The translations under genes were made by a program, and so were the position numbers. This document shows positions 1 through 51,756 of a DNA stretch of 51,756 nt, in pieces. Source of the stretch: Candidatus Nomurabacteria bacterium. Its GTDB lineage: Bacteria; Patescibacteriota; Minisyncoccia; Phycocordibacterales; UBA9973. The notes beneath the pieces were generated by a model. That model was given only the letters and a program-made list of their open reading frames with translations. It made no database searches and had not been told where the DNA came from. The stretch is taken from contig CALRHK010000003.1 of the NCBI GenBank assembly GCA_943359475.1, positions 1-51,756 on the forward strand, given 5' to 3'. Within the stretch, counting starts at the first letter, position 1, and the number at the start of each line of letters is the position of its first letter.

Positions 1-51
1 TTTCAAGAATTTTTCGAACATCATCCCAAGTTCGGAGCCAAATGGAAATAG
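1..51 (+). CDS. 3' end of a CDS entering from the left edge (...FQEFFEHHPKFGAKWK*)
   Basis: Open frame 1 ending in TAG at 49-51, followed directly by a terminator hairpin. Confidence 0.55.
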   Translation, partial: FQEFFEHHPKFGAKWK

Positions 52-52
52 T

Positions 53-76
53 CCACCAAAATCTGGTGGGCTTTTT
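53..76 (+). terminator. Rho-independent terminator
   Basis: CCACCA-aaatc-TGGTGG followed by GCTTTTT. Confidence 0.6.
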
Positions 77-199
77 CATTTCTGTTTAAGGAGAAGTATG
101 GTGAGAACCGGAGGCGCGCATTTTTAACAAACGCAGTGAGTATAAAAATGCAGCGTTTCGACTGAAAGGAGAAGCGGTCCCTACCTCCCGAGCATCAAC

Positions 200-227
200 T
201 TGACTTTAATTAGATATATGCTATTAT
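200..227 (+). promoter_or_regulatory. Promoter: TTGACT-16 bp-TATTAT with extended -10 (TGcTATTAT)
   Basis: TTGACT 200-205, TATTAT 222-227; same arrangement recurs at 1817-1845. Confidence 0.6.
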
Positions 228-257
228 AGTAATAGTTTTTTGTGCTTTGAAATAAAG

Positions 258-308
258 GTTTTATTGGCTCCCAGAGGCGGTACTGCCGCTTGTGGAAACC
301 AATAAAAC
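258..308 (+). promoter_or_regulatory. Long 5'UTR hairpin, copy 1
   Basis: GTTTTATTGG (258-267) is the exact reverse complement of CCAATAAAAC (299-308), with a nested GCGG/CCGC stem. Confidence 0.65.
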
Positions 309-374
309 TCACATAAAAAATACAAAATGAAAATAAAAACCAATCTAATTCACGAAAAAGAAGGTGGATATACT

Positions 375-728
375 ATGGCTTTATTCGGCAAACCGAGAGT
401 TAACCTACAAACTGTTGCAGGTAGCCGTGTATATGTACACTGTCATCTTATTGCTGCCACGCAAGTGCGAACGGTAACATATAAATTCGAGTATGTGTAT
501 GCTGATTTGCCAAAAGGCACGATTAAAAGAATGCAGGCTTATGCTAAAAAATTGGCACAAGATCATGTTGCTAAAAAAGGCTGGAAAATAAAAAAGACTG
601 AAAAGATGTTTAGTGATGAGCCATATGTTGTTTGTGGCAACTGGTGCGGTTTTCATTTCGGGGTGAATGAAGAAAAAAGAAAAAATAAAAAAGGAGGACA
701 AAATGTTTTGGGACGACGAAAACGATAG
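375..728 (+). CDS. Hypothetical protein (MALFGKPRVNLQTV...)
   Basis: ORF 327..728; ATG at 375 has the AAGGTGG Shine-Dalgarno-like sequence. Confidence 0.6.
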   Translation: MALFGKPRVNLQTVAGSRVYVHCHLIAATQVRTVTYKFEYVYADLPKGTIKRMQAYAKKLAQDHVAKKGWKIKKTEKMFSDEPYVVCGNWCGFHFGVNEEKRKNKKGGQNVLGRRKR

Positions 729-873
729 TAATACCAATCAAAAATTCAAGAATTTTTTATTCCTGAAATTTTGGGGGACTAATAAAGAACGTGATGAAAC
801 TTTTCCTATATTCGGAATAATATTAGGAATTGTAGCTATCTTCGGATTAATTTTTCTCGCGTTCCATAAGTAA
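703..873 (+). CDS. Small membrane protein (MFWDDENDSNTNQ...), one TM helix
   Basis: ORF 667..873; strong SD AAAGGAGG just before ATG 703; C-terminal hydrophobic helix. Confidence 0.6.
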   Translation: MFWDDENDSNTNQKFKNFLFLKFWGTNKERDETFPIFGIILGIVAIFGLIFLAFHK

Positions 874-882
874 ACCCAAAGA

Positions 883-916
883 AAAAGGCTGAACACTTCT
901 GTGTTCAGCCTTTTAT
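883..916 (+). terminator. Rho-independent terminator
   Basis: AAAGGCTGAACAC-ttct-GTGTTCAGCCTTTT. Confidence 0.8.
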
Positions 917-973
917 TATTGCCATCCGAACCACGACTACGCTATCGCTTCGCTGGACTGCGGTTTTAAAATA

Positions 974-997
974 AAAAAGTCCACCTAGTTGGTGGAC
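974..997 (-). terminator. Rho-independent terminator
   Basis: GTCCACC/GGTGGAC with a U-tract on the minus strand. Confidence 0.65.
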
Positions 998-1001
998 GGT
1001 A

Positions 1002-1778
1002 TTATTTTGCAATATTTGTTCGTTCAATTATGGTCAAAATAGCACCACTAAATTCTTCGTATGACGTCTGACCATTCAGTTTAATATAGTAGATTTCATA
1101 ATGTAAAAAGTCTTTGCGGAAGTGCATGAAATCTCCGGCTTTGATCTGTAGTCTGATTTCTCTGCTACCGTAACTGAAAAAGCAATCGGTTTTTTCCTGG
1201 TGGTCTTCATACTCTGTGGCAGCTCGTGCATCGTCGATGAGATTTTCATTGACCATCTTTTGTAAAAATTTTAACGCAAGAACCTCCGAGAAGATTCCTC
1301 TCAGTAGCCCCGCATTCTGTTTTGCCTGCCGCAGCCTCTGTAAAATTGGTTGTGGGAGATCATCTGAATCGATCTGCGAGCTGTACCTTGTGATAGTGAG
1401 TGCCCGCATCGCCTCTGAAAGCTCGTTGCAGATGTCCTTGAGTAGGGAGTAGTACTCTTGTGGTGAATGACTTATAGATAGCCATATTGCAGAATCCTCA
1501 GCTACTCGAAAATCGCTACTCGATTTTTCAAACTGGATGTTGATAATCTTCGGAACATTAATAATCCGAAGCTCCAAGGTAGCGCTCTCATAGTATTGCT
1601 CGTTGGTCACTTCTTCGCAGGGAGCAATTTTTTGTTTGAATTTGTAGTTAATGAGCAGTCGATCTCTTTTTAAGAGCAACTTGAGTTTGGGGGTCAGTTG
1701 TTTTTTGAGCTTAGTAAACTCGTTTCGTCCAATAAGCTGTGGACCTATTTCCATGTTTATTTTTTTACCATTATACAT
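1002..1778 (-). CDS. Hypothetical protein, possible PD-(D/E)xK nuclease-like fold
   Basis: 258-aa ORF; C-terminal KTDCFFSYGSREIRLQIKAG resembles the D-x(n)-QxK core; start uncertain (1778 or 1754). Confidence 0.55.
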   Translation of the reverse strand: MYNGKKINMEIGPQLIGRNEFTKLKKQLTPKLKLLLKRDRLLINYKFKQKIAPCEEVTNEQYYESATLELRIINVPKIINIQFEKSSSDFRVAEDSAIWLSISHSPQEYYSLLKDICNELSEAMRALTITRYSSQIDSDDLPQPILQRLRQAKQNAGLLRGIFSEVLALKFLQKMVNENLIDDARAATEYEDHQEKTDCFFSYGSREIRLQIKAGDFMHFRKDFLHYEIYYIKLNGQTSYEEFSGAILTIIERTNIAK

Positions 1779-1816
1779 TAAAAAAACATAACGTCAACAA
1801 GATAGAAAACAGTAAT

Positions 1817-1845
1817 TTGACTAAATATATTTTTTATGCTATTAT
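1817..1845 (+). promoter_or_regulatory. Promoter: TTGACT-17 bp-TATTAT with extended -10 (TGcTATTAT)
   Basis: TTGACT 1817-1822, TATTAT 1840-1845. Confidence 0.6.
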
Positions 1846-1868
1846 ATTACCAAACGTAGTTCTTGGTA

Positions 1869-1917
1869 TTTTATTGGTTTCCAAAGAGGCCTCTGGCTTT
1901 TGTGGAAACCAATAAAA
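1869..1917 (+). promoter_or_regulatory. Long 5'UTR hairpin, copy 2
   Basis: TTTTATTGGTTTCCA (1869-1883) perfectly complementary to TGGAAACCAATAAAA (1903-1917); nested GCC/GGC stem. Confidence 0.75.
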
Positions 1918-1926
1918 ACCGAATAA

Positions 1927-2472
1927 ATGAATATTCTCAAAACCCTAATAGTGCTTACTGGTGTTGCACCTTACGTACTTCTTTCTGTCTCTATTCTTAA
2001 GGGAACAGTTAAACAAAGTTTTGCCACATGGATACTTTGGTTTGGTCTTGATGTAATTATGTTAGTAAGTCTTACTCTCAAAGGAGGGAACACTTTATTG
2101 TTTGCAGTATTTACTATTGGAACATTAGCTGTGACTATCTTTCTGGCACGGGCTAGACAGTTTCACTGGGGAAAGTTTGAATGGCTCATTACCTTTCTGG
2201 TCTTGATTTGCACAACAGTTTTCCTTGTCGGTGGTCCATATCTTTCAATTATTTCAGTAACGCTTGCCCTCAATATAGCTGGTATTCCGCAACTCATTAG
2301 TACGTACAAGGATCCTTCTTCAACGCCAAGAATTGCTTATTTACTATTTACAACCTCAAGTATGCTTTCTGTGATTAGTGCAGCAGCTTGGACAGTAGAA
2401 GAAAGACTACCATATCTATCTTCGACACTATTTTGTGCAATAATTGTCCTTCTGTCATTTAGACAAAAATAA
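1927..2472 (+). CDS. Polytopic membrane protein, PQ-loop/SWEET-like
   Basis: 181-aa hydrophobic ORF; weak similarity in layout to the 5859 ORF (PY...K..V....TW.LW). Confidence 0.5.
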   Translation: MNILKTLIVLTGVAPYVLLSVSILKGTVKQSFATWILWFGLDVIMLVSLTLKGGNTLLFAVFTIGTLAVTIFLARARQFHWGKFEWLITFLVLICTTVFLVGGPYLSIISVTLALNIAGIPQLISTYKDPSSTPRIAYLLFTTSSMLSVISAAAWTVEERLPYLSSTLFCAIIVLLSFRQK

Positions 2473-2490
2473 CTGCAAAACTTGCGAAAT

Positions 2491-2522
2491 TAAACCGCTG
2501 GTGGTAAACCAACGGTTTTTTT
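2491..2522 (+). terminator. Rho-independent terminator
   Basis: AAACCG...CGGTTTTTTT. Confidence 0.55.
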
Positions 2523-2628
2523 ATTTTTAAATAGTCACCTGAATCACAACTTTACTAACGTTTTCTCTGAAGCAGTTTCAGAGAAGTCTTTGATTTGAAG
2601 GTATCTTTTTTATTGTTATACTAAACCT

Positions 2629-2838
2629 ATGCAAAAAACAGCTACACGAATTTTTATATACGCTTCAATACTTTTTGGAATTATAGGTATGTTGCTTGTT
2701 ATTACTGCAGGTGGTCCAAATACACCAGATACGCCAACGACTGAATTACTCATCAAGCTCCTGTTTGGAACGGTGTTTATTATACTGCCGTCGTTTGCAC
2801 TCAGTCTTGCAGGGAAGTATTTAAACGGCAAGTTTTAG
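2629..2838 (+). CDS. Small two-TM membrane protein, hypothetical
   Basis: 69-aa ORF; TATACT ends 6 nt before ATG. Confidence 0.5.
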   Translation: MQKTATRIFIYASILFGIIGMLLVITAGGPNTPDTPTTELLIKLLFGTVFIILPSFALSLAGKYLNGKF

Positions 2839-2957
2839 TACTTACAGAGTATTTGTCCTCAATATAATCCGAGAGATATGCTCGGCTTGATTTATTTTTG
2901 GTTTTATTGTATAGTCTCGGAAACCTGTGTAAGTTCGCACATAAAAAAACGAGAAAT

Positions 2958-3305
2958 ATGGATACCCCGATTCGCAAATGCCTTGCAATTTCGTTCAAAA
3001 ATGATGCACGAGATGAGATTACTACCGAGATCGAAAACTATTTTAAAAAAATTGCGCACACCAAGCGCTACGAAAAACTTTTCCTGAGCACCGAAAAACG
3101 TGACGATGAGATTACTAGTCAGTTGTATATCCTAAGACCTGTAAACGAGGATTTCAGTGAACGATATTCTCACGAAGGCCTGCAGATTGAAGCTGGATTC
3201 CTTTATTTTGTTGAACGGAAAAAAGCTGAAGGTAAGATTGTTGATTTTGTAGCAGTCGAAAGCGAGATGGTGGCCCACCTCTTGGCATATGGGCTTTCGG
3301 AGTAA
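2958..3305 (+). CDS. Hypothetical protein (MDTPIRKCLAISFK...)
   Basis: ORF 2898..3305 with internal ATG 2958; followed by terminator AAAGGCGA/TCGCCTTTTT. Confidence 0.55.
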   Translation: MDTPIRKCLAISFKNDARDEITTEIENYFKKIAHTKRYEKLFLSTEKRDDEITSQLYILRPVNEDFSERYSHEGLQIEAGFLYFVERKKAEGKIVDFVAVESEMVAHLLAYGLSE

Positions 3306-3342
3306 GAAATTAAAAAAAGGCGATAATCTCGCCTTTTTCTTT

Positions 3343-3597
3343 TTATTTTCGATGGGTACAGCCCGCCCAGCAACACGGCCGACGCATTCCATCTTTGAGT
3401 TTTGAGATTGCTTTCTTGATACGGATGTTTCGTGTCTCTGCTTTTTTTCCAGAAATTACCCAACATATCCATTCGTTACGAGCCAGGGGAGTGATACTTT
3501 CCCACGTTTGTTGTGCTCCTCGGGTTGCTATGAGCGCTTGGCGTAAATCATCTGGGGTCTTATGGATTGTTTCATGAACGATCTTCAACTGTTCCAT
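3343..3597 (-). CDS. YdeI/OmpD-associated family protein
   Basis: LTPLARNEWICWVISGKKAETRNIRIKKAISKLKDGMRRPCC matches the family's signature region. Confidence 0.8.
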   Translation of the reverse strand: MEQLKIVHETIHKTPDDLRQALIATRGAQQTWESITPLARNEWICWVISGKKAETRNIRIKKAISKLKDGMRRPCCWAGCTHRK

Positions 3598-3642
3598 GGT
3601 AGTACTATAGCAGAATATTTTTAAAACTATCTTTAAAAAAGA

Positions 3643-3662
3643 AAACCGCCCGAGGGCGGTTT
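3643..3662 (-). terminator. Rho-independent terminator
   Basis: AAACCGCC-cgag-GGCGGTTT with flanking A/T tracts. Confidence 0.65.
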
Positions 3663-3667
3663 TTTAT

Positions 3668-4684
3668 TTATAACGATTTTTCAAGCTCGATCAGCTTTTT
3701 CACACCATCATAGAGTTGCTGAAAGATTTCTTTCTCAGTAATACCAAGACGGCGCTTATTTGAGATATCGTAAATACCATCAGATGATTCAGAATGTTCT
3801 CCGTGAACACCACGGATTGACAATCCAAGTGTTGCACAGACATCTTTGAAGTTTTTGCTTGCAGAAAGCTTTGGAATCTTTATGTGTACAGAAGCACGCA
3901 TTGCGGTCCCAAGATTAGTAGGACATGTCGTGTGATAGCCACGAATATCATCAAATGCAAAATTGAGGTGTGCATTTATTGTAGCAAGTGCCGTCGCGAG
4001 ACGAGTAAACACTTCTGCAATGTCAGCACCACTTTGCATGCTGATAATACGCATACTATCTTCTTCTGAAACCCATACCAAAAACTTTTTATCGTGTGAG
4101 AAGAATATTCCACGGTTCTTTGGCCAGTCACGGTTTACGCCAACACTTTCAAGAAAGCGGTCACCTTGCTTAAACAGAAAATGATCCGCAACCATTTGTT
4201 GTCTGACATCTTCGGTCATGCCATCGAGTGGGAAATAGTCTCCGGCAAGAGCGCCTGGAAGTTTTTGCAATGCCTCCACAATCTCTGATTCCATCTTGGC
4301 GCGATCTTCTGAAGATATTGCTGAAGGGAATGCATACTTAGCAAAGTTTCTTCCTACACGGATACGTGTTGATAGTACATATGCACCGGTCGGGTCAAGA
4401 TTTTCTGTAGAGATACCTTCGAGTGAGAAATCACTTTTATGACCACTCATGTCGTAATTGTGGTATTCACGAATGACTGGATCAAACAAGGGCGCAAGCA
4501 TTGTGTATGATTCGGGGTCACCTGCATACACACCAATACTTGAGTCAGGGTTGTCTATTCCTGATTGAATAGCTTTTTCTACTGTCCACCCATGAGGAGT
4601 GATGACTCCTGAAAGTTTGGTAATTACTTCTTCAGTACAATGCTTTTTCATAAGCATGTCTGGGTTTGTTTTTATTTCTGTCAT
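3668..4684 (-). CDS. ATP:guanido phosphotransferase, arginine-kinase type
   Basis: VLSTRIRVGRN, DHFLFKQGDRFLE, FLVWVSEEDSMRIISMQSG, TTCPTNLGTAMRASVHIKIPKL, RGVHGEHSES, YDISNKRRLGITE; short specificity loop SSIGVYAGDPESY. Upstream in-frame ATG at 4693. Confidence 0.95.
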   Translation of the reverse strand: MTEIKTNPDMLMKKHCTEEVITKLSGVITPHGWTVEKAIQSGIDNPDSSIGVYAGDPESYTMLAPLFDPVIREYHNYDMSGHKSDFSLEGISTENLDPTGAYVLSTRIRVGRNFAKYAFPSAISSEDRAKMESEIVEALQKLPGALAGDYFPLDGMTEDVRQQMVADHFLFKQGDRFLESVGVNRDWPKNRGIFFSHDKKFLVWVSEEDSMRIISMQSGADIAEVFTRLATALATINAHLNFAFDDIRGYHTTCPTNLGTAMRASVHIKIPKLSASKNFKDVCATLGLSIRGVHGEHSESSDGIYDISNKRRLGITEKEIFQQLYDGVKKLIELEKSL

Positions 4685-4844
4685 AAGGAGCATATTTTAA
4701 TATATATTTTGCAATAATACTATCTTTTAAGGGTAATTTGTCAATGGTGTAATAATGTCTCAGGTAGTACTCGTTGACATTTTACATCACCATGCTATTG
4801 TCATATTCATAACTGTTATTTTCACAACCAAAAACATATGAACT

Positions 4845-5164
4845 ATGATCAACGATCAGGATGGTATCTATACCAGAACCCAGGCATTCAACTTTTTGAA
4901 GGGACTTCTCGAAGTTCCCAAAAGTGTATTAATTAATGAGCAGTTTTTTTACCTCTTTTTTCTAACGCCGATGGCGGTATGTATCTCATAAAAACGCGAG
5001 AAGAATTCATCCGACAGATTTTTAAAGAAAAGGGTATTGCTGAACTCAACAGGCAATACTACTACCACAAAAATGAAAAAACGACGCAAGGTAGTATGCA
5101 AACAAGGAAAATTTTTGAAGAAGTGAAGGTGCGTGTACAAACCTCACTCGCACAAGCAGCTTAA
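4845..5164 (+). pseudogene. Possibly frameshifted single gene (MINDQDGIYTRTQAFNFLKG...INEQFFYLF / FSNADGGMYLIKTREEF...)
   Basis: Frame 4845.. and ORF 4979..5164 join into one continuous reading if one T is added in the T-tract at 4944-4961. Confidence 0.45.
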
Positions 5165-5180
5165 ACAACAGGTACACAAA

Positions 5181-5205
5181 AAGACACTCAAAGGTGTCTT
5201 TTTTT
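5181..5205 (+). terminator. Rho-independent terminator
   Basis: AAGACAC...GTGTCTTTTTTT. Confidence 0.7.
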
Positions 5206-5241
5206 ATATATAACCATTGCATTTTCTGTTACAATTGTTCT

Positions 5242-5610
5242 ATGAAGAAACTCTACTGGGAAATACTCGGAAGTATTATCTTTGTTGCTTTTTGCACGAT
5301 GCTTGTCTATATGCGTCTTTCGGGTGTTCATCTATTTTGGAATACACAAGTTATTTGGAGTATAGTGCTTGTGGTTGGTTGGATGGTTGTTGCGTTCGGA
5401 TATTATCATCAAGGTTGGACTATCTATAAAAATAAAAGTTCAAAGAATGTTTCAAGGACATTGCCGATTGCAGTTTTTATAGTTCAATGTGTTCTTTTTG
5501 TAAAAGGAATTTTCTACAGTGATTGGTCACTTATTACTGGAGCGCTCTTGGTTAATGCGGGAGTTGTCTTTAATCTGTATCAAATAGCACGTTCCAGAAA
5601 TAAAAATTAG
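5242..5610 (+). CDS. SemiSWEET/PQ-loop-like membrane protein
   Basis: GYYHQGWTIYKNKSSKNVSRTLPIAVF... resembles a PQ-loop repeat; TACAAT ends 6 nt before ATG 5242. Confidence 0.55.
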   Translation: MKKLYWEILGSIIFVAFCTMLVYMRLSGVHLFWNTQVIWSIVLVVGWMVVAFGYYHQGWTIYKNKSSKNVSRTLPIAVFIVQCVLFVKGIFYSDWSLITGALLVNAGVVFNLYQIARSRNKN

Positions 5611-5667
5611 GTTAAATGATTCATCTGTGGTACTGTTACAGTCTTACTCACTAATCAAACAAATACT

Positions 5668-5805
5668 ATGGATACTCCAACAACTACGTCAAACCCAACC
5701 GACGTTGAAGAAGTGGTAACTCCTGCGACACCAGCAGAAGAAACCGCAACTCCAGCTGAGGAAACACCTGCAACAGAAGGCGCAACAGAAGAACACGTTG
5801 CGTAA
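5668..5805 (+). CDS. 45-aa acidic, Pro/Thr/Glu/Ala-rich low-complexity peptide
   Basis: MDTPTTTSNPTDVEEVVTPATPAEETATPAEETPATEGATEEHVA*; below the ORF-track cutoff; terminator directly after. Confidence 0.5.
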   Translation: MDTPTTTSNPTDVEEVVTPATPAEETATPAEETPATEGATEEHVA

Positions 5806-5808
5806 CTA

Positions 5809-5838
5809 AAAACTCCCCTTATGGGGAGTTTTTAGTTA
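5809..5838 (+). terminator. Rho-independent terminator
   Basis: AAAAACTCCCC-ttat-GGGGAGTTTTT. Confidence 0.75.
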
Positions 5839-5858
5839 CTGGGTGTTAGAATACTTAT

Positions 5859-6419
5859 ATGAAAGAGACTCTTGCAATACTAGGCGCATTTGTTGCGATT
5901 ATTGGCAATGTGCCGTATTTGCGAGATGTAATACGTCGACGGGTACAGCCACACCCATATACATGGCTTGTGTGGACACTTGTTTCAGCAATTACTTTTT
6001 TTGGACAACTTGCGAAAGGGGCGGGGATCGGCGCACTCCCAACAGGAGCAGCAGAGATTTTTACAGTGATTATTTTCTTTTTTTCATTGCGATATGGTTT
6101 CCGAAATATTGTAAAAACCGACACGTATTTTCTTGTTGCGGCATTACTCGGACTCATTCCGTGGATTATTACAAAAGACCCGACCATTTCTGTGATAATC
6201 GTGGTCTCAATTGATCTTATTGCTTTTATTCCAACTTTACGCAAAACATGGCATCATCCAGACACAGAAACACCGTTACTTTTTAGTATGAATGTAGTCC
6301 GTCATGGACTGACACTTGCGTCACTTGGAGCGTACAATATTGCAACGATGTTACATTCCATTGTCATGATTGTGGTCAATACGATTATGACTATGATGAT
6401 AGTATTTAAGAAAAAATAA
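5859..6419 (+). CDS. PQ-loop-like polytopic membrane protein
   Basis: 186-aa ORF, GNVPYLRDVIRRRVQPHPYTWLVWTL. Confidence 0.6.
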   Translation: MKETLAILGAFVAIIGNVPYLRDVIRRRVQPHPYTWLVWTLVSAITFFGQLAKGAGIGALPTGAAEIFTVIIFFFSLRYGFRNIVKTDTYFLVAALLGLIPWIITKDPTISVIIVVSIDLIAFIPTLRKTWHHPDTETPLLFSMNVVRHGLTLASLGAYNIATMLHSIVMIVVNTIMTMMIVFKKK

Positions 6420-6460
6420 AAAACCACCGAGAGGTGGTTTTTTATAGTAAAAAGACGAGA

Positions 6461-6685
6461 TTACATGTTCTGCATTGGAGCAGTGGTTGCGCATGCTTTG
6501 CAGTTGCCTTTGTGGCCGAAGATTTCGTAGAGTGCTGAAACACCAACGAGGATGTAAATAATGCGAGGAATAAGTTCACCTTGTCCTCCAAAGAGTGCAC
6601 CAACGTCCCAACCAATAGCACCAACCAAAAGCCAATTCAAACCTCCGATAACGAGTAACAAAAATGTAATTTTGTGTAACTTCAT
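6461..6685 (-). CDS. DUF378 family membrane protein
   Basis: LLLVIGGLNWLLVGAIGWDVGALFGG...IIYILVGVSALYEI. Confidence 0.85.
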   Translation of the reverse strand: MKLHKITFLLLVIGGLNWLLVGAIGWDVGALFGGQGELIPRIIYILVGVSALYEIFGHKGNCKACATTAPMQNM

Positions 6686-6795
6686 AATGAGTTAATTAAA
6701 CTACTAATAAAATACAAAGTTAAGTATACCATGTCCATAAAGATTAAAAGAAGGGGTGTGGAATAGGTAAAAACCACCATGCTATACTAAACATC

Positions 6796-7689
6796 ATGCA
6801 ACAGAACAAATCTAGTACAAGGGTCCTCGTAAGCTCGTTCGGCATACTAGCGATACTCCTTGCTGGACTTATTGTTTTTGTTGAGTATCGATACAGATCA
6901 CTCAGAAACCAAGCGACAACACTTACACAAAATATTGCACAGCTACGTACTCAATTGTCCGAAACTGACAAAGCAGTACAGACACTTCAAAACTTAAACG
7001 GTGATCTCACTGACCAAATACATATCACCGAAAAACAGGCATCCTCACTCCTTGATGAATTCAATCGAATTTCTGGAACAGTGGGTACTCTAGAAAAATT
7101 AAGTAAAATTGACTCACGATTATTACAAAAGTATTCAAAAGTATATTTTCTAAATGAAAATTTTGTTCCTGATAGATTAAGCACTGTTGACCAGAGGTAT
7201 ACACTTGAAAAAAACCGCATCTATCAATTTCATGCCGATGCATATTCTTATCTCGTACGTCTACTTGATGCTGCAAAGACTGAAGGGTTCGAAATGCAAA
7301 TTGCTTCTGCGTATCGTTCGTTTAAAGAGCAGACTGCACTGAAATCACAATATACGGTGGTGTATGGTTCTGGGGCAAATAAATTTTCTGCTGACCAGGG
7401 ATATTCTGAACATCAACTTGGCACGACGGTTGACCTCACCACAACAAAAGTTGGTGGTACCTTATCTCGTTTTGAAACAGATCCAGCATATGGGTGGCTT
7501 GAAGCGAATGCGTATAAATATGGATTCATTCTCTCGTATCCAAAAGGAAACAGTTACTACATTTTTGAACCATGGCATTGGCGTTTTGTGGGTGTTGATC
7601 TTGCCGGCAAGCTCCATCGCGACAATCTTCATTTTTACGACATGGATCAACACGAAATTGATAAGTATTTAATTACGCTGTTTGATTAG
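6796..7689 (+). CDS. D-alanyl-D-alanine carboxypeptidase, VanY/M15B family, membrane anchored
   Basis: ASAYRSFKEQ, YSEHQLGTTVDLT, EPWHWRFVG; N-terminal TM and coiled coil. Confidence 0.85.
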   Translation: MQQNKSSTRVLVSSFGILAILLAGLIVFVEYRYRSLRNQATTLTQNIAQLRTQLSETDKAVQTLQNLNGDLTDQIHITEKQASSLLDEFNRISGTVGTLEKLSKIDSRLLQKYSKVYFLNENFVPDRLSTVDQRYTLEKNRIYQFHADAYSYLVRLLDAAKTEGFEMQIASAYRSFKEQTALKSQYTVVYGSGANKFSADQGYSEHQLGTTVDLTTTKVGGTLSRFETDPAYGWLEANAYKYGFILSYPKGNSYYIFEPWHWRFVGVDLAGKLHRDNLHFYDMDQHEIDKYLITLFD

Positions 7690-7806
7690 GTTGATTCTTT
7701 TCCAGAGTGTGTTCTTATGTATCGATGTTGTCACAAAAAGTGCTTGAAAACGTTATACTATTGTGTGAATGGTCTGTAATTTATTCGTTTAATCTTTAAT
7801 TTAAAT

Positions 7807-8745
7807 ATGTCATTTAAGAAATATGCAGTGGGTATGCTCGCAGTAATGCTCATACTCGGAATGGGTTTTGCGCACGGCGTCCTGGCAGATAATGAAAATG
7901 GTAATGGTCATAATGACCAAAATCGAGAAGCACGCACTGTTGGCACAACGCTTGAAATCCATGTCACAGATAATGGTAAAGTTTTGGTTCGTGGGGCAAA
8001 AGTGACAGGTATCTCAGGTTCAGTTGTCACCGCAACAACTTCGTGGGGAACTGCGCTCGCTTCGTGGACAATCAATACTTCAAGCACAACCGAACTTGTT
8101 CGTCGCTACGGAGGTGCTATGACTTCACTTTCAGAAATAACGGTAGGTGATTTTGTAAGCTTCTCAGGCACCATTGCTTCAGGTGCAACATCACCATTTG
8201 TTGTTGATGCGAAAATACTTAAAGACTGGTCAATACAAAAGAAGAACGCAACATTCGAAGGTACTGTAGGCACTGTTAATAGCGCAGGAAATAGTTTTGT
8301 CCTTGTAAGTAATAATCGTGGAAACATTACAATAAATGTTGCTACAGGTACTACAATCAAGAAAGACAATACAACAGGTGTGTTTGCAGATATTGTGACT
8401 GGTTTGAAAGTAACAGCAACTGGCCTTTATAACAATCTCACAAGTGTTCTTGATGCAAGTACTGTAAAAGTACGCACGAACACTCCAACACCTGAATCTC
8501 GCACTACAGTAGAAGGAAGCCTCTCGTCTATCGCAGGCACTACGGCACCAACGACATTTGTTGTGAATTCACACGGTGTAGACTATACAGTCTCAGTTGC
8601 TACTACAACTTCTGTACTCAATAAAAATTGGCTGACCGCAACACTTTCCCAATTTGTAGTTGGAAATACCGTGCGCGTGTATGGCGTAGTACACGCTGAT
8701 CATACGATTGATGCAACAGTGATACGCAATACGAGTCTTAATTAA
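7807..8745 (+). CDS. Secreted DUF5666-like repeat protein
   Basis: Signal peptide; repeated GTV..V....FVV.....TI.V...T..... segments. Confidence 0.65.
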   Translation: MSFKKYAVGMLAVMLILGMGFAHGVLADNENGNGHNDQNREARTVGTTLEIHVTDNGKVLVRGAKVTGISGSVVTATTSWGTALASWTINTSSTTELVRRYGGAMTSLSEITVGDFVSFSGTIASGATSPFVVDAKILKDWSIQKKNATFEGTVGTVNSAGNSFVLVSNNRGNITINVATGTTIKKDNTTGVFADIVTGLKVTATGLYNNLTSVLDASTVKVRTNTPTPESRTTVEGSLSSIAGTTAPTTFVVNSHGVDYTVSVATTTSVLNKNWLTATLSQFVVGNTVRVYGVVHADHTIDATVIRNTSLN

Positions 8746-8764
8746 TAATTTAATATGTGTCGAA

Positions 8765-8797
8765 CAAAAAACCGCCTCCTATCAGCGGTTTTTTGTT
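8765..8797 (+). terminator. Rho-independent terminator
   Basis: AAAACCGC...GCGGTTTTTT. Confidence 0.6.
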
Positions 8798-8816
8798 TTT
8801 ATGCTAGAGTACTGGT

Positions 8817-9590
8817 ATGACATTTTTGCATAGTATTATCTTAGGTATTGTTGAAGGTGTGACTGAATTTTTACCAATTTCTTCAACAGGACATCTTATT
8901 ATTACTTCAAATCTTCTACATGTACCACAATCAGAATTTACTAAAAGTTATGAAATAATTATTCAACTTGGTGCAATTTTGGCTGTTGCAAGTCTCTATT
9001 TTCGTAAACTAGTACACGATAAGAAGCTCTGGAAAAAAATACTTGCGGGATTTATCCCGACCGCGCTCATTGGCTATTTTTTGTATGCATTTATCAAAAC
9101 GTACTTACTAAGTAATCTCGTTGTTGTTGGGTGGGCGCTTTTGCTCGGCGGAATAGGCATTGTTGTTTTTGAGTATTGGTATAAAGCTCAAAGTGCATTT
9201 ACTACAAATAATGAAATAACGTATCGTCAGGCATTCATCGTTGGAATTGCGCAGGCACTTGCGGTAATTCCCGGTGTTTCTCGATCTGGAGCTACGATTA
9301 TTGGCGGACTTTTACAAGGCCTTTCACGTTCTGTGATTGTTGAATTTTCTTTTTTATTAGCACTTCCTACTATGGCAGCTGCTACAGGGCTTGATTTGCT
9401 CAAAACTCAACTTCATTTTTCAAGTAAGGAGTTTCTGTTACTTGGCGTGGGTTTGATAATTTCGTTTGTAACAGCGCGTAGTATTATGAAGTGGTTTTTG
9501 CGCTATATACAAAAAAATACATTTACCTCTTTTGGTATTTATCGAATTATTCTAGGCACCATACTACTTGTGGGTCTTTACCTACTGTAG
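8817..9590 (+). CDS. uppP: Undecaprenyl-diphosphatase
   Basis: GIVEGVTEFLPISSTGHLII, PGVSRSGATI. Confidence 0.95.
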   Translation: MTFLHSIILGIVEGVTEFLPISSTGHLIITSNLLHVPQSEFTKSYEIIIQLGAILAVASLYFRKLVHDKKLWKKILAGFIPTALIGYFLYAFIKTYLLSNLVVVGWALLLGGIGIVVFEYWYKAQSAFTTNNEITYRQAFIVGIAQALAVIPGVSRSGATIIGGLLQGLSRSVIVEFSFLLALPTMAAATGLDLLKTQLHFSSKEFLLLGVGLIISFVTARSIMKWFLRYIQKNTFTSFGIYRIILGTILLVGLYLL

Positions 9591-10238
9591 AATAAATTCT
9601 CCAACGGACATTCTTCTTAAGTTTTGCAATGTGGCTACGGTGCCAAGTTTTTCTCCGAGTGCTTCCGCCAGTGACCTGATGTAGGTACCACTTCCAACTG
9701 ACCACTCTATAGTGAGAATAGTGTCAGTTCTATCACAAAGGCGACCCCGGACGACATGCATCAAGCGTTCTTTTGGTGCAAGCTCTTTTCCTTGTCGTGC
9801 GTATTTATAGAGTGAAATACCTGCGTGTTTGACCGCGGAATATTGGGGTACTGGAAGGAGCAGGTCTCCCGCGAGCTTATTGAGATGTTGTTTGATTGTA
9901 GTATCAGAAAGGGGAGGAACAGTTTGCAATACAGTAAAAGTACCTGTTGTATCCCCAGTATCTGTTTTTGCGCCAAGTAGTATCTCGGCTACGTATGTTT
10001 TTGGTAATTTTGAAAAGGCGGTGAGCTGTTTTGTTGCAGGGCCTACTGCGACGATCAAAAGACCTGTTGCGTTTGGATCAAGTGTCCCAGCATGACCAAT
10101 TTTTCGAGTCCCAAGCTTTCTTTGAAAAATCCGAATAACATCAAATGAGCTGATACCTTTTGGCTTATCGACAATAAAAATATTCGGTGTGTGTTCTCGA
10201 AACACGAGGTCTATTTCGTTGAGATTTTTTCTGTACAT
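9582..10238 (-). CDS. truB: tRNA pseudouridine(55) synthase
   Basis: DKPKGISSFDVIR, GHAGTLDPNATGLL, GTYIRSLAEALG. Confidence 0.93.
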   Translation of the reverse strand: MYRKNLNEIDLVFREHTPNIFIVDKPKGISSFDVIRIFQRKLGTRKIGHAGTLDPNATGLLIVAVGPATKQLTAFSKLPKTYVAEILLGAKTDTGDTTGTFTVLQTVPPLSDTTIKQHLNKLAGDLLLPVPQYSAVKHAGISLYKYARQGKELAPKERLMHVVRGRLCDRTDTILTIEWSVGSGTYIRSLAEALGEKLGTVATLQNLRRMSVGEFILQ

Positions 10239-10627
10239 TTTTCACATTTACACCCTTTTGGTTTAATGTATTCCTTCCAGAATTCTTTGCCGTAATCGTA
10301 GGTAATTTCTTCGCCAGGTTTAATGGCACGTTTCGCTGTGATAAATACTTGGTGACCTTTGACTTCAGCTTCTGCGTTTGGACGACAGGAATGATTGATA
10401 TAGCGGGCTGTGTGCTGGCGACCGCGACCATCGAGTGTCCAGCGGTTGTTTAATTCAAAGAGGTATTGGCCACCTCGTTCATCAGCTTGTGCTGCTGTAA
10501 GTTTCTCGCCTGTATAAGTAATAATAAATGCATTTTTCTTAATCGCTTCACCAGCATAGAGTCCGAGACCAGTTTTTGACTTTTTGCGAACGAGTTTCGG
10601 CGATGGCGGTACGGGATATGTTTTCAT
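10211..10627 (-). CDS. SET domain-containing protein
   Basis: GLGLYAGEAIKKNAFI.TYTGE, RYINHSCRPNAEA, GEEITYDYG, post-SET-like CKCEKC. Confidence 0.9.
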   Translation of the reverse strand: MKTYPVPPSPKLVRKKSKTGLGLYAGEAIKKNAFIITYTGEKLTAAQADERGGQYLFELNNRWTLDGRGRQHTARYINHSCRPNAEAEVKGHQVFITAKRAIKPGEEITYDYGKEFWKEYIKPKGCKCEKCTEKISTK

Positions 10628-10707
10628 AAAGCACTATCGTACCATAATTTTATTGAAAATAAAAAACTCCCCTTTGTGCTCAGGGGAGTTTACTTTCGTT
10701 AGTCGTG

Positions 10708-11043
10708 TTATCCACGACCAATACTGCGATTACGGCTCTTGTTGTCATTGCGACGAGCCATTGCGTTCTTCTTACGACGAAAATCCTTGTTGCTGTATTC
10801 GTAATTCAGGGGAGAAAATGATTGCGAAACATTCTTGTTTCGATTTGGCTTCCGTACTTTTGCAAGAAGTTCGGTCTTTGGTACGGCTCCGTTGGTAGGG
10901 GTTTCTTGGTGCTCCCCGTACACAAAATTTTTAAATCGTTCTCCCTCGTACTCATGAAGGCTGATTTTTTCTCCTGATGCCATTGAGAGGTGCATTAAAC
11001 CACTTGCTGAAAAGGTAATCGCTGCAATTGTTAAGTTGTTCAT
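10708..11043 (-). CDS. Hypothetical protein with basic C-terminus
   Basis: 111-aa ORF followed by terminator AAACTCCCC/GGGGAGTTT on the minus strand. Confidence 0.5.
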   Translation of the reverse strand: MNNLTIAAITFSASGLMHLSMASGEKISLHEYEGERFKNFVYGEHQETPTNGAVPKTELLAKVRKPNRNKNVSQSFSPLNYEYSNKDFRRKKNAMARRNDNKSRNRSIGRG

Positions 11044-11054
11044 AGGATCTGTTT

Positions 11055-11756
11055 TTGGTTAATTATATTATAGCATATATAATGCCATATTGTCAAGTGG
11101 TACTATCTCAAAAAAGCCTTGTTTGCTATACTGTTTTTGTGGAAAATCTCACAAAGACAGAGAAAAGGCTTTTTGAAAAACTCTTAACTCCTCAAAAAAT
11201 ACAAGACTATCTCGACAGGTTACCAATGAATCATGAGTATAAAGGTGAGACATTAATGTCCCCACGGAGGGTTATTCGTGAACAAAAGGCACATTGTATT
11301 GAAGCTGCTCTCTTTGCTGCTGCGGTACTCGCATACCATGGGCACAAGCCACTCCTTTTTGACTTAAAAACAATTGGATTACCGCATGACTACGACCATG
11401 TAGTAGCACTTTTTAAGGTAGGCAAGCATTGGGGAGCAATTTCAAAAACAAACCATGTTGTATTGCGTTACCGTGATCCAATTTATCGATCTCTCCGCGA
11501 ACTCGCAATGTCATATTTTCATGAATATTTTATTGCTAATGGAAAAAAGACTCTCCGTAGCTACTCGAAGCCTTTTCGCTTATCGACAAAATATGAATGG
11601 ATTACTACCGAGGAAGATTTGTGGGGGATTGAAACAGCGCTTGATAGAAGTTCTCACGTAGAAATGGTCTCAACGTTTCAAATTTCAAAATTGCGTAAGG
11701 CGAGTCGCTTTGAGCGTGTCATTGCAGGTAAGGAAGAGTGGATATGTAGAAATTAA
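11055..11756 (+). CDS. Hypothetical protein, possible transglutaminase-like Cys-His-Asp fold
   Basis: KAHCIEAALFAAAVL ... DHVVALFKVG ... RDPIYRS; start uncertain (GTG 11139 possible). Confidence 0.5.
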   Translation: MVNYIIAYIMPYCQVVLSQKSLVCYTVFVENLTKTEKRLFEKLLTPQKIQDYLDRLPMNHEYKGETLMSPRRVIREQKAHCIEAALFAAAVLAYHGHKPLLFDLKTIGLPHDYDHVVALFKVGKHWGAISKTNHVVLRYRDPIYRSLRELAMSYFHEYFIANGKKTLRSYSKPFRLSTKYEWITTEEDLWGIETALDRSSHVEMVSTFQISKLRKASRFERVIAGKEEWICRN

Positions 11757-11757
11757 T

Positions 11758-11988
11758 ATGTATATACGAGTACGGGTTACTGCTGGTGCAAAAAAAGAAG
11801 TGCTTACTCCAAAAGCAGGAGGTTTTCTCGTTTCAGTAAAGGAGCCTGCAACCCAAAACCTTGCAAATAAAAGGGTCATTGAACTTGTCGCGCTACACTA
11901 TGCTATTTCACCTAAAAAAGTGCGTATTGTAAATGGTCATCATGCACCCTCGAAAATACTTTCAGTCGATATGGAAAAGGAAAAATGA
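11758..11988 (+). CDS. DUF167/YggU family protein
   Basis: MYIRVRVTAGAKKEVLTPKAGGFLVSVKEPATQNLANKRVIELVA. Confidence 0.85.
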   Translation: MYIRVRVTAGAKKEVLTPKAGGFLVSVKEPATQNLANKRVIELVALHYAISPKKVRIVNGHHAPSKILSVDMEKEK

Positions 11989-12024
11989 TATACTAAGTGT
12001 ATTAGTAGTTAACCAACAAAATCT

Positions 12025-12414
12025 ATGCAAATCGATATAAAAGCAATTGGAATAGAACTTACGAGTGCGATTGAGGACTATGTACACAAGCGTCTTGGTG
12101 GTTTAGAAAAATTTACCAAAGGAGAACTTACTCCACCACGTATCGAAGTAGAAGTTGGTAAAACTACCGAACACCATAAAAAGGGAGATTTCTTTAGCGC
12201 TCAAGCGAAAATTTACTGTGTTAATGGACCATTCCATGCAACAAAAGAAGAAGCAGATCTCTATGCCGCAGTCGATGCAATTCGTGAAGATCTTGAACGA
12301 CAACTTGTTGCAAAAAAAGATCGTGGCACAACCCTCTTCCGACGTGGTGCGCGTAGCGTGAAAAAAATGCTCAAAGGACTTTCAAAAAGAAACCCGTTTA
12401 CTTCAAAATATTAA
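12025..12414 (+). CDS. hpf: Ribosome hibernation-promoting factor (HPF/RaiA)
   Basis: MQIDIKAIGIELTSAIEDYVHKRLGGLEKF...HHKKGDFFSAQAKI...EEADLYAAVDAIREDLERQL. Confidence 0.85.
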   Translation: MQIDIKAIGIELTSAIEDYVHKRLGGLEKFTKGELTPPRIEVEVGKTTEHHKKGDFFSAQAKIYCVNGPFHATKEEADLYAAVDAIREDLERQLVAKKDRGTTLFRRGARSVKKMLKGLSKRNPFTSKY

Positions 12415-12442
12415 ACTAAAAACACCCCTTGGGGTGTTTTTA
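12414..12442. terminator. Bidirectional terminator between hpf and fmt
   Basis: Near-perfect palindrome ACTAAAAACACCCC-tt-GGGGTGTTTTTAGT. Confidence 0.8.
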
Positions 12443-13291
12443 GTTTGCATATCCTTTTTGAAATGCATCGTAGGACATCTCTCTTTTTCCTTCAGGGATT
12501 ACTTTTTTTATGATAAAGACACCATTTACCATTTCAGCGTCAGTAATTTTTACTCTACCAGCTTTTGGGTGAATAAAATATGAACCAGGCCATCCATAAT
12601 AGGCACAAAAGTGTCGGTATTTTGCTTCTTCATTGTGTATTGTTGAAATATCACCGTTGTGTTTACTTATTTTTTTTGTATACGTAGCACGTGTGTCATC
12701 TTGGGGTGTTGCAGAGCACTCATTGTGAATCCAAAGCGCGAGCATTTTTGCGAGTAGTACACCTCCGTGGTGTGCGAGCACTGTTTCAAGTTCTGGCGCC
12801 TTGCTATTTGGTGTAATTGCTACTTCTTCTTGTGCGAGGATGGGTCCATGATCCATACGCGAATCAAGAAGCATAATGCTAACACCAGTAGTAGTATCAC
12901 CAGCAATGAGAGCAGCTTCGACCGGAGAAGATCCGCGGTACTTGGGCAAAAGTGATGGATGTACATTGAGAATACCTTTTGGAAAGAGATCAAGTAGTGG
13001 TTCAGGAAGAATTTTACCGTAGGCGGCAACTATACCAACAAGCGGGGATTCTTTTTTAATTGCCTCAATTACTTCATCGGTAATTGTTTCTGGTTGGAGT
13101 ACTTTTATGTTGTGCGAAAGTGCCCATACTTTTACAGGGGAGGGAGTGAGCTGAAGTGTACGACCCTGTGGTTTGTCTGGTGTCGTAATAATGCACGAAG
13201 GTAGAAAACCTTTCGCCTGTAATTCGTCAAGAATAACAGTCGCAAACGTGGGGGTACCAAAGAATATGAATGGAATATTATTTTGAGGCAT
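12440..13291 (-). CDS. fmt: Methionyl-tRNA formyltransferase
   Basis: FIFFGTPTFATVIL, LNVHPSLLPKYRGSSPVEAALIAGD. Confidence 0.95.
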   Translation of the reverse strand: MPQNNIPFIFFGTPTFATVILDELQAKGFLPSCIITTPDKPQGRTLQLTPSPVKVWALSHNIKVLQPETITDEVIEAIKKESPLVGIVAAYGKILPEPLLDLFPKGILNVHPSLLPKYRGSSPVEAALIAGDTTTGVSIMLLDSRMDHGPILAQEEVAITPNSKAPELETVLAHHGGVLLAKMLALWIHNECSATPQDDTRATYTKKISKHNGDISTIHNEEAKYRHFCAYYGWPGSYFIHPKAGRVKITDAEMVNGVFIIKKVIPEGKREMSYDAFQKGYAN

Positions 13292-13823
13292 GGCGGTGTG
13301 TTGTCGGGAGGACTTCTTCTAAATTGCGCGCTTTATCAATAAAGAGGATACCCTCAAGATGGTCAATTTCGTGTTGAAAAATTTGTGCCAGTAATCCGCT
13401 TGCCCCTCTTGTAAAAAGTTCACCACGTTCATTGTAAGCTTTTACTGTTGCCTGGGTAGAACGTTCAACATCACCATAGAGCCAGCGCACGGATAAACAA
13501 CCCTCAGGTAGGAGTGTTTTCTTTTTTGATAGTTTTACAAATTCTGGATTTATAAACACAAGGTCTTCATAGCGGGAAAGGTTTTTCCCTGTGTAGTTTT
13601 CTTCTCCAAATTCTGGGTCAAATATTTTCCCCGATACGACAAAAATTCTATAAGAGCTTCCGATTTGTGGTGCTGCTATTGCGACGCCATCATCTTGTGA
13701 TGCGAGTGCTTTTTTCATGTCGGTAATAAGTTCTTGAATTTTAGGTGAAGTGATCTGTTTAATCGGCACCGGCAATGCTTTATAGCGGAGTACTTTATTT
13801 TCTTTTTGTAGAATAGGCACCAT
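13278..13823 (-). CDS. def: Peptide deformylase
   Basis: DGVAIAAPQIG, EGCLSVRW, QHEIDHLEGILFID. Confidence 0.95.
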   Translation of the reverse strand: MVPILQKENKVLRYKALPVPIKQITSPKIQELITDMKKALASQDDGVAIAAPQIGSSYRIFVVSGKIFDPEFGEENYTGKNLSRYEDLVFINPEFVKLSKKKTLLPEGCLSVRWLYGDVERSTQATVKAYNERGELFTRGASGLLAQIFQHEIDHLEGILFIDKARNLEEVLPTTHRHASK

Positions 13824-13829
13824 GATGTT

Positions 13830-15128
13830 TTACAATGATTTCAAATATTCAAGAAGTTTTTTGATGGGGACAGTTTCCTGGGAGCGTGTTTGCATATCGC
13901 GAACGATTACGGAATCTTCCAGAGCTTCTTTTTGACCAAAAATAATTGTGTAGGGGATATTCATTTTTTCAGCAATTGCGAGTTGTTGTGAAAGTGAATC
14001 TTTTGAAAGCGCCTGAGCTATTGGGATGTGGGCCTTGCGAAGAATCTCTATCACATTAAGACTTTTGAGTTTTGCTTCAAACCCGAGCTGGATAAAATAC
14101 ATCTTAGGTTTCTTTAAGATACGTGGAGAAAGTTTTTTATACCAAGGCATTTCAATAATTCTATCAACACCAAATGAAACGCCAACGGCTGGAATATCTT
14201 TCTTGGAACCAATTTGCTTTCCAAGATAATCGTAACGCCCACCGCCAGCAATTGTGATTGGACCACCACCTTCACCAGAAGTTTCTTCAATAATTTCAAA
14301 TACGGTGCGTGTGTAATACGAAAGTCCCCGCACGAGACATTTGTTGAGACGATATGGGATACCCATTTGTTCGAGATATTCGAGCACTTCTTTGAAGTGA
14401 CGCTTACATCCAGAACAGAGTGATGCGATTGCTTCTGGTGCACCTTCGTTTATCTCTTTTGTTTTTTGGTCTTTTGAATCAAGAATACGGAGTGGGTTGT
14501 TCTTGAGACGCTCTTTATCAATTGCGCCAAGTTCGTCGATATGTTTTTTATAATAGTTGGTAAGTTCTCGAATATAACTCGCACGACACTCCTTGTCACC
14601 AATCGAGTTTATATCGACAGAAAGATTCTCTGCACCAGCTTCTTGAAGTATGGTCATTGCACCACGGATAACGAGCGCATCAAGAATGCTCTTCTCGCTA
14701 CCAAGCGCGTCCATATCAAATTGATAAAATTGTCGGTAACGGCCCTTTTGTGGATTGTCATGACGAAAGACTGGTCCGTATGAGTAAAGGAGCACGGGTT
14801 GTGGGAGGTTTTGCATACCATGTTCAATATATGCACGCATTGTGCCAGCGGTGTGTTCTGGGCGTAGTGCAAGGTGGTCGCCACCTTTTGTACGCAAGGT
14901 GTACATTTCTTTATCAACGATGTCAGTACCTACACCTACAGAAGTAGTAAAGAGTTCCTCGTGTTCTAAAATTGGAGTTTCTATTGGTTGAAAACCATAA
15001 TAAATAGCAACTTCCTGTGCTTTTTCAAAGAAACCTTGGAAAAGGTAGTACTCCTCGTTTCGTATATCGCGCAAACCTTTCGGTGTAGTAAATGTTTCTT
15101 TGCGTTGCGGTTTTTGGGTTTTAGACAT
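13830..15128 (-). CDS. hisS: Histidine--tRNA ligase
   Basis: KGLRDI, LRPEHTAGTMRAYIEHGM, GPVFRHDNPQKGRYRQFYQFDMD, GGGRYDYL. Confidence 0.95.
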   Translation of the reverse strand: MSKTQKPQRKETFTTPKGLRDIRNEEYYLFQGFFEKAQEVAIYYGFQPIETPILEHEELFTTSVGVGTDIVDKEMYTLRTKGGDHLALRPEHTAGTMRAYIEHGMQNLPQPVLLYSYGPVFRHDNPQKGRYRQFYQFDMDALGSEKSILDALVIRGAMTILQEAGAENLSVDINSIGDKECRASYIRELTNYYKKHIDELGAIDKERLKNNPLRILDSKDQKTKEINEGAPEAIASLCSGCKRHFKEVLEYLEQMGIPYRLNKCLVRGLSYYTRTVFEIIEETSGEGGGPITIAGGGRYDYLGKQIGSKKDIPAVGVSFGVDRIIEMPWYKKLSPRILKKPKMYFIQLGFEAKLKSLNVIEILRKAHIPIAQALSKDSLSQQLAIAEKMNIPYTIIFGQKEALEDSVIVRDMQTRSQETVPIKKLLEYLKSL

Positions 15129-15146
15129 TAAATAAAATTGCTTATT

Positions 15147-15737
15147 TTAGTAATTGTTGAACTTTCCGGGGAGTACTGAAATATCTCCCACTGGGAAAAG
15201 TCGCACAAGTGCGCGGCCAACCATCAGTGAACGAGGAAGTGTGCCCCAAGCGCGTGAATCAGAACTTCCACTTCTATTATCTCCCATTACAAAATATTGA
15301 CCTGCCGGCAAAGTAATTTCCATGGTGTCTTCTGATTTGTTTTTTACATACGGCTCTGCGAGCATAAAGCCGTCCGGGTTATCTTTATTTTTAATGACGA
15401 TAGTACTTCCGGTAATTTTTACAGTTTCTCCTGGTAGTCCAATGACTCGTTTAATGAAATATTTCGTAGTATCTTTCGGCCACTTGAATACAACTACATC
15501 GCCACGACTTGGCTCTCCTACACGATATGAGAGTTCATCTACAATCAAATAATCGCTATTGTGAAATGTGGGCACCATTGAACTTCCAGAAACAATAAAT
15601 GGTTGTGCAATAAAGGTACGAATTGGCACAACAATCAGGAGTGCGAGAATTGCAAACTTTACTAAATCCCAAAAGCCTTCTTTTTTTGGGGGCGATGGAA
15701 TAGTTGGACTCAGAGAACCATTTTCTTCGCTTGTCAT
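15147..15737 (-). CDS. lepB: Signal peptidase I
   Basis: VSGSSMVPTFHNSDYLIVDE, IKRVIGLPGETV, GDNRSGSSDSRAWG. Confidence 0.95.
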   Translation of the reverse strand: MTSEENGSLSPTIPSPPKKEGFWDLVKFAILALLIVVPIRTFIAQPFIVSGSSMVPTFHNSDYLIVDELSYRVGEPSRGDVVVFKWPKDTTKYFIKRVIGLPGETVKITGSTIVIKNKDNPDGFMLAEPYVKNKSEDTMEITLPAGQYFVMGDNRSGSSDSRAWGTLPRSLMVGRALVRLFPVGDISVLPGKFNNY

Positions 15738-15852
15738 TGGCAGATTATACTACACAAGCGATTTGACAGCAAAGTAAGAGTGGTGTTGTGTTGCGAAAAT
15801 TGAGTTTGCTATGATTTTGGTCTTTCGAATTTCTCAATTATACTGCACTCAT

Positions 15853-16443
15853 ATGTTATACGTTATTGGTTTGGGCAATCCAGGAGCAGAATATGTAGCA
15901 ACTCGTCATAATACGGGGCGTATAGTACTGGAAATGCTTGCAAAGAAAAATTTTACCGAGTGGAAAAATGACATGAAGCTCCAAGCGCGGGTTTCCAAAG
16001 GAGAACTTGAGGGTGAAAAAATGATATTTGTTTGCCCAGAAACATTTATGAATAACTCAGGTAAGAGCGTAAAGCCACTTATCACTTCAAAAAAAGATCT
16101 TGCAAAAATTGTTGTAGTCTATGATGATCTTGATTTACCCCTTGGTCGCATTAAAGTTTCTTTTAATCGCAGCGCGGGTGGACACAATGGTCTAGGATCA
16201 ATTATTAAAGCCGTAAAGAGTGAAGAGTTTGTTCGCATTCGGGTCGGAGTATCACCAGCTACACCATCAGGTAAAATCAAAAAGCCATCTGGTGAAGATG
16301 CGGTGCAGAAGTTTTTGCTGGGAAATTTTAAGGAAAAAGAGCTTCTTGAGTTGAAGAAAATTTCTAAAACAGTCAAAGAAATTCTCGTCTGCATTTCTGC
16401 AGAATCAAAAGACAAAGCAATGAGTCTCTACAATCAAAACTAA
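15853..16443 (+). CDS. pth: Peptidyl-tRNA hydrolase
   Basis: VIGLGNPGAEYVATRHNTG, FVCPETFMNNSGKSV, GGHNGLGSI.K. Confidence 0.93.
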   Translation: MLYVIGLGNPGAEYVATRHNTGRIVLEMLAKKNFTEWKNDMKLQARVSKGELEGEKMIFVCPETFMNNSGKSVKPLITSKKDLAKIVVVYDDLDLPLGRIKVSFNRSAGGHNGLGSIIKAVKSEEFVRIRVGVSPATPSGKIKKPSGEDAVQKFLLGNFKEKELLELKKISKTVKEILVCISAESKDKAMSLYNQN

Positions 16444-16955
16444 AACGAAGCAGAAACGATACACGCAAGTTTTGTGACAGGATCACTCCCGCATCCATGT
16501 GCAATCGCACCCCCAAGTCCGCCGATTATAGTTATGACAACAAGTGATAGAAGTGCAAGAATTACTCGAAGGGTAGGATGAGTCAATGCATTTTTAATAG
16601 TGGCAATTTTTGGAATTCGTAATAGAAACTTTGTATATTTAGGATTTACAAGTGGCGCCATCTCAAGTGCATATCCACAAAGCGCAATGATAAAGACAAA
16701 AAGCAGTACACCAGAAAGTGTTGAATGAAATTCAAGGAGTGTTCGTTGGAGTGGTTCCCAGCGTGCAATATGCTCGACTTGTTCACCTGTAGCCCGAGCA
16801 ATCATAATTGCAAGTGTTCCAATAAGTGACACCCACCAAAGTGTAAAACGCAGATACTGTGTTTTCTTCCAGAGAGTATGGATAAGTTCTAAAATACCAT
16901 AGGCAACAGCGAGTACGACAGGGAAGTGAACTACCACAATGTGAAAGTTGTTCAT
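16440..16955 (-). CDS. DUF2231-like membrane protein
   Basis: MNNFHIVVVHFPVVLAVAYGILEL, four predicted TM segments. Confidence 0.7.
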   Translation of the reverse strand: MNNFHIVVVHFPVVLAVAYGILELIHTLWKKTQYLRFTLWWVSLIGTLAIMIARATGEQVEHIARWEPLQRTLLEFHSTLSGVLLFVFIIALCGYALEMAPLVNPKYTKFLLRIPKIATIKNALTHPTLRVILALLSLVVITIIGGLGGAIAHGCGSDPVTKLACIVSASF

Positions 16956-16983
16956 AGTGTTAAGTATAACAGTACAATAATAA

Positions 16984-17012
16984 AAAGCACCAGATGACTG
17001 GTGCTTTTTATT
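16984..17012 (-). terminator. Rho-independent terminator
   Basis: AAAAGCACCAG-atga-CTGGTGCTTTTT. Confidence 0.7.
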
Positions 17013-17018
17013 AGAAAA

Positions 17019-18113
17019 TTATTTCTTTTCATCAAGGAAGGCAAGTGTCATACGTTGTTCCTTTGGTTCAAAGAGGGTAATTTGAAAGTTGTATGTTTTA
17101 CCGAGTTCAAGTTTCTCGCGGAGTTTTACTTCACCACCAACGGTTGAGTTGTGAACGAGTCCCGCAACGCCTTCTTTGATTGAAACAAGTGCGCCGTGTT
17201 TATTGTACTTAATCACAACACCTTTAATAATGTCACCTTTTTTGAGAGTACCATCGAACTCTTTCCAAGGATTTTCTTTGAGTGCTTTAATTGAAAGAGA
17301 AATTTTTCCATCTTTAATTTCAATTACTTTTGCATTTACCTTGTCACCCAATTTAAACATGGTGCGTGGATCTTCAATAAGACCCCAGTCAATTTCGGAA
17401 ATGTGAACGAGTCCCTCGAGACCTTCTTCAATCTTCAAGAAGACACCGAAATCAACAAGCCCTGCAACTTCACAGGCAACTTCATCACCAACTGCGTATT
17501 TACCAATGATTTCTTGGCGCTCAGCAGGATTGTTATCTTTTTCTGAGAAGATAAGCTTACCTTCTTTTGGTAATGCTGAGAGAATAATAACTGAAAGTTT
17601 TTTACCAACAAGTTTTTTGAGTTCTTTTAAGATCTTATCTTTATCAGAGTCCTCAACACGTGGGTAGTGTTCTGGTTTAAGTTGTGATGCAGGAAGGAAG
17701 CCCTGAATTCCTTGCCACTCAAGGATAAGTCCACCCTTGTTTGCTTCTTTGACAGGGATTTCAAGTACTGTTTTTGCTTTGATCGCTTTCTCGGCTTCGC
17801 TCCAAATGAGTGCTTGCTTTGCTTCTTTAAGTGAAAGCTCTACATAGCCATCTTCGTTTTCAGTATCAACAACTTTTGCCTTCACTGCGTCCCCGATATT
17901 CACTTTTTTTAGAATATCGCGTGCATTAATGAATTCGCGTCCGTAAATAATGCCCGTACCATAAGGAGTAAGGTCAATAAAGACTGAAGATTTTTTAATT
18001 GCAATGACAGGTCCTTCGACGAGAGTGTCGAGCGCTGGACGTGTCGCTGATTTTTCGATTACTGCAAGTGTTCCAGTAAACTCACTCACAGGTTTTGTTT
18101 CTGTAGTATCCAT
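17019..18113 (-). CDS. rpsA: 30S ribosomal protein S1 (four S1 domains)
   Basis: Repeated S1 motifs, e.g. GDEVACEVAGLVDFGVFLKIEEGLEGLVHISEIDW. Confidence 0.93.
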   Translation of the reverse strand: MDTTETKPVSEFTGTLAVIEKSATRPALDTLVEGPVIAIKKSSVFIDLTPYGTGIIYGREFINARDILKKVNIGDAVKAKVVDTENEDGYVELSLKEAKQALIWSEAEKAIKAKTVLEIPVKEANKGGLILEWQGIQGFLPASQLKPEHYPRVEDSDKDKILKELKKLVGKKLSVIILSALPKEGKLIFSEKDNNPAERQEIIGKYAVGDEVACEVAGLVDFGVFLKIEEGLEGLVHISEIDWGLIEDPRTMFKLGDKVNAKVIEIKDGKISLSIKALKENPWKEFDGTLKKGDIIKGVVIKYNKHGALVSIKEGVAGLVHNSTVGGEVKLREKLELGKTYNFQITLFEPKEQRMTLAFLDEKK

Positions 18114-18116
18114 ATT

Positions 18117-18160
18117 ATAAAATAAAAATCCGCACGAAGGCGGAAAATTCCTTTGCCTTC
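18117..18160 (-). promoter_or_regulatory. Terminator-like hairpin in rpsA leader with competing upstream stem
   Basis: Minus strand TCCGCC-ttcg-tGCGGA-TTTTTATTTT next to the ATG; GAAGGC (plus 18155-18160 complement) can pair with GCCTTC inside the hairpin. Confidence 0.5.
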
Positions 18161-18364
18161 AGGTTCTCTCCGGATGTATTCCCGAAAAGTGTTATCCTAA
18201 ACGCGGGCCAAAGCCCTGCTAATAAAGTGATAACATAATAGCACAACCGACATTGGCTGTCTAGGCGTAAAGTTACGCACATATCAATTTGGTATTTTCC
18301 CAAACACATCCTAGAATAAAAGGGAATGTGTTTCATGTGGTTAAGTTTTAAGTTTAAGTGAGGA

Positions 18365-18393
18365 CAGTTGGCAATGCCGCTGTCCTCTTTTTT
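18365..18393 (+). terminator. Terminator-like hairpin
   Basis: GGACAG...CTGTCC followed by TCTTTTTT. Confidence 0.5.
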
Positions 18394-18421
18394 ATTGCGA
18401 AAATTTTGATATACTTTAAGT

Positions 18422-19051
18422 ATGATTCTCACATATCACGGAAAGCAGTTCTGGAAAATTCAGCAGGGCGATCTTGTCATTGCATTTAATCCAATTAGTA
18501 AAGATTCAAAATATAGCGGGAAAATTTCTCGTTTCGGTGCAGCGATTGCGCTCTCAACACTCAATCATCCAGACTATAATGGTGTCGAGACGGTGACCTA
18601 CGGTGAGACAGCACCTTTTGCGATTACCGGACCAGGTGATTACGAAGTCGGTGGCATTTTTATCAAAGGAATTCCAAGTGAGGCGGCTATTGGTGGTAAA
18701 AAATATATCAATACTATTTATACACTTACAGTAGATGAGATATCGATTTGTTTTCTTGGCGCTCTTACAAATCCAACTCTTTCAAACGAAGCAATTGAAG
18801 CAATAGACAGTGCTGACATTCTCTTCGTACCGGTAGGTGACGGAATTGACTCTCTTGCACCAAAAGATGCGTACAAGCTCGCAGTTGCAATTGAACCTCG
18901 TCTTATTGTGCCAATGGATTTTGCTGATGAGGATATTCGTACTTTTCTCAAAGAAGCTGGGCAAGATAAAACTGCACCAATTGAAAAGTTGACACTGAAG
19001 CGTAAAGATCTTGATGGTAAGGCTGGTGAAGTGGTGGTATTTAGTTCATAA
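18422..19051 (+). CDS. MBL-fold metallo-hydrolase-like protein (UlaG/L-like)
   Basis: MILTYHGKQFWKIQQGDLVIAFNP..., STLNHPDYNG, GPGDYEVGGI..KGI. Confidence 0.7.
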   Translation: MILTYHGKQFWKIQQGDLVIAFNPISKDSKYSGKISRFGAAIALSTLNHPDYNGVETVTYGETAPFAITGPGDYEVGGIFIKGIPSEAAIGGKKYINTIYTLTVDEISICFLGALTNPTLSNEAIEAIDSADILFVPVGDGIDSLAPKDAYKLAVAIEPRLIVPMDFADEDIRTFLKEAGQDKTAPIEKLTLKRKDLDGKAGEVVVFSS

Positions 19052-19059
19052 TAATTACT

Positions 19060-19371
19060 ATGAGAAAAATTATTCATACTATTAGACAAAAACCAGAATC
19101 AGTACGAAGATTTGTTGCAACCTCTTCGGCGTTAGTGATTACTTTGGCGATTGCATTTGTGTGGATTTCTACACTCGGTGTGCAAAACAAAATAACCGCA
19201 TCGAAGAAACAGGGAACAAATCCTTTTGCCTTGATTAAGAAGAGTTTTGAGAATGCATTCACAAAAACAGGTGGTAAAAATCAAGCAAACGCTCTTAGTG
19301 CAGTGCAGTCTGAAGAGAGTGATGTAACCGCGGTTACACTCACGCCCGATAGCGGTACAACCGGCCAATAG
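19060..19371 (+). CDS. Small single-TM hypothetical protein
   Basis: 103-aa ORF between the MBL protein and gyrA, followed by terminator 19397-19425. Confidence 0.5.
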   Translation: MRKIIHTIRQKPESVRRFVATSSALVITLAIAFVWISTLGVQNKITASKKQGTNPFALIKKSFENAFTKTGGKNQANALSAVQSEESDVTAVTLTPDSGTTGQ

Positions 19372-19396
19372 CCTTACGTACTAAGTCTCTTTTCCC

Positions 19397-19425
19397 ACAA
19401 AAAAGCACCTTTGGTGCTTTTTTTA
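19397..19425 (+). terminator. Rho-independent terminator
   Basis: AAAAAAGCACC-ttt-GGTGCTTTTTTT. Confidence 0.75.
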
Positions 19426-19456
19426 GTGATCAATTTATGCTATAATGGGTGTATAT

Positions 19457-21916
19457 ATGGCAAAACCCGAGCGCGAAGATAAACCCGAAATACCAGTCTC
19501 TGGCATACGTCCTGTTGGTATCGTGAGCGAAATGAAGGAGTCCTACATTAGCTATGCAATGTCGGTTATCACTTCGCGTGCACTTCCTGACATTCGCGAT
19601 GGTTTGAAGCCTGTTCACCGTCGTATTTTATTTTCTATGCATGAAATGGGTCTTACTGCAGGTGGGCGTTTTAGAAAATCTGCTGCAGTAGTGGGTGAGG
19701 TGCTCGGTAAATACCATCCACATGGTGATTCTGCTGTGTATGATTCTATGGTGGGTATGGCGCAGGAATTTACACTTCGCTATCCACTTATACTCGGTCA
19801 AGGTAACTTTGGCTCGATTGACGGTGATGCAGCAGCAGCCATGCGTTATACCGAAGCAAAGATGTCAAAAATTGCAGCGGAAGTTTTGAAAGACCTTGAA
19901 AAAGAAACTGTTGATTTTAGACCAAACTACGACGGAACTCGAAAAGAACCATCAGTGCTCCCAGCAGCAATCCCGACACTCCTTTTAAATGGAACACTTG
20001 GTATTGCGGTTGGTATGGCTACTAATATCCCTCCACACAATCTTACTGAAGTAATCGATGCAACCATTCACCTCATAGAAAACCCCGATGCAACAACTGA
20101 AGATCTCGCTGAATTTATCAAAGGACCAGATTTTCCAACTGGTGGCGTGGTCTACGGAACAAAGGATCTTTTGCACGCATATGCAACAGGTCGTGGTGGC
20201 GTAGTGACTCGTGGCGAAGCTGAAATTGTTGAGCTTAAGTCTGGTCAGTCACAAATAATTATTACTTCGCTTCCATATCGAGTAAACAAAGCTGATCTCA
20301 TTGTCTCTATTGTTGATCAAATCCGAGATAAAAAACTTGATGGTATTAAAGATATTCGGGATGAATCAACTCGTGATATTCGCGTAGTTATTGATCTTAA
20401 AAATGGTGCGCATCCCCAAAAAGTGCTCAACTACCTCTATCGCCATACGCAACTTGAGACTAATTTCAATTTTAATATGGTAGCACTCGTTGATGGCGTA
20501 CCTCAAACACTCTCGCTCAAATTGATGCTTGGTGAATTTATCGGACATAGACAAACAGTTGTCCGTCGTCGTGGGGAATATGACCTTCGTAAAGCAAAAG
20601 AACGAGAACATATCCTCCTTGGTCTTAAAAAAGCTCTCGATCACATTGATCGCGTCATTTCTGTAATTCGTGCCTCAAAAGATACTGCAACAGCGAAGTT
20701 TAATTTGATGAAGGAGTTCAAATTTTCTGATCTGCAAGCACAAGCAATCCTTGAAATGCGTTTGCAAAAACTCGCTGGTCTCGAGCGTAAGAACGTTGAG
20801 CTTGAATTGAAAGAAAAACAAGAACTTATTAAAGAACTTGAGACACTGCTTGCAAACCAAAAGAAAATGCTCAAAGTTATCTCAGAAGAACTTGGTGAAA
20901 TTAAAGAAAAGTATGGTGATGTACGACGCACTCGCGTTATTAAGTCTGGCGTCAAAGAAATTTCAGACGAAGATCTCATCCCCGAAAAGGAATCAGTGCT
21001 TGTCTTTACTGAGGGTGGATATGTAAAGCGTACCGATCCTTCTGAATACCGCAGTCAAAAGCGTGGCGGTGTTGGTGTTGTTGACCTCGAAACAAAAGAA
21101 GAAGATTTTGTAACGATTTTGCTCAATACCAATACACACAGTGATCTCCTCTTCTTTACCAATCTTGGTAAGGCATACCAAATAAAAATGTACGATATAC
21201 CAGAAGGACGTCGCGCAACAAAAGGCAAGTCAATCATGAACTTCCTCTCACTCACTGGTGATGAGAAGGTAACTTCAATTCTTGCAATTCCTAAAGCTGA
21301 GAAAGGGAAAATGGCATCATTATTGCTTGTCACCAAAGATGGCACTGCAAAAAAAGTTTCGTACGAACAGTTTAAAGATGTACGCCGCTCAGGTATTATT
21401 GCAATTCGTCTTGATAAAGGTGACGAACTCAAGTCAGCACATCTTGTAGAAAAAGGAGACACGGTCTCTCTCGTGACTGCAAAAGGTCAATCAATTCGAT
21501 TTAAAGAGTCAGATATTCGAGAAATGGGACGTACTGCAGGTGGTGTGCGTGCAATTAAGCTTGGCAAAGGTGATATTCTTGTTGGTGTTGATATTCTTCA
21601 TAAAGACAAAGAAAGCGAATCATATGTGCTCGTAATGAGTGCAAACGGTCTCGGTAAAAAAACCGCACTGAAGGAATATAAAATTCAAAAACGTGGTGGT
21701 TCTGGTATTAAAACTGCTAAAATTACCCCGAAAACAGGTGATCTCATTGTTGCAAAAGTTATTTCGAATGAAGAAGAGCTCATTGTTATGTCAAAGAAAG
21801 GGCAAGTCATTCGTGTTGCACTCGCGCAAGTTCCATCACTTGGACGACAAACACAAGGTGTGACAATTATGAAAATGCGACCAGGTGATGGTATTGCATC
21901 GCTCACCTGTCTCTAG
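19457..21916 (+). CDS. gyrA: DNA gyrase subunit A
   Basis: [46 protein letters not shown]-terminal beta-propeller blades. Confidence 0.95.
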
Positions 21917-21986
21917 TCTTCCACAGCTGTAAAATAAAAAAGTGTTATACTCAAAGAGTGGCAATAACCACTCTTTCTGTATTGTA

Positions 21987-22517
21987 ATGTTTAGTGATCC
22001 TGTAAAAATTATTTCGCAACTCGAAATCCACGACACTATGTCCGTGGCGGATTTAGGTGCCGGTTCTGGCGCCTATACTTTTGCAATTGCCGAGAGACTC
22101 AAAAACAAAGAAGGGAAAGTGTATGCACTTGAAGTGCAAAAAGACCTCGTTGGACGAATTAAAACTGAGGCAAGCACACGTCATCTTACCAATATTGAAA
22201 TACTGTGGGCCGATATCGAACAACCTGGTGGTACAAAATTGAGGGATCAATCAATAGATTTGGCGATTGTAGCAAATGTATTGTTTCAAGTCGAAGATAA
22301 AATTGGCTTTATTGAAGAAGTTCGACGTATTATAAAACCAGGTGCGCGAGTACTCGTGGTAGATTGGACTGACTCACATTCCAATATGGGGCCTCACAAA
22401 GAAATGGTTGTTACAGAACAAAACGCAAAAGAACTTTTCATGAAAAAAGGTTTTGTTTTTGAAAAAAATATCTTAGCAGGAAGCCATCATTATGGATTAG
22501 TATTTACAAAAGCATAA
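21987..22517 (+). CDS. Class I SAM-dependent methyltransferase
   Basis: SVADLGAGSGAYTFAIAERL, SIDLAIVANVLFQV. Confidence 0.85.
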   Translation: MFSDPVKIISQLEIHDTMSVADLGAGSGAYTFAIAERLKNKEGKVYALEVQKDLVGRIKTEASTRHLTNIEILWADIEQPGGTKLRDQSIDLAIVANVLFQVEDKIGFIEEVRRIIKPGARVLVVDWTDSHSNMGPHKEMVVTEQNAKELFMKKGFVFEKNILAGSHHYGLVFTKA

Positions 22518-22519
22518 CT

Positions 22520-23845
22520 ATGAAAGGCTCATCTACATTCCAAGTGGTAATTATGATTGTTATGATAATCGGTATTGTTTTTGCTGTTGCAGTCTTTTCA
22601 GGATTTATAAAATTTGGATCAAAATCGAGCACCGCAGTGACAGGATCAGTGTCAGTCTGGGGAGAACTTCCACGGCAAGTTGTTGCAGAATATTTCACAA
22701 CGTTAAATACACAAAACCAGGATTTGAAGATTACGTATACAGAAGTGCCAAGCGAAAATTTTGACCAGACGGTCCTCGAGGCGCTTGCATCTGGCAAGGG
22801 TCCTGATGTAGTACTTATTACCGAGGATATGCTTTTGAAATACAAGGATAAGGCATTTATGATCCCGTTTACGAGTTATAGCGAGGGTCAAATTAAAACG
22901 AATTTTATTCGTGAAGCGGAACTTTTGATTACAAAAGATGGGCTCTTGGGGTTTCCAGTTACTGTTGATCCTCTCGTATTGTATTACAACCGCGACCTCT
23001 TTGATAAAGCTGGAATTGCAGTCCCACCAAAGAATTGGGATGAGATTAAAAATCTAGTACCACTTCTTACAACGATAGACAAAGGAAACTTTTCTGTAAA
23101 ACAAAGCGCACTTCCATTTGGTGATTTTGATAATATTTCCCACGCAAAAGAAATTATTACTGCACTTTTATTGCAAACAGGAAACCCTCTCTATAAAAAG
23201 GATATTTCTGATTACTTCATACCAACTTTTAAAGAAACCTATAATCCAAAACATACATCAATAAACGTACTTGATTTCTATACTTCATTTGCAAGTCCTA
23301 CAAATGAACTCTATACATGGAATCGCGGACTCCCAAATTCAGAACAACAGTTTCTTGTAGGCAAATCAGCTATGTATATAGGCTATGCAAGCGAGCTTTT
23401 TGCATTGCAACAAAAAAATCCAAATTTCAATTTTGACGTAGTCTCATTTCCGCAAATTGCAGATGCAACAAGCGCAGTAACGTATGGCAAAATGCTTTCA
23501 GCAGTAGTAATCAAGAGTACAAAAAATGTTGCAGCTGCATATTACACTGCAGCACTTCTCTCTGGTGTTGATGCGCAAAAATATCTTTCTGAAAAACTCT
23601 CAGTACCACCAGTACGTCGTGATTTGCTCGCGATTCGACCTTCGCAAACGTATGCACAGGTTTTTTATAATGGCGCGCTGACAGCACGGTCATGGATTGA
23701 TCCAAATACCGTAATGAGTGCTAAAATCTTTCGTGATATGATTACTACAATTAACTCAGGAAGCAATTCTTCCGAGGCAGCACTCAGTAATGTCGATGCG
23801 GCACTCGGTCAACTCTTTATGGCAGTAGCAGCAACACAACAATAA
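22520..23845 (+). CDS. Extracellular solute-binding protein (ABC sugar-type), N-terminal TM anchor
   Basis: VSVWGELP, GKGPDVVLITEDMLLKY, FPVTVDPLVLYYNRDLFDKAGIAVPPKNWDEI. Confidence 0.85.
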   Translation: MKGSSTFQVVIMIVMIIGIVFAVAVFSGFIKFGSKSSTAVTGSVSVWGELPRQVVAEYFTTLNTQNQDLKITYTEVPSENFDQTVLEALASGKGPDVVLITEDMLLKYKDKAFMIPFTSYSEGQIKTNFIREAELLITKDGLLGFPVTVDPLVLYYNRDLFDKAGIAVPPKNWDEIKNLVPLLTTIDKGNFSVKQSALPFGDFDNISHAKEIITALLLQTGNPLYKKDISDYFIPTFKETYNPKHTSINVLDFYTSFASPTNELYTWNRGLPNSEQQFLVGKSAMYIGYASELFALQQKNPNFNFDVVSFPQIADATSAVTYGKMLSAVVIKSTKNVAAAYYTAALLSGVDAQKYLSEKLSVPPVRRDLLAIRPSQTYAQVFYNGALTARSWIDPNTVMSAKIFRDMITTINSGSNSSEAALSNVDAALGQLFMAVAATQQ

Positions 23846-23848
23846 AAT

Positions 23849-24238
23849 ATGAGTATTCAAAGATACAAAAGAAGAATTGTAAAAGGGGTTGCAGTAGTTA
23901 TTTTCTACTCCCTCGCACTTTCGCGTGTACATGCAGCAGGATTGGTACCTTGTGGTGGAAGTGGAGAGCCAGACTGTGACTTTAATCAACTGATGGTGCT
24001 TATCGATAAAATTATAAAGTTCATGCTCTTTGATCTTTCGATACCACTTGCTGCAGTCTTGTTTGCATACGCTGGATATTTGTTAATGACGAGTGGAGAT
24101 AACAGCGGCAAACGCACTCGTGCAAAAGGTTTATTTATGAGTGTAGGTATCGGACTCGTGATAGCACTCGCAGCATGGCTCATAATTGAAACCATTTTAT
24201 CAACACTCGGCTACGATGGGAGCTGGATTGGTTTTTAG
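23849..24238 (+). CDS. Small two-TM pilin-like (VirB2/TrbC-like) protein 1
   Basis: Signal peptide; two TM helices separated by a polar GDNSGKRTRAK turn. Confidence 0.55.
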   Translation: MSIQRYKRRIVKGVAVVIFYSLALSRVHAAGLVPCGGSGEPDCDFNQLMVLIDKIIKFMLFDLSIPLAAVLFAYAGYLLMTSGDNSGKRTRAKGLFMSVGIGLVIALAAWLIIETILSTLGYDGSWIGF

Positions 24239-24258
24239 GATAACGTATACTTAACTAT

Positions 24259-24711
24259 ATGCTTCGTAAAATAAAAACGATTTTCATCTTGTATCCGCTT
24301 CTTTTGGTAACACTCTTTGCACCTGCAGGGATTCTACTTGCGCAATTTCAAGGTGGTACGGGAACAGGTAATGGAACAGGTACTGGCACCGGAACAGGTA
24401 CTGGTACGGGAACGGGTAGTGGAACAGGTGTGAGTGGTCTTAATGTGACGTTACAAAATCCTATCACTGCAAATAATTTTCAAGAATTTGTACAAAAAAT
24501 ACTCGATATTGTGCTTGCAGTAGGTATTCCAATTGTTGCACTCTTTATCATCTATTCTGGTTTTCTTTTTGTTCAGGCGCAGGGTAATCCCGACAAACTT
24601 AAAGTTGCAAAAAGTACTTTTATTTGGACGTGTGTTGGTGCAGCAGTATTACTCGGGTGTTGGGTAATCGCCAATGCGATTGGGGGTACTATTAATGAAC
24701 TACGAAACTAA
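24259..24711 (+). CDS. Small two-TM pilin-like protein 2 with Gly-Thr repeat
   Basis: FQGGTGTGNGTGTGTGTGTGTGTGSGTG then two TMs; QGNPDKLKVAK turn. Confidence 0.6.
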   Translation: MLRKIKTIFILYPLLLVTLFAPAGILLAQFQGGTGTGNGTGTGTGTGTGTGTGSGTGVSGLNVTLQNPITANNFQEFVQKILDIVLAVGIPIVALFIIYSGFLFVQAQGNPDKLKVAKSTFIWTCVGAAVLLGCWVIANAIGGTINELRN

Positions 24712-24715
24712 TATG

Positions 24716-25093
24716 AAAAAAAATATACTTAGACTTGTGTCTCTTGTATTCACATCACTACCACTCGGAGCACTCGCTGCACAAACAACGACAGCATCTG
24801 CGTCATGTTCATCATCGTTGAATTCTGTTGCAGATTTTTTCAATTTTATTACATGTCTCATAAGTCGCTCAGTCATCCCGCTTTTGTTTACTGTGGCAAT
24901 AATGATCTTTGTGTATGGCGTAATGAAATATATTGCCAACGGCGCCGATGAAGCAAAGCGTGAAGAGGGAAGAAAATTCATGCTGTGGGGAATCATTGCA
25001 TTTTTTGTCATGATTTCAGTATGGGGACTTGTCGGTATCTTGCGGGATACCTTTGGCGTGCATAACGTTATACCACAACTGCCTCAGCAGTAG
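24716..25093 (+). CDS. Small two-TM pilin-like protein 3
   Basis: Signal peptide; VYGVMKYIANGADEAKREEGRKFMLWGIIAFFVMISVWGLV. Confidence 0.6.
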   Translation, partial: KKNILRLVSLVFTSLPLGALAAQTTTASASCSSSLNSVADFFNFITCLISRSVIPLLFTVAIMIFVYGVMKYIANGADEAKREEGRKFMLWGIIAFFVMISVWGLVGILRDTFGVHNVIPQLPQQ

Positions 25094-25203
25094 CCCTCTC
25101 CACAGAGGGGCTTGCGGTTAGTGTGGTAGTTGATAAAATAGACATATACGCAAATTAGTTCGTACCGCGTGCATTATTAATAATTACTAGTAATCATTTA
25201 TAT

Positions 25204-25548
25204 ATGAAGAATTTCGTAAAAAATGTGCTCACGTTTGGCGTGCTCCTTATGCCAACTTTTGCGTTTGCAACACCACTTGAAGATTTGGTGATTCGAACAA
25301 AGTCATTGGTAAACCTTATTATTCCACTCTTGGTTTCTGTCGCAATTGCATACTTTATCTTTTCTGTTATTAAGTATGTTGGTGCAAAAGATGAAGAGAC
25401 TCGTGCTGATGGACGCAAGATGATGATTAATGCAATTATTGCACTTTTCGTTGTTCTTACTCTCTGGGGTTTGGTACGCTTTATTCAACAGAGTCTTGGT
25501 GTATCAAGTGGACAAATAAACTCAAGCGAACTTCCAAACGTAAACTAA
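25204..25548 (+). CDS. Small two-TM pilin-like protein 4
   Basis: Signal peptide; FSVIKYVGAKDEETRADGRKMMINAIIALFVVLTLWGLV. Confidence 0.6.
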   Translation: MKNFVKNVLTFGVLLMPTFAFATPLEDLVIRTKSLVNLIIPLLVSVAIAYFIFSVIKYVGAKDEETRADGRKMMINAIIALFVVLTLWGLVRFIQQSLGVSSGQINSSELPNVN

Positions 25549-25549
25549 T

Positions 25550-25852
25550 TTGTTTGTTATGCTTGCACTCTTTGCGAATCAAGCGTATGCCGATATTGGC
25601 TCGCTCATGAAAAAGGTAAATAAGGTTCTTATAAACCCGTTTATTGTTTTTCTGTTCGCACTCGCACTTGTGTATTTCTTGTACGGTCTTGTAGCGTTTA
25701 TTGCAAGTCCTGAAAATGCTGAGAAACGAGAAGAAGGGAAGCAACACATGATCTGGGGTGTCATTGGGATGTTTATCATGATGGCGGTATTCACTATCAT
25801 GCAAATACTTGCCAATACTCTCGGTTCCACTATTACCATTCCACACAATTAA
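25550..25852 (+). CDS. Small two-TM pilin-like protein 5
   Basis: LYGLVAFIASPENAEKREEGKQHMIWGVIGMFIMMAVFTIM; TTG 25550 or ATG 25559 start. Confidence 0.6.
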   Translation: MFVMLALFANQAYADIGSLMKKVNKVLINPFIVFLFALALVYFLYGLVAFIASPENAEKREEGKQHMIWGVIGMFIMMAVFTIMQILANTLGSTITIPHN

Positions 25853-25880
25853 AAAACCGCCTTCGGGCGGTTTTTTGTTA
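25853..25880. terminator. Rho-independent terminator
   Basis: AAAAAACCGCC-ttc-GGGCGGTTTTTT. Confidence 0.75.
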
Positions 25881-25926
25881 TATAAAAAAGGATTCCTTTT
25901 GGGAATCCTTTTGAAACGAACGTTTA

Positions 25927-26991
25927 CTACTTTCTCTTTTCGGCGTTATCGATCGCCTTGTTGATTTGTGCACCGGTGACTACACCCTTTGTGATTGGAC
26001 TTGACGGGTCAGATCCACCTGTTGCACCAAGAGGAGGGCGCCCCTCATCCCAGGAAATGAATACCTCGGATGTTGATTTGGAAGGAGCAATATTATTGCG
26101 ATTGCGTTGTTGCATATCTGCGGCTTCGCGAATTGCTTTGTTGCTTGTTCCAATCGGTTTTTCGGGGTTTGCATCTTTACCAAGCGCAAGACGGTTTGCA
26201 TTAACCAGGAGGGTCTCGGTATCAATTTTTTCTGCCTCACGCTCGACGAGCTCTCGTGCAGGCGCTTGGGCTGTTTTCATCATTACAGAATCTGTTGCAA
26301 TTATCCCAGTAATTTTGATTGAGATAATCTCGATACCCCAGCGTTTGATTGCCATTGAATCTCGTGGTTCTTCGTTACGAAACTCGTCACGAAGTGCATT
26401 TTCGAGTTCTTGGTTGGCGTTGAGAAATGCTCTCCAGTCTCCGATACTTGCTTGTCCAGAGCCAGAATATTTTTTTGCCTGTTTTCTCAAAAAGCTTTTC
26501 ACAAAATTCTTCAGCTGGCTATCGCGGGTAGCATCATCGATTTCTAAACTTTGTTTCGTGTCGATGATTTTAAAACCAACTGCGCAGTCAACTTTCATTT
26601 GAACCGAATCGCCTGTGATAATTTCATTATCTGAAATACAGGCTTCGACCTCCTCCTTTATTTCGCGAATCATAATTCGCTCGATGTGGGGGAGTGTAAA
26701 TGCAACTCCTTCGTCCGAGTACTCATCAGTACGCTTACCGAAACGTAAGTAGGTGCCACGGTGTACAACAGGTATGTTGTTATAGCTCTCAGCAAATAAA
26801 TAAATGATGAGGCATACTAACGTTGACCATAGAGCAATTGTTGCAAGGGTGGTAGAGTTAGTCGCAAATTTAACAAATACAGAGACCAATAACGATATAA
26901 CTATACTTGCCGCAAAGATTGCGATGGAGACAAAGATAAGACTGGTAACCCAGTCTCTTTTTGTACCAGGTGTTGTTACTTTATTTTCCAT
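25927..26991 (-). CDS. SPFH/band-7 domain membrane protein
   Basis: VVHRGTYLRFGKRTDEYSDEGVAFTLPHIE...; WGIEIISIKITGI. Confidence 0.75.
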   Translation of the reverse strand: MENKVTTPGTKRDWVTSLIFVSIAIFAASIVISLLVSVFVKFATNSTTLATIALWSTLVCLIIYLFAESYNNIPVVHRGTYLRFGKRTDEYSDEGVAFTLPHIERIMIREIKEEVEACISDNEIITGDSVQMKVDCAVGFKIIDTKQSLEIDDATRDSQLKNFVKSFLRKQAKKYSGSGQASIGDWRAFLNANQELENALRDEFRNEEPRDSMAIKRWGIEIISIKITGIIATDSVMMKTAQAPARELVEREAEKIDTETLLVNANRLALGKDANPEKPIGTSNKAIREAADMQQRNRNNIAPSKSTSEVFISWDEGRPPLGATGGSDPSSPITKGVVTGAQINKAIDNAEKRK

Positions 26992-27077
26992 GTGAATGAT
27001 CTTTTTAGATATTATACACCAGAAAATAAAAAAAGTCAAGCAAAGCGCTTGACTTTTACCCTTATAAATAAAGGGAA

Positions 27078-27551
27078 TCACTTGTAAATGATGTTGTAAA
27101 TTGAGATATTTCCACTAGAACCTTTATAAACCTTAAACCAAAGTTTTCGGTTTAGTTCAGTATCAGGTATCGGATCAACACCATCGGGGCCACATTTGTA
27201 CTCATTTCCAGCCGCATCGCGAATCATCACATAGTCTCCAGTGTCATACAGGAAGTGGAGTCCTCTGACTTCATTCCACTGTGGTGCGCTTGGGTACTCA
27301 GAAGTTAATGCAAAGCTTCTCGGTTGTAAATGAGGATCTTCGGTAGCTGAAACTGTTGTTCTGTTGTCTGTCGTCGAGTCATTCTTGTTTGAGATATATC
27401 TCACAGACAGCCAGATTATTGCGATTCCCAGAATACCACCGAGAATCCATTTCAACCACTTTTTTATTGTGGTTGTGTCCACTTTCTCAACTTGTTTTTC
27501 TGTTCTTTCGTTGACGTTGTCTTTTCCAGTATCTTTTTTTACTGTTGCCAT
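27078..27551 (-). CDS. Single-TM hypothetical protein
   Basis: 157-aa ORF; minus-strand terminator AAAAGTCAAGCgctttGCTTGACTTTTT follows. Confidence 0.5.
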   Translation of the reverse strand: MATVKKDTGKDNVNERTEKQVEKVDTTTIKKWLKWILGGILGIAIIWLSVRYISNKNDSTTDNRTTVSATEDPHLQPRSFALTSEYPSAPQWNEVRGLHFLYDTGDYVMIRDAAGNEYKCGPDGVDPIPDTELNRKLWFKVYKGSSGNISIYNIIYK

Positions 27552-27713
27552 TTTATATAAGGTTTTGGTGTACGATTGATTAACTTCATTATATCACTAA
27601 TATATATAAAAGTCAATAGGTTGGAGGGTTATAAAAGAGTGTAAATACTGGATTATTTGCCCTTATTATGTATAATTGTTGGTGCGTACTCGCTTTCTAA
27701 ATAAGCAACTTAT

Positions 27714-27786
27714 GCGCCCGTAGCTCAGTCGGTAGAGCAGTTGCCTCTTAAGCAAACGGTCGGAGGTTCGAATCCTCCCGGGCGCA
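27714..27786 (+). tRNA. tRNA-Lys (CTT)
   Basis: Acceptor GCGCCCG/CGGGCGC; anticodon loop CTCTTAA; GGTTCGAATCC T-arm. Confidence 0.93.
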
Positions 27787-27815
27787 CATAGGTATCTGTT
27801 GTGGATACAAGAAAT

Positions 27816-27899
27816 GCCGGGGTGGCGAAATTGGCAGACGCACTTGCCTTAGGAGCAAGCGGAAGTAATTCCATGGAGGTTCAAGTCCTCTCCCCGGCA
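27816..27899 (+). tRNA. tRNA-Leu (TAG)
   Basis: Acceptor GCCGGGG/CCCCGGC; anticodon arm CTTGC-CTTAGGA-GCAAG; long variable arm. Confidence 0.93.
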
Positions 27900-28070
27900 C
27901 ACGCACTGTGTGTGCGAGACTTGAAAGGCGGAGCGATGTCGAGCCAGCAGGCGAGACCGCGAGCCGGGGTCGAGAAAGTATACGAGCGTCGGCGAGTATA
28001 CTATTCGTGACCAAGTCCTCTCCCCGGCACACGCACTGTGTGTGCGAGACTTGAAAGGCGGAGCGATGTC
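27882..28070 (+). repeat. Post-tRNA-Leu(TAG) element with duplicated tRNA 3' end
   Basis: 27882-27940 and 28012-28070 are identical (59 nt, offset 130); core hairpin AGTATA-CGAGCGTCGGCGAG-TATACT at 27977-28002. Confidence 0.9.
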
Positions 28071-28095
28071 TTTCGTTGTGTTGGTGGAAATGAAT

Positions 28096-28167
28096 GGCCT
28101 AGTCGTCAAGTGGTAAGACAAGAGTCTGCAAAACTCTTATACGGCGGTTCGATTCCGCCCTAGGCCT
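28096..28167 (+). tRNA. tRNA-Cys (GCA)
   Basis: Acceptor GGCCTAG/CTAGGCC; anticodon arm AGAGT-CTGCAAA-ACTCT. Confidence 0.93.
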
Positions 28168-28312
28168 CAAAGGAAAAGCTAAGCTTTTTCTTGCGGGATC
28201 GAACGACCGGAGCGGGGCACCCATCGAGTACGATGGGTCGCGAGGTGGGGTAGCGAAATTTTACGAGCGACGGCGAGTAAAATATTCGTGACTCGATTCC
28301 GCCCTAGGCCTC
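28149..28312 (+). repeat. Post-tRNA-Cys element with duplicated tRNA 3' end
   Basis: TCGATTCCGCCCTAGGCCTC at 28149-28168 and 28293-28312; core hairpin ATTTTA-CGAGCGACGGCGAG-TAAAAT at 28258-28283. Confidence 0.9.
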
Positions 28313-28326
28313 CCACATTTAAATAT

Positions 28327-28414
28327 GCCCGGGTGATGGAATTGGTAGACATAGGGGACTTAAAATCCCCAGGCACAAAATGCCGTGCGGGTTCGATTCC
28401 CGCCCTGGGCACCA
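28327..28414 (+). tRNA. tRNA-Leu (TAA), CCA encoded
   Basis: Acceptor GCCCGGG/CCTGGGC; anticodon arm GGGGA-CTTAAAA-TCCCC; ACCA at the 3' end. Confidence 0.93.
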
Positions 28415-28617
28415 ATTACTTTTCTAATTTACAGGGAGCAGGCAAACTACTTTGCCTGCGTCGGGAATCGAAAGACTTTTCTATACGAGCGTAGCGAGGC
28501 AGAAAAGTACCTGCTGATGTAGTCAGAGATTCCCGCCCTGGGCACCAATTACTTTTCTAATTTACAGGGAGCAGGCAAACTACTTTGCCTGCGTCGGGAA
28601 TCGAAAGACTTTTCTAT
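28395..28617 (+). repeat. Post-tRNA-Leu(TAA) element with duplicated tRNA 3' end
   Basis: 28395-28484 and 28528-28617 identical (90 nt, offset 133); core hairpin ACTTTTCT...AGAAAAGT (28475-28508) with ACGAGCGTAGCGAG inside. Confidence 0.9.
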
Positions 28618-28631
28618 GTTAGGTATAAAAA

Positions 28632-28660
28632 TAAAACACTCGTTAGAGTGTTTTATTTTT
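28632..28660. terminator. Terminator after tRNA cluster / rbfA
   Basis: AAAACACTC-gtta-GAGTGTTTTATTTTT. Confidence 0.7.
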
Positions 28661-28979
28661 GATTAAGGAGTTCCTCAACATGTTGACGATTTTTTTCGCC
28701 GTAATCAATTTGAATATCAAAAAATGGTATTACTCGAGTGCGAAGATGCTTCTTTACATACTCACGCAATTCACCTGCTTTTCTTTTTGCGAAATCAAGT
28801 GCTGCCGCTTCTTTTGTAACTGGAAGTACGGTCATAAATACTGTTGCTCGTTTCATATCGCTTGAGACACTACAGTGGGTGATAGTCATCAGTGATTGCC
28901 CGTTACCTTCACGCTCAAAGAAAGTCGCAGCGTGCCTACGTAATTCTTCGGTAAGTTTTAGTGTGCGGTCTATAGCCAT
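28653..28979 (-). CDS. rbfA: Ribosome-binding factor A
   Basis: HCSVSSDMKRATVFMTVLP...LREYVKKHLRTRVIPFFDIQID. Confidence 0.85.
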   Translation of the reverse strand: MAIDRTLKLTEELRRHAATFFEREGNGQSLMTITHCSVSSDMKRATVFMTVLPVTKEAAALDFAKRKAGELREYVKKHLRTRVIPFFDIQIDYGEKNRQHVEELLNQK

Positions 28980-28980
28980 A

Positions 28981-30486
28981 TTATTTGGTTACCATAATAA
29001 ACGATTCAATAATGTCCCCAGGTGCGAGTTCTGTTTTTGTTTCAACCATTACTCCACATTCGTTTCCTTCGGCAACTTCTTTAGATTTTATTTTTCCAAT
29101 TTGCAGTTCAATAATTTTCCCTGTACCAATCTCATTTTCGCGACGAATAATTCGCACAGTATTACCAACTGCAACGGTACCAGTGATTACCTTGCCACCA
29201 ACTACCTGTTTTTCCTTTGTTGCGCTAAAATATTTGAGAATTTTCGCTGAGCCGGTAGTTTCTGGTACTTCGTGTCGTGGTCGACGTGTTTCCGCAAGCT
29301 CTTTCATGTAGTCGATAAGTTTATAGATGACATCGAACGTTTGAATATTTACCCCAAGACTTTCATTGATATCCCGTGCACTCGAGTCAATTTTTACGTT
29401 AAATCCAACCACAACACTTTCTTTGTCAGATGATGCAAGCTTAAGATCACCTTCGGATATAGCACCGACGCCTTGCCCGATAATTTTATAGCCAATTGAA
29501 TCGTTCTCAATTTTTGCAATTTCTTTTTTAATTGCCTCGCTTGTGCCCATTACATCAGTTTTGATTATGACGGGGATACGTTTTTTTGCGTCAAAAACGA
29601 CAGGAATATTTTGAAGTACAGCACTGTTGTTTTGCAAGTGTTCAACCGCATACTGCTCAGCTTCTTTTTTTGTGGTAAATGCTACGAACGGGCTTCCGAT
29701 TTGTGGTAGTTTAGAAAAACCAGTAATACGTACGGGTGATGAAAATGTTGCTTCTTTGATTGGGTGTCCCATAAAATCTTCAAGAATACGAGTACTTGCA
29801 ATCGCATCATCTGCAACTACATACATACCACTTTTAAGGATACCGTCTTTAATAAGCAAACTTGCTGATACGCCACGCTTTACATCAAGGTGTGCTTCGA
29901 TTACTGCACCCGTTGCAGGTATCGTTGGGTTACCAGTAAACTCTTTCATTTCTGCAACAAGGAGAATTACATCAAGGAGCTCTGAAATACCAGTGCCTTC
30001 TTTCGCAGATATCGGAACGAAGGGAATATCACCACCATATCCTTCGAGATAGATACCGTTTTCAGTAAGGTCATTTTTTGTTTTTTCAACGTTTGCACCA
30101 GGTCGATCGATTTTATTAATTGCAACAATTGGTGCAATACCACTTGCGGCAATTGTCTTCCATGCCTCGAGTGTCTGTGGCTTAACAGAGTCTTCTGCTG
30201 AGACAACTAAGATGGCAATATCTGCTGCTTGCGCACCACGTTCCCGCATTGCAGAAAATGCTTCATGTCCTGGAGTATCAAGAAAGGTTATACGTTTAAT
30301 TGCACCCTTTTCGTTTGGGTGTGCAATTTCATACGCAGAAAGGTGTTGGGTAATACCACCAGCTTCTTTTGCTACAATGTTACTTTTTCGAATGAAATCG
30401 AGAAGGGTTGATTTACCATGGTCAATGTGTCCCATTACCACCACGACAGGAGAGCGTTCTATTTTATTGTTGGTGGCTGTGTTCAT
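28981..30486 (-). CDS. infB: Translation initiation factor IF-2 (short form)
   Basis: VVVMGHIDHGKSTLLDFIR, FLDTPGHEAFSAMRERGAQ, AINKIDRPGAN. Confidence 0.95.
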   Translation of the reverse strand: MNTATNNKIERSPVVVVMGHIDHGKSTLLDFIRKSNIVAKEAGGITQHLSAYEIAHPNEKGAIKRITFLDTPGHEAFSAMRERGAQAADIAILVVSAEDSVKPQTLEAWKTIAASGIAPIVAINKIDRPGANVEKTKNDLTENGIYLEGYGGDIPFVPISAKEGTGISELLDVILLVAEMKEFTGNPTIPATGAVIEAHLDVKRGVSASLLIKDGILKSGMYVVADDAIASTRILEDFMGHPIKEATFSSPVRITGFSKLPQIGSPFVAFTTKKEAEQYAVEHLQNNSAVLQNIPVVFDAKKRIPVIIKTDVMGTSEAIKKEIAKIENDSIGYKIIGQGVGAISEGDLKLASSDKESVVVGFNVKIDSSARDINESLGVNIQTFDVIYKLIDYMKELAETRRPRHEVPETTGSAKILKYFSATKEKQVVGGKVITGTVAVGNTVRIIRRENEIGTGKIIELQIGKIKSKEVAEGNECGVMVETKTELAPGDIIESFIMVTK

Positions 30487-30491
30487 AATTA

Positions 30492-30947
30492 TTATTTTAC
30501 TTTTGCTTTTGCAATGACCTCTTTTTCTTCGTCTGAAAGTTCGTGAGGCGAAGAAAGTTGTTTGACTGGCTTTGCAAAGACACTCATTCGTTCGCGAGAG
30601 TAAAGACTCGAGAGTACAACACCGTTGCCATCTTCATTGAGAAGTGCAACTGCAAAGCTTTGATTGCTACCTGCATCTTCGAATGGATTAAATCGAATCA
30701 GCTCAACTCCTCGAATGCTTGTTTTTACACGACCATCGATATCTTCAAGCATGGCAACAATATCATCCTGTCTCTTGTGGAGCTCTGTGGCCGCGTTTAC
30801 AAGGTCGCGAATTGTTACTTCGAGGCTTTGTCCGCTTTTACCCATAAGGAGTTTGCGTATGCGAAGCTCAGTTCGAATGTTCCAGCCAATAAGGATTATG
30901 ACGAGGCCTGCGAGTGCATAAATACCATAGATTAGATACGGGCTCAT
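30492..30947 (-). CDS. DUF4446-like single-TM protein
   Basis: IDGRVKTSIRGVELIRFNPFEDAGSNQSFAVALLNEDGNGVVLSSLYSRERMSVFAKPV. Confidence 0.75.
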   Translation of the reverse strand: MSPYLIYGIYALAGLVIILIGWNIRTELRIRKLLMGKSGQSLEVTIRDLVNAATELHKRQDDIVAMLEDIDGRVKTSIRGVELIRFNPFEDAGSNQSFAVALLNEDGNGVVLSSLYSRERMSVFAKPVKQLSSPHELSDEEKEVIAKAKVK

Positions 30948-31014
30948 ACAGAAGCCTATTATACTAAAAAAGCCTGATTTTGCAATTTATTTGAGAGTGT
31001 GCACAATAAGGAAT

Positions 31015-32247
31015 ATGAGCAAGAAACGTATAGGGGTTAGGCGTACTAAAAAGCGCATTTATCTCGATCATGCTGCGGCAACACCACTCGATAGTGTGAT
31101 TGCAGGCGAAATACAAAAAAGAGAAAAAAATACCTACGGGAATCCAAGTGCACTTCACAAAGAAGGGCTTTTAGCACGTGAACTTATCGAGCAAAGCAGG
31201 GCACTACTTGCTGACGGTCTCGGTATTTCACCTAAGGAAGTTATTTTTACAAGTGGCGCAACAGAAAGCAATGTTTTAGCCATTTGTGGGGTAGTAGATA
31301 CTGCATTGAAACAAAAAGTTACACGCGACAATAAACCTCATGTGATTGTTTCTGCGATTGAACACGCATCGATCCTAGAGACGTGTAGAAAACTTGTTGA
31401 AGAAAATAAAATAGAAATTACCTACGTACCAGTACTATCAAATGGTATTGTTGATCTGAAGGTACTCAAAGATTCGCTCAAGAAAGAAACCGTGCTTGTT
31501 TCAATTCAGTATGTGAATAATGAAATTGGTGTTATTCAACCGTTGAAAGAAATTGCAAAGTTGATCCGTCACCATAAGAAGAGTATGGATAGTAAAGTAT
31601 TTCCATACTTTCATACTGATGCAGTACAGGCGGTAAACTACTGTGATGTACATGTCTCACGACTTGGTGTTGATCTCATGACTATAAATAGTGGCAAAAT
31701 ATATGGTCCGAAGGGGATTGGTGCTCTGGTTATACGACGAGGTAATACAGTAGTTCCACAACAAACTGGTGGTGGGCAAGAATTTGGTATTCGTTCAGGT
31801 ACAGAAAATACGATGGGTATTTTTGGCTTTAGTAGTGCGTTTAAAAAAGCACAACAACTCCGCGAGAAAGAGTCGACACGTCTTAGGATGTTGCGTGATT
31901 GGTATGTAGGTGAGTTACGAAAACATTTTCCAAATATTCGTTTCAATGGTGATCTAAACGCACGTGTACCAAATAATATTAATATTACGTTACCCGGACA
32001 TGAAAGCGAAGAACTTGTGCTACGTCTTGATGCTCGTGGTATCGCAGTGTCAGCAAAAAGTGCATGTGATAGTACTTCGGGTGAAGTGTCACATGTAATA
32101 CGAGCGCTTTATCCAGATGCAGATATGCAAAGTAGTGAAGGAAGTTTGAGAATATCAATGGGAAGAAACACTACACGCGAAGAATTAAAAAAAAGTTTAC
32201 AAGCACTTGTTGAAGCAAGTAAGATAATGCTAGATACACACGTGTAG
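31015..32247 (+). CDS. Cysteine desulfurase, NifS/IscS type
   Basis: IYLDHAAATPLD, FTSGATESNVLAI, HTDAVQAV, GSGKIYGPKGIG-like, SAKSACDSTSGEVSHV. Confidence 0.92.
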   Translation: MSKKRIGVRRTKKRIYLDHAAATPLDSVIAGEIQKREKNTYGNPSALHKEGLLARELIEQSRALLADGLGISPKEVIFTSGATESNVLAICGVVDTALKQKVTRDNKPHVIVSAIEHASILETCRKLVEENKIEITYVPVLSNGIVDLKVLKDSLKKETVLVSIQYVNNEIGVIQPLKEIAKLIRHHKKSMDSKVFPYFHTDAVQAVNYCDVHVSRLGVDLMTINSGKIYGPKGIGALVIRRGNTVVPQQTGGGQEFGIRSGTENTMGIFGFSSAFKKAQQLREKESTRLRMLRDWYVGELRKHFPNIRFNGDLNARVPNNINITLPGHESEELVLRLDARGIAVSAKSACDSTSGEVSHVIRALYPDADMQSSEGSLRISMGRNTTREELKKSLQALVEASKIMLDTHV

Positions 32248-32380
32248 GGCTTGCCCACTGTGCTACACTAAATAGAGAGTTGTGAGAATCGATCAACTCA
32301 GCAAAGGACGTACGAGCTATGGAAAACCTTGACTAAATTACATTAAGTTGTAGAATATATCTACAATAACTTTCAAATAT

Positions 32381-35080
32381 ATGCCACCAAATATAAACAA
32401 TTTTACAACTAAAGCAAAAGAAGCAATTAAAAAGGCCCATGAGCTTGCTATTGAACGTGGTCAAAACCATGTGAGTAGCGTGCATCTTTTAACGTCACTC
32501 ATTATTCAAGAAGAATCAATGGTAATTTCAATTCTTGAACGTCTCGAAGTCGATACGGTTCTTTTGTCGGATTCGCTCATTGAAGCAATCGAAGGACCAG
32601 AAGCGCGAGCAACTGTATCGCCTTCGTATCAGATATTTTTAACGCCAGATTTTGCACAAGTACTTGAACACTCTGTACGTATTGCGAGCAGTCTTAAAGA
32701 TGAGTTTGTTTCAACCGAGCATCTTCTTGTTGCGATACTTGAGGTTCCATCAGAAGCACGTGAGGTCATCAATCGTTTTCGTGTGAGCAAAGAGGCGGTG
32801 CTTAAAATTATTCAAGAATTCCGAAATCAAAATATTGCAGAGACGTCAGCACCAAAAAAAATGCGCATGTTAACAAAGTACACGCGCAATCTCACAAAGC
32901 TTGCAAAGGAAGATAAGCTCGATCCAGTTATTGGACGTGATACTGAAATTATGCGCATTATGCAGATACTTTCGCGTCGTACCAAAAATAACCCAATCCT
33001 GATTGGCGAACCTGGTACAGGTAAGACTGCTGTTGTCGAAGGTCTCGCGCAACGTATTGCGCGTGGTGATGTGACAGAATCACTCAAGGATAAAGAGCTC
33101 GTTTCGTTGGACTTGGGCTCACTAATCGCTGGTACAAAATACCGTGGTGAATTTGAAGAGCGACTCAAGGCAATCATGAAAGAAATTGAACGTGCCGATG
33201 GTAAAATCATTCTCTTTATCGATGAAATTCATACCATCGTTGGCGCAGGTGCATCAGAAGGTGCGATGGATGCTGCAAATCTCCTCAAGCCAGCTCTTTC
33301 GCGTGGTGAATTGCGCGCGATAGGTGCTACAACACTCAAAGAATATCAAAAACATATTGAAAAAGATCCAGCCCTTGCTCGTCGATTTCAGCCAGTCTAT
33401 ATCGATGAGCCTTCGACTGAGGACGCAATTACAATTCTCCGTGGTCTTAAAGAAAAATATGAACTCTATCATGGTGTCCGAATTACTGACGATGCAATTA
33501 TTGCCGCAGTAAATTTGTCGGCACGCTATATCACAAATCGTTTCTTGCCAGATAAAGCAGTCGATCTTATCGATGAGGCCGCATCTGCACTTCGAATTGC
33601 GCTCGAAAATAAACCACCAATTCTTGACGATGCACACCGTCGCATCAAGCGTTTTGAAATTGAAAAAGAGGCACTAAAAAAAGAAATTGAAACTCACCCA
33701 GAAGATGCAAAAGAAACTCGTGTACGTATTAAGACAATTGATACAGAGATTGCAAATCTTCGTGAAAAAACACGCGAACTTGAGCTCAAATGGCAAAACG
33801 AAAAAACCACGGTAATTGAAATTCGTGCAATTAAAAAAGAACTCGAAACGCTTCGTCTTGAAGCAGAAAATGCAGAACTTCGTTCTGATCTTGGTAAGGC
33901 CGCTGAGATTCGTTATGGCAAGATCCCTTCACTTCAGAAAGAACTTGATACAAAACTTGCGCGTTTGAAAAAGTTACAAAAATCACGTCGCATATTGAAA
34001 GAGGAGATTACTGAAGAAGAGATTGCAGAAGTAGTAGCACGATGGACTGGTATCCCACTCGTTAAAATGCTTGAGGAAGAGCGAGAAAAGCTTGCTCGGA
34101 TGGAAGATGAGCTCCGACGTCGTATTGTTGGCCAAGATGACGCAATTCACAAAATTGCTGATGTTGTTCGTCGTTCTCGTGCAGGTATTGCAGACCCAAA
34201 CCGACCAATGGGATCATTCATGTTTCTTGGTCCAACGGGTGTTGGTAAAACTGAGCTTACAAAAGCACTTGCACAATTTATGTTTAATGATGACAGAGCA
34301 CTCATACGTGTTGATATGTCTGAATACATGGAACGTCATAGTGTTTCAAAGCTCGTGGGTTCGCCACCAGGTTACGTTGGCTATGACGAAGCAGGGCAAT
34401 TGACTGAGGCAGTTCGTCACCGACCGTACTCGGTCGTGCTCTTTGATGAAATTGAAAAGGCACATCCGGAAGTCTTTAATTTACTCCTACAGGTACTTGA
34501 TGAAGGTCGCCTCACTGACAACAAAGGACGTGCTGTTAATTTCAAGAACACGATTATTATCATGACTTCAAACATTGGTTCTCATCTTATTGATAAAATG
34601 GAATCAATCGGATTCTCGAATCGTGATGCAGCACAGGACTATATGGCGACAAAAGATAAGGTGATGAACTCGCTCAAAGATCATTTCCGACCTGAATTCC
34701 TCAATCGTATTGATGAGATAATTCTTTTTGATGTACTCTCACCAGAGGCAATTAAGGAGATTGTGAAGCTTCGTACAGAAATTGTACGCGAGCGCTTACT
34801 GACAAAAGATATTTATCTCGAAATATCAGAGGAAGCATATGCACTACTTGCAAAAGAGGGCTATGATCCACACTACGGCGCACGTCCCCTTAATCGTATT
34901 ATTCAATCAAAGATTCTCAATCCAGTTGCGTCACACATAATTGGTAGTAGTGTGAGTGCGGGAGATACAGTCTATGTTGATGTGAAAAATAATGAACTCT
35001 CAATTGAAACAAAGAAGGCTCGAAAGACAAAAGTACGCAGCACGATGCGCACCTCAAAGAATTCAAAATCAGTGGCATAA
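32381..35080 (+). CDS. Clp-family AAA+ ATPase (ClpB/ClpC type)
   Basis: Two Walker A motifs ([16 protein letters not shown]), Clp_N, long coiled-coil M-domain with [12 protein letters not shown]. Confidence 0.93.
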
Positions 35081-35108
35081 CAAAAAAGCACCTCAAGGTG
35101 CTTTTTTG
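35081..35108 (+). terminator. Rho-independent terminator
   Basis: AAAAAAGCACCT-ca-AGGTGCTTTTTT. Confidence 0.75.
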
Positions 35109-35195
35109 TTATAGCAGGCAAAGTGGTTTACCTACACCATTTTCAATAAATATAAAATTTGCGTACTCAAATAAATAATGAAGAAAAAATAGTAG

Positions 35196-35266
35196 CGGGC
35201 GATGAGGGAATCGAACCCCCACCAAAGGTTTTGGAGACCTTCGTTCTACCATTAAACTAATCGCCC
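35196..35266 (-). tRNA. tRNA-Trp (CCA)
   Basis: GGGCGAT/ATCGCCC acceptor; anticodon arm AAGGT-CTCCAAA-ACCTT. Confidence 0.93.
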
Positions 35267-35465
35267 TTCTCCGCTCGTGCTCGCACAAGGCGAGGGAAGC
35301 GGAAACGCAAGGTGATGCACTAATAAAGGTGCGCCTTACTTGATTATAGCAAGATGCTATAACCCGATAAAAACGGAAAGAACAAAACAAAAAAGAAAAG
35401 TAAACTTTTCTTTTTTGTGCATTCAGTATAGCAAAAGAGGCCAACGCTGTGAAATTGAGACAATT

Positions 35466-35630
35466 TTAGCCAGTCATTTTTGCTTCCTTGTGCTTTGTTG
35501 TCTTTTTACACTTCTTGCAAAACTTATTAAGTTCAAGTTTTCGTTGAACAAGTTTCTTGTTTTTGCTGGTGTAATAATTTGCCTCTTTGCAGACGGCGCA
35601 TCTAAGCCTTAAAAGTCGGTCTTGTGACAT
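35466..35630 (-). CDS. rpmG: 50S ribosomal protein L33 (54 aa, not in the ORF track)
   Basis: MSQDRLLRLRCAVCKEANYYTSKNKKLVQRKLELNKFCKKCKKTTKHKEAKMTG*; CxxC...CxxC zinc ribbon. Confidence 0.92.
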   Translation of the reverse strand: MSQDRLLRLRCAVCKEANYYTSKNKKLVQRKLELNKFCKKCKKTTKHKEAKMTG

Positions 35631-35733
35631 AGTGATTTGAGATTACTATATATTGTCGAAAAAGGCAAGATTTTGACCCAAGAAGGGGTTTCTATTGAAA
35701 AGCTTAATAAAATATGTATACTTATGGTTACTT

Positions 35734-35817
35734 GCGTCGGTGGCGGAGTGGTCAATCGCACTTGACTGTAAATCAAGCGACCTTAGGTCTACGAAGGTTC
35801 GAATCCTTCCCGACGCA
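35734..35817 (+). tRNA. tRNA-Tyr (GTA)
   Basis: GCGTCGG/CCGACGC acceptor; anticodon arm CTTGA-CTGTAAA-TCAAG; long variable arm; terminator ATACGAGC-atca-GCTCGTATTTTTTT after. Confidence 0.93.
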
Positions 35818-35963
35818 CAGGTAAAAGATACGAGCATCAGCTCGTATTTTTTTATGTTGAGAGTAAGCAACTACCGTGCTCCTACCAGAAGTGAAATTTC
35901 TTCCAACACATTTACTAGTACAATAATTACAAACAGAAAGTGTGAATGTGCTAGTATTATTCT

Positions 35964-36254
35964 ATGGATCAATTAAAGGGAAATATTATTCGGAGGACAC
36001 TCTACGCAATTTCATTTATTTTTGTATGCCTTGAGGTTTATTTTTTTCTTCCTTTTTTAAACTGGGCCGAGGGCCCCAAAGATGAAATGTATTATCAACT
36101 TGCGTATGTGAGTATTTTTTCACTTCTATTTCTGATTTTTTCAATAATAAAAACGAAACCTCTTGCGGGAGTTAGGATCCTACTTTATTTATTTTTACTC
36201 CCCACAATTATTGCGGTGGTTATTTCTTGGAAATTCGTAATTATTGCTTGGTAG
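35964..36254 (+). CDS. Three-TM hypothetical membrane protein
   Basis: 96-aa hydrophobic ORF with TAGTAT 6 nt before ATG. Confidence 0.5.
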   Translation: MDQLKGNIIRRTLYAISFIFVCLEVYFFLPFLNWAEGPKDEMYYQLAYVSIFSLLFLIFSIIKTKPLAGVRILLYLFLLPTIIAVVISWKFVIIAW

Positions 36255-37103
36255 TTATGCAACTCGTATCCAAATAATCTCTTTGTCACGTTTAAACCAC
36301 GTTTTCTGTCTTTTTGCATATTTCCAAATTTCATTCTCGAGTTGTTGTAGCATTTGATTATGAGTAATTTTTCCTTGCAGGTGTCGTGCCATATAGCGAT
36401 ACTCGAGCCCAAGTTCTTCCATACGTCGCCAGGAAAGCCCGTCTCTATGTAGGCGGGTAGCTTCACGAAGCATCCCCTGTGTAAGACGATCAAGGAGTCT
36501 TGTATGGATCCGTTCTTTGAGAACTTCATCTGGCAACATGATGCCAATTTTGATAACAGGGTATTTATTTGTAGTTATTACCCTTGGCACATGTCCGAGC
36601 GCTTTCGCAATTTCGATTGCTCGAATGAGACGTACTGGATTTTTTGTATCAATTGTTTGTGCACGCAAAGGGTCAATCTTTTTGAGCATTGCAAAGAGTC
36701 TTTCGGTAGAAAGCTTGGCAAGTTTTTTTCGTAGGGTGGCGTTAGGCGGGACTTCTGGGAGTTTTGTGTCGTGAATAACTGCGTCAATATAAAAACCTGT
36801 GCCACCTACCAAAATAGGAATTTTATTTTTTTTATGAATTTTCTCAATCGCTTTTTTGGTGAGTTCTTGGTAGTTTGCAACAGAAAATTGTTGCGATGGA
36901 TTTGCCACATCGAGCAGATGGTGGGGGATACCACCCATTTCTTTTTTTGTCACTTTACCAGTTCCTAGATTGAGACCTTTATATACTTGCCGTGAATCTG
37001 CAGAAATAATCTCGGCGTTTATTTCTTGTGCAAGTGCCACCGCATACGCACTTTTGCCCGTGGCAGTCTGGCCAAGGATAACAATAAGAGGAAGTGTATT
37101 CAT
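36255..37103 (-). CDS. miaA: tRNA dimethylallyltransferase
   Basis: VILGQTATGKSAYAVALAQEINAEIISADSRQVYKGLNLGTGK, LVGGTGFYIDAV. Confidence 0.95.
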   Translation of the reverse strand: MNTLPLIVILGQTATGKSAYAVALAQEINAEIISADSRQVYKGLNLGTGKVTKKEMGGIPHHLLDVANPSQQFSVANYQELTKKAIEKIHKKNKIPILVGGTGFYIDAVIHDTKLPEVPPNATLRKKLAKLSTERLFAMLKKIDPLRAQTIDTKNPVRLIRAIEIAKALGHVPRVITTNKYPVIKIGIMLPDEVLKERIHTRLLDRLTQGMLREATRLHRDGLSWRRMEELGLEYRYMARHLQGKITHNQMLQQLENEIWKYAKRQKTWFKRDKEIIWIRVA

Positions 37104-37107
37104 ATTG

Positions 37108-37190
37108 TGCCGGAGGAGGGACTCGAACCCTCACAGTGTTGCCACTACTCGATTTTGAGTCGAGCGCGTCTGCCATTCCGCCACTCCGGC
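37108..37190 (-). tRNA. tRNA-Leu (CAA)
   Basis: GCCGGAG/CTCCGGC acceptor; anticodon arm CTCGA-CTCAAAA-TCGAG; long variable arm. Confidence 0.93.
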
Positions 37191-37266
37191 ATAGAGTAAG
37201 CTCAGTATACAAAAATAGGGCGTAAAATCAATTTTGTGCCAGAAAAAAATATGCTAAAATTGCCAC

Positions 37267-38292
37267 ATGGCACAACTCTACTCAAATTCAATCTTCTTTA
37301 TTGAAGTCGATAAAATACACCCAAATCCCTATCAACCGCGTCGCGAATTTGAAGAAGTAAAACTTAGAGATCTTTCTGAGTCAATTCGTCAGTATGGTGT
37401 GTTGCAGCCACTTGTTGTTTCTCGTGTTGAAAAACAAAAAGAAGACGGTGGCTTGGTAACAGAGTATGAACTCATTGCCGGAGAACGTCGTTTGCGTGCA
37501 TCAAAACTCGCTGGATTACGTGAGGTGCCCGCTATCGTACGTGTCGGTGATGATTCCATGATGAAGCTCGAACTCGCCATTATTGAAAATCTACAACGTG
37601 AGGATCTCAATCCAGTTGAGCGCGCGCGTGCATTTCAGAAACTTGCTGAAGAGTTCAAATTTACACATGTGCAGATTGGACAAAAAGTTGGTAAAAGCCG
37701 CGAATATGTTTCAAATACATTACGTCTGTTGACGTTATCAGACGAAATCCTCAACGCACTCTCAGAAGGAAAACTAACCGAAGGGCACACACGTCCACTT
37801 ATGATGCTCTCTGACCGTCCTGAGGAGCAGATGACGCTGTTTAAGGAAATCGTAGTAAAGAAAATTAGCGTACGCGAAGCTGAGCGTATTGGCCGTCGTA
37901 TTGCGATTGATAAGGTTCGCAAAAAGGAACTTTTGCCAGATCCAGAAATTATGGAAATTGAAGAACAGCTCCAGGAAAGTTTGGGTACACGAGTGCATAT
38001 TGAGCGGAGGGAAAATGGTGGTCAAATTATGATTGATTTCTTCACGAATGATGACCTCCACACGATCTCGGAATTATTGAAGTCAACCGGAGAAAAGAAT
38101 CCTAATTCAATGCTTGATAATTTCCTCGCACAAAATACGACGTTAATGCCTGAGAAAAAAGAAATAATCAACGGAGTAGAGAATGAAACAGATCAAGATC
38201 GTGCAGAATATGCCGACGATCGTTCGAAAGAAGAGATTAAGCAAGCAGAGGAGGAAGCGGATTTATATAATATAAAAAATTTCTCGCTCTAA
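37267..38292 (+). CDS. parB: ParB/Spo0J-family partition protein
   Basis: KIHPNPYQPRREF, GVLQPLVV, YELIAGERRLRASKLAG, ENLQREDLNPVERA. Confidence 0.93.
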   Translation: MAQLYSNSIFFIEVDKIHPNPYQPRREFEEVKLRDLSESIRQYGVLQPLVVSRVEKQKEDGGLVTEYELIAGERRLRASKLAGLREVPAIVRVGDDSMMKLELAIIENLQREDLNPVERARAFQKLAEEFKFTHVQIGQKVGKSREYVSNTLRLLTLSDEILNALSEGKLTEGHTRPLMMLSDRPEEQMTLFKEIVVKKISVREAERIGRRIAIDKVRKKELLPDPEIMEIEEQLQESLGTRVHIERRENGGQIMIDFFTNDDLHTISELLKSTGEKNPNSMLDNFLAQNTTLMPEKKEIINGVENETDQDRAEYADDRSKEEIKQAEEEADLYNIKNFSL

Positions 38293-38293
38293 A

Positions 38294-38320
38294 TAAAAAA
38301 ATCCCGTAAGGGATTTTTTG
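38294..38320. terminator. Rho-independent terminator
   Basis: AAAAAAATCCC-gtaa-GGGATTTTTTG. Confidence 0.65.
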
Positions 38321-38321
38321 T

Positions 38322-38825
38322 TTACCATGTTGTACAGATGGTAAGAACGCGGTTCCAAGTATGAACCTCTTCTGTCGCACGTTTCCGAGCTTCATCAAGA
38401 TGGAGTGAATCAGGGCGTGGCTTGAAAAGGAACGTATGTGGAACATACTCATTCATTATCAGTATATTAAGGGGTTCGTTATCGAAATACGCATCAAGTT
38501 GAAAATGGTGTGCGGCAAGCGCTTTTTCTTTTCCAGTCCTTACAAAATGTATATTTGTTTGCAAGATTCCAGTGCGACCATAAAATTTTTTTGCCAGTAA
38601 CCATTGCAGGGTTAGCATTTCGGCCCGGTGGTTTACTTTCGAAATAATAAAAATTGAGTTACTACCTTTGGTTCGTGCAATCTCTCTGAGTGCTTCTTCT
38701 GCCCCCGGCATAAATGGTATGGTGCCAATATAATCGGGATTACGAAGCAATTCACGTTTATCAATTTTTGATAGATCGGTAATGGTATCGCCTAAATCGA
38801 AACCTATTCTGTTTAAGGTGCGCAT
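38322..38825 (-). CDS. HAD-like hydrolase
   Basis: GFDLGDTITD motif I; FMPGAEEALREI; YFDNEPLNI. Confidence 0.6.
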   Translation of the reverse strand: MRTLNRIGFDLGDTITDLSKIDKRELLRNPDYIGTIPFMPGAEEALREIARTKGSNSIFIISKVNHRAEMLTLQWLLAKKFYGRTGILQTNIHFVRTGKEKALAAHHFQLDAYFDNEPLNILIMNEYVPHTFLFKPRPDSLHLDEARKRATEEVHTWNRVLTICTTW

Positions 38826-38871
38826 AGTGTTCTTTTTTATCAACAGTATGCGAAGTTTGTTAAAGAGTCAA

Positions 38872-40386
38872 CTATTTAAAGCGCTTCATGATGGTATCAA
38901 GTAATCCACCATGCTCATCAATATATTGACGGATGTGTTTACGTGCGACGGTTGTTTTTGTAAAATCGAGCCACGAAGCAGAGGGGTGTGCATTTTTATT
39001 TGGGATAATTTCCACAATATCACCCATTTTTAATTTGGTACTGAGCTTTGTTGCTTTACCATTTACTTTTGCTTGGGAGACCGTGTTGCCGATATCAGAG
39101 TGAATTGCATATGCAAAATCTACCGGTGAAGAATCTTCTGGCAGGTCAATTACGTCACCTTGTGGTGTGAAAACGAAAATACGGTCTTTGAAAAAGTCTC
39201 TTTTTAAAATTTGGAAGAATTTATCAGGCGAATTTGCCTCAGTGAGTTCGTTGAGTGTTGTAACATCTTCAATCCATGGAAATTTAACTGTGTCAGGTTT
39301 TTTTGAATTGAGAGGTGATTCTTTGTAGTGGTAATGTGCAGCAATACCATACTCTGCTTGCGCATGCATTTCACGAGTGCGAATTTGTATCTCTGCGAGG
39401 TAGCCATTACCGGTAAAAATAGTCGTATGGAGTGATTGATAGCCATTTGGCTTAGGGAGTGCAATATAATCTTTGATTCGAGCAGGAAGTGGTTTCCATG
39501 TGCTGTGTACGAGACCAAGCGCGTGATAGCAGTTTTCTATCGTTGGTACAATGACACGGAGCGCAACAATATCATAAATTTTTTCAATATCCATTTCATT
39601 TCGTTGTAGTTTACGCCAGAGACTGTATTTATGTTTCATTCGCGCAGAAATTTTTACTACAGGTATGCCTTCCTTTTTTAAGATTTCTTCAAGTTCTTTT
39701 CGTACGATTTCGAGTTGTTCAAGCATTCCACCTACGCGACTTTTCAGGAGGTCGTTTACTTTTTGATACTCTTTTGGGTATGCAAAAGGGAATGCAGCAT
39801 CTTCGAGTTCACCTTTGAGTTTACCAATACCAAGGCGATTTGCGAGCGGTGCGTAGACCTCGATAGCTTCCAATGCAATACGCTTTTGTTTTTCTGGGCG
39901 AATATGTCTAAGGGTGTGCAGGTTGTGTAGTCGATCAGCGAGTTTAATCATAAGCACTCGGAAATCATCAGCAAGTGCAACAAAAAATTTTCGTAGACTT
40001 TCTACATGACGTTCACGTCCTTGGTACTTTACTTTACCGAGCTTAGTGACTCCATTTACGAGAAAGACGATCTCGTCACCAAATTTTTCTTTGAGTTGTT
40101 CTTCTGTAATGTGGGTGTCCTCGATAACATCATGCAAGAGGCCTGCAGCGATTGTCACTGGATCCATGCCGTAGCGTGCGAGATTTTGTGCCGTTGCAAC
40201 AAGGTGGTTGAAGTACGGTTCACCGGAGGCACGTTTCTGTTCTTTGTGGGCTTCCTTTGCAAATAGGTAGGCACGGGAAATCAGCTCACGTGCATCACTA
40301 TTGGGATTAGTATCCATAAGCGAAAGGATAGTTTGAATGTCATCATCAAAGAGGTTTTCATTTGTTGTATCTTGAGTAGGTTCCAT
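38872..40386 (-). CDS. RelA/SpoT homologue ((p)ppGpp synthetase/hydrolase) ending after TGS domain
   Basis: HD motifs (LLHDVIEDT), RVLMIKLADRLHNLHTLRH, synthetase KDYIALPKPNGYQSLHTT, TGS VFTPQGDVIDLPEDSSPVDFAYAIHSDIGN. Confidence 0.93.
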   Translation of the reverse strand: MEPTQDTTNENLFDDDIQTILSLMDTNPNSDARELISRAYLFAKEAHKEQKRASGEPYFNHLVATAQNLARYGMDPVTIAAGLLHDVIEDTHITEEQLKEKFGDEIVFLVNGVTKLGKVKYQGRERHVESLRKFFVALADDFRVLMIKLADRLHNLHTLRHIRPEKQKRIALEAIEVYAPLANRLGIGKLKGELEDAAFPFAYPKEYQKVNDLLKSRVGGMLEQLEIVRKELEEILKKEGIPVVKISARMKHKYSLWRKLQRNEMDIEKIYDIVALRVIVPTIENCYHALGLVHSTWKPLPARIKDYIALPKPNGYQSLHTTIFTGNGYLAEIQIRTREMHAQAEYGIAAHYHYKESPLNSKKPDTVKFPWIEDVTTLNELTEANSPDKFFQILKRDFFKDRIFVFTPQGDVIDLPEDSSPVDFAYAIHSDIGNTVSQAKVNGKATKLSTKLKMGDIVEIIPNKNAHPSASWLDFTKTTVARKHIRQYIDEHGGLLDTIMKRFK

Positions 40387-40431
40387 AGTTTGATTGTAGA
40401 GAATAGATGCCAAAATCACAAGCCTGTTGGG

Positions 40432-40640
40432 TTGCACCCATAAGAGTGTTTGTGTATACTTTGCGCAGTTGATACACCTGTTTTTTTGGTTAAACGGGCG
40501 TGCGTACACTTGGCTGGAATAATCCTTCATTTTGATGGCCGTCAGAAGATCTTCTTCGGGCCACGGAACCTCCCAAATTTTTCAGTTTTTGCATACGCAC
40601 ATACTCGGCCTTTTCATAGGAGGCCGAGTTTTTTTATTAA
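40432..40640 (+). ncRNA. Candidate standalone ~170-nt ncRNA: promoter, structured body, terminator
   Basis: TTGCAC (40432-40437)-17 bp-TATACT (40455-40460); GTGCGTA 40500-40506 pairs with TACGCAC 40594-40600; terminator ACTCGGCCT...AGGCCGAGTTTTTTT. Confidence 0.45.
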
Positions 40641-40659
40641 TATAAATATTTTAAATACA

Positions 40660-40687
40660 TTGACAAAATAATAATTATGTGTATAAT
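40660..40687 (+). promoter_or_regulatory. Near-consensus promoter TTGACA-16 bp-TATAAT
   Basis: TTGACA 40660-40665, TATAAT 40682-40687. Confidence 0.75.
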
Positions 40688-40713
40688 GTTGCTAGAACTT
40701 AAACCCAAAGTAA

Positions 40714-41187
40714 ATGGCAAAAAAGAAAAGAAAATCCACGAAGCCACAGCTTCTTGGTAATAAGGTACTTTTGCGAGACGCGATTAAAGCGTCCGGAAAA
40801 AAGCAAAACCTGATTGCGAAAGAGTCTGGAATTAAGGAATTCCGACTCTCAAACTTGAAAAACTGCGTTGGCGCAGTAATTTCCGACGAGGAGGCCACAT
40901 CACTCAGAAGAGTGCTCGGGCTTTCGAAACTCGAAATTGAAAAGTTTCAAAAGGCGACCCGCATTTCAAAAAAACGCCAAAAAACGGCAAAAAAATCAAA
41001 GAACCGTCGCCGGAGTCGGTCAAAGAAGTCCACACCTACAGCAAAGGAGATGCTCCACAATTTGCTGATCGGTAACAAAATTACCGCAAAAGCACTCCGG
41101 GAGTATGGAGAAAAAGGGAAGATTTGGTTCAGAGAAGGTGTCTCTGACCAAAGAGCACTGTTAATTTTGATTGAATTGTCAAAATAA
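40714..41187 (+). CDS. Lys/Arg-rich protein with XRE-like HTH region
   Basis: KQNLIAKESGIKEFRLSNLKNCVGAVISDEEATSLRRVLGLSKLEIEKF followed by KKRQKTAKKSKNRRRSRSKKS. Confidence 0.55.
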   Translation: MAKKKRKSTKPQLLGNKVLLRDAIKASGKKQNLIAKESGIKEFRLSNLKNCVGAVISDEEATSLRRVLGLSKLEIEKFQKATRISKKRQKTAKKSKNRRRSRSKKSTPTAKEMLHNLLIGNKITAKALREYGEKGKIWFREGVSDQRALLILIELSK

Positions 41188-41200
41188 TTGGCATCAGTCA

Positions 41201-41229
41201 AAAAAACCCGCACACGCGGGTTTTTTTTA
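41201..41229. terminator. Rho-independent terminator
   Basis: AAAAAACCCGC-acac-GCGGGTTTTTTTT. Confidence 0.75.
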
Positions 41230-41235
41230 TTGCGT

Positions 41236-43431
41236 CTATTTTTTCTTGAGTTTGTCTGGTCGATGATTTGGACACTTCGTATTGCTACAGCGTTCTGGAA
41301 TCGTCTTAGTGCCTTCCATCATCAGTGAGCCACACATATCACAGATTCGGCCAGTTGGGCGAGCTTTGATCGCATTTTTGCATTCAGGATAATTTGAACA
41401 TGAGTAGAAAATACCAAAACGACCACGACGCTCCATCATTTCACCTTTTTTACACACAGGACACTGTACACCGGTCATCTTCTTTTTCTTTTCCTCCTCA
41501 TCCTCTTTGATGAATTTACATTTAGGATAGCGTGAACAAGAAATAAAACTTCCATATTTACCCTCACGAATCACGAGCTTACCTCCATGCTTTTCGCCAC
41601 ATTCTGGACAAGGTTCGCCGATTTCTTTTGGGCCTTCCATAATTTTGCCATCGATTGTACGCGCACCAGCACAGTCGGGGTAGCGTGAGCATGAAAGGAA
41701 TTTTCCTGAACGACCAAGTTTGATAATCATTGGTGCACCACATGTTGGACAAGGAAACTCTTTTGGTCCATCACCTAGGGTAGTAATTTTATCAATCTTA
41801 TCTTTTGATTTAATCTCTTTTGAAAATGGTCCGTAAAAATCTTTGAGTGTTTTTACATACTCACGTTTTCCTTCGGCAATCTCGTCGAGCTCGTCTTCCA
41901 TTTCTGCAGTGAACGTATCTGAAATATATTGCGCAAAGTTATTTTCGAGAAAAGTTGAAACAACATCACCAGTATCAGTAGGGAAAAGTGTGCGACCTTC
42001 TTTAGTCACGTATCCACGCTCTTCAATTGTGCGCATGATTGAAGCAAAGGTTGATGGACGACCAATACCTCTCGACTCGAGTTCTTTCACAAGGCCTGCT
42101 TCAGTATAACGACCAGGTGGTTGTGTTTCTTTTTGTTCACTCTCAAGTTCGATAAGTGTGAGTAGTTCTCCTTTTTCGATTTTTGGAAGTGTGACGTCTT
42201 CGCCTCGCGCATCGGTGTCGACAGCTAGCCAACCTGGGAAAAGTACGCGTGAGCCATTTGCAGCAAACGCAGGGAGGTCACTGTGATTAATAATTTCAGC
42301 AGTTACTTTTGTTTTGATAAGTTTTGCATCAACCATTTGTGATGACACCGTTCTTTCCCAGATAAGTTTATACAGTTTCTTCTGTTCTTCTGTAGTTCCA
42401 GAAGTCAGGAGCTCTACGTGTGTTGGACGAATTGCCTCGTGTGCTTCTTGAGCATTTTTTGATTTTGTTTTGTATACATTCGCTTGTGCGTATTCTTTGC
42501 CATACTTTTTTATTACAAGCGCGAGGATTTGCTCTTGGGCTTGCTTTGAGAGGTTTGTACTATCTGTACGCATGTAGGTTATATGACCAGCTTCGTAGAG
42601 TTTTTGTGCGACCTGCATAGTGCGCGCTGGCGAAAAACCCAAACGAGAACTCGCTGTTTGTTGGAGAGTTGAAGTTGTAAATGGCGCGCGGGCAGAACGT
42701 TTTTGTTCTGATTCCTTTACATCAACGACATGCCATTTGCCTGCACGGCCTGTTTCAAGTATTTTCTTTACGAGTTTTTCGTCGCGTGGTTCGTCGACAC
42801 AAGTGAGTGTTATCTTGTCGTTACTCTTAGTTTTGAAGTGACCAGAAAGTACCCAGTATTGTTCTGGGATAAATGCACGAATCTCACGTTCACGTTCCAT
42901 AATAATGCGGAGAGCAGGTGATTGTACGCGACCAGCAGAAAGTCCATAACGAACTTTTTTCCAAATAAGTCCAGAAAGATCGTACCCAACAAGGCGATCA
43001 AGAACACGACGTGCTTCCTGTGCTTGTACGAGTTGCTCATCAATATCTCGAGGTTCTTTGAGTGCTTCGGTCACAGCCTCTTTTGTGATTTCGTTAAACG
43101 TGACTCGTTTTATTGGCGCTTTAACTTTTTTATCTGCATCAAGAATTGCTTTAAGGTGCCATGAAATTGCTTCACCTTCACGGTCCGGGTCAGTCGCAAG
43201 AATAATTTCTTTTGCTTTCTCTGCAAGACCTTGGAGTTCATCAACAACTTTTTCTTTCCCTTTGGAAATTTCGTAGTGGGGGACAAAGCCAGCTGGAATA
43301 TCGATGGCTTTTTTATTTGATTTTGGGAGGTCGCGAATGTGGCCGACTGATGCGCGCACGGTATAAGCCCCATCGAGATATTTCTCGATTGTTTTTGCTT
43401 TTGATGGTGACTCAACGATTAATAATTTCAT
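41236..43431 (-). CDS. topA: DNA topoisomerase I with C-terminal zinc-finger repeats
   Basis: MKLLIVESPSKAKTIEKYL, ATDPDREGEAISWHL, TYMRTDSTNLS, several CPxC...C...C modules. Confidence 0.95.
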   Translation of the reverse strand: MKLLIVESPSKAKTIEKYLDGAYTVRASVGHIRDLPKSNKKAIDIPAGFVPHYEISKGKEKVVDELQGLAEKAKEIILATDPDREGEAISWHLKAILDADKKVKAPIKRVTFNEITKEAVTEALKEPRDIDEQLVQAQEARRVLDRLVGYDLSGLIWKKVRYGLSAGRVQSPALRIIMEREREIRAFIPEQYWVLSGHFKTKSNDKITLTCVDEPRDEKLVKKILETGRAGKWHVVDVKESEQKRSARAPFTTSTLQQTASSRLGFSPARTMQVAQKLYEAGHITYMRTDSTNLSKQAQEQILALVIKKYGKEYAQANVYKTKSKNAQEAHEAIRPTHVELLTSGTTEEQKKLYKLIWERTVSSQMVDAKLIKTKVTAEIINHSDLPAFAANGSRVLFPGWLAVDTDARGEDVTLPKIEKGELLTLIELESEQKETQPPGRYTEAGLVKELESRGIGRPSTFASIMRTIEERGYVTKEGRTLFPTDTGDVVSTFLENNFAQYISDTFTAEMEDELDEIAEGKREYVKTLKDFYGPFSKEIKSKDKIDKITTLGDGPKEFPCPTCGAPMIIKLGRSGKFLSCSRYPDCAGARTIDGKIMEGPKEIGEPCPECGEKHGGKLVIREGKYGSFISCSRYPKCKFIKEDEEEKKKKMTGVQCPVCKKGEMMERRGRFGIFYSCSNYPECKNAIKARPTGRICDMCGSLMMEGTKTIPERCSNTKCPNHRPDKLKKK

Positions 43432-43552
43432 ATTGCTAGTATTACATATACTATATGTATCGCATAATTGATACTACACATTATCTTATTTTGCAAATTG
43501 TAAAATAAAAAAAGCGAGATTTTTAATCTCGCTTTAAATGTTGTCCACAAAC

Positions 43553-43885
43553 TTATTCCTGCGCTTCAACACCCGCAATTTCGTCGTGGTGTTTGTTCAT
43601 GCATTTTTCCGAGAGACAGTACTTCTTATTTACACCCGGGAGTTTTCTTTTTACTGCAGTTTTGATTTTTTTCTGCAGAGCTTCGTCGGTGACCGGCGCG
43701 TTGTCGATAGTCATGTCTCCAAACTCAAGCGTATCCTGGTGCAACACTTTGCGGTGCCTGTTGCAGTAGTCACACGTTTCGTCTTGTTTTGATGCAGTGG
43801 GGACGCCAGCTGACACATTGTAGTACGCAGTAACTTCTTTTTTGTTACTCTCACTGTCTTTGACAGCTAAATTAAGTTTATTCAT
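43553..43885 (-). CDS. Small Cys-rich (Zn-binding?) hypothetical protein
   Basis: 110-aa ORF, CDYC...KKYCLSEKC; terminator AAAGCGAGAT...ATCTCGCTTT follows on minus strand. Confidence 0.5.
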   Translation of the reverse strand: MNKLNLAVKDSESNKKEVTAYYNVSAGVPTASKQDETCDYCNRHRKVLHQDTLEFGDMTIDNAPVTDEALQKKIKTAVKRKLPGVNKKYCLSEKCMNKHHDEIAGVEAQE

Positions 43886-43998
43886 TTGTATAGGAACGGT
43901 TTGGTTTATTACCGTAAATGCAATTATTCATTTATTTGATAAATTGTCAAACAAAAACCCGCACAGAAGTGCGGGTGGGAATATCAAATGAGGTTACA

Positions 43999-44301
43999 TT
44001 AAACCTCCTCAATCAGATATACCGATGTCATAGTACTCACCAAAAAACGGTTGTCTTTGGTTGGGGTAATCTTCGTCACCAGTGATGAATAAGATCCAGT
44101 AGTGAGTACAAAACCTTGGCCTACTACAAGATTGTTTTTCAAGTTACCGATGTACGATGATCCTACAGATACATCTGATGTTGCGTTGCCTTTGAGAGCA
44201 ACTTTCAGGGTGCGTACGCGTGCACCCTTAACGAGTTGTTTTGACATGAGCTTTGGGTTTAAGTCTGTATCAATTGTATCACGAATATACATATTTGTCA
44301 A
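43999..44301 (-). CDS. Hypothetical protein
   Basis: 100-aa ORF with terminator ACCCGCAC...GTGCGGGT downstream on minus strand. Confidence 0.45.
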   Translation of the reverse strand: MTNMYIRDTIDTDLNPKLMSKQLVKGARVRTLKVALKGNATSDVSVGSSYIGNLKNNLVVGQGFVLTTGSYSSLVTKITPTKDNRFLVSTMTSVYLIEEV

Positions 44302-44336
44302 GAAAAAAAGAGCCGTAAGGCTCTTTTGGTGATGTG

Positions 44337-44744
44337 CTACAGGAAGATAAATTGCGCGGCCATATTTGGTCCAGGAAGGCGCGCTTGGCGAATTCTTCGG
44401 TTATTGAAAAGTGCAGAACTATTTTTTACAAAGTTTACGAATTCGGCAAGGGTTTCATCATTTGCAACGTTTACAAGGAAATGGTATTGACCTTGCTTCT
44501 TTTCACTCGTGCCTGAGAAAACGCCTTTCGATTCAATAAGGAGATGGTGTGGTGGCACTTCGATTGATTCAAAGGTTTCTCCTGGGTGTGCACGTATAGC
44601 GATACGTTTGTTACGAAGGCATGCTGGTAGAAATACAATCATGTCATTTCCCTCACAGCCACCGGTGTTTGTTATCATTAATTCAGTAATTTTTTGCTGA
44701 GCATCTTTTTTGATAGTGCATTCGAGTACAAATTGTATTTCCAT
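44337..44744 (-). CDS. Hypothetical protein
   Basis: 135-aa ORF with terminator AGAGCC..GGCTCTTTT near its 3' end. Confidence 0.5.
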   Translation of the reverse strand: MEIQFVLECTIKKDAQQKITELMITNTGGCEGNDMIVFLPACLRNKRIAIRAHPGETFESIEVPPHHLLIESKGVFSGTSEKKQGQYHFLVNVANDETLAEFVNFVKNSSALFNNRRIRQARLPGPNMAAQFIFL

Positions 44745-44784
44745 GACCGTTTTTTATAAACGGTACTCGCATCTAATCAGTATG

Positions 44785-45663
44785 TCAATTGCGATGAATT
44801 TCTCCCATAAACTCACGAATGAGTCCTTTGATTTCCATGACTGAGAGGAGCGCGGTGATTTGAGTGATTGGCATGCCCGATTTATAGATAAGTAAATCGC
44901 GTGCGATTGGTTCTGCAATGAGATCAAAAATTTTTTGTTCGTCATCTGTAAGTGGTATGTGTGGTTTGGTGCTACTTTTTATTTCATGATGTTTATTTAA
45001 GGTACTTTCAATGCCAAGTGCTTCTAAGATATCTTCACTTGAAGTGATGGGGGTTGCGCCGAGTCGAATGAGCATATGGGTGCCTTTTGAATTTTCAGAA
45101 AAAATTGAGCCAGGTACTGCAAAGACATCACGATTGTAGTCTGTCGCAAGTCGTGAAGTGATAAGTGTGCCGGATTTTTCTTCGGCTTCAATCACAAGAA
45201 CAGCGTGTGCTATGCCGGCCATAATACGATTGCGTTGAGGGAAGCTCCAGATGGTTGCACGAAAATCTGGTGCAAATTCAGACAACAGACACCCACCATG
45301 AGAAAGTATTTCACGTGCAAGGCCGTGGTTGCTTGCCGGATAAAGTACTTTTTCATTAAGTCCTGAACCTGGTATTGCGATTGTTGGTAGGCCAGCTTTG
45401 AGTGCTGCCTTGTGCGCAAGTGTATCAAGGCCAAGTGCGAGTCCTGAGATAATACAGATGGGGTAGCCTGCCAAATCGGCAATAAGTTTTTCGCAAACCT
45501 CCTTGCCATAGTTTGTGTATTTACGTGAACCGACGACCACTAAACGGAAGTAGTTTTCCGGAGGGAGAGTTCCTGCAACCCACATTTCTTTGGGTGGGTG
45601 TGGTATTTCTAGGAGCTCCTCAGGGAACTCATGGGTAGCGAGTTTTCGCACCTCGTACGACAT
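44785..45663 (-). CDS. dprA: DNA-processing protein DprA
   Basis: VVVGSRKYTNYG, ISGLALGLDTLAHKAAL, FPQRNRIMAGIAHAVLVIEAEEKSGTLITSRLA. Confidence 0.95.
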   Translation of the reverse strand: MSYEVRKLATHEFPEELLEIPHPPKEMWVAGTLPPENYFRLVVVGSRKYTNYGKEVCEKLIADLAGYPICIISGLALGLDTLAHKAALKAGLPTIAIPGSGLNEKVLYPASNHGLAREILSHGGCLLSEFAPDFRATIWSFPQRNRIMAGIAHAVLVIEAEEKSGTLITSRLATDYNRDVFAVPGSIFSENSKGTHMLIRLGATPITSSEDILEALGIESTLNKHHEIKSSTKPHIPLTDDEQKIFDLIAEPIARDLLIYKSGMPITQITALLSVMEIKGLIREFMGEIHRN

Positions 45664-45776
45664 ATGTATATTGTATGATGCAAAAAATAAAATGCATTAG
45701 GAGATATGTTTATATTTTGCGAAAAGTGTTGCTTTTGCTACTATAGGTTTATTGCTAGACGCATACATATATTTAT

Positions 45777-47042
45777 ATGCTCGATATTAAATTTATTCGC
45801 GAAAACAAAGAACTCATACAAGAAGGTGCCCGAAAGAAGCACATCAACTTTGACGTAGAAAAACTGATCGAAACAGACGATAAGCGCCTCAAGCTTTTGA
45901 AGGCAGTTGAAGACATGCGCGCAGAACAGAATCGCACCAGTCTTATGATTGGCAACAATCTTGAGCCCGCACAACGCACCCAGCTATTAAATGAAATGAA
46001 AATCCTCAAGGAGGATATGAAAAATCAGGAAGACGAGCTGAAGAGTGTTATGCATGAATGGCAACTCTCTATGCTCCAAGTGCCTAATATACCTGATATT
46101 TCTGTGCCAGAAGGAGAGAGTGATGAGCAAAACATGGAAGTCCGTGTTGTTGGTGAAAAGCCCGTATTCTCATTCACCCCGAAGTCGCATCTCGAACTTA
46201 TGGAGATGCACGATCTTGCTGATTTTGAACGTGGTTCGAAAGTCTCAGGATTCCGTGGCTATTTTTTGAAAAATGATGGTGCGCGTCTTGAAATGGCTCT
46301 CTGGAATTATTTTATGGATTCACTTGTGCAAAAAGGATATCGCGCAATGATTGTGCCGTCACTTGTAAATCGTGAGACACTCTTTGGCACAGGCTACTTG
46401 CCACAAGGTGAAGAAGATCTCTATAAAACGCAAGATGGTGACTATCTTGCAGGTACTGGTGAAGTTGCGACAATGGCGTATTACTCAGGTGAAGTACTCG
46501 AGAAAGAAAAATTGCCACTCAAGTTCGCTTCATTTTCACCATGTTTCCGGCGTGAAGCAGGTGCACACGGCAAAGATGTCAAAGGGCTCTACCGCGTACA
46601 TGAATTCTTTAAGCTCGAACAAGTTGTACTTTGTGAAGCTTCGCACGAGGAAAGCGTGAAGTATCATGAAGAAGTTACTAAAAATGTTGAAGACCTTCTC
46701 ACTGAACTCGGATTGCCATATCATGTCGTGATTAACTGTGGCGGTGATCTTGGACTCGGACAGGTAAAGAAGTATGACATTGAAGTTTGGGTTCCATCAC
46801 AAGAGAAATATCGCGAAACACACTCTGCTTCATATTTCCATGATTTTCAAACACGACGCCTCAATATTCGCTACAAAGACACAGAAGGTAAAATGCGCTA
46901 TGTGCATTCACTCAACAATACTGCAGTAGCAACACCACGTATTCTCATTTCGATACTTGAAAACAATCAACAGGCTGATGGCACCATCAAGATACCCGCA
47001 CCACTCGTAAAATACATGGGCAAAGAGTATATCGGAAAATAG
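45777..47042 (+). CDS. serS: Serine--tRNA ligase
   Basis: MLDIKFIRENKELIQEGARKK, SPCFRREAGAHGKDVKGLYRVHEFFKLEQV. Confidence 0.95.
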   Translation: MLDIKFIRENKELIQEGARKKHINFDVEKLIETDDKRLKLLKAVEDMRAEQNRTSLMIGNNLEPAQRTQLLNEMKILKEDMKNQEDELKSVMHEWQLSMLQVPNIPDISVPEGESDEQNMEVRVVGEKPVFSFTPKSHLELMEMHDLADFERGSKVSGFRGYFLKNDGARLEMALWNYFMDSLVQKGYRAMIVPSLVNRETLFGTGYLPQGEEDLYKTQDGDYLAGTGEVATMAYYSGEVLEKEKLPLKFASFSPCFRREAGAHGKDVKGLYRVHEFFKLEQVVLCEASHEESVKYHEEVTKNVEDLLTELGLPYHVVINCGGDLGLGQVKKYDIEVWVPSQEKYRETHSASYFHDFQTRRLNIRYKDTEGKMRYVHSLNNTAVATPRILISILENNQQADGTIKIPAPLVKYMGKEYIGK

Positions 47043-47068
47043 TATTACTAGTTTTTTTCACAACACTA

Positions 47069-47974
47069 ATGGCACAACGCCGAGATACGCTTGAGTCTCC
47101 TCGTGTGAGAGAGCTCAAACGACAGCGAATACAAAGCAAAAAGAAGAAAATTCTTTTGTGGACCGTCGGTAGTATTATGCTACTGACTGGTTTAGCATTT
47201 GCGTCGCACCTTCGCGTTATGCGCATTGAGCACGTCACTATTTCTGGTAATACAGTTGTTCATTCGGAAGCAATTCTTGAAAAAGTGCAGGAGGAACTTT
47301 TCGGAAGATACCTCTTTGCATTTTCAAAACAAAACTTTCTTTTGTATCCAAAAAATGCAATCGAAAAGCACCTCCTCGTCACACTCAAGCGTCTCGAAAC
47401 AGTAAAGGTAACACTCACTGATACTCATACGCTCGCAGTAGCTGTGACCGAACGCGAGGGGCGTTTTCTGTGGTGTGGCCACAGCTTTAAAGAAGAAGTG
47501 GGGGATATTCCTAACGACGATTGTTACTATATGGATATGAGTGGCTATATTTTTTCAAAGTCACCGTATTTTACGGGTAATGTGTACATAAAATTTTTTG
47601 GTACAGGATTGTTTGGTCCTTCTATTGATCCTGTCGGGAGGCAGTTTTTGCCAATTGAACAATTTGCGAATATAGAATCATTTCTTGCTGGATTACCAGC
47701 GCTTGGTATCGAACCATATGCGCTCCGTGTTGCTGATGGTGGTGATTATGATTTGTTTATCGCCTCACTTGAGCCCGGACGCAGTGTCTATACTAAAATA
47801 CTTTTTAATGAGCACTCCGATCCAAAAAAGTTGCTAGAGAATCTCTCTGCCGCACTCAAAGCAGAACAATTCAAAAATGATTTTATAATGCGGTTCAATG
47901 ACTTGCTCTATATCGATTTGCGATTCGCAAGTAAGGTCTATTATAAGTTTCGACCAACAACACCAGAGTTTTAG
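47069..47974 (+). CDS. FtsQ/DivIB-like protein (TM plus POTRA)
   Basis: Single N-terminal TM then VMRIEHVTISGNTVVHSEAILEKVQEELFGRYLF... Confidence 0.7.
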   Translation: MAQRRDTLESPRVRELKRQRIQSKKKKILLWTVGSIMLLTGLAFASHLRVMRIEHVTISGNTVVHSEAILEKVQEELFGRYLFAFSKQNFLLYPKNAIEKHLLVTLKRLETVKVTLTDTHTLAVAVTEREGRFLWCGHSFKEEVGDIPNDDCYYMDMSGYIFSKSPYFTGNVYIKFFGTGLFGPSIDPVGRQFLPIEQFANIESFLAGLPALGIEPYALRVADGGDYDLFIASLEPGRSVYTKILFNEHSDPKKLLENLSAALKAEQFKNDFIMRFNDLLYIDLRFASKVYYKFRPTTPEF

Positions 47975-48009
47975 TTGCACTTGCGCAACACCTCTGGTAC
48001 GCTCCGTGC

Positions 48010-49083
48010 ATGGAACTCGGTTTTTGGAAACAATTAAAGAAACCATTTTTTGCATTGGCACCGATGGCAGATGTAACTGATCCTGCATTTCGACGCATTA
48101 TCGCAAAATATGGAAAACCTGATGTCACTTGGACAGAATTTGTTTCTGCGGATGGACTCATGCTCGGTGGACGTGAGGCACTCATGAAAGATCTTGCCTA
48201 TACAGAAGCTGAGCGACCGATTGTTGCTCAGCTTTTCGGATCAAACCCTGTCACGATGCATGATGCAGTCAAGCTTTGTGCAGAGCTTGGTTTTGACGGT
48301 ATTGATATTAATATGGGTTGTCCCGACAAATCGATAGAGAAACAAGGTGCTGGCGCTGCCATGATAAAAACTCCAGATCGCGCGGTTGCAGTTATTCGTG
48401 CCGCAAAAGCGGGAATACTTGATGCTGGAAAAAATATTCCGCTTTCAGTCAAGACACGCATCGGATATGCAAAAAATGAAATTGCAACATGGATACCGCT
48501 CCTTCTTGCAGAAGATATTGCCGTACTCACACTACATTGCCGTACACGCAAGGAGCTCTCTCTTGTACCCGCGCGCTGGGAGCATGTGCGTGAAGTTGTC
48601 GCATTGCGTGATGCGATGGGCAAGGAAACACGAATCATTGGTAATGGCGATGTGCGTGACCTCAGTGATGGCTATGCAAAAGCGCGCGCGAGTGGTGCAG
48701 ATGGTGTGATGATTGGCCGTGCAGTATTTGGCAATCCGTGGCTTTTTGCGCAGAGCACAAAAAGCCACACAAACACTCTCTTAACAAAAATAAAAGATTT
48801 TTATTTCATAGTTCTTCAAAAACTTGGTTTCAAAAATAGATATTGGCTTCGTGCACAAACAACCATTACCAAAGAAGAACATCTCCGTGTGCTTGTTGAG
48901 CACTGTTTGCTTTTTGAAAAGCTTCTCGGTGACGTAAAGTCGTTTGCTGTAATGAAAAAGCATTTTAAAGCGTATGTTCATGGCTGGCCAGGTGCAAAAG
49001 AACTCCGTATGGAACTCATGCAAACACAGAATGCGACCGAAGTAGAAAAGAGTGTTGCTACCTATTTGACGTATCGCGCCTAA
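48010..49083 (+). CDS. dus: tRNA-dihydrouridine synthase
   Basis: FALAPMADVTDPAFRRII, DINMGCPDKSIEKQGAGAAMI, NGDVRDL, GADGVMIGRAVFGNPWLF. Confidence 0.93.
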   Translation: MELGFWKQLKKPFFALAPMADVTDPAFRRIIAKYGKPDVTWTEFVSADGLMLGGREALMKDLAYTEAERPIVAQLFGSNPVTMHDAVKLCAELGFDGIDINMGCPDKSIEKQGAGAAMIKTPDRAVAVIRAAKAGILDAGKNIPLSVKTRIGYAKNEIATWIPLLLAEDIAVLTLHCRTRKELSLVPARWEHVREVVALRDAMGKETRIIGNGDVRDLSDGYAKARASGADGVMIGRAVFGNPWLFAQSTKSHTNTLLTKIKDFYFIVLQKLGFKNRYWLRAQTTITKEEHLRVLVEHCLLFEKLLGDVKSFAVMKKHFKAYVHGWPGAKELRMELMQTQNATEVEKSVATYLTYRA

Positions 49084-49126
49084 CAGTGTACGCTTACAAA
49101 AAAATATTCACCAAATAACTACTGCC

Positions 49127-49510
49127 ATGGCTGCTCTTACTTGTCAGGTGCCACACAATTATCGAGAATTGTGGACGTACAAACGTCTACAGGACAAGCT
49201 CGATAGTGTGCTCGCCGAAAAATTTAAAAATGCTAAATTTGGAACTTTCCGTGGATTGAAATGGGGTCCGGAACCCTCAACAGCTCGATTTGATGTTGAG
49301 ATAAAGCTTCAAAATGGAGATTTGTGTATTGTGCGATTAAAGCTCACAACCACCAAACAGTGTATACGAGTATCACCCGATGATTCTGATGAAATGTTAC
49401 AAAAAATTCTTACCATTTCCTCCGATCCGAAGTTTCGACAGTGGCAACAGTTATTGTACTCTGGCAACTATTTATATCAGGTTGTCGAAGACGTACTGAA
49501 GGGGGAATAA
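49127..49510 (+). CDS. Hypothetical protein
   Basis: 127-aa ORF; upstream TTGACG-17 bp-TACGCT. Confidence 0.5.
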   Translation: MAALTCQVPHNYRELWTYKRLQDKLDSVLAEKFKNAKFGTFRGLKWGPEPSTARFDVEIKLQNGDLCIVRLKLTTTKQCIRVSPDDSDEMLQKILTISSDPKFRQWQQLLYSGNYLYQVVEDVLKGE

Positions 49511-49609
49511 GTTCATTTCTGTGTGTGTGGGGTCATGCCGATATGGTGTGGCCCTTTTTTTGTTTTGACACCATAAGTCTCCGAGCGTATGATGGCGAAA
49601 ACTGTTCAT

Positions 49610-50152
49610 ATGAAAAACTTGCCAAAACTTACCTCTTCGCTTGCAATATTCCTCGAAGTCATTTCTACGTTTTCGACACCTCTGCAATCAAAGGGTGGAA
49701 ATTATTTTTCGATTGAACGCTATTGTGATTCAAATAAAGATCGGTATCGTTTTCCTGAAAATGGCTTGCAAGACAGCGTATTTTGTCGAAGCCATTTTGC
49801 ACGAGGAATTTCTGTCACCCTCGTATTGATGCGCTCAAAAGTTCTACTCAATACACAGACGACAATCAATATGCTGATTGATGAAGGTTTTGTCTGTGTT
49901 GGGTTTAATGGACTTGCGCATATCGTCAATTACCATATAGACGAATTCCCAAATGATAAATGGATTTTGGCTCCACACTGTAAGTTGACGCACGTACACG
50001 ATATTTTTTGTCACCCTGCAGTTGGTATCCCGTATCTAAGCAAGCAAGGTAAGCGATTGCCTCATCCTGAAATAATGTTCTCGTATTCAATACAATCACT
50101 CGATTCGATCAAAAAAGATTCGTACGTGCTCTTTGGTAAGATTGCTCCATAG
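49610..50152 (+). CDS. Hypothetical protein, paralogue A of a tandem pair
   Basis: ORF 49589..50152; start at 49610 preferred because 49588-49593 looks like the -10 box. Confidence 0.6.
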   Translation: MKNLPKLTSSLAIFLEVISTFSTPLQSKGGNYFSIERYCDSNKDRYRFPENGLQDSVFCRSHFARGISVTLVLMRSKVLLNTQTTINMLIDEGFVCVGFNGLAHIVNYHIDEFPNDKWILAPHCKLTHVHDIFCHPAVGIPYLSKQGKRLPHPEIMFSYSIQSLDSIKKDSYVLFGKIAP

Positions 50153-50159
50153 TTCTATT

Positions 50160-50195
50160 TCCGCCCCTCGCACCACGTGCTCGGGGCGGTTTCTT
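50160..50195 (+). terminator. Rho-independent terminator (copy A)
   Basis: CCGCCCC...GGGGCGGTTTCTTTT. Confidence 0.75.
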
Positions 50196-50240
50196 TTGAC
50201 ACTATAAGCCTCCGAGCGTATGATGGCAAAAACTGTTCAT

Positions 50241-50795
50241 ATGAAAAACCTACCTGTACTTTCACCCTCCTTGAGGATATTCCTTGATATGGTAAAGGAA
50301 TTTCCTACCAAAATGATCACCAGTAGTACCCACGAGCGCTTTTCGATCGAACGCTACAGCAAAGATCACGAGCAGACTATCAGATTGCCTGATACAGGGC
50401 TCAGCGATGCTCTCTTTTGTGTAGAGACAATCCCTACCGATGTATCTATCGGACTGTATCTCTTGAGAGTCAATGCGGACATAAATGCACAAACAACAAT
50501 CAAAATACTGCTCGATGAAGGCTTTCTGTGTGTAGGATTTCAAGGTCTTGCACACATTATTGATCACGATTTGAATCAATGGCATTTTGAAAAATGGATT
50601 TTGGCACCGCACTGCAAATTGGAAGGTGTGCACGATGTATTTCACCACCCGGCAAAAGGTATACCGTATTTTTCAAAAGCTGTTGGTTATCCATCAAGTA
50701 CCCGCAAATACGTGGGAAGGTTATCGTACTCATCGCATGCACTCGATACGATTCCCAAAGATCGCTACCTCCTCTTTGGTAAGATTGCTCCATAG
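50241..50795 (+). CDS. Hypothetical protein, paralogue B of the tandem pair
   Basis: ORF 50220..50795; shares TIxxLxDEGFxCVGFxGLAHIxxxxxxxxxxxKWILAPHCKL with paralogue A. Confidence 0.6.
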   Translation: MKNLPVLSPSLRIFLDMVKEFPTKMITSSTHERFSIERYSKDHEQTIRLPDTGLSDALFCVETIPTDVSIGLYLLRVNADINAQTTIKILLDEGFLCVGFQGLAHIIDHDLNQWHFEKWILAPHCKLEGVHDVFHHPAKGIPYFSKAVGYPSSTRKYVGRLSYSSHALDTIPKDRYLLFGKIAP

Positions 50796-50803
50796 TTCTA
50801 TTT

Positions 50804-50842
50804 CCGCCCCTCGCACGACACGTGCTCGGGGCGGTTTTTTAT
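50804..50842 (+). terminator. Rho-independent terminator (copy B)
   Basis: CCGCCCC...GGGGCGGTTTTTTATTTT. Confidence 0.75.
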
Positions 50843-50872
50843 TTTCTCCCACAAGTCTGTTATACTTTCGGC

Positions 50873-51756
50873 ATGTCAGAACTCGCACTGTATCGAAAAT
50901 ATCGCCCAGAAACCTTTGCCGAGGTCATTGGTCAAGAGCATATTGTCAGCGTGATCGAGAGCTCGCTCAAGTCGGGCAAGATTGCGCATGCCTACCTCCT
51001 CACCGGCTCACGTGGTACTGGTAAGACGACGATTGCGCGTATTATCGCGCGCGAGCTCGGTACATCGGTCAACGATATCTATGAAATGGATGCTGCGTCA
51101 AACCGCGGTATCGATGACATCCGTGAACTCCGCGACAATGTCCGCACGATGCCGTTTGATTCGAAGTATAAAGTCTACATCATCGACGAAGTCCACATGC
51201 TCACCAAAGAAGCTTTCAACGCGCTCCTCAAAACACTCGAAGAGCCACCAGCACATGTCATCTTCATCTTAGCGACGACTGAGCTTGAAAAAGTGCCCGA
51301 CACGATCGTCTCGCGTTGTCAGACGTTTGCATTCAAGAAACCAAATGAAGCTGTCTTAAAAACTATTGTGGAGAAGACTGCTCAGAAAGAAGGTGTCTCA
51401 CTCGAGAGTGGTGCGAGCGAGCTCGTGGCACTCCTCGGTGATGGTTCGTTTCGTGACACGCTTTCGATTTTGCAAAAAGTGATTTCGTATTCGAGTGATA
51501 CGAAAATTACACGTGCTGAAGTCGAGAAGATCACCGGCGCGCCAACACTCTCACTCGTGGACGACTTTCTCTCGGCACTCACACACAAAGAAATCGCAAA
51601 AGGTCTCGCTGTTATCAAAACCGCAAGTAATCAGAACACCGATATGCGTGTCTTTCTCAAATTGGTCATTGTCCACTTGCGTGCGATCCTCCTCTTGCGT
51701 TACGCACCAGAAATGAAAGATGTATTGGTAGACACGATGGGGGAGACTGAACTCGC
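50873..51756 (+). CDS. dnaX: DNA polymerase III subunit gamma/tau, runs off right edge (not in the ORF track)
   Basis: MSELALYRKYRPETFAEVIGQEHIV, GSRGTGKTTIARIIA, MDAASNRGIDDIRELRD, IIDEVHMLTKEAFNALLKTLEEPP. Confidence 0.95.
   Translation, partial: MSELALYRKYRPETFAEVIGQEHIVSVIESSLKSGKIAHAYLLTGSRGTGKTTIARIIARELGTSVNDIYEMDAASNRGIDDIRELRDNVRTMPFDSKYKVYIIDEVHMLTKEAFNALLKTLEEPPAHVIFILATTELEKVPDTIVSRCQTFAFKKPNEAVLKTIVEKTAQKEGVSLESGASELVALLGDGSFRDTLSILQKVISYSSDTKITRAEVEKITGAPTLSLVDDFLSALTHKEIAKGLAVIKTASNQNTDMRVFLKLVIVHLRAILLLRYAPEMKDVLVDTMGETEL

What the first reader, a model, noticed from the sequence alone, without database searches (positions are those of the whole stretch)
27816..28617. Three consecutive tRNA genes each carry a modular structured tail ending in a second copy of that tRNA's own 3' end
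Seen directly. After tRNA-Leu(TAG), tRNA-Cys(GCA) and tRNA-Leu(TAA) the same order of parts recurs: (1) a hairpin right after the tRNA (GCACAC..GTGTGC; AAAAGCT..AGCTTTT; GCAGGCAAA-ctac-TTTGCCTGC); (2) a stretch antisense to that tRNA's T-arm (GAGACTTGAA; GCGGGATCGAAC; TCGGGAATCGAA); (3) a core hairpin with a shared CGAGCG..GCGAG loop; (4) a direct copy of that tRNA from inside the T-loop to its 3' end. Copies: 59 nt (27882-27940 = 28012-28070), 20 nt (28149-28168 = 28293-28312), 90 nt (28395-28484 = 28528-28617). The linkers differ in sequence and the tRNA-derived parts follow each host tRNA, so this is a family of elements and not one simple duplication. Precedent: the E. coli tyrT operon has 178-bp repeats carrying a 19-bp copy of the tRNA-Tyr 3' end (rtT RNA region). 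Finding it at three different tRNAs in a row, with a shared structured core, is not something I recognise as described.
Basis: partly seen in the sequence, partly recalled or inferred. Interest (0 to 1): 0.93.

Follow-up and report, generated by a model that had tools for sequence, protein, structure and literature searches.

The report
Guide-bearing repeats tailing tRNA genes
Three tRNA genes in this tiny uncultured bacterium are each followed by a small folded repeat that ends in a copy of the tRNA's own tail and carries a ten-letter strip complementary to it; the same design recurs across this bacterial phylum, also at protein genes, and in the long-unexplained "tRNA-linked repeats" of E. 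coli.

Summary
In detail: exact copies of 59, 20 and 90 nt follow tRNA-Leu(TAG), Cys and Leu(TAA). It is not local. The core recurs 7 times in this genome (91-98% identical at four separate tRNA genes), in 189 of 247 genomes of the order and in distant classes of the phylum. Of 128 strong hits, 102 lie 23-315 nt behind a tRNA or tmRNA on the same strand; others end protein genes (topA, rplL, efp). The kind is known: E. coli tRNA-linked repeats (TLRs; 22 copies, 10 loci, function unknown). New here: (1) a two-hairpin core with compensatory changes in 30 of 30 pairs; (2) a "guide" directly 5' of the core, complementary to the gene from -2 to about +8 around the junction and at chance outside; (3) a similar guide in E. 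coli lys, arg and tyr TLRs; (4) topA sites where both copies encode intact, synonymously diverged protein ends, so a foreign gene end was brought in. Empty sites exist. Best reading: target-specific micro-elements that join gene 3' ends and regenerate them, positioned by the guide. The enzyme is unknown; Y1 transposase, reverse transcriptase and IS110 were not found in this genome. New variant of a known kind.

The parts
27816..27900 (+). tRNA-Leu(TAG); its 3' part from C56 (27882 on) is X1 of element 1
   Evidence: ARAGORN, Rfam
27897..27915 (+). variable hairpin (hp0) of element 1
   Evidence: sequence; fold
27914..27925 (+). guide of element 1 (GCGAGACTTG|AA); the last 8 nt pair with TT|CAAGTC of the T-loop
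27924..28011 (+). two-hairpin core, type 1, ends GTGAC
   Evidence: model R1, 102.1 bits; covariation
28012..28070 (+). X2: 59-nt exact copy of 27882-27940 (tRNA end + hp0 + guide + first 17 nt of core = truncated second unit)
28096..28168 (+). tRNA-Cys(GCA); X1 of element 2 is 28149-28168
28172..28190 (+). hp0 of element 2
28193..28204 (+). guide of element 2 (GCGGGATCGAAC), 11 of 12 complementary to GTTCGATTCCGC
28203..28292 (+). core, type 1, 81.9 bits
28293..28312 (+). X2: 20-nt exact copy of 28149-28168
28327..28414 (+). tRNA-Leu(TAA); X1 of element 3 starts at 28394/28395
28438..28459 (+). hp0 of element 3 (GCAGGCAAA-CTAC-TTTGCCTGC)
28461..28472 (+). guide of element 3 (TCGGGAATCG|AA)
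   Evidence: sequence; (11/11)
28471..28527 (+). core, type 2 (different family; relatives in L226 and L008)
   Evidence: nhmmer
28528..28617 (+). X2: 90-nt exact copy of 28395-28484 (truncated second unit)
28627..28660 (+). terminator-like perfect hairpin closing the cluster
   Evidence: inverted repeat I4

Best explanation
These are TLR-class micro-elements. One unit reads: X1 (the gene's 3' end from a fixed point, T-loop C56 or the tRNA terminus) - hairpin hp0 - guide (about 10 nt, plus 2 nt of core) - folded core (88 nt, two hairpin domains, ending GTGAC) - X2 (another copy of the gene end). SHOWN: the anatomy, covariation, guide-target complementarity with sharp edges, spread over genomes and genes, empty sites, and foreign gene ends at topA. 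INFERRED: a trans-acting enzyme recognises the folded single strand; the guide pairs with the target around the junction and places the core's 3' end (GTGAC) exactly where it is joined to the target; the unit's own X1 is joined to the upstream half, so the gene keeps a working 3' end while the old end (X2) is displaced and decays. Tandem and truncated units follow from later recombination between X copies. The enzyme, and whether the guide acts as DNA or RNA, are not known.
For: Core: 26 of 30 pairs with double changes on an alignment made without structure, 30 of 30 on 139 distinct sequences, 96.9% paired against 73.0% shuffled (that alignment is fitted to the model). Sense-strand bias: G.T 64 against A.C 18. 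Guide: 69 of 125 reach at least 10 of 12 against 9.6 with swapped guides and 1.6 shuffled; for 59 tRNA elements pairing is 0.69-0.93 at -2 to +7 and 0.54 at +8, but 0.05 at -3 and 0.36 at +9; in the T-loop class 0.76-1.00 across -2 to +8, with variable positions +1, +3, +8 at 0.94, 0.88, 0.76 against 0.40, 0.27, 0.25 swapped. The guide also matches -2 and -1, which X2 lacks. Where X1 and X2 differ it follows X1, 72 to 15. Targets include topA, rplL, efp and tmRNA ends. topA: X1 and X2 both encode the TopA C-terminus, synonymous:nonsynonymous codon differences 12:1, 13:4, 14:2. Empty sites: Leu(TAG)-Cys spacing 20 and 15 nt in G014 and G026 against 196 here. Four own cores 91-98% identical at four separate tRNA genes. 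E. coli TLRs: in three loci the only 8 of 7,073 positions with at least 9/10 antisense number the same as the guides directly 5' of TLR cores that score 9-10 (8 of 10).
Against: No enzyme identified: Y1 transposase, RT and IS110 are absent from this genome and from several high-copy genomes. In this genome the shared part of the recent copies is the core alone, with unrelated hp0 and locus-specific guides, which gene conversion explains as well as insertion. Guide mismatches show no wobble excess. Most X2 copies are short (5-9 nt). No free circle, excision product or transcript was seen. The E. coli rRNA TLRs show no guide to the start of X.
Confidence: 0.55

Rival explanations
1. No dedicated mobility: the units arise by replication slippage and template switching at tRNA terminator palindromes, tandem duplication and gene conversion. 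The guide is just an arm of a quasi-palindrome corrected to match the gene.
For: Tandem arrays and truncated second units. Terminators that extend into a complement of the tRNA end exist without a core (L228, L231, L234). Long forms mirror the whole tRNA end (L046, L048, L059, L064). Own copies share the core but not hp0 or guide. No common transposase.
Against: The guide window has fixed edges at -2 and about +8. The same core sits at tRNA, tmRNA and protein genes in many families. Synonymously diverged topA ends are not expected from local duplication.
Confidence: 0.22
2. A functional RNA: the tail is processed from the tRNA transcript and works as an sRNA or in tRNA maturation, with the antisense stretch pairing to the tRNA. 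Mobility is incidental.
For: Strong covariation and G.T over A.C bias on the sense strand. E. coli rRNA TLRs are transcribed and bind Hfq and CsrA in vitro.
Against: Presence at orthologous tRNAs is patchy within one family. Terminator-like hairpins often lie between tRNA and core. Protein-gene ends are targets. G.T is rare in the helices (64 of 3,650 cells) and not enriched in the guide.
Confidence: 0.13
3. Remnants (attL/attR) of ordinary tyrosine-integrase elements, or MITEs of an IS200/IS605-type transposon.
For: Gene 3' ends are duplicated and regenerated as at integrase sites. IS200/IS605 also uses a guide beside a hairpin (established knowledge; IS608 recognises its tetranucleotide target by base pairing, abstract of PMC5934647).
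Against: The Y1 transposase is absent here and in G066, G129, G195. One 88-nt core at many different targets, each with a matching guide, is unlike one integrase with one attachment site. Tyrosine integrases were not tested.
Confidence: 0.09
4. Assembly artefact.
For: Duplications are a common short-read error; some loci carry runs of N.
Against: Independent MAGs from many groups, including one 693-kb contig, and the finished E. coli K-12 chromosome for the kind.
Confidence: 0.01

Closest known systems
E. coli tRNA-linked repeats (TLRs; tyrT/rtT repeats, Egan and Landy 1978, Rudd 1999; cited in PMC8144298)
   Same: Follow tRNA genes in tandem; end in a copy of the upstream gene's 3' end from the T-loop; multi-hairpin core; and, found here, a guide of about 10 nt complementary to the start of the copy directly 5' of the core at the lys, arg and tyr loci.
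   Different: Core sequence unrelated (model R1 finds nothing convincing); the E. coli guide has no match upstream of the junction; E. coli also targets 5S rRNA; protein-gene targets were seen here only in the CPR.
IS200/IS605 and REP/RAYT elements
   Same: Hairpins on one strand; a guide next to a hairpin that pairs with the target (established knowledge).
   Different: Guide of about 10-11 nt instead of 4; part of the target is duplicated; no Y1 transposase in this genome.
IS110 bridge RNA and TIGR-Tas guide RNAs
   Same: Short guides in a structured single strand choose a DNA site (PMC11208160, PMC12045711).
   Different: Single guide, no paired spacers recognised; no IS110 protein in this genome. 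Box C/D motifs were not tested formally.
Integrative elements at tRNA and gene 3' ends
   Same: The element supplies a new 3' end and displaces the old one.
   Different: About 130-200 bp, no genes, many targets per genome with one core.
Double-hairpin elements of fungal mitochondria (from memory)
   Same: Tiny mobile double hairpins without a known enzyme.
   Different: No target-complementary guide known to me.

Membership tests
tRNA-linked repeats (TLR) | located directly downstream of a tRNA or rRNA gene | tested here: met
   102 of 128 strong hits lie behind a tRNA or tmRNA
tRNA-linked repeats (TLR) | 3' end of the unit identical to the 3' end of the upstream gene (18-19 bp in E. coli) | tested here: met
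   59, 20 and 90 nt in the window; often only 5-9 nt elsewhere
tRNA-linked repeats (TLR) | core sequence homologous to E. coli TLRs | tested here: not met
   R1 on six E. coli loci: best E about 1. Same kind, not shown to be the same lineage
IS200/IS605 or REP/RAYT | Y1 transposase in the genome | tested here: not met
   PF01797: 0 matches in G000
Retroelement (group II intron, retron, DGR) | reverse transcriptase in the genome | tested here: not met
   PF00078: 0 in G000, G238, G061, G129, G195
IS110 / bridge RNA | DEDD IS110 recombinase | tested here: not met
   PF01548: 0 in G000
TIGR-Tas | dual spacers of about 9 nt flanked by box C/D and a Tas protein | not tested
   Defining features read in PMC12045711; Nop domain not searched; only one guide seen
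Tyrosine-integrase attachment site | linked or trans-acting integrase that recombines the site | not testable with these tools
   Needs an assay; integrase genes were not searched
Any Rfam family | match over the gathering score | tested here: not met
   Only tRNA and tmRNA reach it

The most novel reading that the evidence does not exclude
TLRs of E. coli and of the Patescibacteria are products of one ancient, undescribed class of guide-directed DNA joining: a folded single strand (DNA or RNA) with a reprogrammable guide of about 10 nt is joined at a set position inside the guide duplex, by an enzyme unrelated to Y1 transposases, reverse transcriptases or IS110.
Probability: 0.27. Interest if true: 0.95.

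Novelty: new variant of a known kind. Interest (0 to 1): 0.8.

Why it matters
TLRs have been known since 1978 without an established function or mechanism. A bounded, target-matching guide next to a covarying core, seen in two distant phyla, turns them into a testable system: change the guide and ask whether the insertion site follows. If the guide directs joining, this is a new and very small programmable insertion system that repairs the gene it enters. Model R1 also marks an abundant feature of CPR genomes that no Rfam family covers and that can confuse annotation of tRNA ends and terminators.

Tried and rejected
Y1 transposase, reverse transcriptase and IS110 as the required machinery: absent in this genome and in several high-copy genomes. 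Intron at RNA level (removal between X1 and X2): rejected because X2 is usually a short or decayed tRNA end. tRNA modification guide: rejected because protein genes are targets and DNA is duplicated. Viral origin: the pattern has no exact match in viral contigs. Core sharing by genome as a general rule: weak; the nearest neighbour lies in the same genome for 16 of the 92 cores that have a genome mate (label test: observed 17 against 3.0 by chance; some of these loci overlap), so most copies look old. Empty sites between G238 and G090 were poor because both carry remodelled tails and runs of N. The first permutation test of E. coli guides was off by one base and was corrected. Literature searches for CPR tRNA repeats found nothing on point.

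Full report
OBSERVATION. The window is contig 3 of a 648-kb, 30-contig genome. The three copies are exact: 27882-27940 = 28012-28070, 28149-28168 = 28293-28312, 28395-28484 = 28528-28617, behind tRNA-Leu(TAG), Cys and Leu(TAA). The second copies at Leu(TAG) and Leu(TAA) run on through the hairpin and antisense stretch into the first 14-17 nt of the core, so they are truncated second units, as in a tandem array.

NOT LOCAL. A core pattern hits five places in this genome, each directly behind a tRNA; a covariance model (R1) finds seven. The cores at Leu(TAG), Leu(GAG), Gly and Met are 91-98% identical although their hairpins, guides and gene ends differ. R1 finds the core in 189 of 247 genomes of the order and in 20 of 192 across the phylum at E <= 1e-5, including distant classes with the same arrangement at tRNA genes. 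Named records are Nomurabacteria, Taylorbacteria, Zambryskibacteria, Adlerbacteria and Kaiserbacteria, so the host is inferred to be a member of the Patescibacteria (CPR). Of 128 strong hits, 102 lie 23-315 nt downstream of a tRNA or tmRNA on the same strand. Several of the rest sit at tmRNA 3' ends that the gene finder missed (inferred from sequence) or at the 3' ends of topA (seven genomes), rplL, efp and a Xer-like gene (gene names from my reading of the translated ends).

ANATOMY. General order: gene | X1 (gene end from the junction on) - hp0 - guide - core - GTGAC | X2. hp0 has a variable stem and often a CTGC loop and lies about 10 nt before the core. In long forms the stretch beyond hp0 continues as a full reverse complement of the tRNA end (L046, L048, L059, L064). 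A second core type, shorter, occurs with the same hp0 and guide layout at Leu(TAA) of the window and at Leu(TAG) of G002.

CORE. RNAalifold on an alignment made without structure gives 30 pairs, 26 with compensatory double changes. On 139 distinct sequences all 30 pairs show them, 96.9% of cells pair against 73.0% in shuffles, and sliding the partner destroys the signal (this alignment was fitted to the model). Wobble pairs are rare but lean to the sense strand: G.T 64 against A.C 18. This fits a folded single top strand, DNA or RNA.

GUIDE. The 10 nt before the core plus its first 2 nt are complementary to the gene: 69 of 125 elements reach at least 10 of 12, against 9.6 expected with guides swapped between elements and 1.6 with shuffled guides (a few loci overlap, so the elements are not fully independent). 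With the junction placed independently by X2, 59 tRNA elements show pairing of 0.69-0.93 at positions -2 to +7 and 0.54 at +8, then 0.05 at -3 and 0.36 at +9. In the T-loop class (33) it is 0.76-1.00 from -2 to +8, and the informative positions +1, +3 and +8 read 0.94, 0.88, 0.76 against 0.40, 0.27, 0.25 with swapped guides. Positions -2 and -1 belong to the gene's upstream half and are missing from X2; their match shows that the guide fits the intact site. Where X1 and X2 differ, the guide follows X1 by 72 to 15.

MOVEMENT. Empty sites: Leu(TAG)-Cys spacing is 20 and 15 nt without a tail in G014 and G026, 196 nt here. At topA in G117, G274 and G245 both X1 and X2 encode the TopA C-terminus but differ mostly at synonymous positions (12:1, 13:4, 14:2 codons). 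A local duplication would start identical and its second copy would decay without regard to codons; here two gene ends that evolved apart as coding sequence were brought together. In G061 the two copies are nearly identical over the shared part, a younger event. Which copy is native was not settled; by analogy with integrative elements I take X1 as carried in.

MACHINERY. PF01797, PF00078 and PF01548 have no match in this genome (estimated 100% complete) and are missing from several high-copy genomes. The enzyme is unknown.

RELATION TO THE KNOWN. E. coli TLRs are 22 sequences at 10 loci whose 3' 18-19 bp repeat the upstream tRNA or rRNA end; no function was known when that study began (PMC8144298). 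I read K-12 loci (the rrnA stretch missed the 5S gene). At lys, arg and tyr the TLR core is again preceded directly by an antisense strip to the start of the copy. In these loci 8 of 7,073 positions reach at least 9 of 10 antisense, and 8 of the 10 strips directly 5' of a core do so; the summed match is 90 of 100 against a permutation mean of 77 (2 of 20,000 permutations as high; tandem copies are not independent). The 5S TLRs lack this guide. R1 does not detect E. coli cores, so common descent is not shown; the kind is shared.

CONCLUSION. The finding is real and belongs to the TLR kind. The new content is the bounded guide, the covarying core, the CPR-wide spread, protein-gene targets and the foreign gene ends, which together make guide-positioned, gene-end-regenerating insertion the best reading (about 0.55), with non-mobile palindrome dynamics as the main rival (about 0.22).

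Noticed in passing
G238:C4:49900-50200(-), C1:76380-76640(-), C5:86780-87000(-): Another dispersed repeat (left part TTAGCGACGTAGAGCGAG.., right part ..TTGTCCGGGGCTTGCCCCGG) in many copies, some with TLR-like modules inside.
   Followed up: partly
G238:C1:116563, L046, L050: tRNA-Asp genes that carry the element have an odd T-loop (GGGGTCAGCACCC) and a guide matching it, while the G090 gene without the element has the normal TTCAAGT.
   Followed up: partly
L228, L230, L231, L234: tRNA terminators whose stem extends into a complement of the tRNA 3' end, without a core: either relics or a host feature that predates the element.
   Followed up: partly
L053 (G010:C6), 1347-1420: ARAGORN calls a tRNA with anticodon TTA (suppressor-like) just before two tandem elements.
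   Followed up: no
G238:C6:132500-133220: Three tandem units with three different cores behind one tRNA-Val, each preceded by the guide GATGAGGGACTTG.
   Followed up: partly
L089 (G221:C42): Element at the 3' end of a Xer/integrase-like gene; a possible lead to the enzyme.
   Followed up: no
L291, L301 (E. coli rrnB, rrnD): 5S TLRs carry ATTTGA complementary to the far end of the copy instead of its start.
   Followed up: partly

What the first reader, a model, noticed from the sequence alone, without database searches (positions are those of the whole stretch)
27977..28508. Core hairpin with conserved loop and compensatory stem changes
Core hairpins: AGTATA-CGAGCGTCGGCGAG-TATACT (27977-28002), ATTTTA-CGAGCGACGGCGAG-TAAAAT (28258-28283), ACTTTTCT-atACGAGCGTAGCGAGgc-AGAAAAGT (28475-28508). 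The stems differ entirely but each is perfectly complementary, while the loop is nearly invariant. That is the pattern expected from selection on structure plus a recognised loop. The first two are followed by the identical 9-mer ATTCGTGAC, which abuts the tRNA 3'-end copy exactly.
Basis: seen in the sequence. Interest (0 to 1): 0.85.

Follow-up and report, generated by a model that had tools for sequence, protein, structure and literature searches.

The report
Foldable tRNA-tail insertion elements in Patescibacteria
Next to tRNA genes in a large group of tiny uncultured bacteria sit short DNA inserts that carry a conserved folded structure and an arm matching their own tRNA; they look like miniature mobile cassettes with a folding recombination site, of a sort not described in the databases and papers searched here.

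Summary
The first two hairpins are real and belong to one family (A). A covariance model built from them finds 7 copies in this genome and copies in 35 of 287 sampled genomes of the phylum. In an exact-pattern scan of 84,980 species, 31 of 32 hit stretches are titled Patescibacteria; the last is titled only 'bacterium'. Of 135 distinct copies, 116 lie 20-254 nt downstream of a same-strand tRNA or tmRNA. All 25 base pairs show compensatory double changes (139 sequences; 96% of cells paired). Each family A unit is [tRNA 3' half - tail - arm antisense to that tRNA - P2 - P3], followed by a second tRNA 3' end. Empty sites in relatives show that this unit entered at the T-loop. When the two tRNA copies differ, the arm matches the unit's own tRNA in 27 of 29 cases; joining the unit's ends folds P1, P2 and P3. 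Best reading: a split, foldable recombination site of tiny tRNA-anchored cassettes, comparable to integron attC or CTX-phi attP. The recombinase is not identified; by elimination perhaps the host's single Xer.

The parts
27816..27900 (+). tRNA-Leu(tag); its 3' part from T-loop C56 (27882) is the left end 'a' of the unit
   Evidence: ARAGORN and Rfam
27917..27923 (+). arm Y, antisense to the tRNA T-arm (AGACTTG versus CAAGTC(C)T)
   Evidence: sequence; across the family Y complements the unit's own tRNA in 27/29 informative cases
27923..28011 (+). family A element (model R1, 107.6 bits): P2 27927-27965, GGGG linker, P3 about 27969-28011 ending GTGAC
27977..28002 (+).
28012..28070 (+). right copy: tRNA-Leu 3' end plus tail, Y and the first part of P2, i.e. 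the remains of a second tandem unit (59 nt, 100% direct repeat of 27882-27940)
28096..28168 (+). tRNA-Cys(gca)
28202..28292 (+). family A element (90.8 bits) with P3 ATTTTAC..GTAAAAT at 28258-28283; arm Y at about 28195-28203
28293..28312 (+). right copy of the tRNA-Cys 3' end (20 nt, 100%)
28327..28414 (+). tRNA-Leu(taa)
28438..28459 (+). P0 hairpin (stem 9, CTAC loop; CTGC in most relatives)
28462..28472 (+). arm Y antisense to the tRNA-Leu(taa) T-arm (CGGGAATCGAA)
   Evidence: inverted repeat I2
28475..28527 (+). family B core: fixed stem ACTTTTC/GAAAAGT with variable tip, then ACCTGC and the NGA-TGTA-TCN hairpin
28528..28617 (+). second tandem copy of tRNA-Leu(taa) 3' end, tail, P0, Y and start of core (90 nt, 100%)

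Best explanation
The tails are very small integrated DNA units ('cassettes', about 110-180 bp, no gene). Each enters a tRNA gene at the T-loop (after TT, before CGANTCC), less often at the tRNA 3' end, and brings a complete tRNA 3' half so that the tRNA stays functional; the original 3' end is left behind downstream. The conserved part (arm Y + P2 + P3) is one half of a recombination site; the other half is the unit's own left end (the tRNA 3' half). When the ends are joined, as in an excised circle or single strand, Y pairs with the tRNA half (P1) and a branched fold P1-P0-P2-P3 forms on the tRNA-sense strand. The proposal is that this fold is what a recombinase recognises, as with integron attC sites and CTX-phi attP. 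Shown: the family, its structure, tRNA association, insertion at empty T-loop sites, complementarity to the unit's own tRNA, folding of the joined ends. Inferred: that the site acts as DNA, that a circle or single strand exists, and that a tyrosine recombinase (host Xer) acts on it.
For: Covariation 25/25 pairs. 116/135 copies just downstream of a same-strand tRNA/tmRNA of nearly every isotype. Occupied versus empty orthologous sites: tRNA-Leu(gag) filled in G252 and empty in G190 and G244; tRNA-Lys(ctt) filled only in G244, where the right copy equals the empty-site tRNA of the relatives and Y matches the left half. Y complements the unit's own tRNA rather than the right copy in 27/29. P1 forms in 50/73 joined ends versus 35/72 with the right copy and 9/73 with a random tRNA. 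Pairing starts at the base where the right copy starts, in both target types. G.T 104 versus A.C 19 at pairs: one strand folds. Tandem units of about 130-160 bp. G000, G124, G188 and G371 carry 5-10 elements but none of four tested mobility families (Y1, large serine recombinase, reverse transcriptase, IS110) and a single tyrosine recombinase each, Xer-like in the three classified.
Against: No circle or excision has been seen. The single Xer is also present in genomes without elements. Cores do not group by tRNA isotype, so moving to a new tRNA must also rewrite the tRNA half and arm Y; a simple attC-type exchange does not explain this. No conserved integron core (RYYYAAC/GTTRRRY) is at the junction. 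The structure could equally be an RNA; 43 of 107 spacers have a terminator-like hairpin before the element, the rest do not.
Confidence: 0.5

Rival explanations
1. Hairpin-bearing non-autonomous transposons (REP/MITE-like) moved by a single-strand or other transposase acting in trans, with the tRNA copy as a long target duplication and arm Y copied from the target during insertion.
For: Conserved hairpins with variable stems; dispersed copies at many tRNAs; target-matching arm made anew for each tRNA; cores not linked to isotype.
Against: No Y1 transposase in G000, G124, G174, G188 or G371; no IS110 transposase; no fixed-length duplication (8 to 90 nt); no full-length autonomous copy seen.
Confidence: 0.22
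2. An RNA element of the pre-tRNA tail: the antisense arm pairs with the tRNA T-arm and acceptor strand and controls maturation, decay or termination.
For: Strand-biased G.U pairs, strong covariation, complementarity to the adjacent tRNA, presence after tmRNA too.
Against: Often behind a terminator-like hairpin (43/107); in 27 of 110 copies the arm pairs with the tRNA end and tail rather than the T-arm; patchy presence, with empty sites in sister species; the boundary of pairing coincides with the insertion junction.
Confidence: 0.15
3. Right ends of large serine recombinase (LSR) islands, which also use tRNA 3' ends.
For: Three LSR islands (4.3, 5.0, 11.2 kb) end with the element and an exact tRNA copy.
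Against: The three LSRs are unrelated (<30% identity); a remnant of the tRNA end seems to lie between island and element (clear in L178, weaker in the others); other LSR islands lack the element; G000, G371, G124 and G188 have elements but no LSR.
Confidence: 0.04
4. By-product of replication template switching at tRNA palindromes, with no dedicated enzyme.
For: Antisense arm and tRNA half form quasi-palindromes that such errors would make perfect; the conserved T-arm gives homology (inference).
Against: A conserved core of about 90 nt shared across the phylum and covarying needs selection or mobility of its own.
Confidence: 0.09

Closest known systems
Integron cassette recombination site attC (IntI)
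   Same: Site recognised by conserved fold rather than sequence, one strand preferred, extrahelical base, site split between the two ends of the integrated unit, tandem units (attC properties: PMC4792948).
   Different: Target is a tRNA gene, not attI; no integron integrase; two to three extra hairpins; the paired arm is the tRNA sequence itself; no gene in the unit; junction GTGAC|CGA instead of G|TT.
CTX-phi type single-stranded folded attP used by host XerC/XerD (IMEX)
   Same: Element without integrase, folded single-stranded site, host Xer recombinase (abstracts of PMC4246890 and PMC3089051; otherwise own knowledge).
   Different: Target there is dif; here tRNA T-loop or 3' end; no phage genes; Xer involvement here is only inferred.
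tRNA-integrating genomic islands (tyrosine or large serine recombinases)
   Same: Entry at the T-loop/3' end, tRNA restored, original 3' end duplicated downstream.
   Different: No integrase, no cargo, 110-180 bp, conserved multi-hairpin core and antisense arm.
REP/BIME elements with RAYT (Y1) transposases
   Same: Short dispersed intergenic hairpins.
   Different: Not tied to tRNA genes; no Y1 enzyme in several element-rich genomes.

Membership tests
Integron attC / gene cassette | Integron integrase (IntI) in the genome | tested here: not met
   Three tyrosine recombinases (G000, G188, G371) score 122-135 bits to TIGR02249, cut-off 265; they meet XerA-like NF040815
Integron attC / gene cassette | Conserved fold with little sequence conservation, extrahelical bases, one strand used | tested here: met
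   Covariation 25/25, bulged A 99%, G.T over A.C 104:19; strand use inferred from pair types only
Integron attC / gene cassette | R-box core RYYYAAC/GTTRRRY at crossover | tested here: not met
   Junction is GTGAC|CGANTCC
Integron attC / gene cassette | Site split between cassette ends, complementary when joined | tested here: met
   27/29 and 50/73
Integron attC / gene cassette | Cassettes carry genes, arrays grow at attI | tested here: inconclusive
   Tandem arrays exist; genes seen are in probably nested islands
Xer-exploiting element (IMEX) | Host Xer present, element has no recombinase | tested here: met
Xer-exploiting element (IMEX) | Integration at dif with dif-like attP | tested here: not met
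   Integration at tRNA genes
REP/RAYT | Y1 transposase PF01797 in genome | tested here: not met
   Absent in G000, G124, G174, G188, G371
Large serine recombinase attachment site | One cognate recombinase lineage linked to the site | tested here: not met
IS110/IS1111 (bridge RNA) | Transposase_20 PF02371 in genome | tested here: not met
   0 of 20 genomes
Retroelement / group II intron | Reverse transcriptase PF00078 | tested here: not met
   None in G000, G124, G188, G371, G336, G345, G252 or G338
Known Rfam RNA | Match over gathering score | tested here: not met
   Only tRNAs reach it

The most novel reading that the evidence does not exclude
A new class of self-retargeting mobile element: a folded single strand whose arm is rewritten to match each new tRNA gene at insertion, moving in genomes that lack the tested transposase, serine recombinase and reverse transcriptase families, with at least two core types (A and B) sharing the same left module.
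Probability: 0.25. Interest if true: 0.9.

Novelty: new variant of a known kind. Interest (0 to 1): 0.75.

Why it matters
Patescibacteria have very small genomes and, in the genomes tested here, few of the usual mobility genes. A widespread integrase-free element on their essential tRNA genes would show how such genomes gain and lose DNA, give a defined substrate for testing what their single Xer recombinase can do, and extend the rare principle of folded single-stranded recombination sites to tRNA targets.

Tried and rejected
Large serine recombinase islands as the mobiliser: rejected because the recombinases are unrelated, remnants show nesting and element-rich genomes lack them. An integron-like gene array in G252: the cargo turned out to sit between the tRNA and a remnant of the tRNA end, so it is probably a nested insertion. 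Y1, IS110 and reverse transcriptase families: absent from the key genomes. Viral carriers: 16 pattern hits in viral contigs do not score as elements; no plasmid or phage match. Rfam: none for the element (weak sub-threshold hits such as sX4 at L009 overlap the tRNA and were not pursued). Kissing P0 loop (CTGC) with the AGCAG tip: tempting but not consistent across copies. Isotype-specific lineages: no signal. Literature: no paper found on this element.

Full report
Observation. The two hairpins with the 9-mer ATTCGTGAC are present exactly where stated. The 30-nt core recurs five times in the genome of the window and in 13 of 100 relatives, never as the reversed control. In the first loci examined the core nearly always lies behind a tRNA gene. 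The third hairpin has no ATTCGTGAC and is not found by the model of the first two.

Family A. An alignment of 19 copies gave a model with two hairpins: P2 (GCC GGA GC..GC GA GGC, variable tip) and P3 (lower stem, bulged A, upper stem, often a GA/GA mismatch and GNCG tip) joined by GGGG and ending GTGAC. It finds 7 copies in this genome and copies in 35 of 287 sampled genomes of the phylum. An exact sub-pattern hits 32 stretches in a collection of 84,980 species; 31 are titled as Patescibacteria lineages (Nomurabacteria, Taylorbacteria, Kaiserbacteria and others) and one only as 'bacterium isolate WY5.bin43'. On 139 distinct copies every one of 25 pairs shows double changes, 96.3% of cells pair, and shuffled and slid controls are far lower. 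That alignment was fitted to the model, so it leans towards the structure, but the margin (covariation score 0.652 against 0.166 shuffled and at most 0.085 slid) is large. G.T outnumbers A.C 104 to 19, which points to the tRNA-sense strand as the one that folds.

Place and anatomy. 116 of 135 distinct copies lie 20-254 nt behind a same-strand tRNA or tmRNA; many of the other 19 are cut by contig ends. By position, 73 are of the T-loop type, 27 of the tRNA-3'-end type and 10 unclassified. Before the core comes an arm Y antisense to the T-arm, often with an extra hairpin P0 (CTGC loop) and an antisense acceptor segment. Behind the core comes a direct copy of the tRNA 3' end.

What was inserted. 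In one genus, tRNA-Leu(gag) carries the element in G252 while G190 and G244 have an empty site; tRNA-Lys(ctt) carries it only in G244, and there the right copy is the ancestral tRNA end while the left half and Y share new bases. So the unit is [tRNA 3' half - tail - Y - P2 - P3]. Where the tRNA and the right copy differ, Y matches the tRNA in 27 of 29 cases (one of the two exceptions is a contig end). Joining the core's end to the unit's own left end gives a branched fold with P1 in 50 of 73, against 9 of 73 with a random tRNA; L039 folds completely, and a 109-nt piece modelled on that joined site (its first six bases are filler) has z = -5.0. This is the logic of a recombination site split between the two ends of an integrated unit.

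Family B. The tail of tRNA-Leu(taa) belongs to another family with hits in 35 of 100 relatives (some hits may be the shared P0 only). It shares P0-CGT-Y-GAAAG but has an invariant stem ACTTTTC/GAAAAGT around a variable tip, then ACCTGC and a covarying hairpin with a TGTA loop; 20 of 23 extracted copies have a tRNA upstream.

Who moves it. Y1 transposases, large serine recombinases, reverse transcriptases and IS110 transposases are all absent from G000, G124, G188 and G371, which carry 5-10 copies (copy numbers). Each has one tyrosine recombinase; those of G000, G188 and G371 were classed as Xer/XerA-like and not integron integrases. This is elimination among tested families, not proof, and element-free genomes have the same gene. 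Serine recombinase islands do use the same tRNA ends (24 of 29 loci with a nearby tRNA in a mostly convergent arrangement) and three end in the element, but their recombinases are unrelated and a remnant of the tRNA end between island and element, clearest in L178 (CCGACCATGAAA), suggests they inserted into tRNAs that already carried it.

Open problem. Cores are not more alike on the same tRNA isotype than on different ones, yet each unit fits its own tRNA. Either the arm and tRNA half are rewritten at insertion, or cores are exchanged between units by recombination, of which the tRNA-Gly copy of this genome (AGTATAC opposite GTAAAAT) may be an example.

Comparison. It works like integron attC sites (fold over sequence, one strand, split site; PMC4792948) and like the folded attP of CTX-phi used by host Xer (abstract of PMC3089051, and own knowledge), but it is not a member of either: no integron integrase, no attC core, no dif target. 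No Rfam family, plasmid or phage record matches and no paper was found in the open library searched, which does not cover most subscription journals.

Noticed in passing
28438-28617; G000:C1:14515-14592; L281-L307: Second family (B) of tRNA-tail elements with fixed stem ACTTTTC/GAAAAGT, variable tip and TGTA hairpin, sharing the left module with family A.
   Followed up: partly
L184-L213: 24 of 29 large serine recombinase loci of Patescibacteria have a tRNA nearby, mostly with the recombinase gene converging on the tRNA 3' end and sometimes overlapping it, suggesting a tRNA-targeting group of serine recombinase islands.
   Followed up: partly
L151 9625-14783 (reverse strand): tRNA-Gln hot spot in G252: foreign genes that look defence-like by eye (HNH nuclease, DUF4145-like; no family search was run) absent from G190, then two elements in series 1.4 kb apart.
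   Followed up: partly
L005 (G000:C26:5800-5888): P3 of the tRNA-Gly copy is a mosaic of the two window types and breaks two base pairs, suggesting recombination between copies inside one genome.
   Followed up: partly
L269 2373-2447: tRNA-Lys of G244 has a T-stem flipped from GAGGG/CCCTC to GTGGG/CCCAC relative to its relatives, in the copy that carries the element.
   Followed up: partly
L034 1501-1589: A family A element with no tRNA nearby; the upstream coding end reads like elongation factor P, so tRNA genes may not be the only sites.
   Followed up: no
window 35264-35300: The 5' side of tRNA-Trp (minus strand) carries a related-looking CGAGCACGAGCGG/GGCGAG sequence that the model does not score.
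   Followed up: no
family A and B upstream hairpins (P0): The P0 hairpin keeps a CTGC tetraloop (38 copies in family A) while its stem changes completely; the reason for the fixed loop is unknown.
   Followed up: partly
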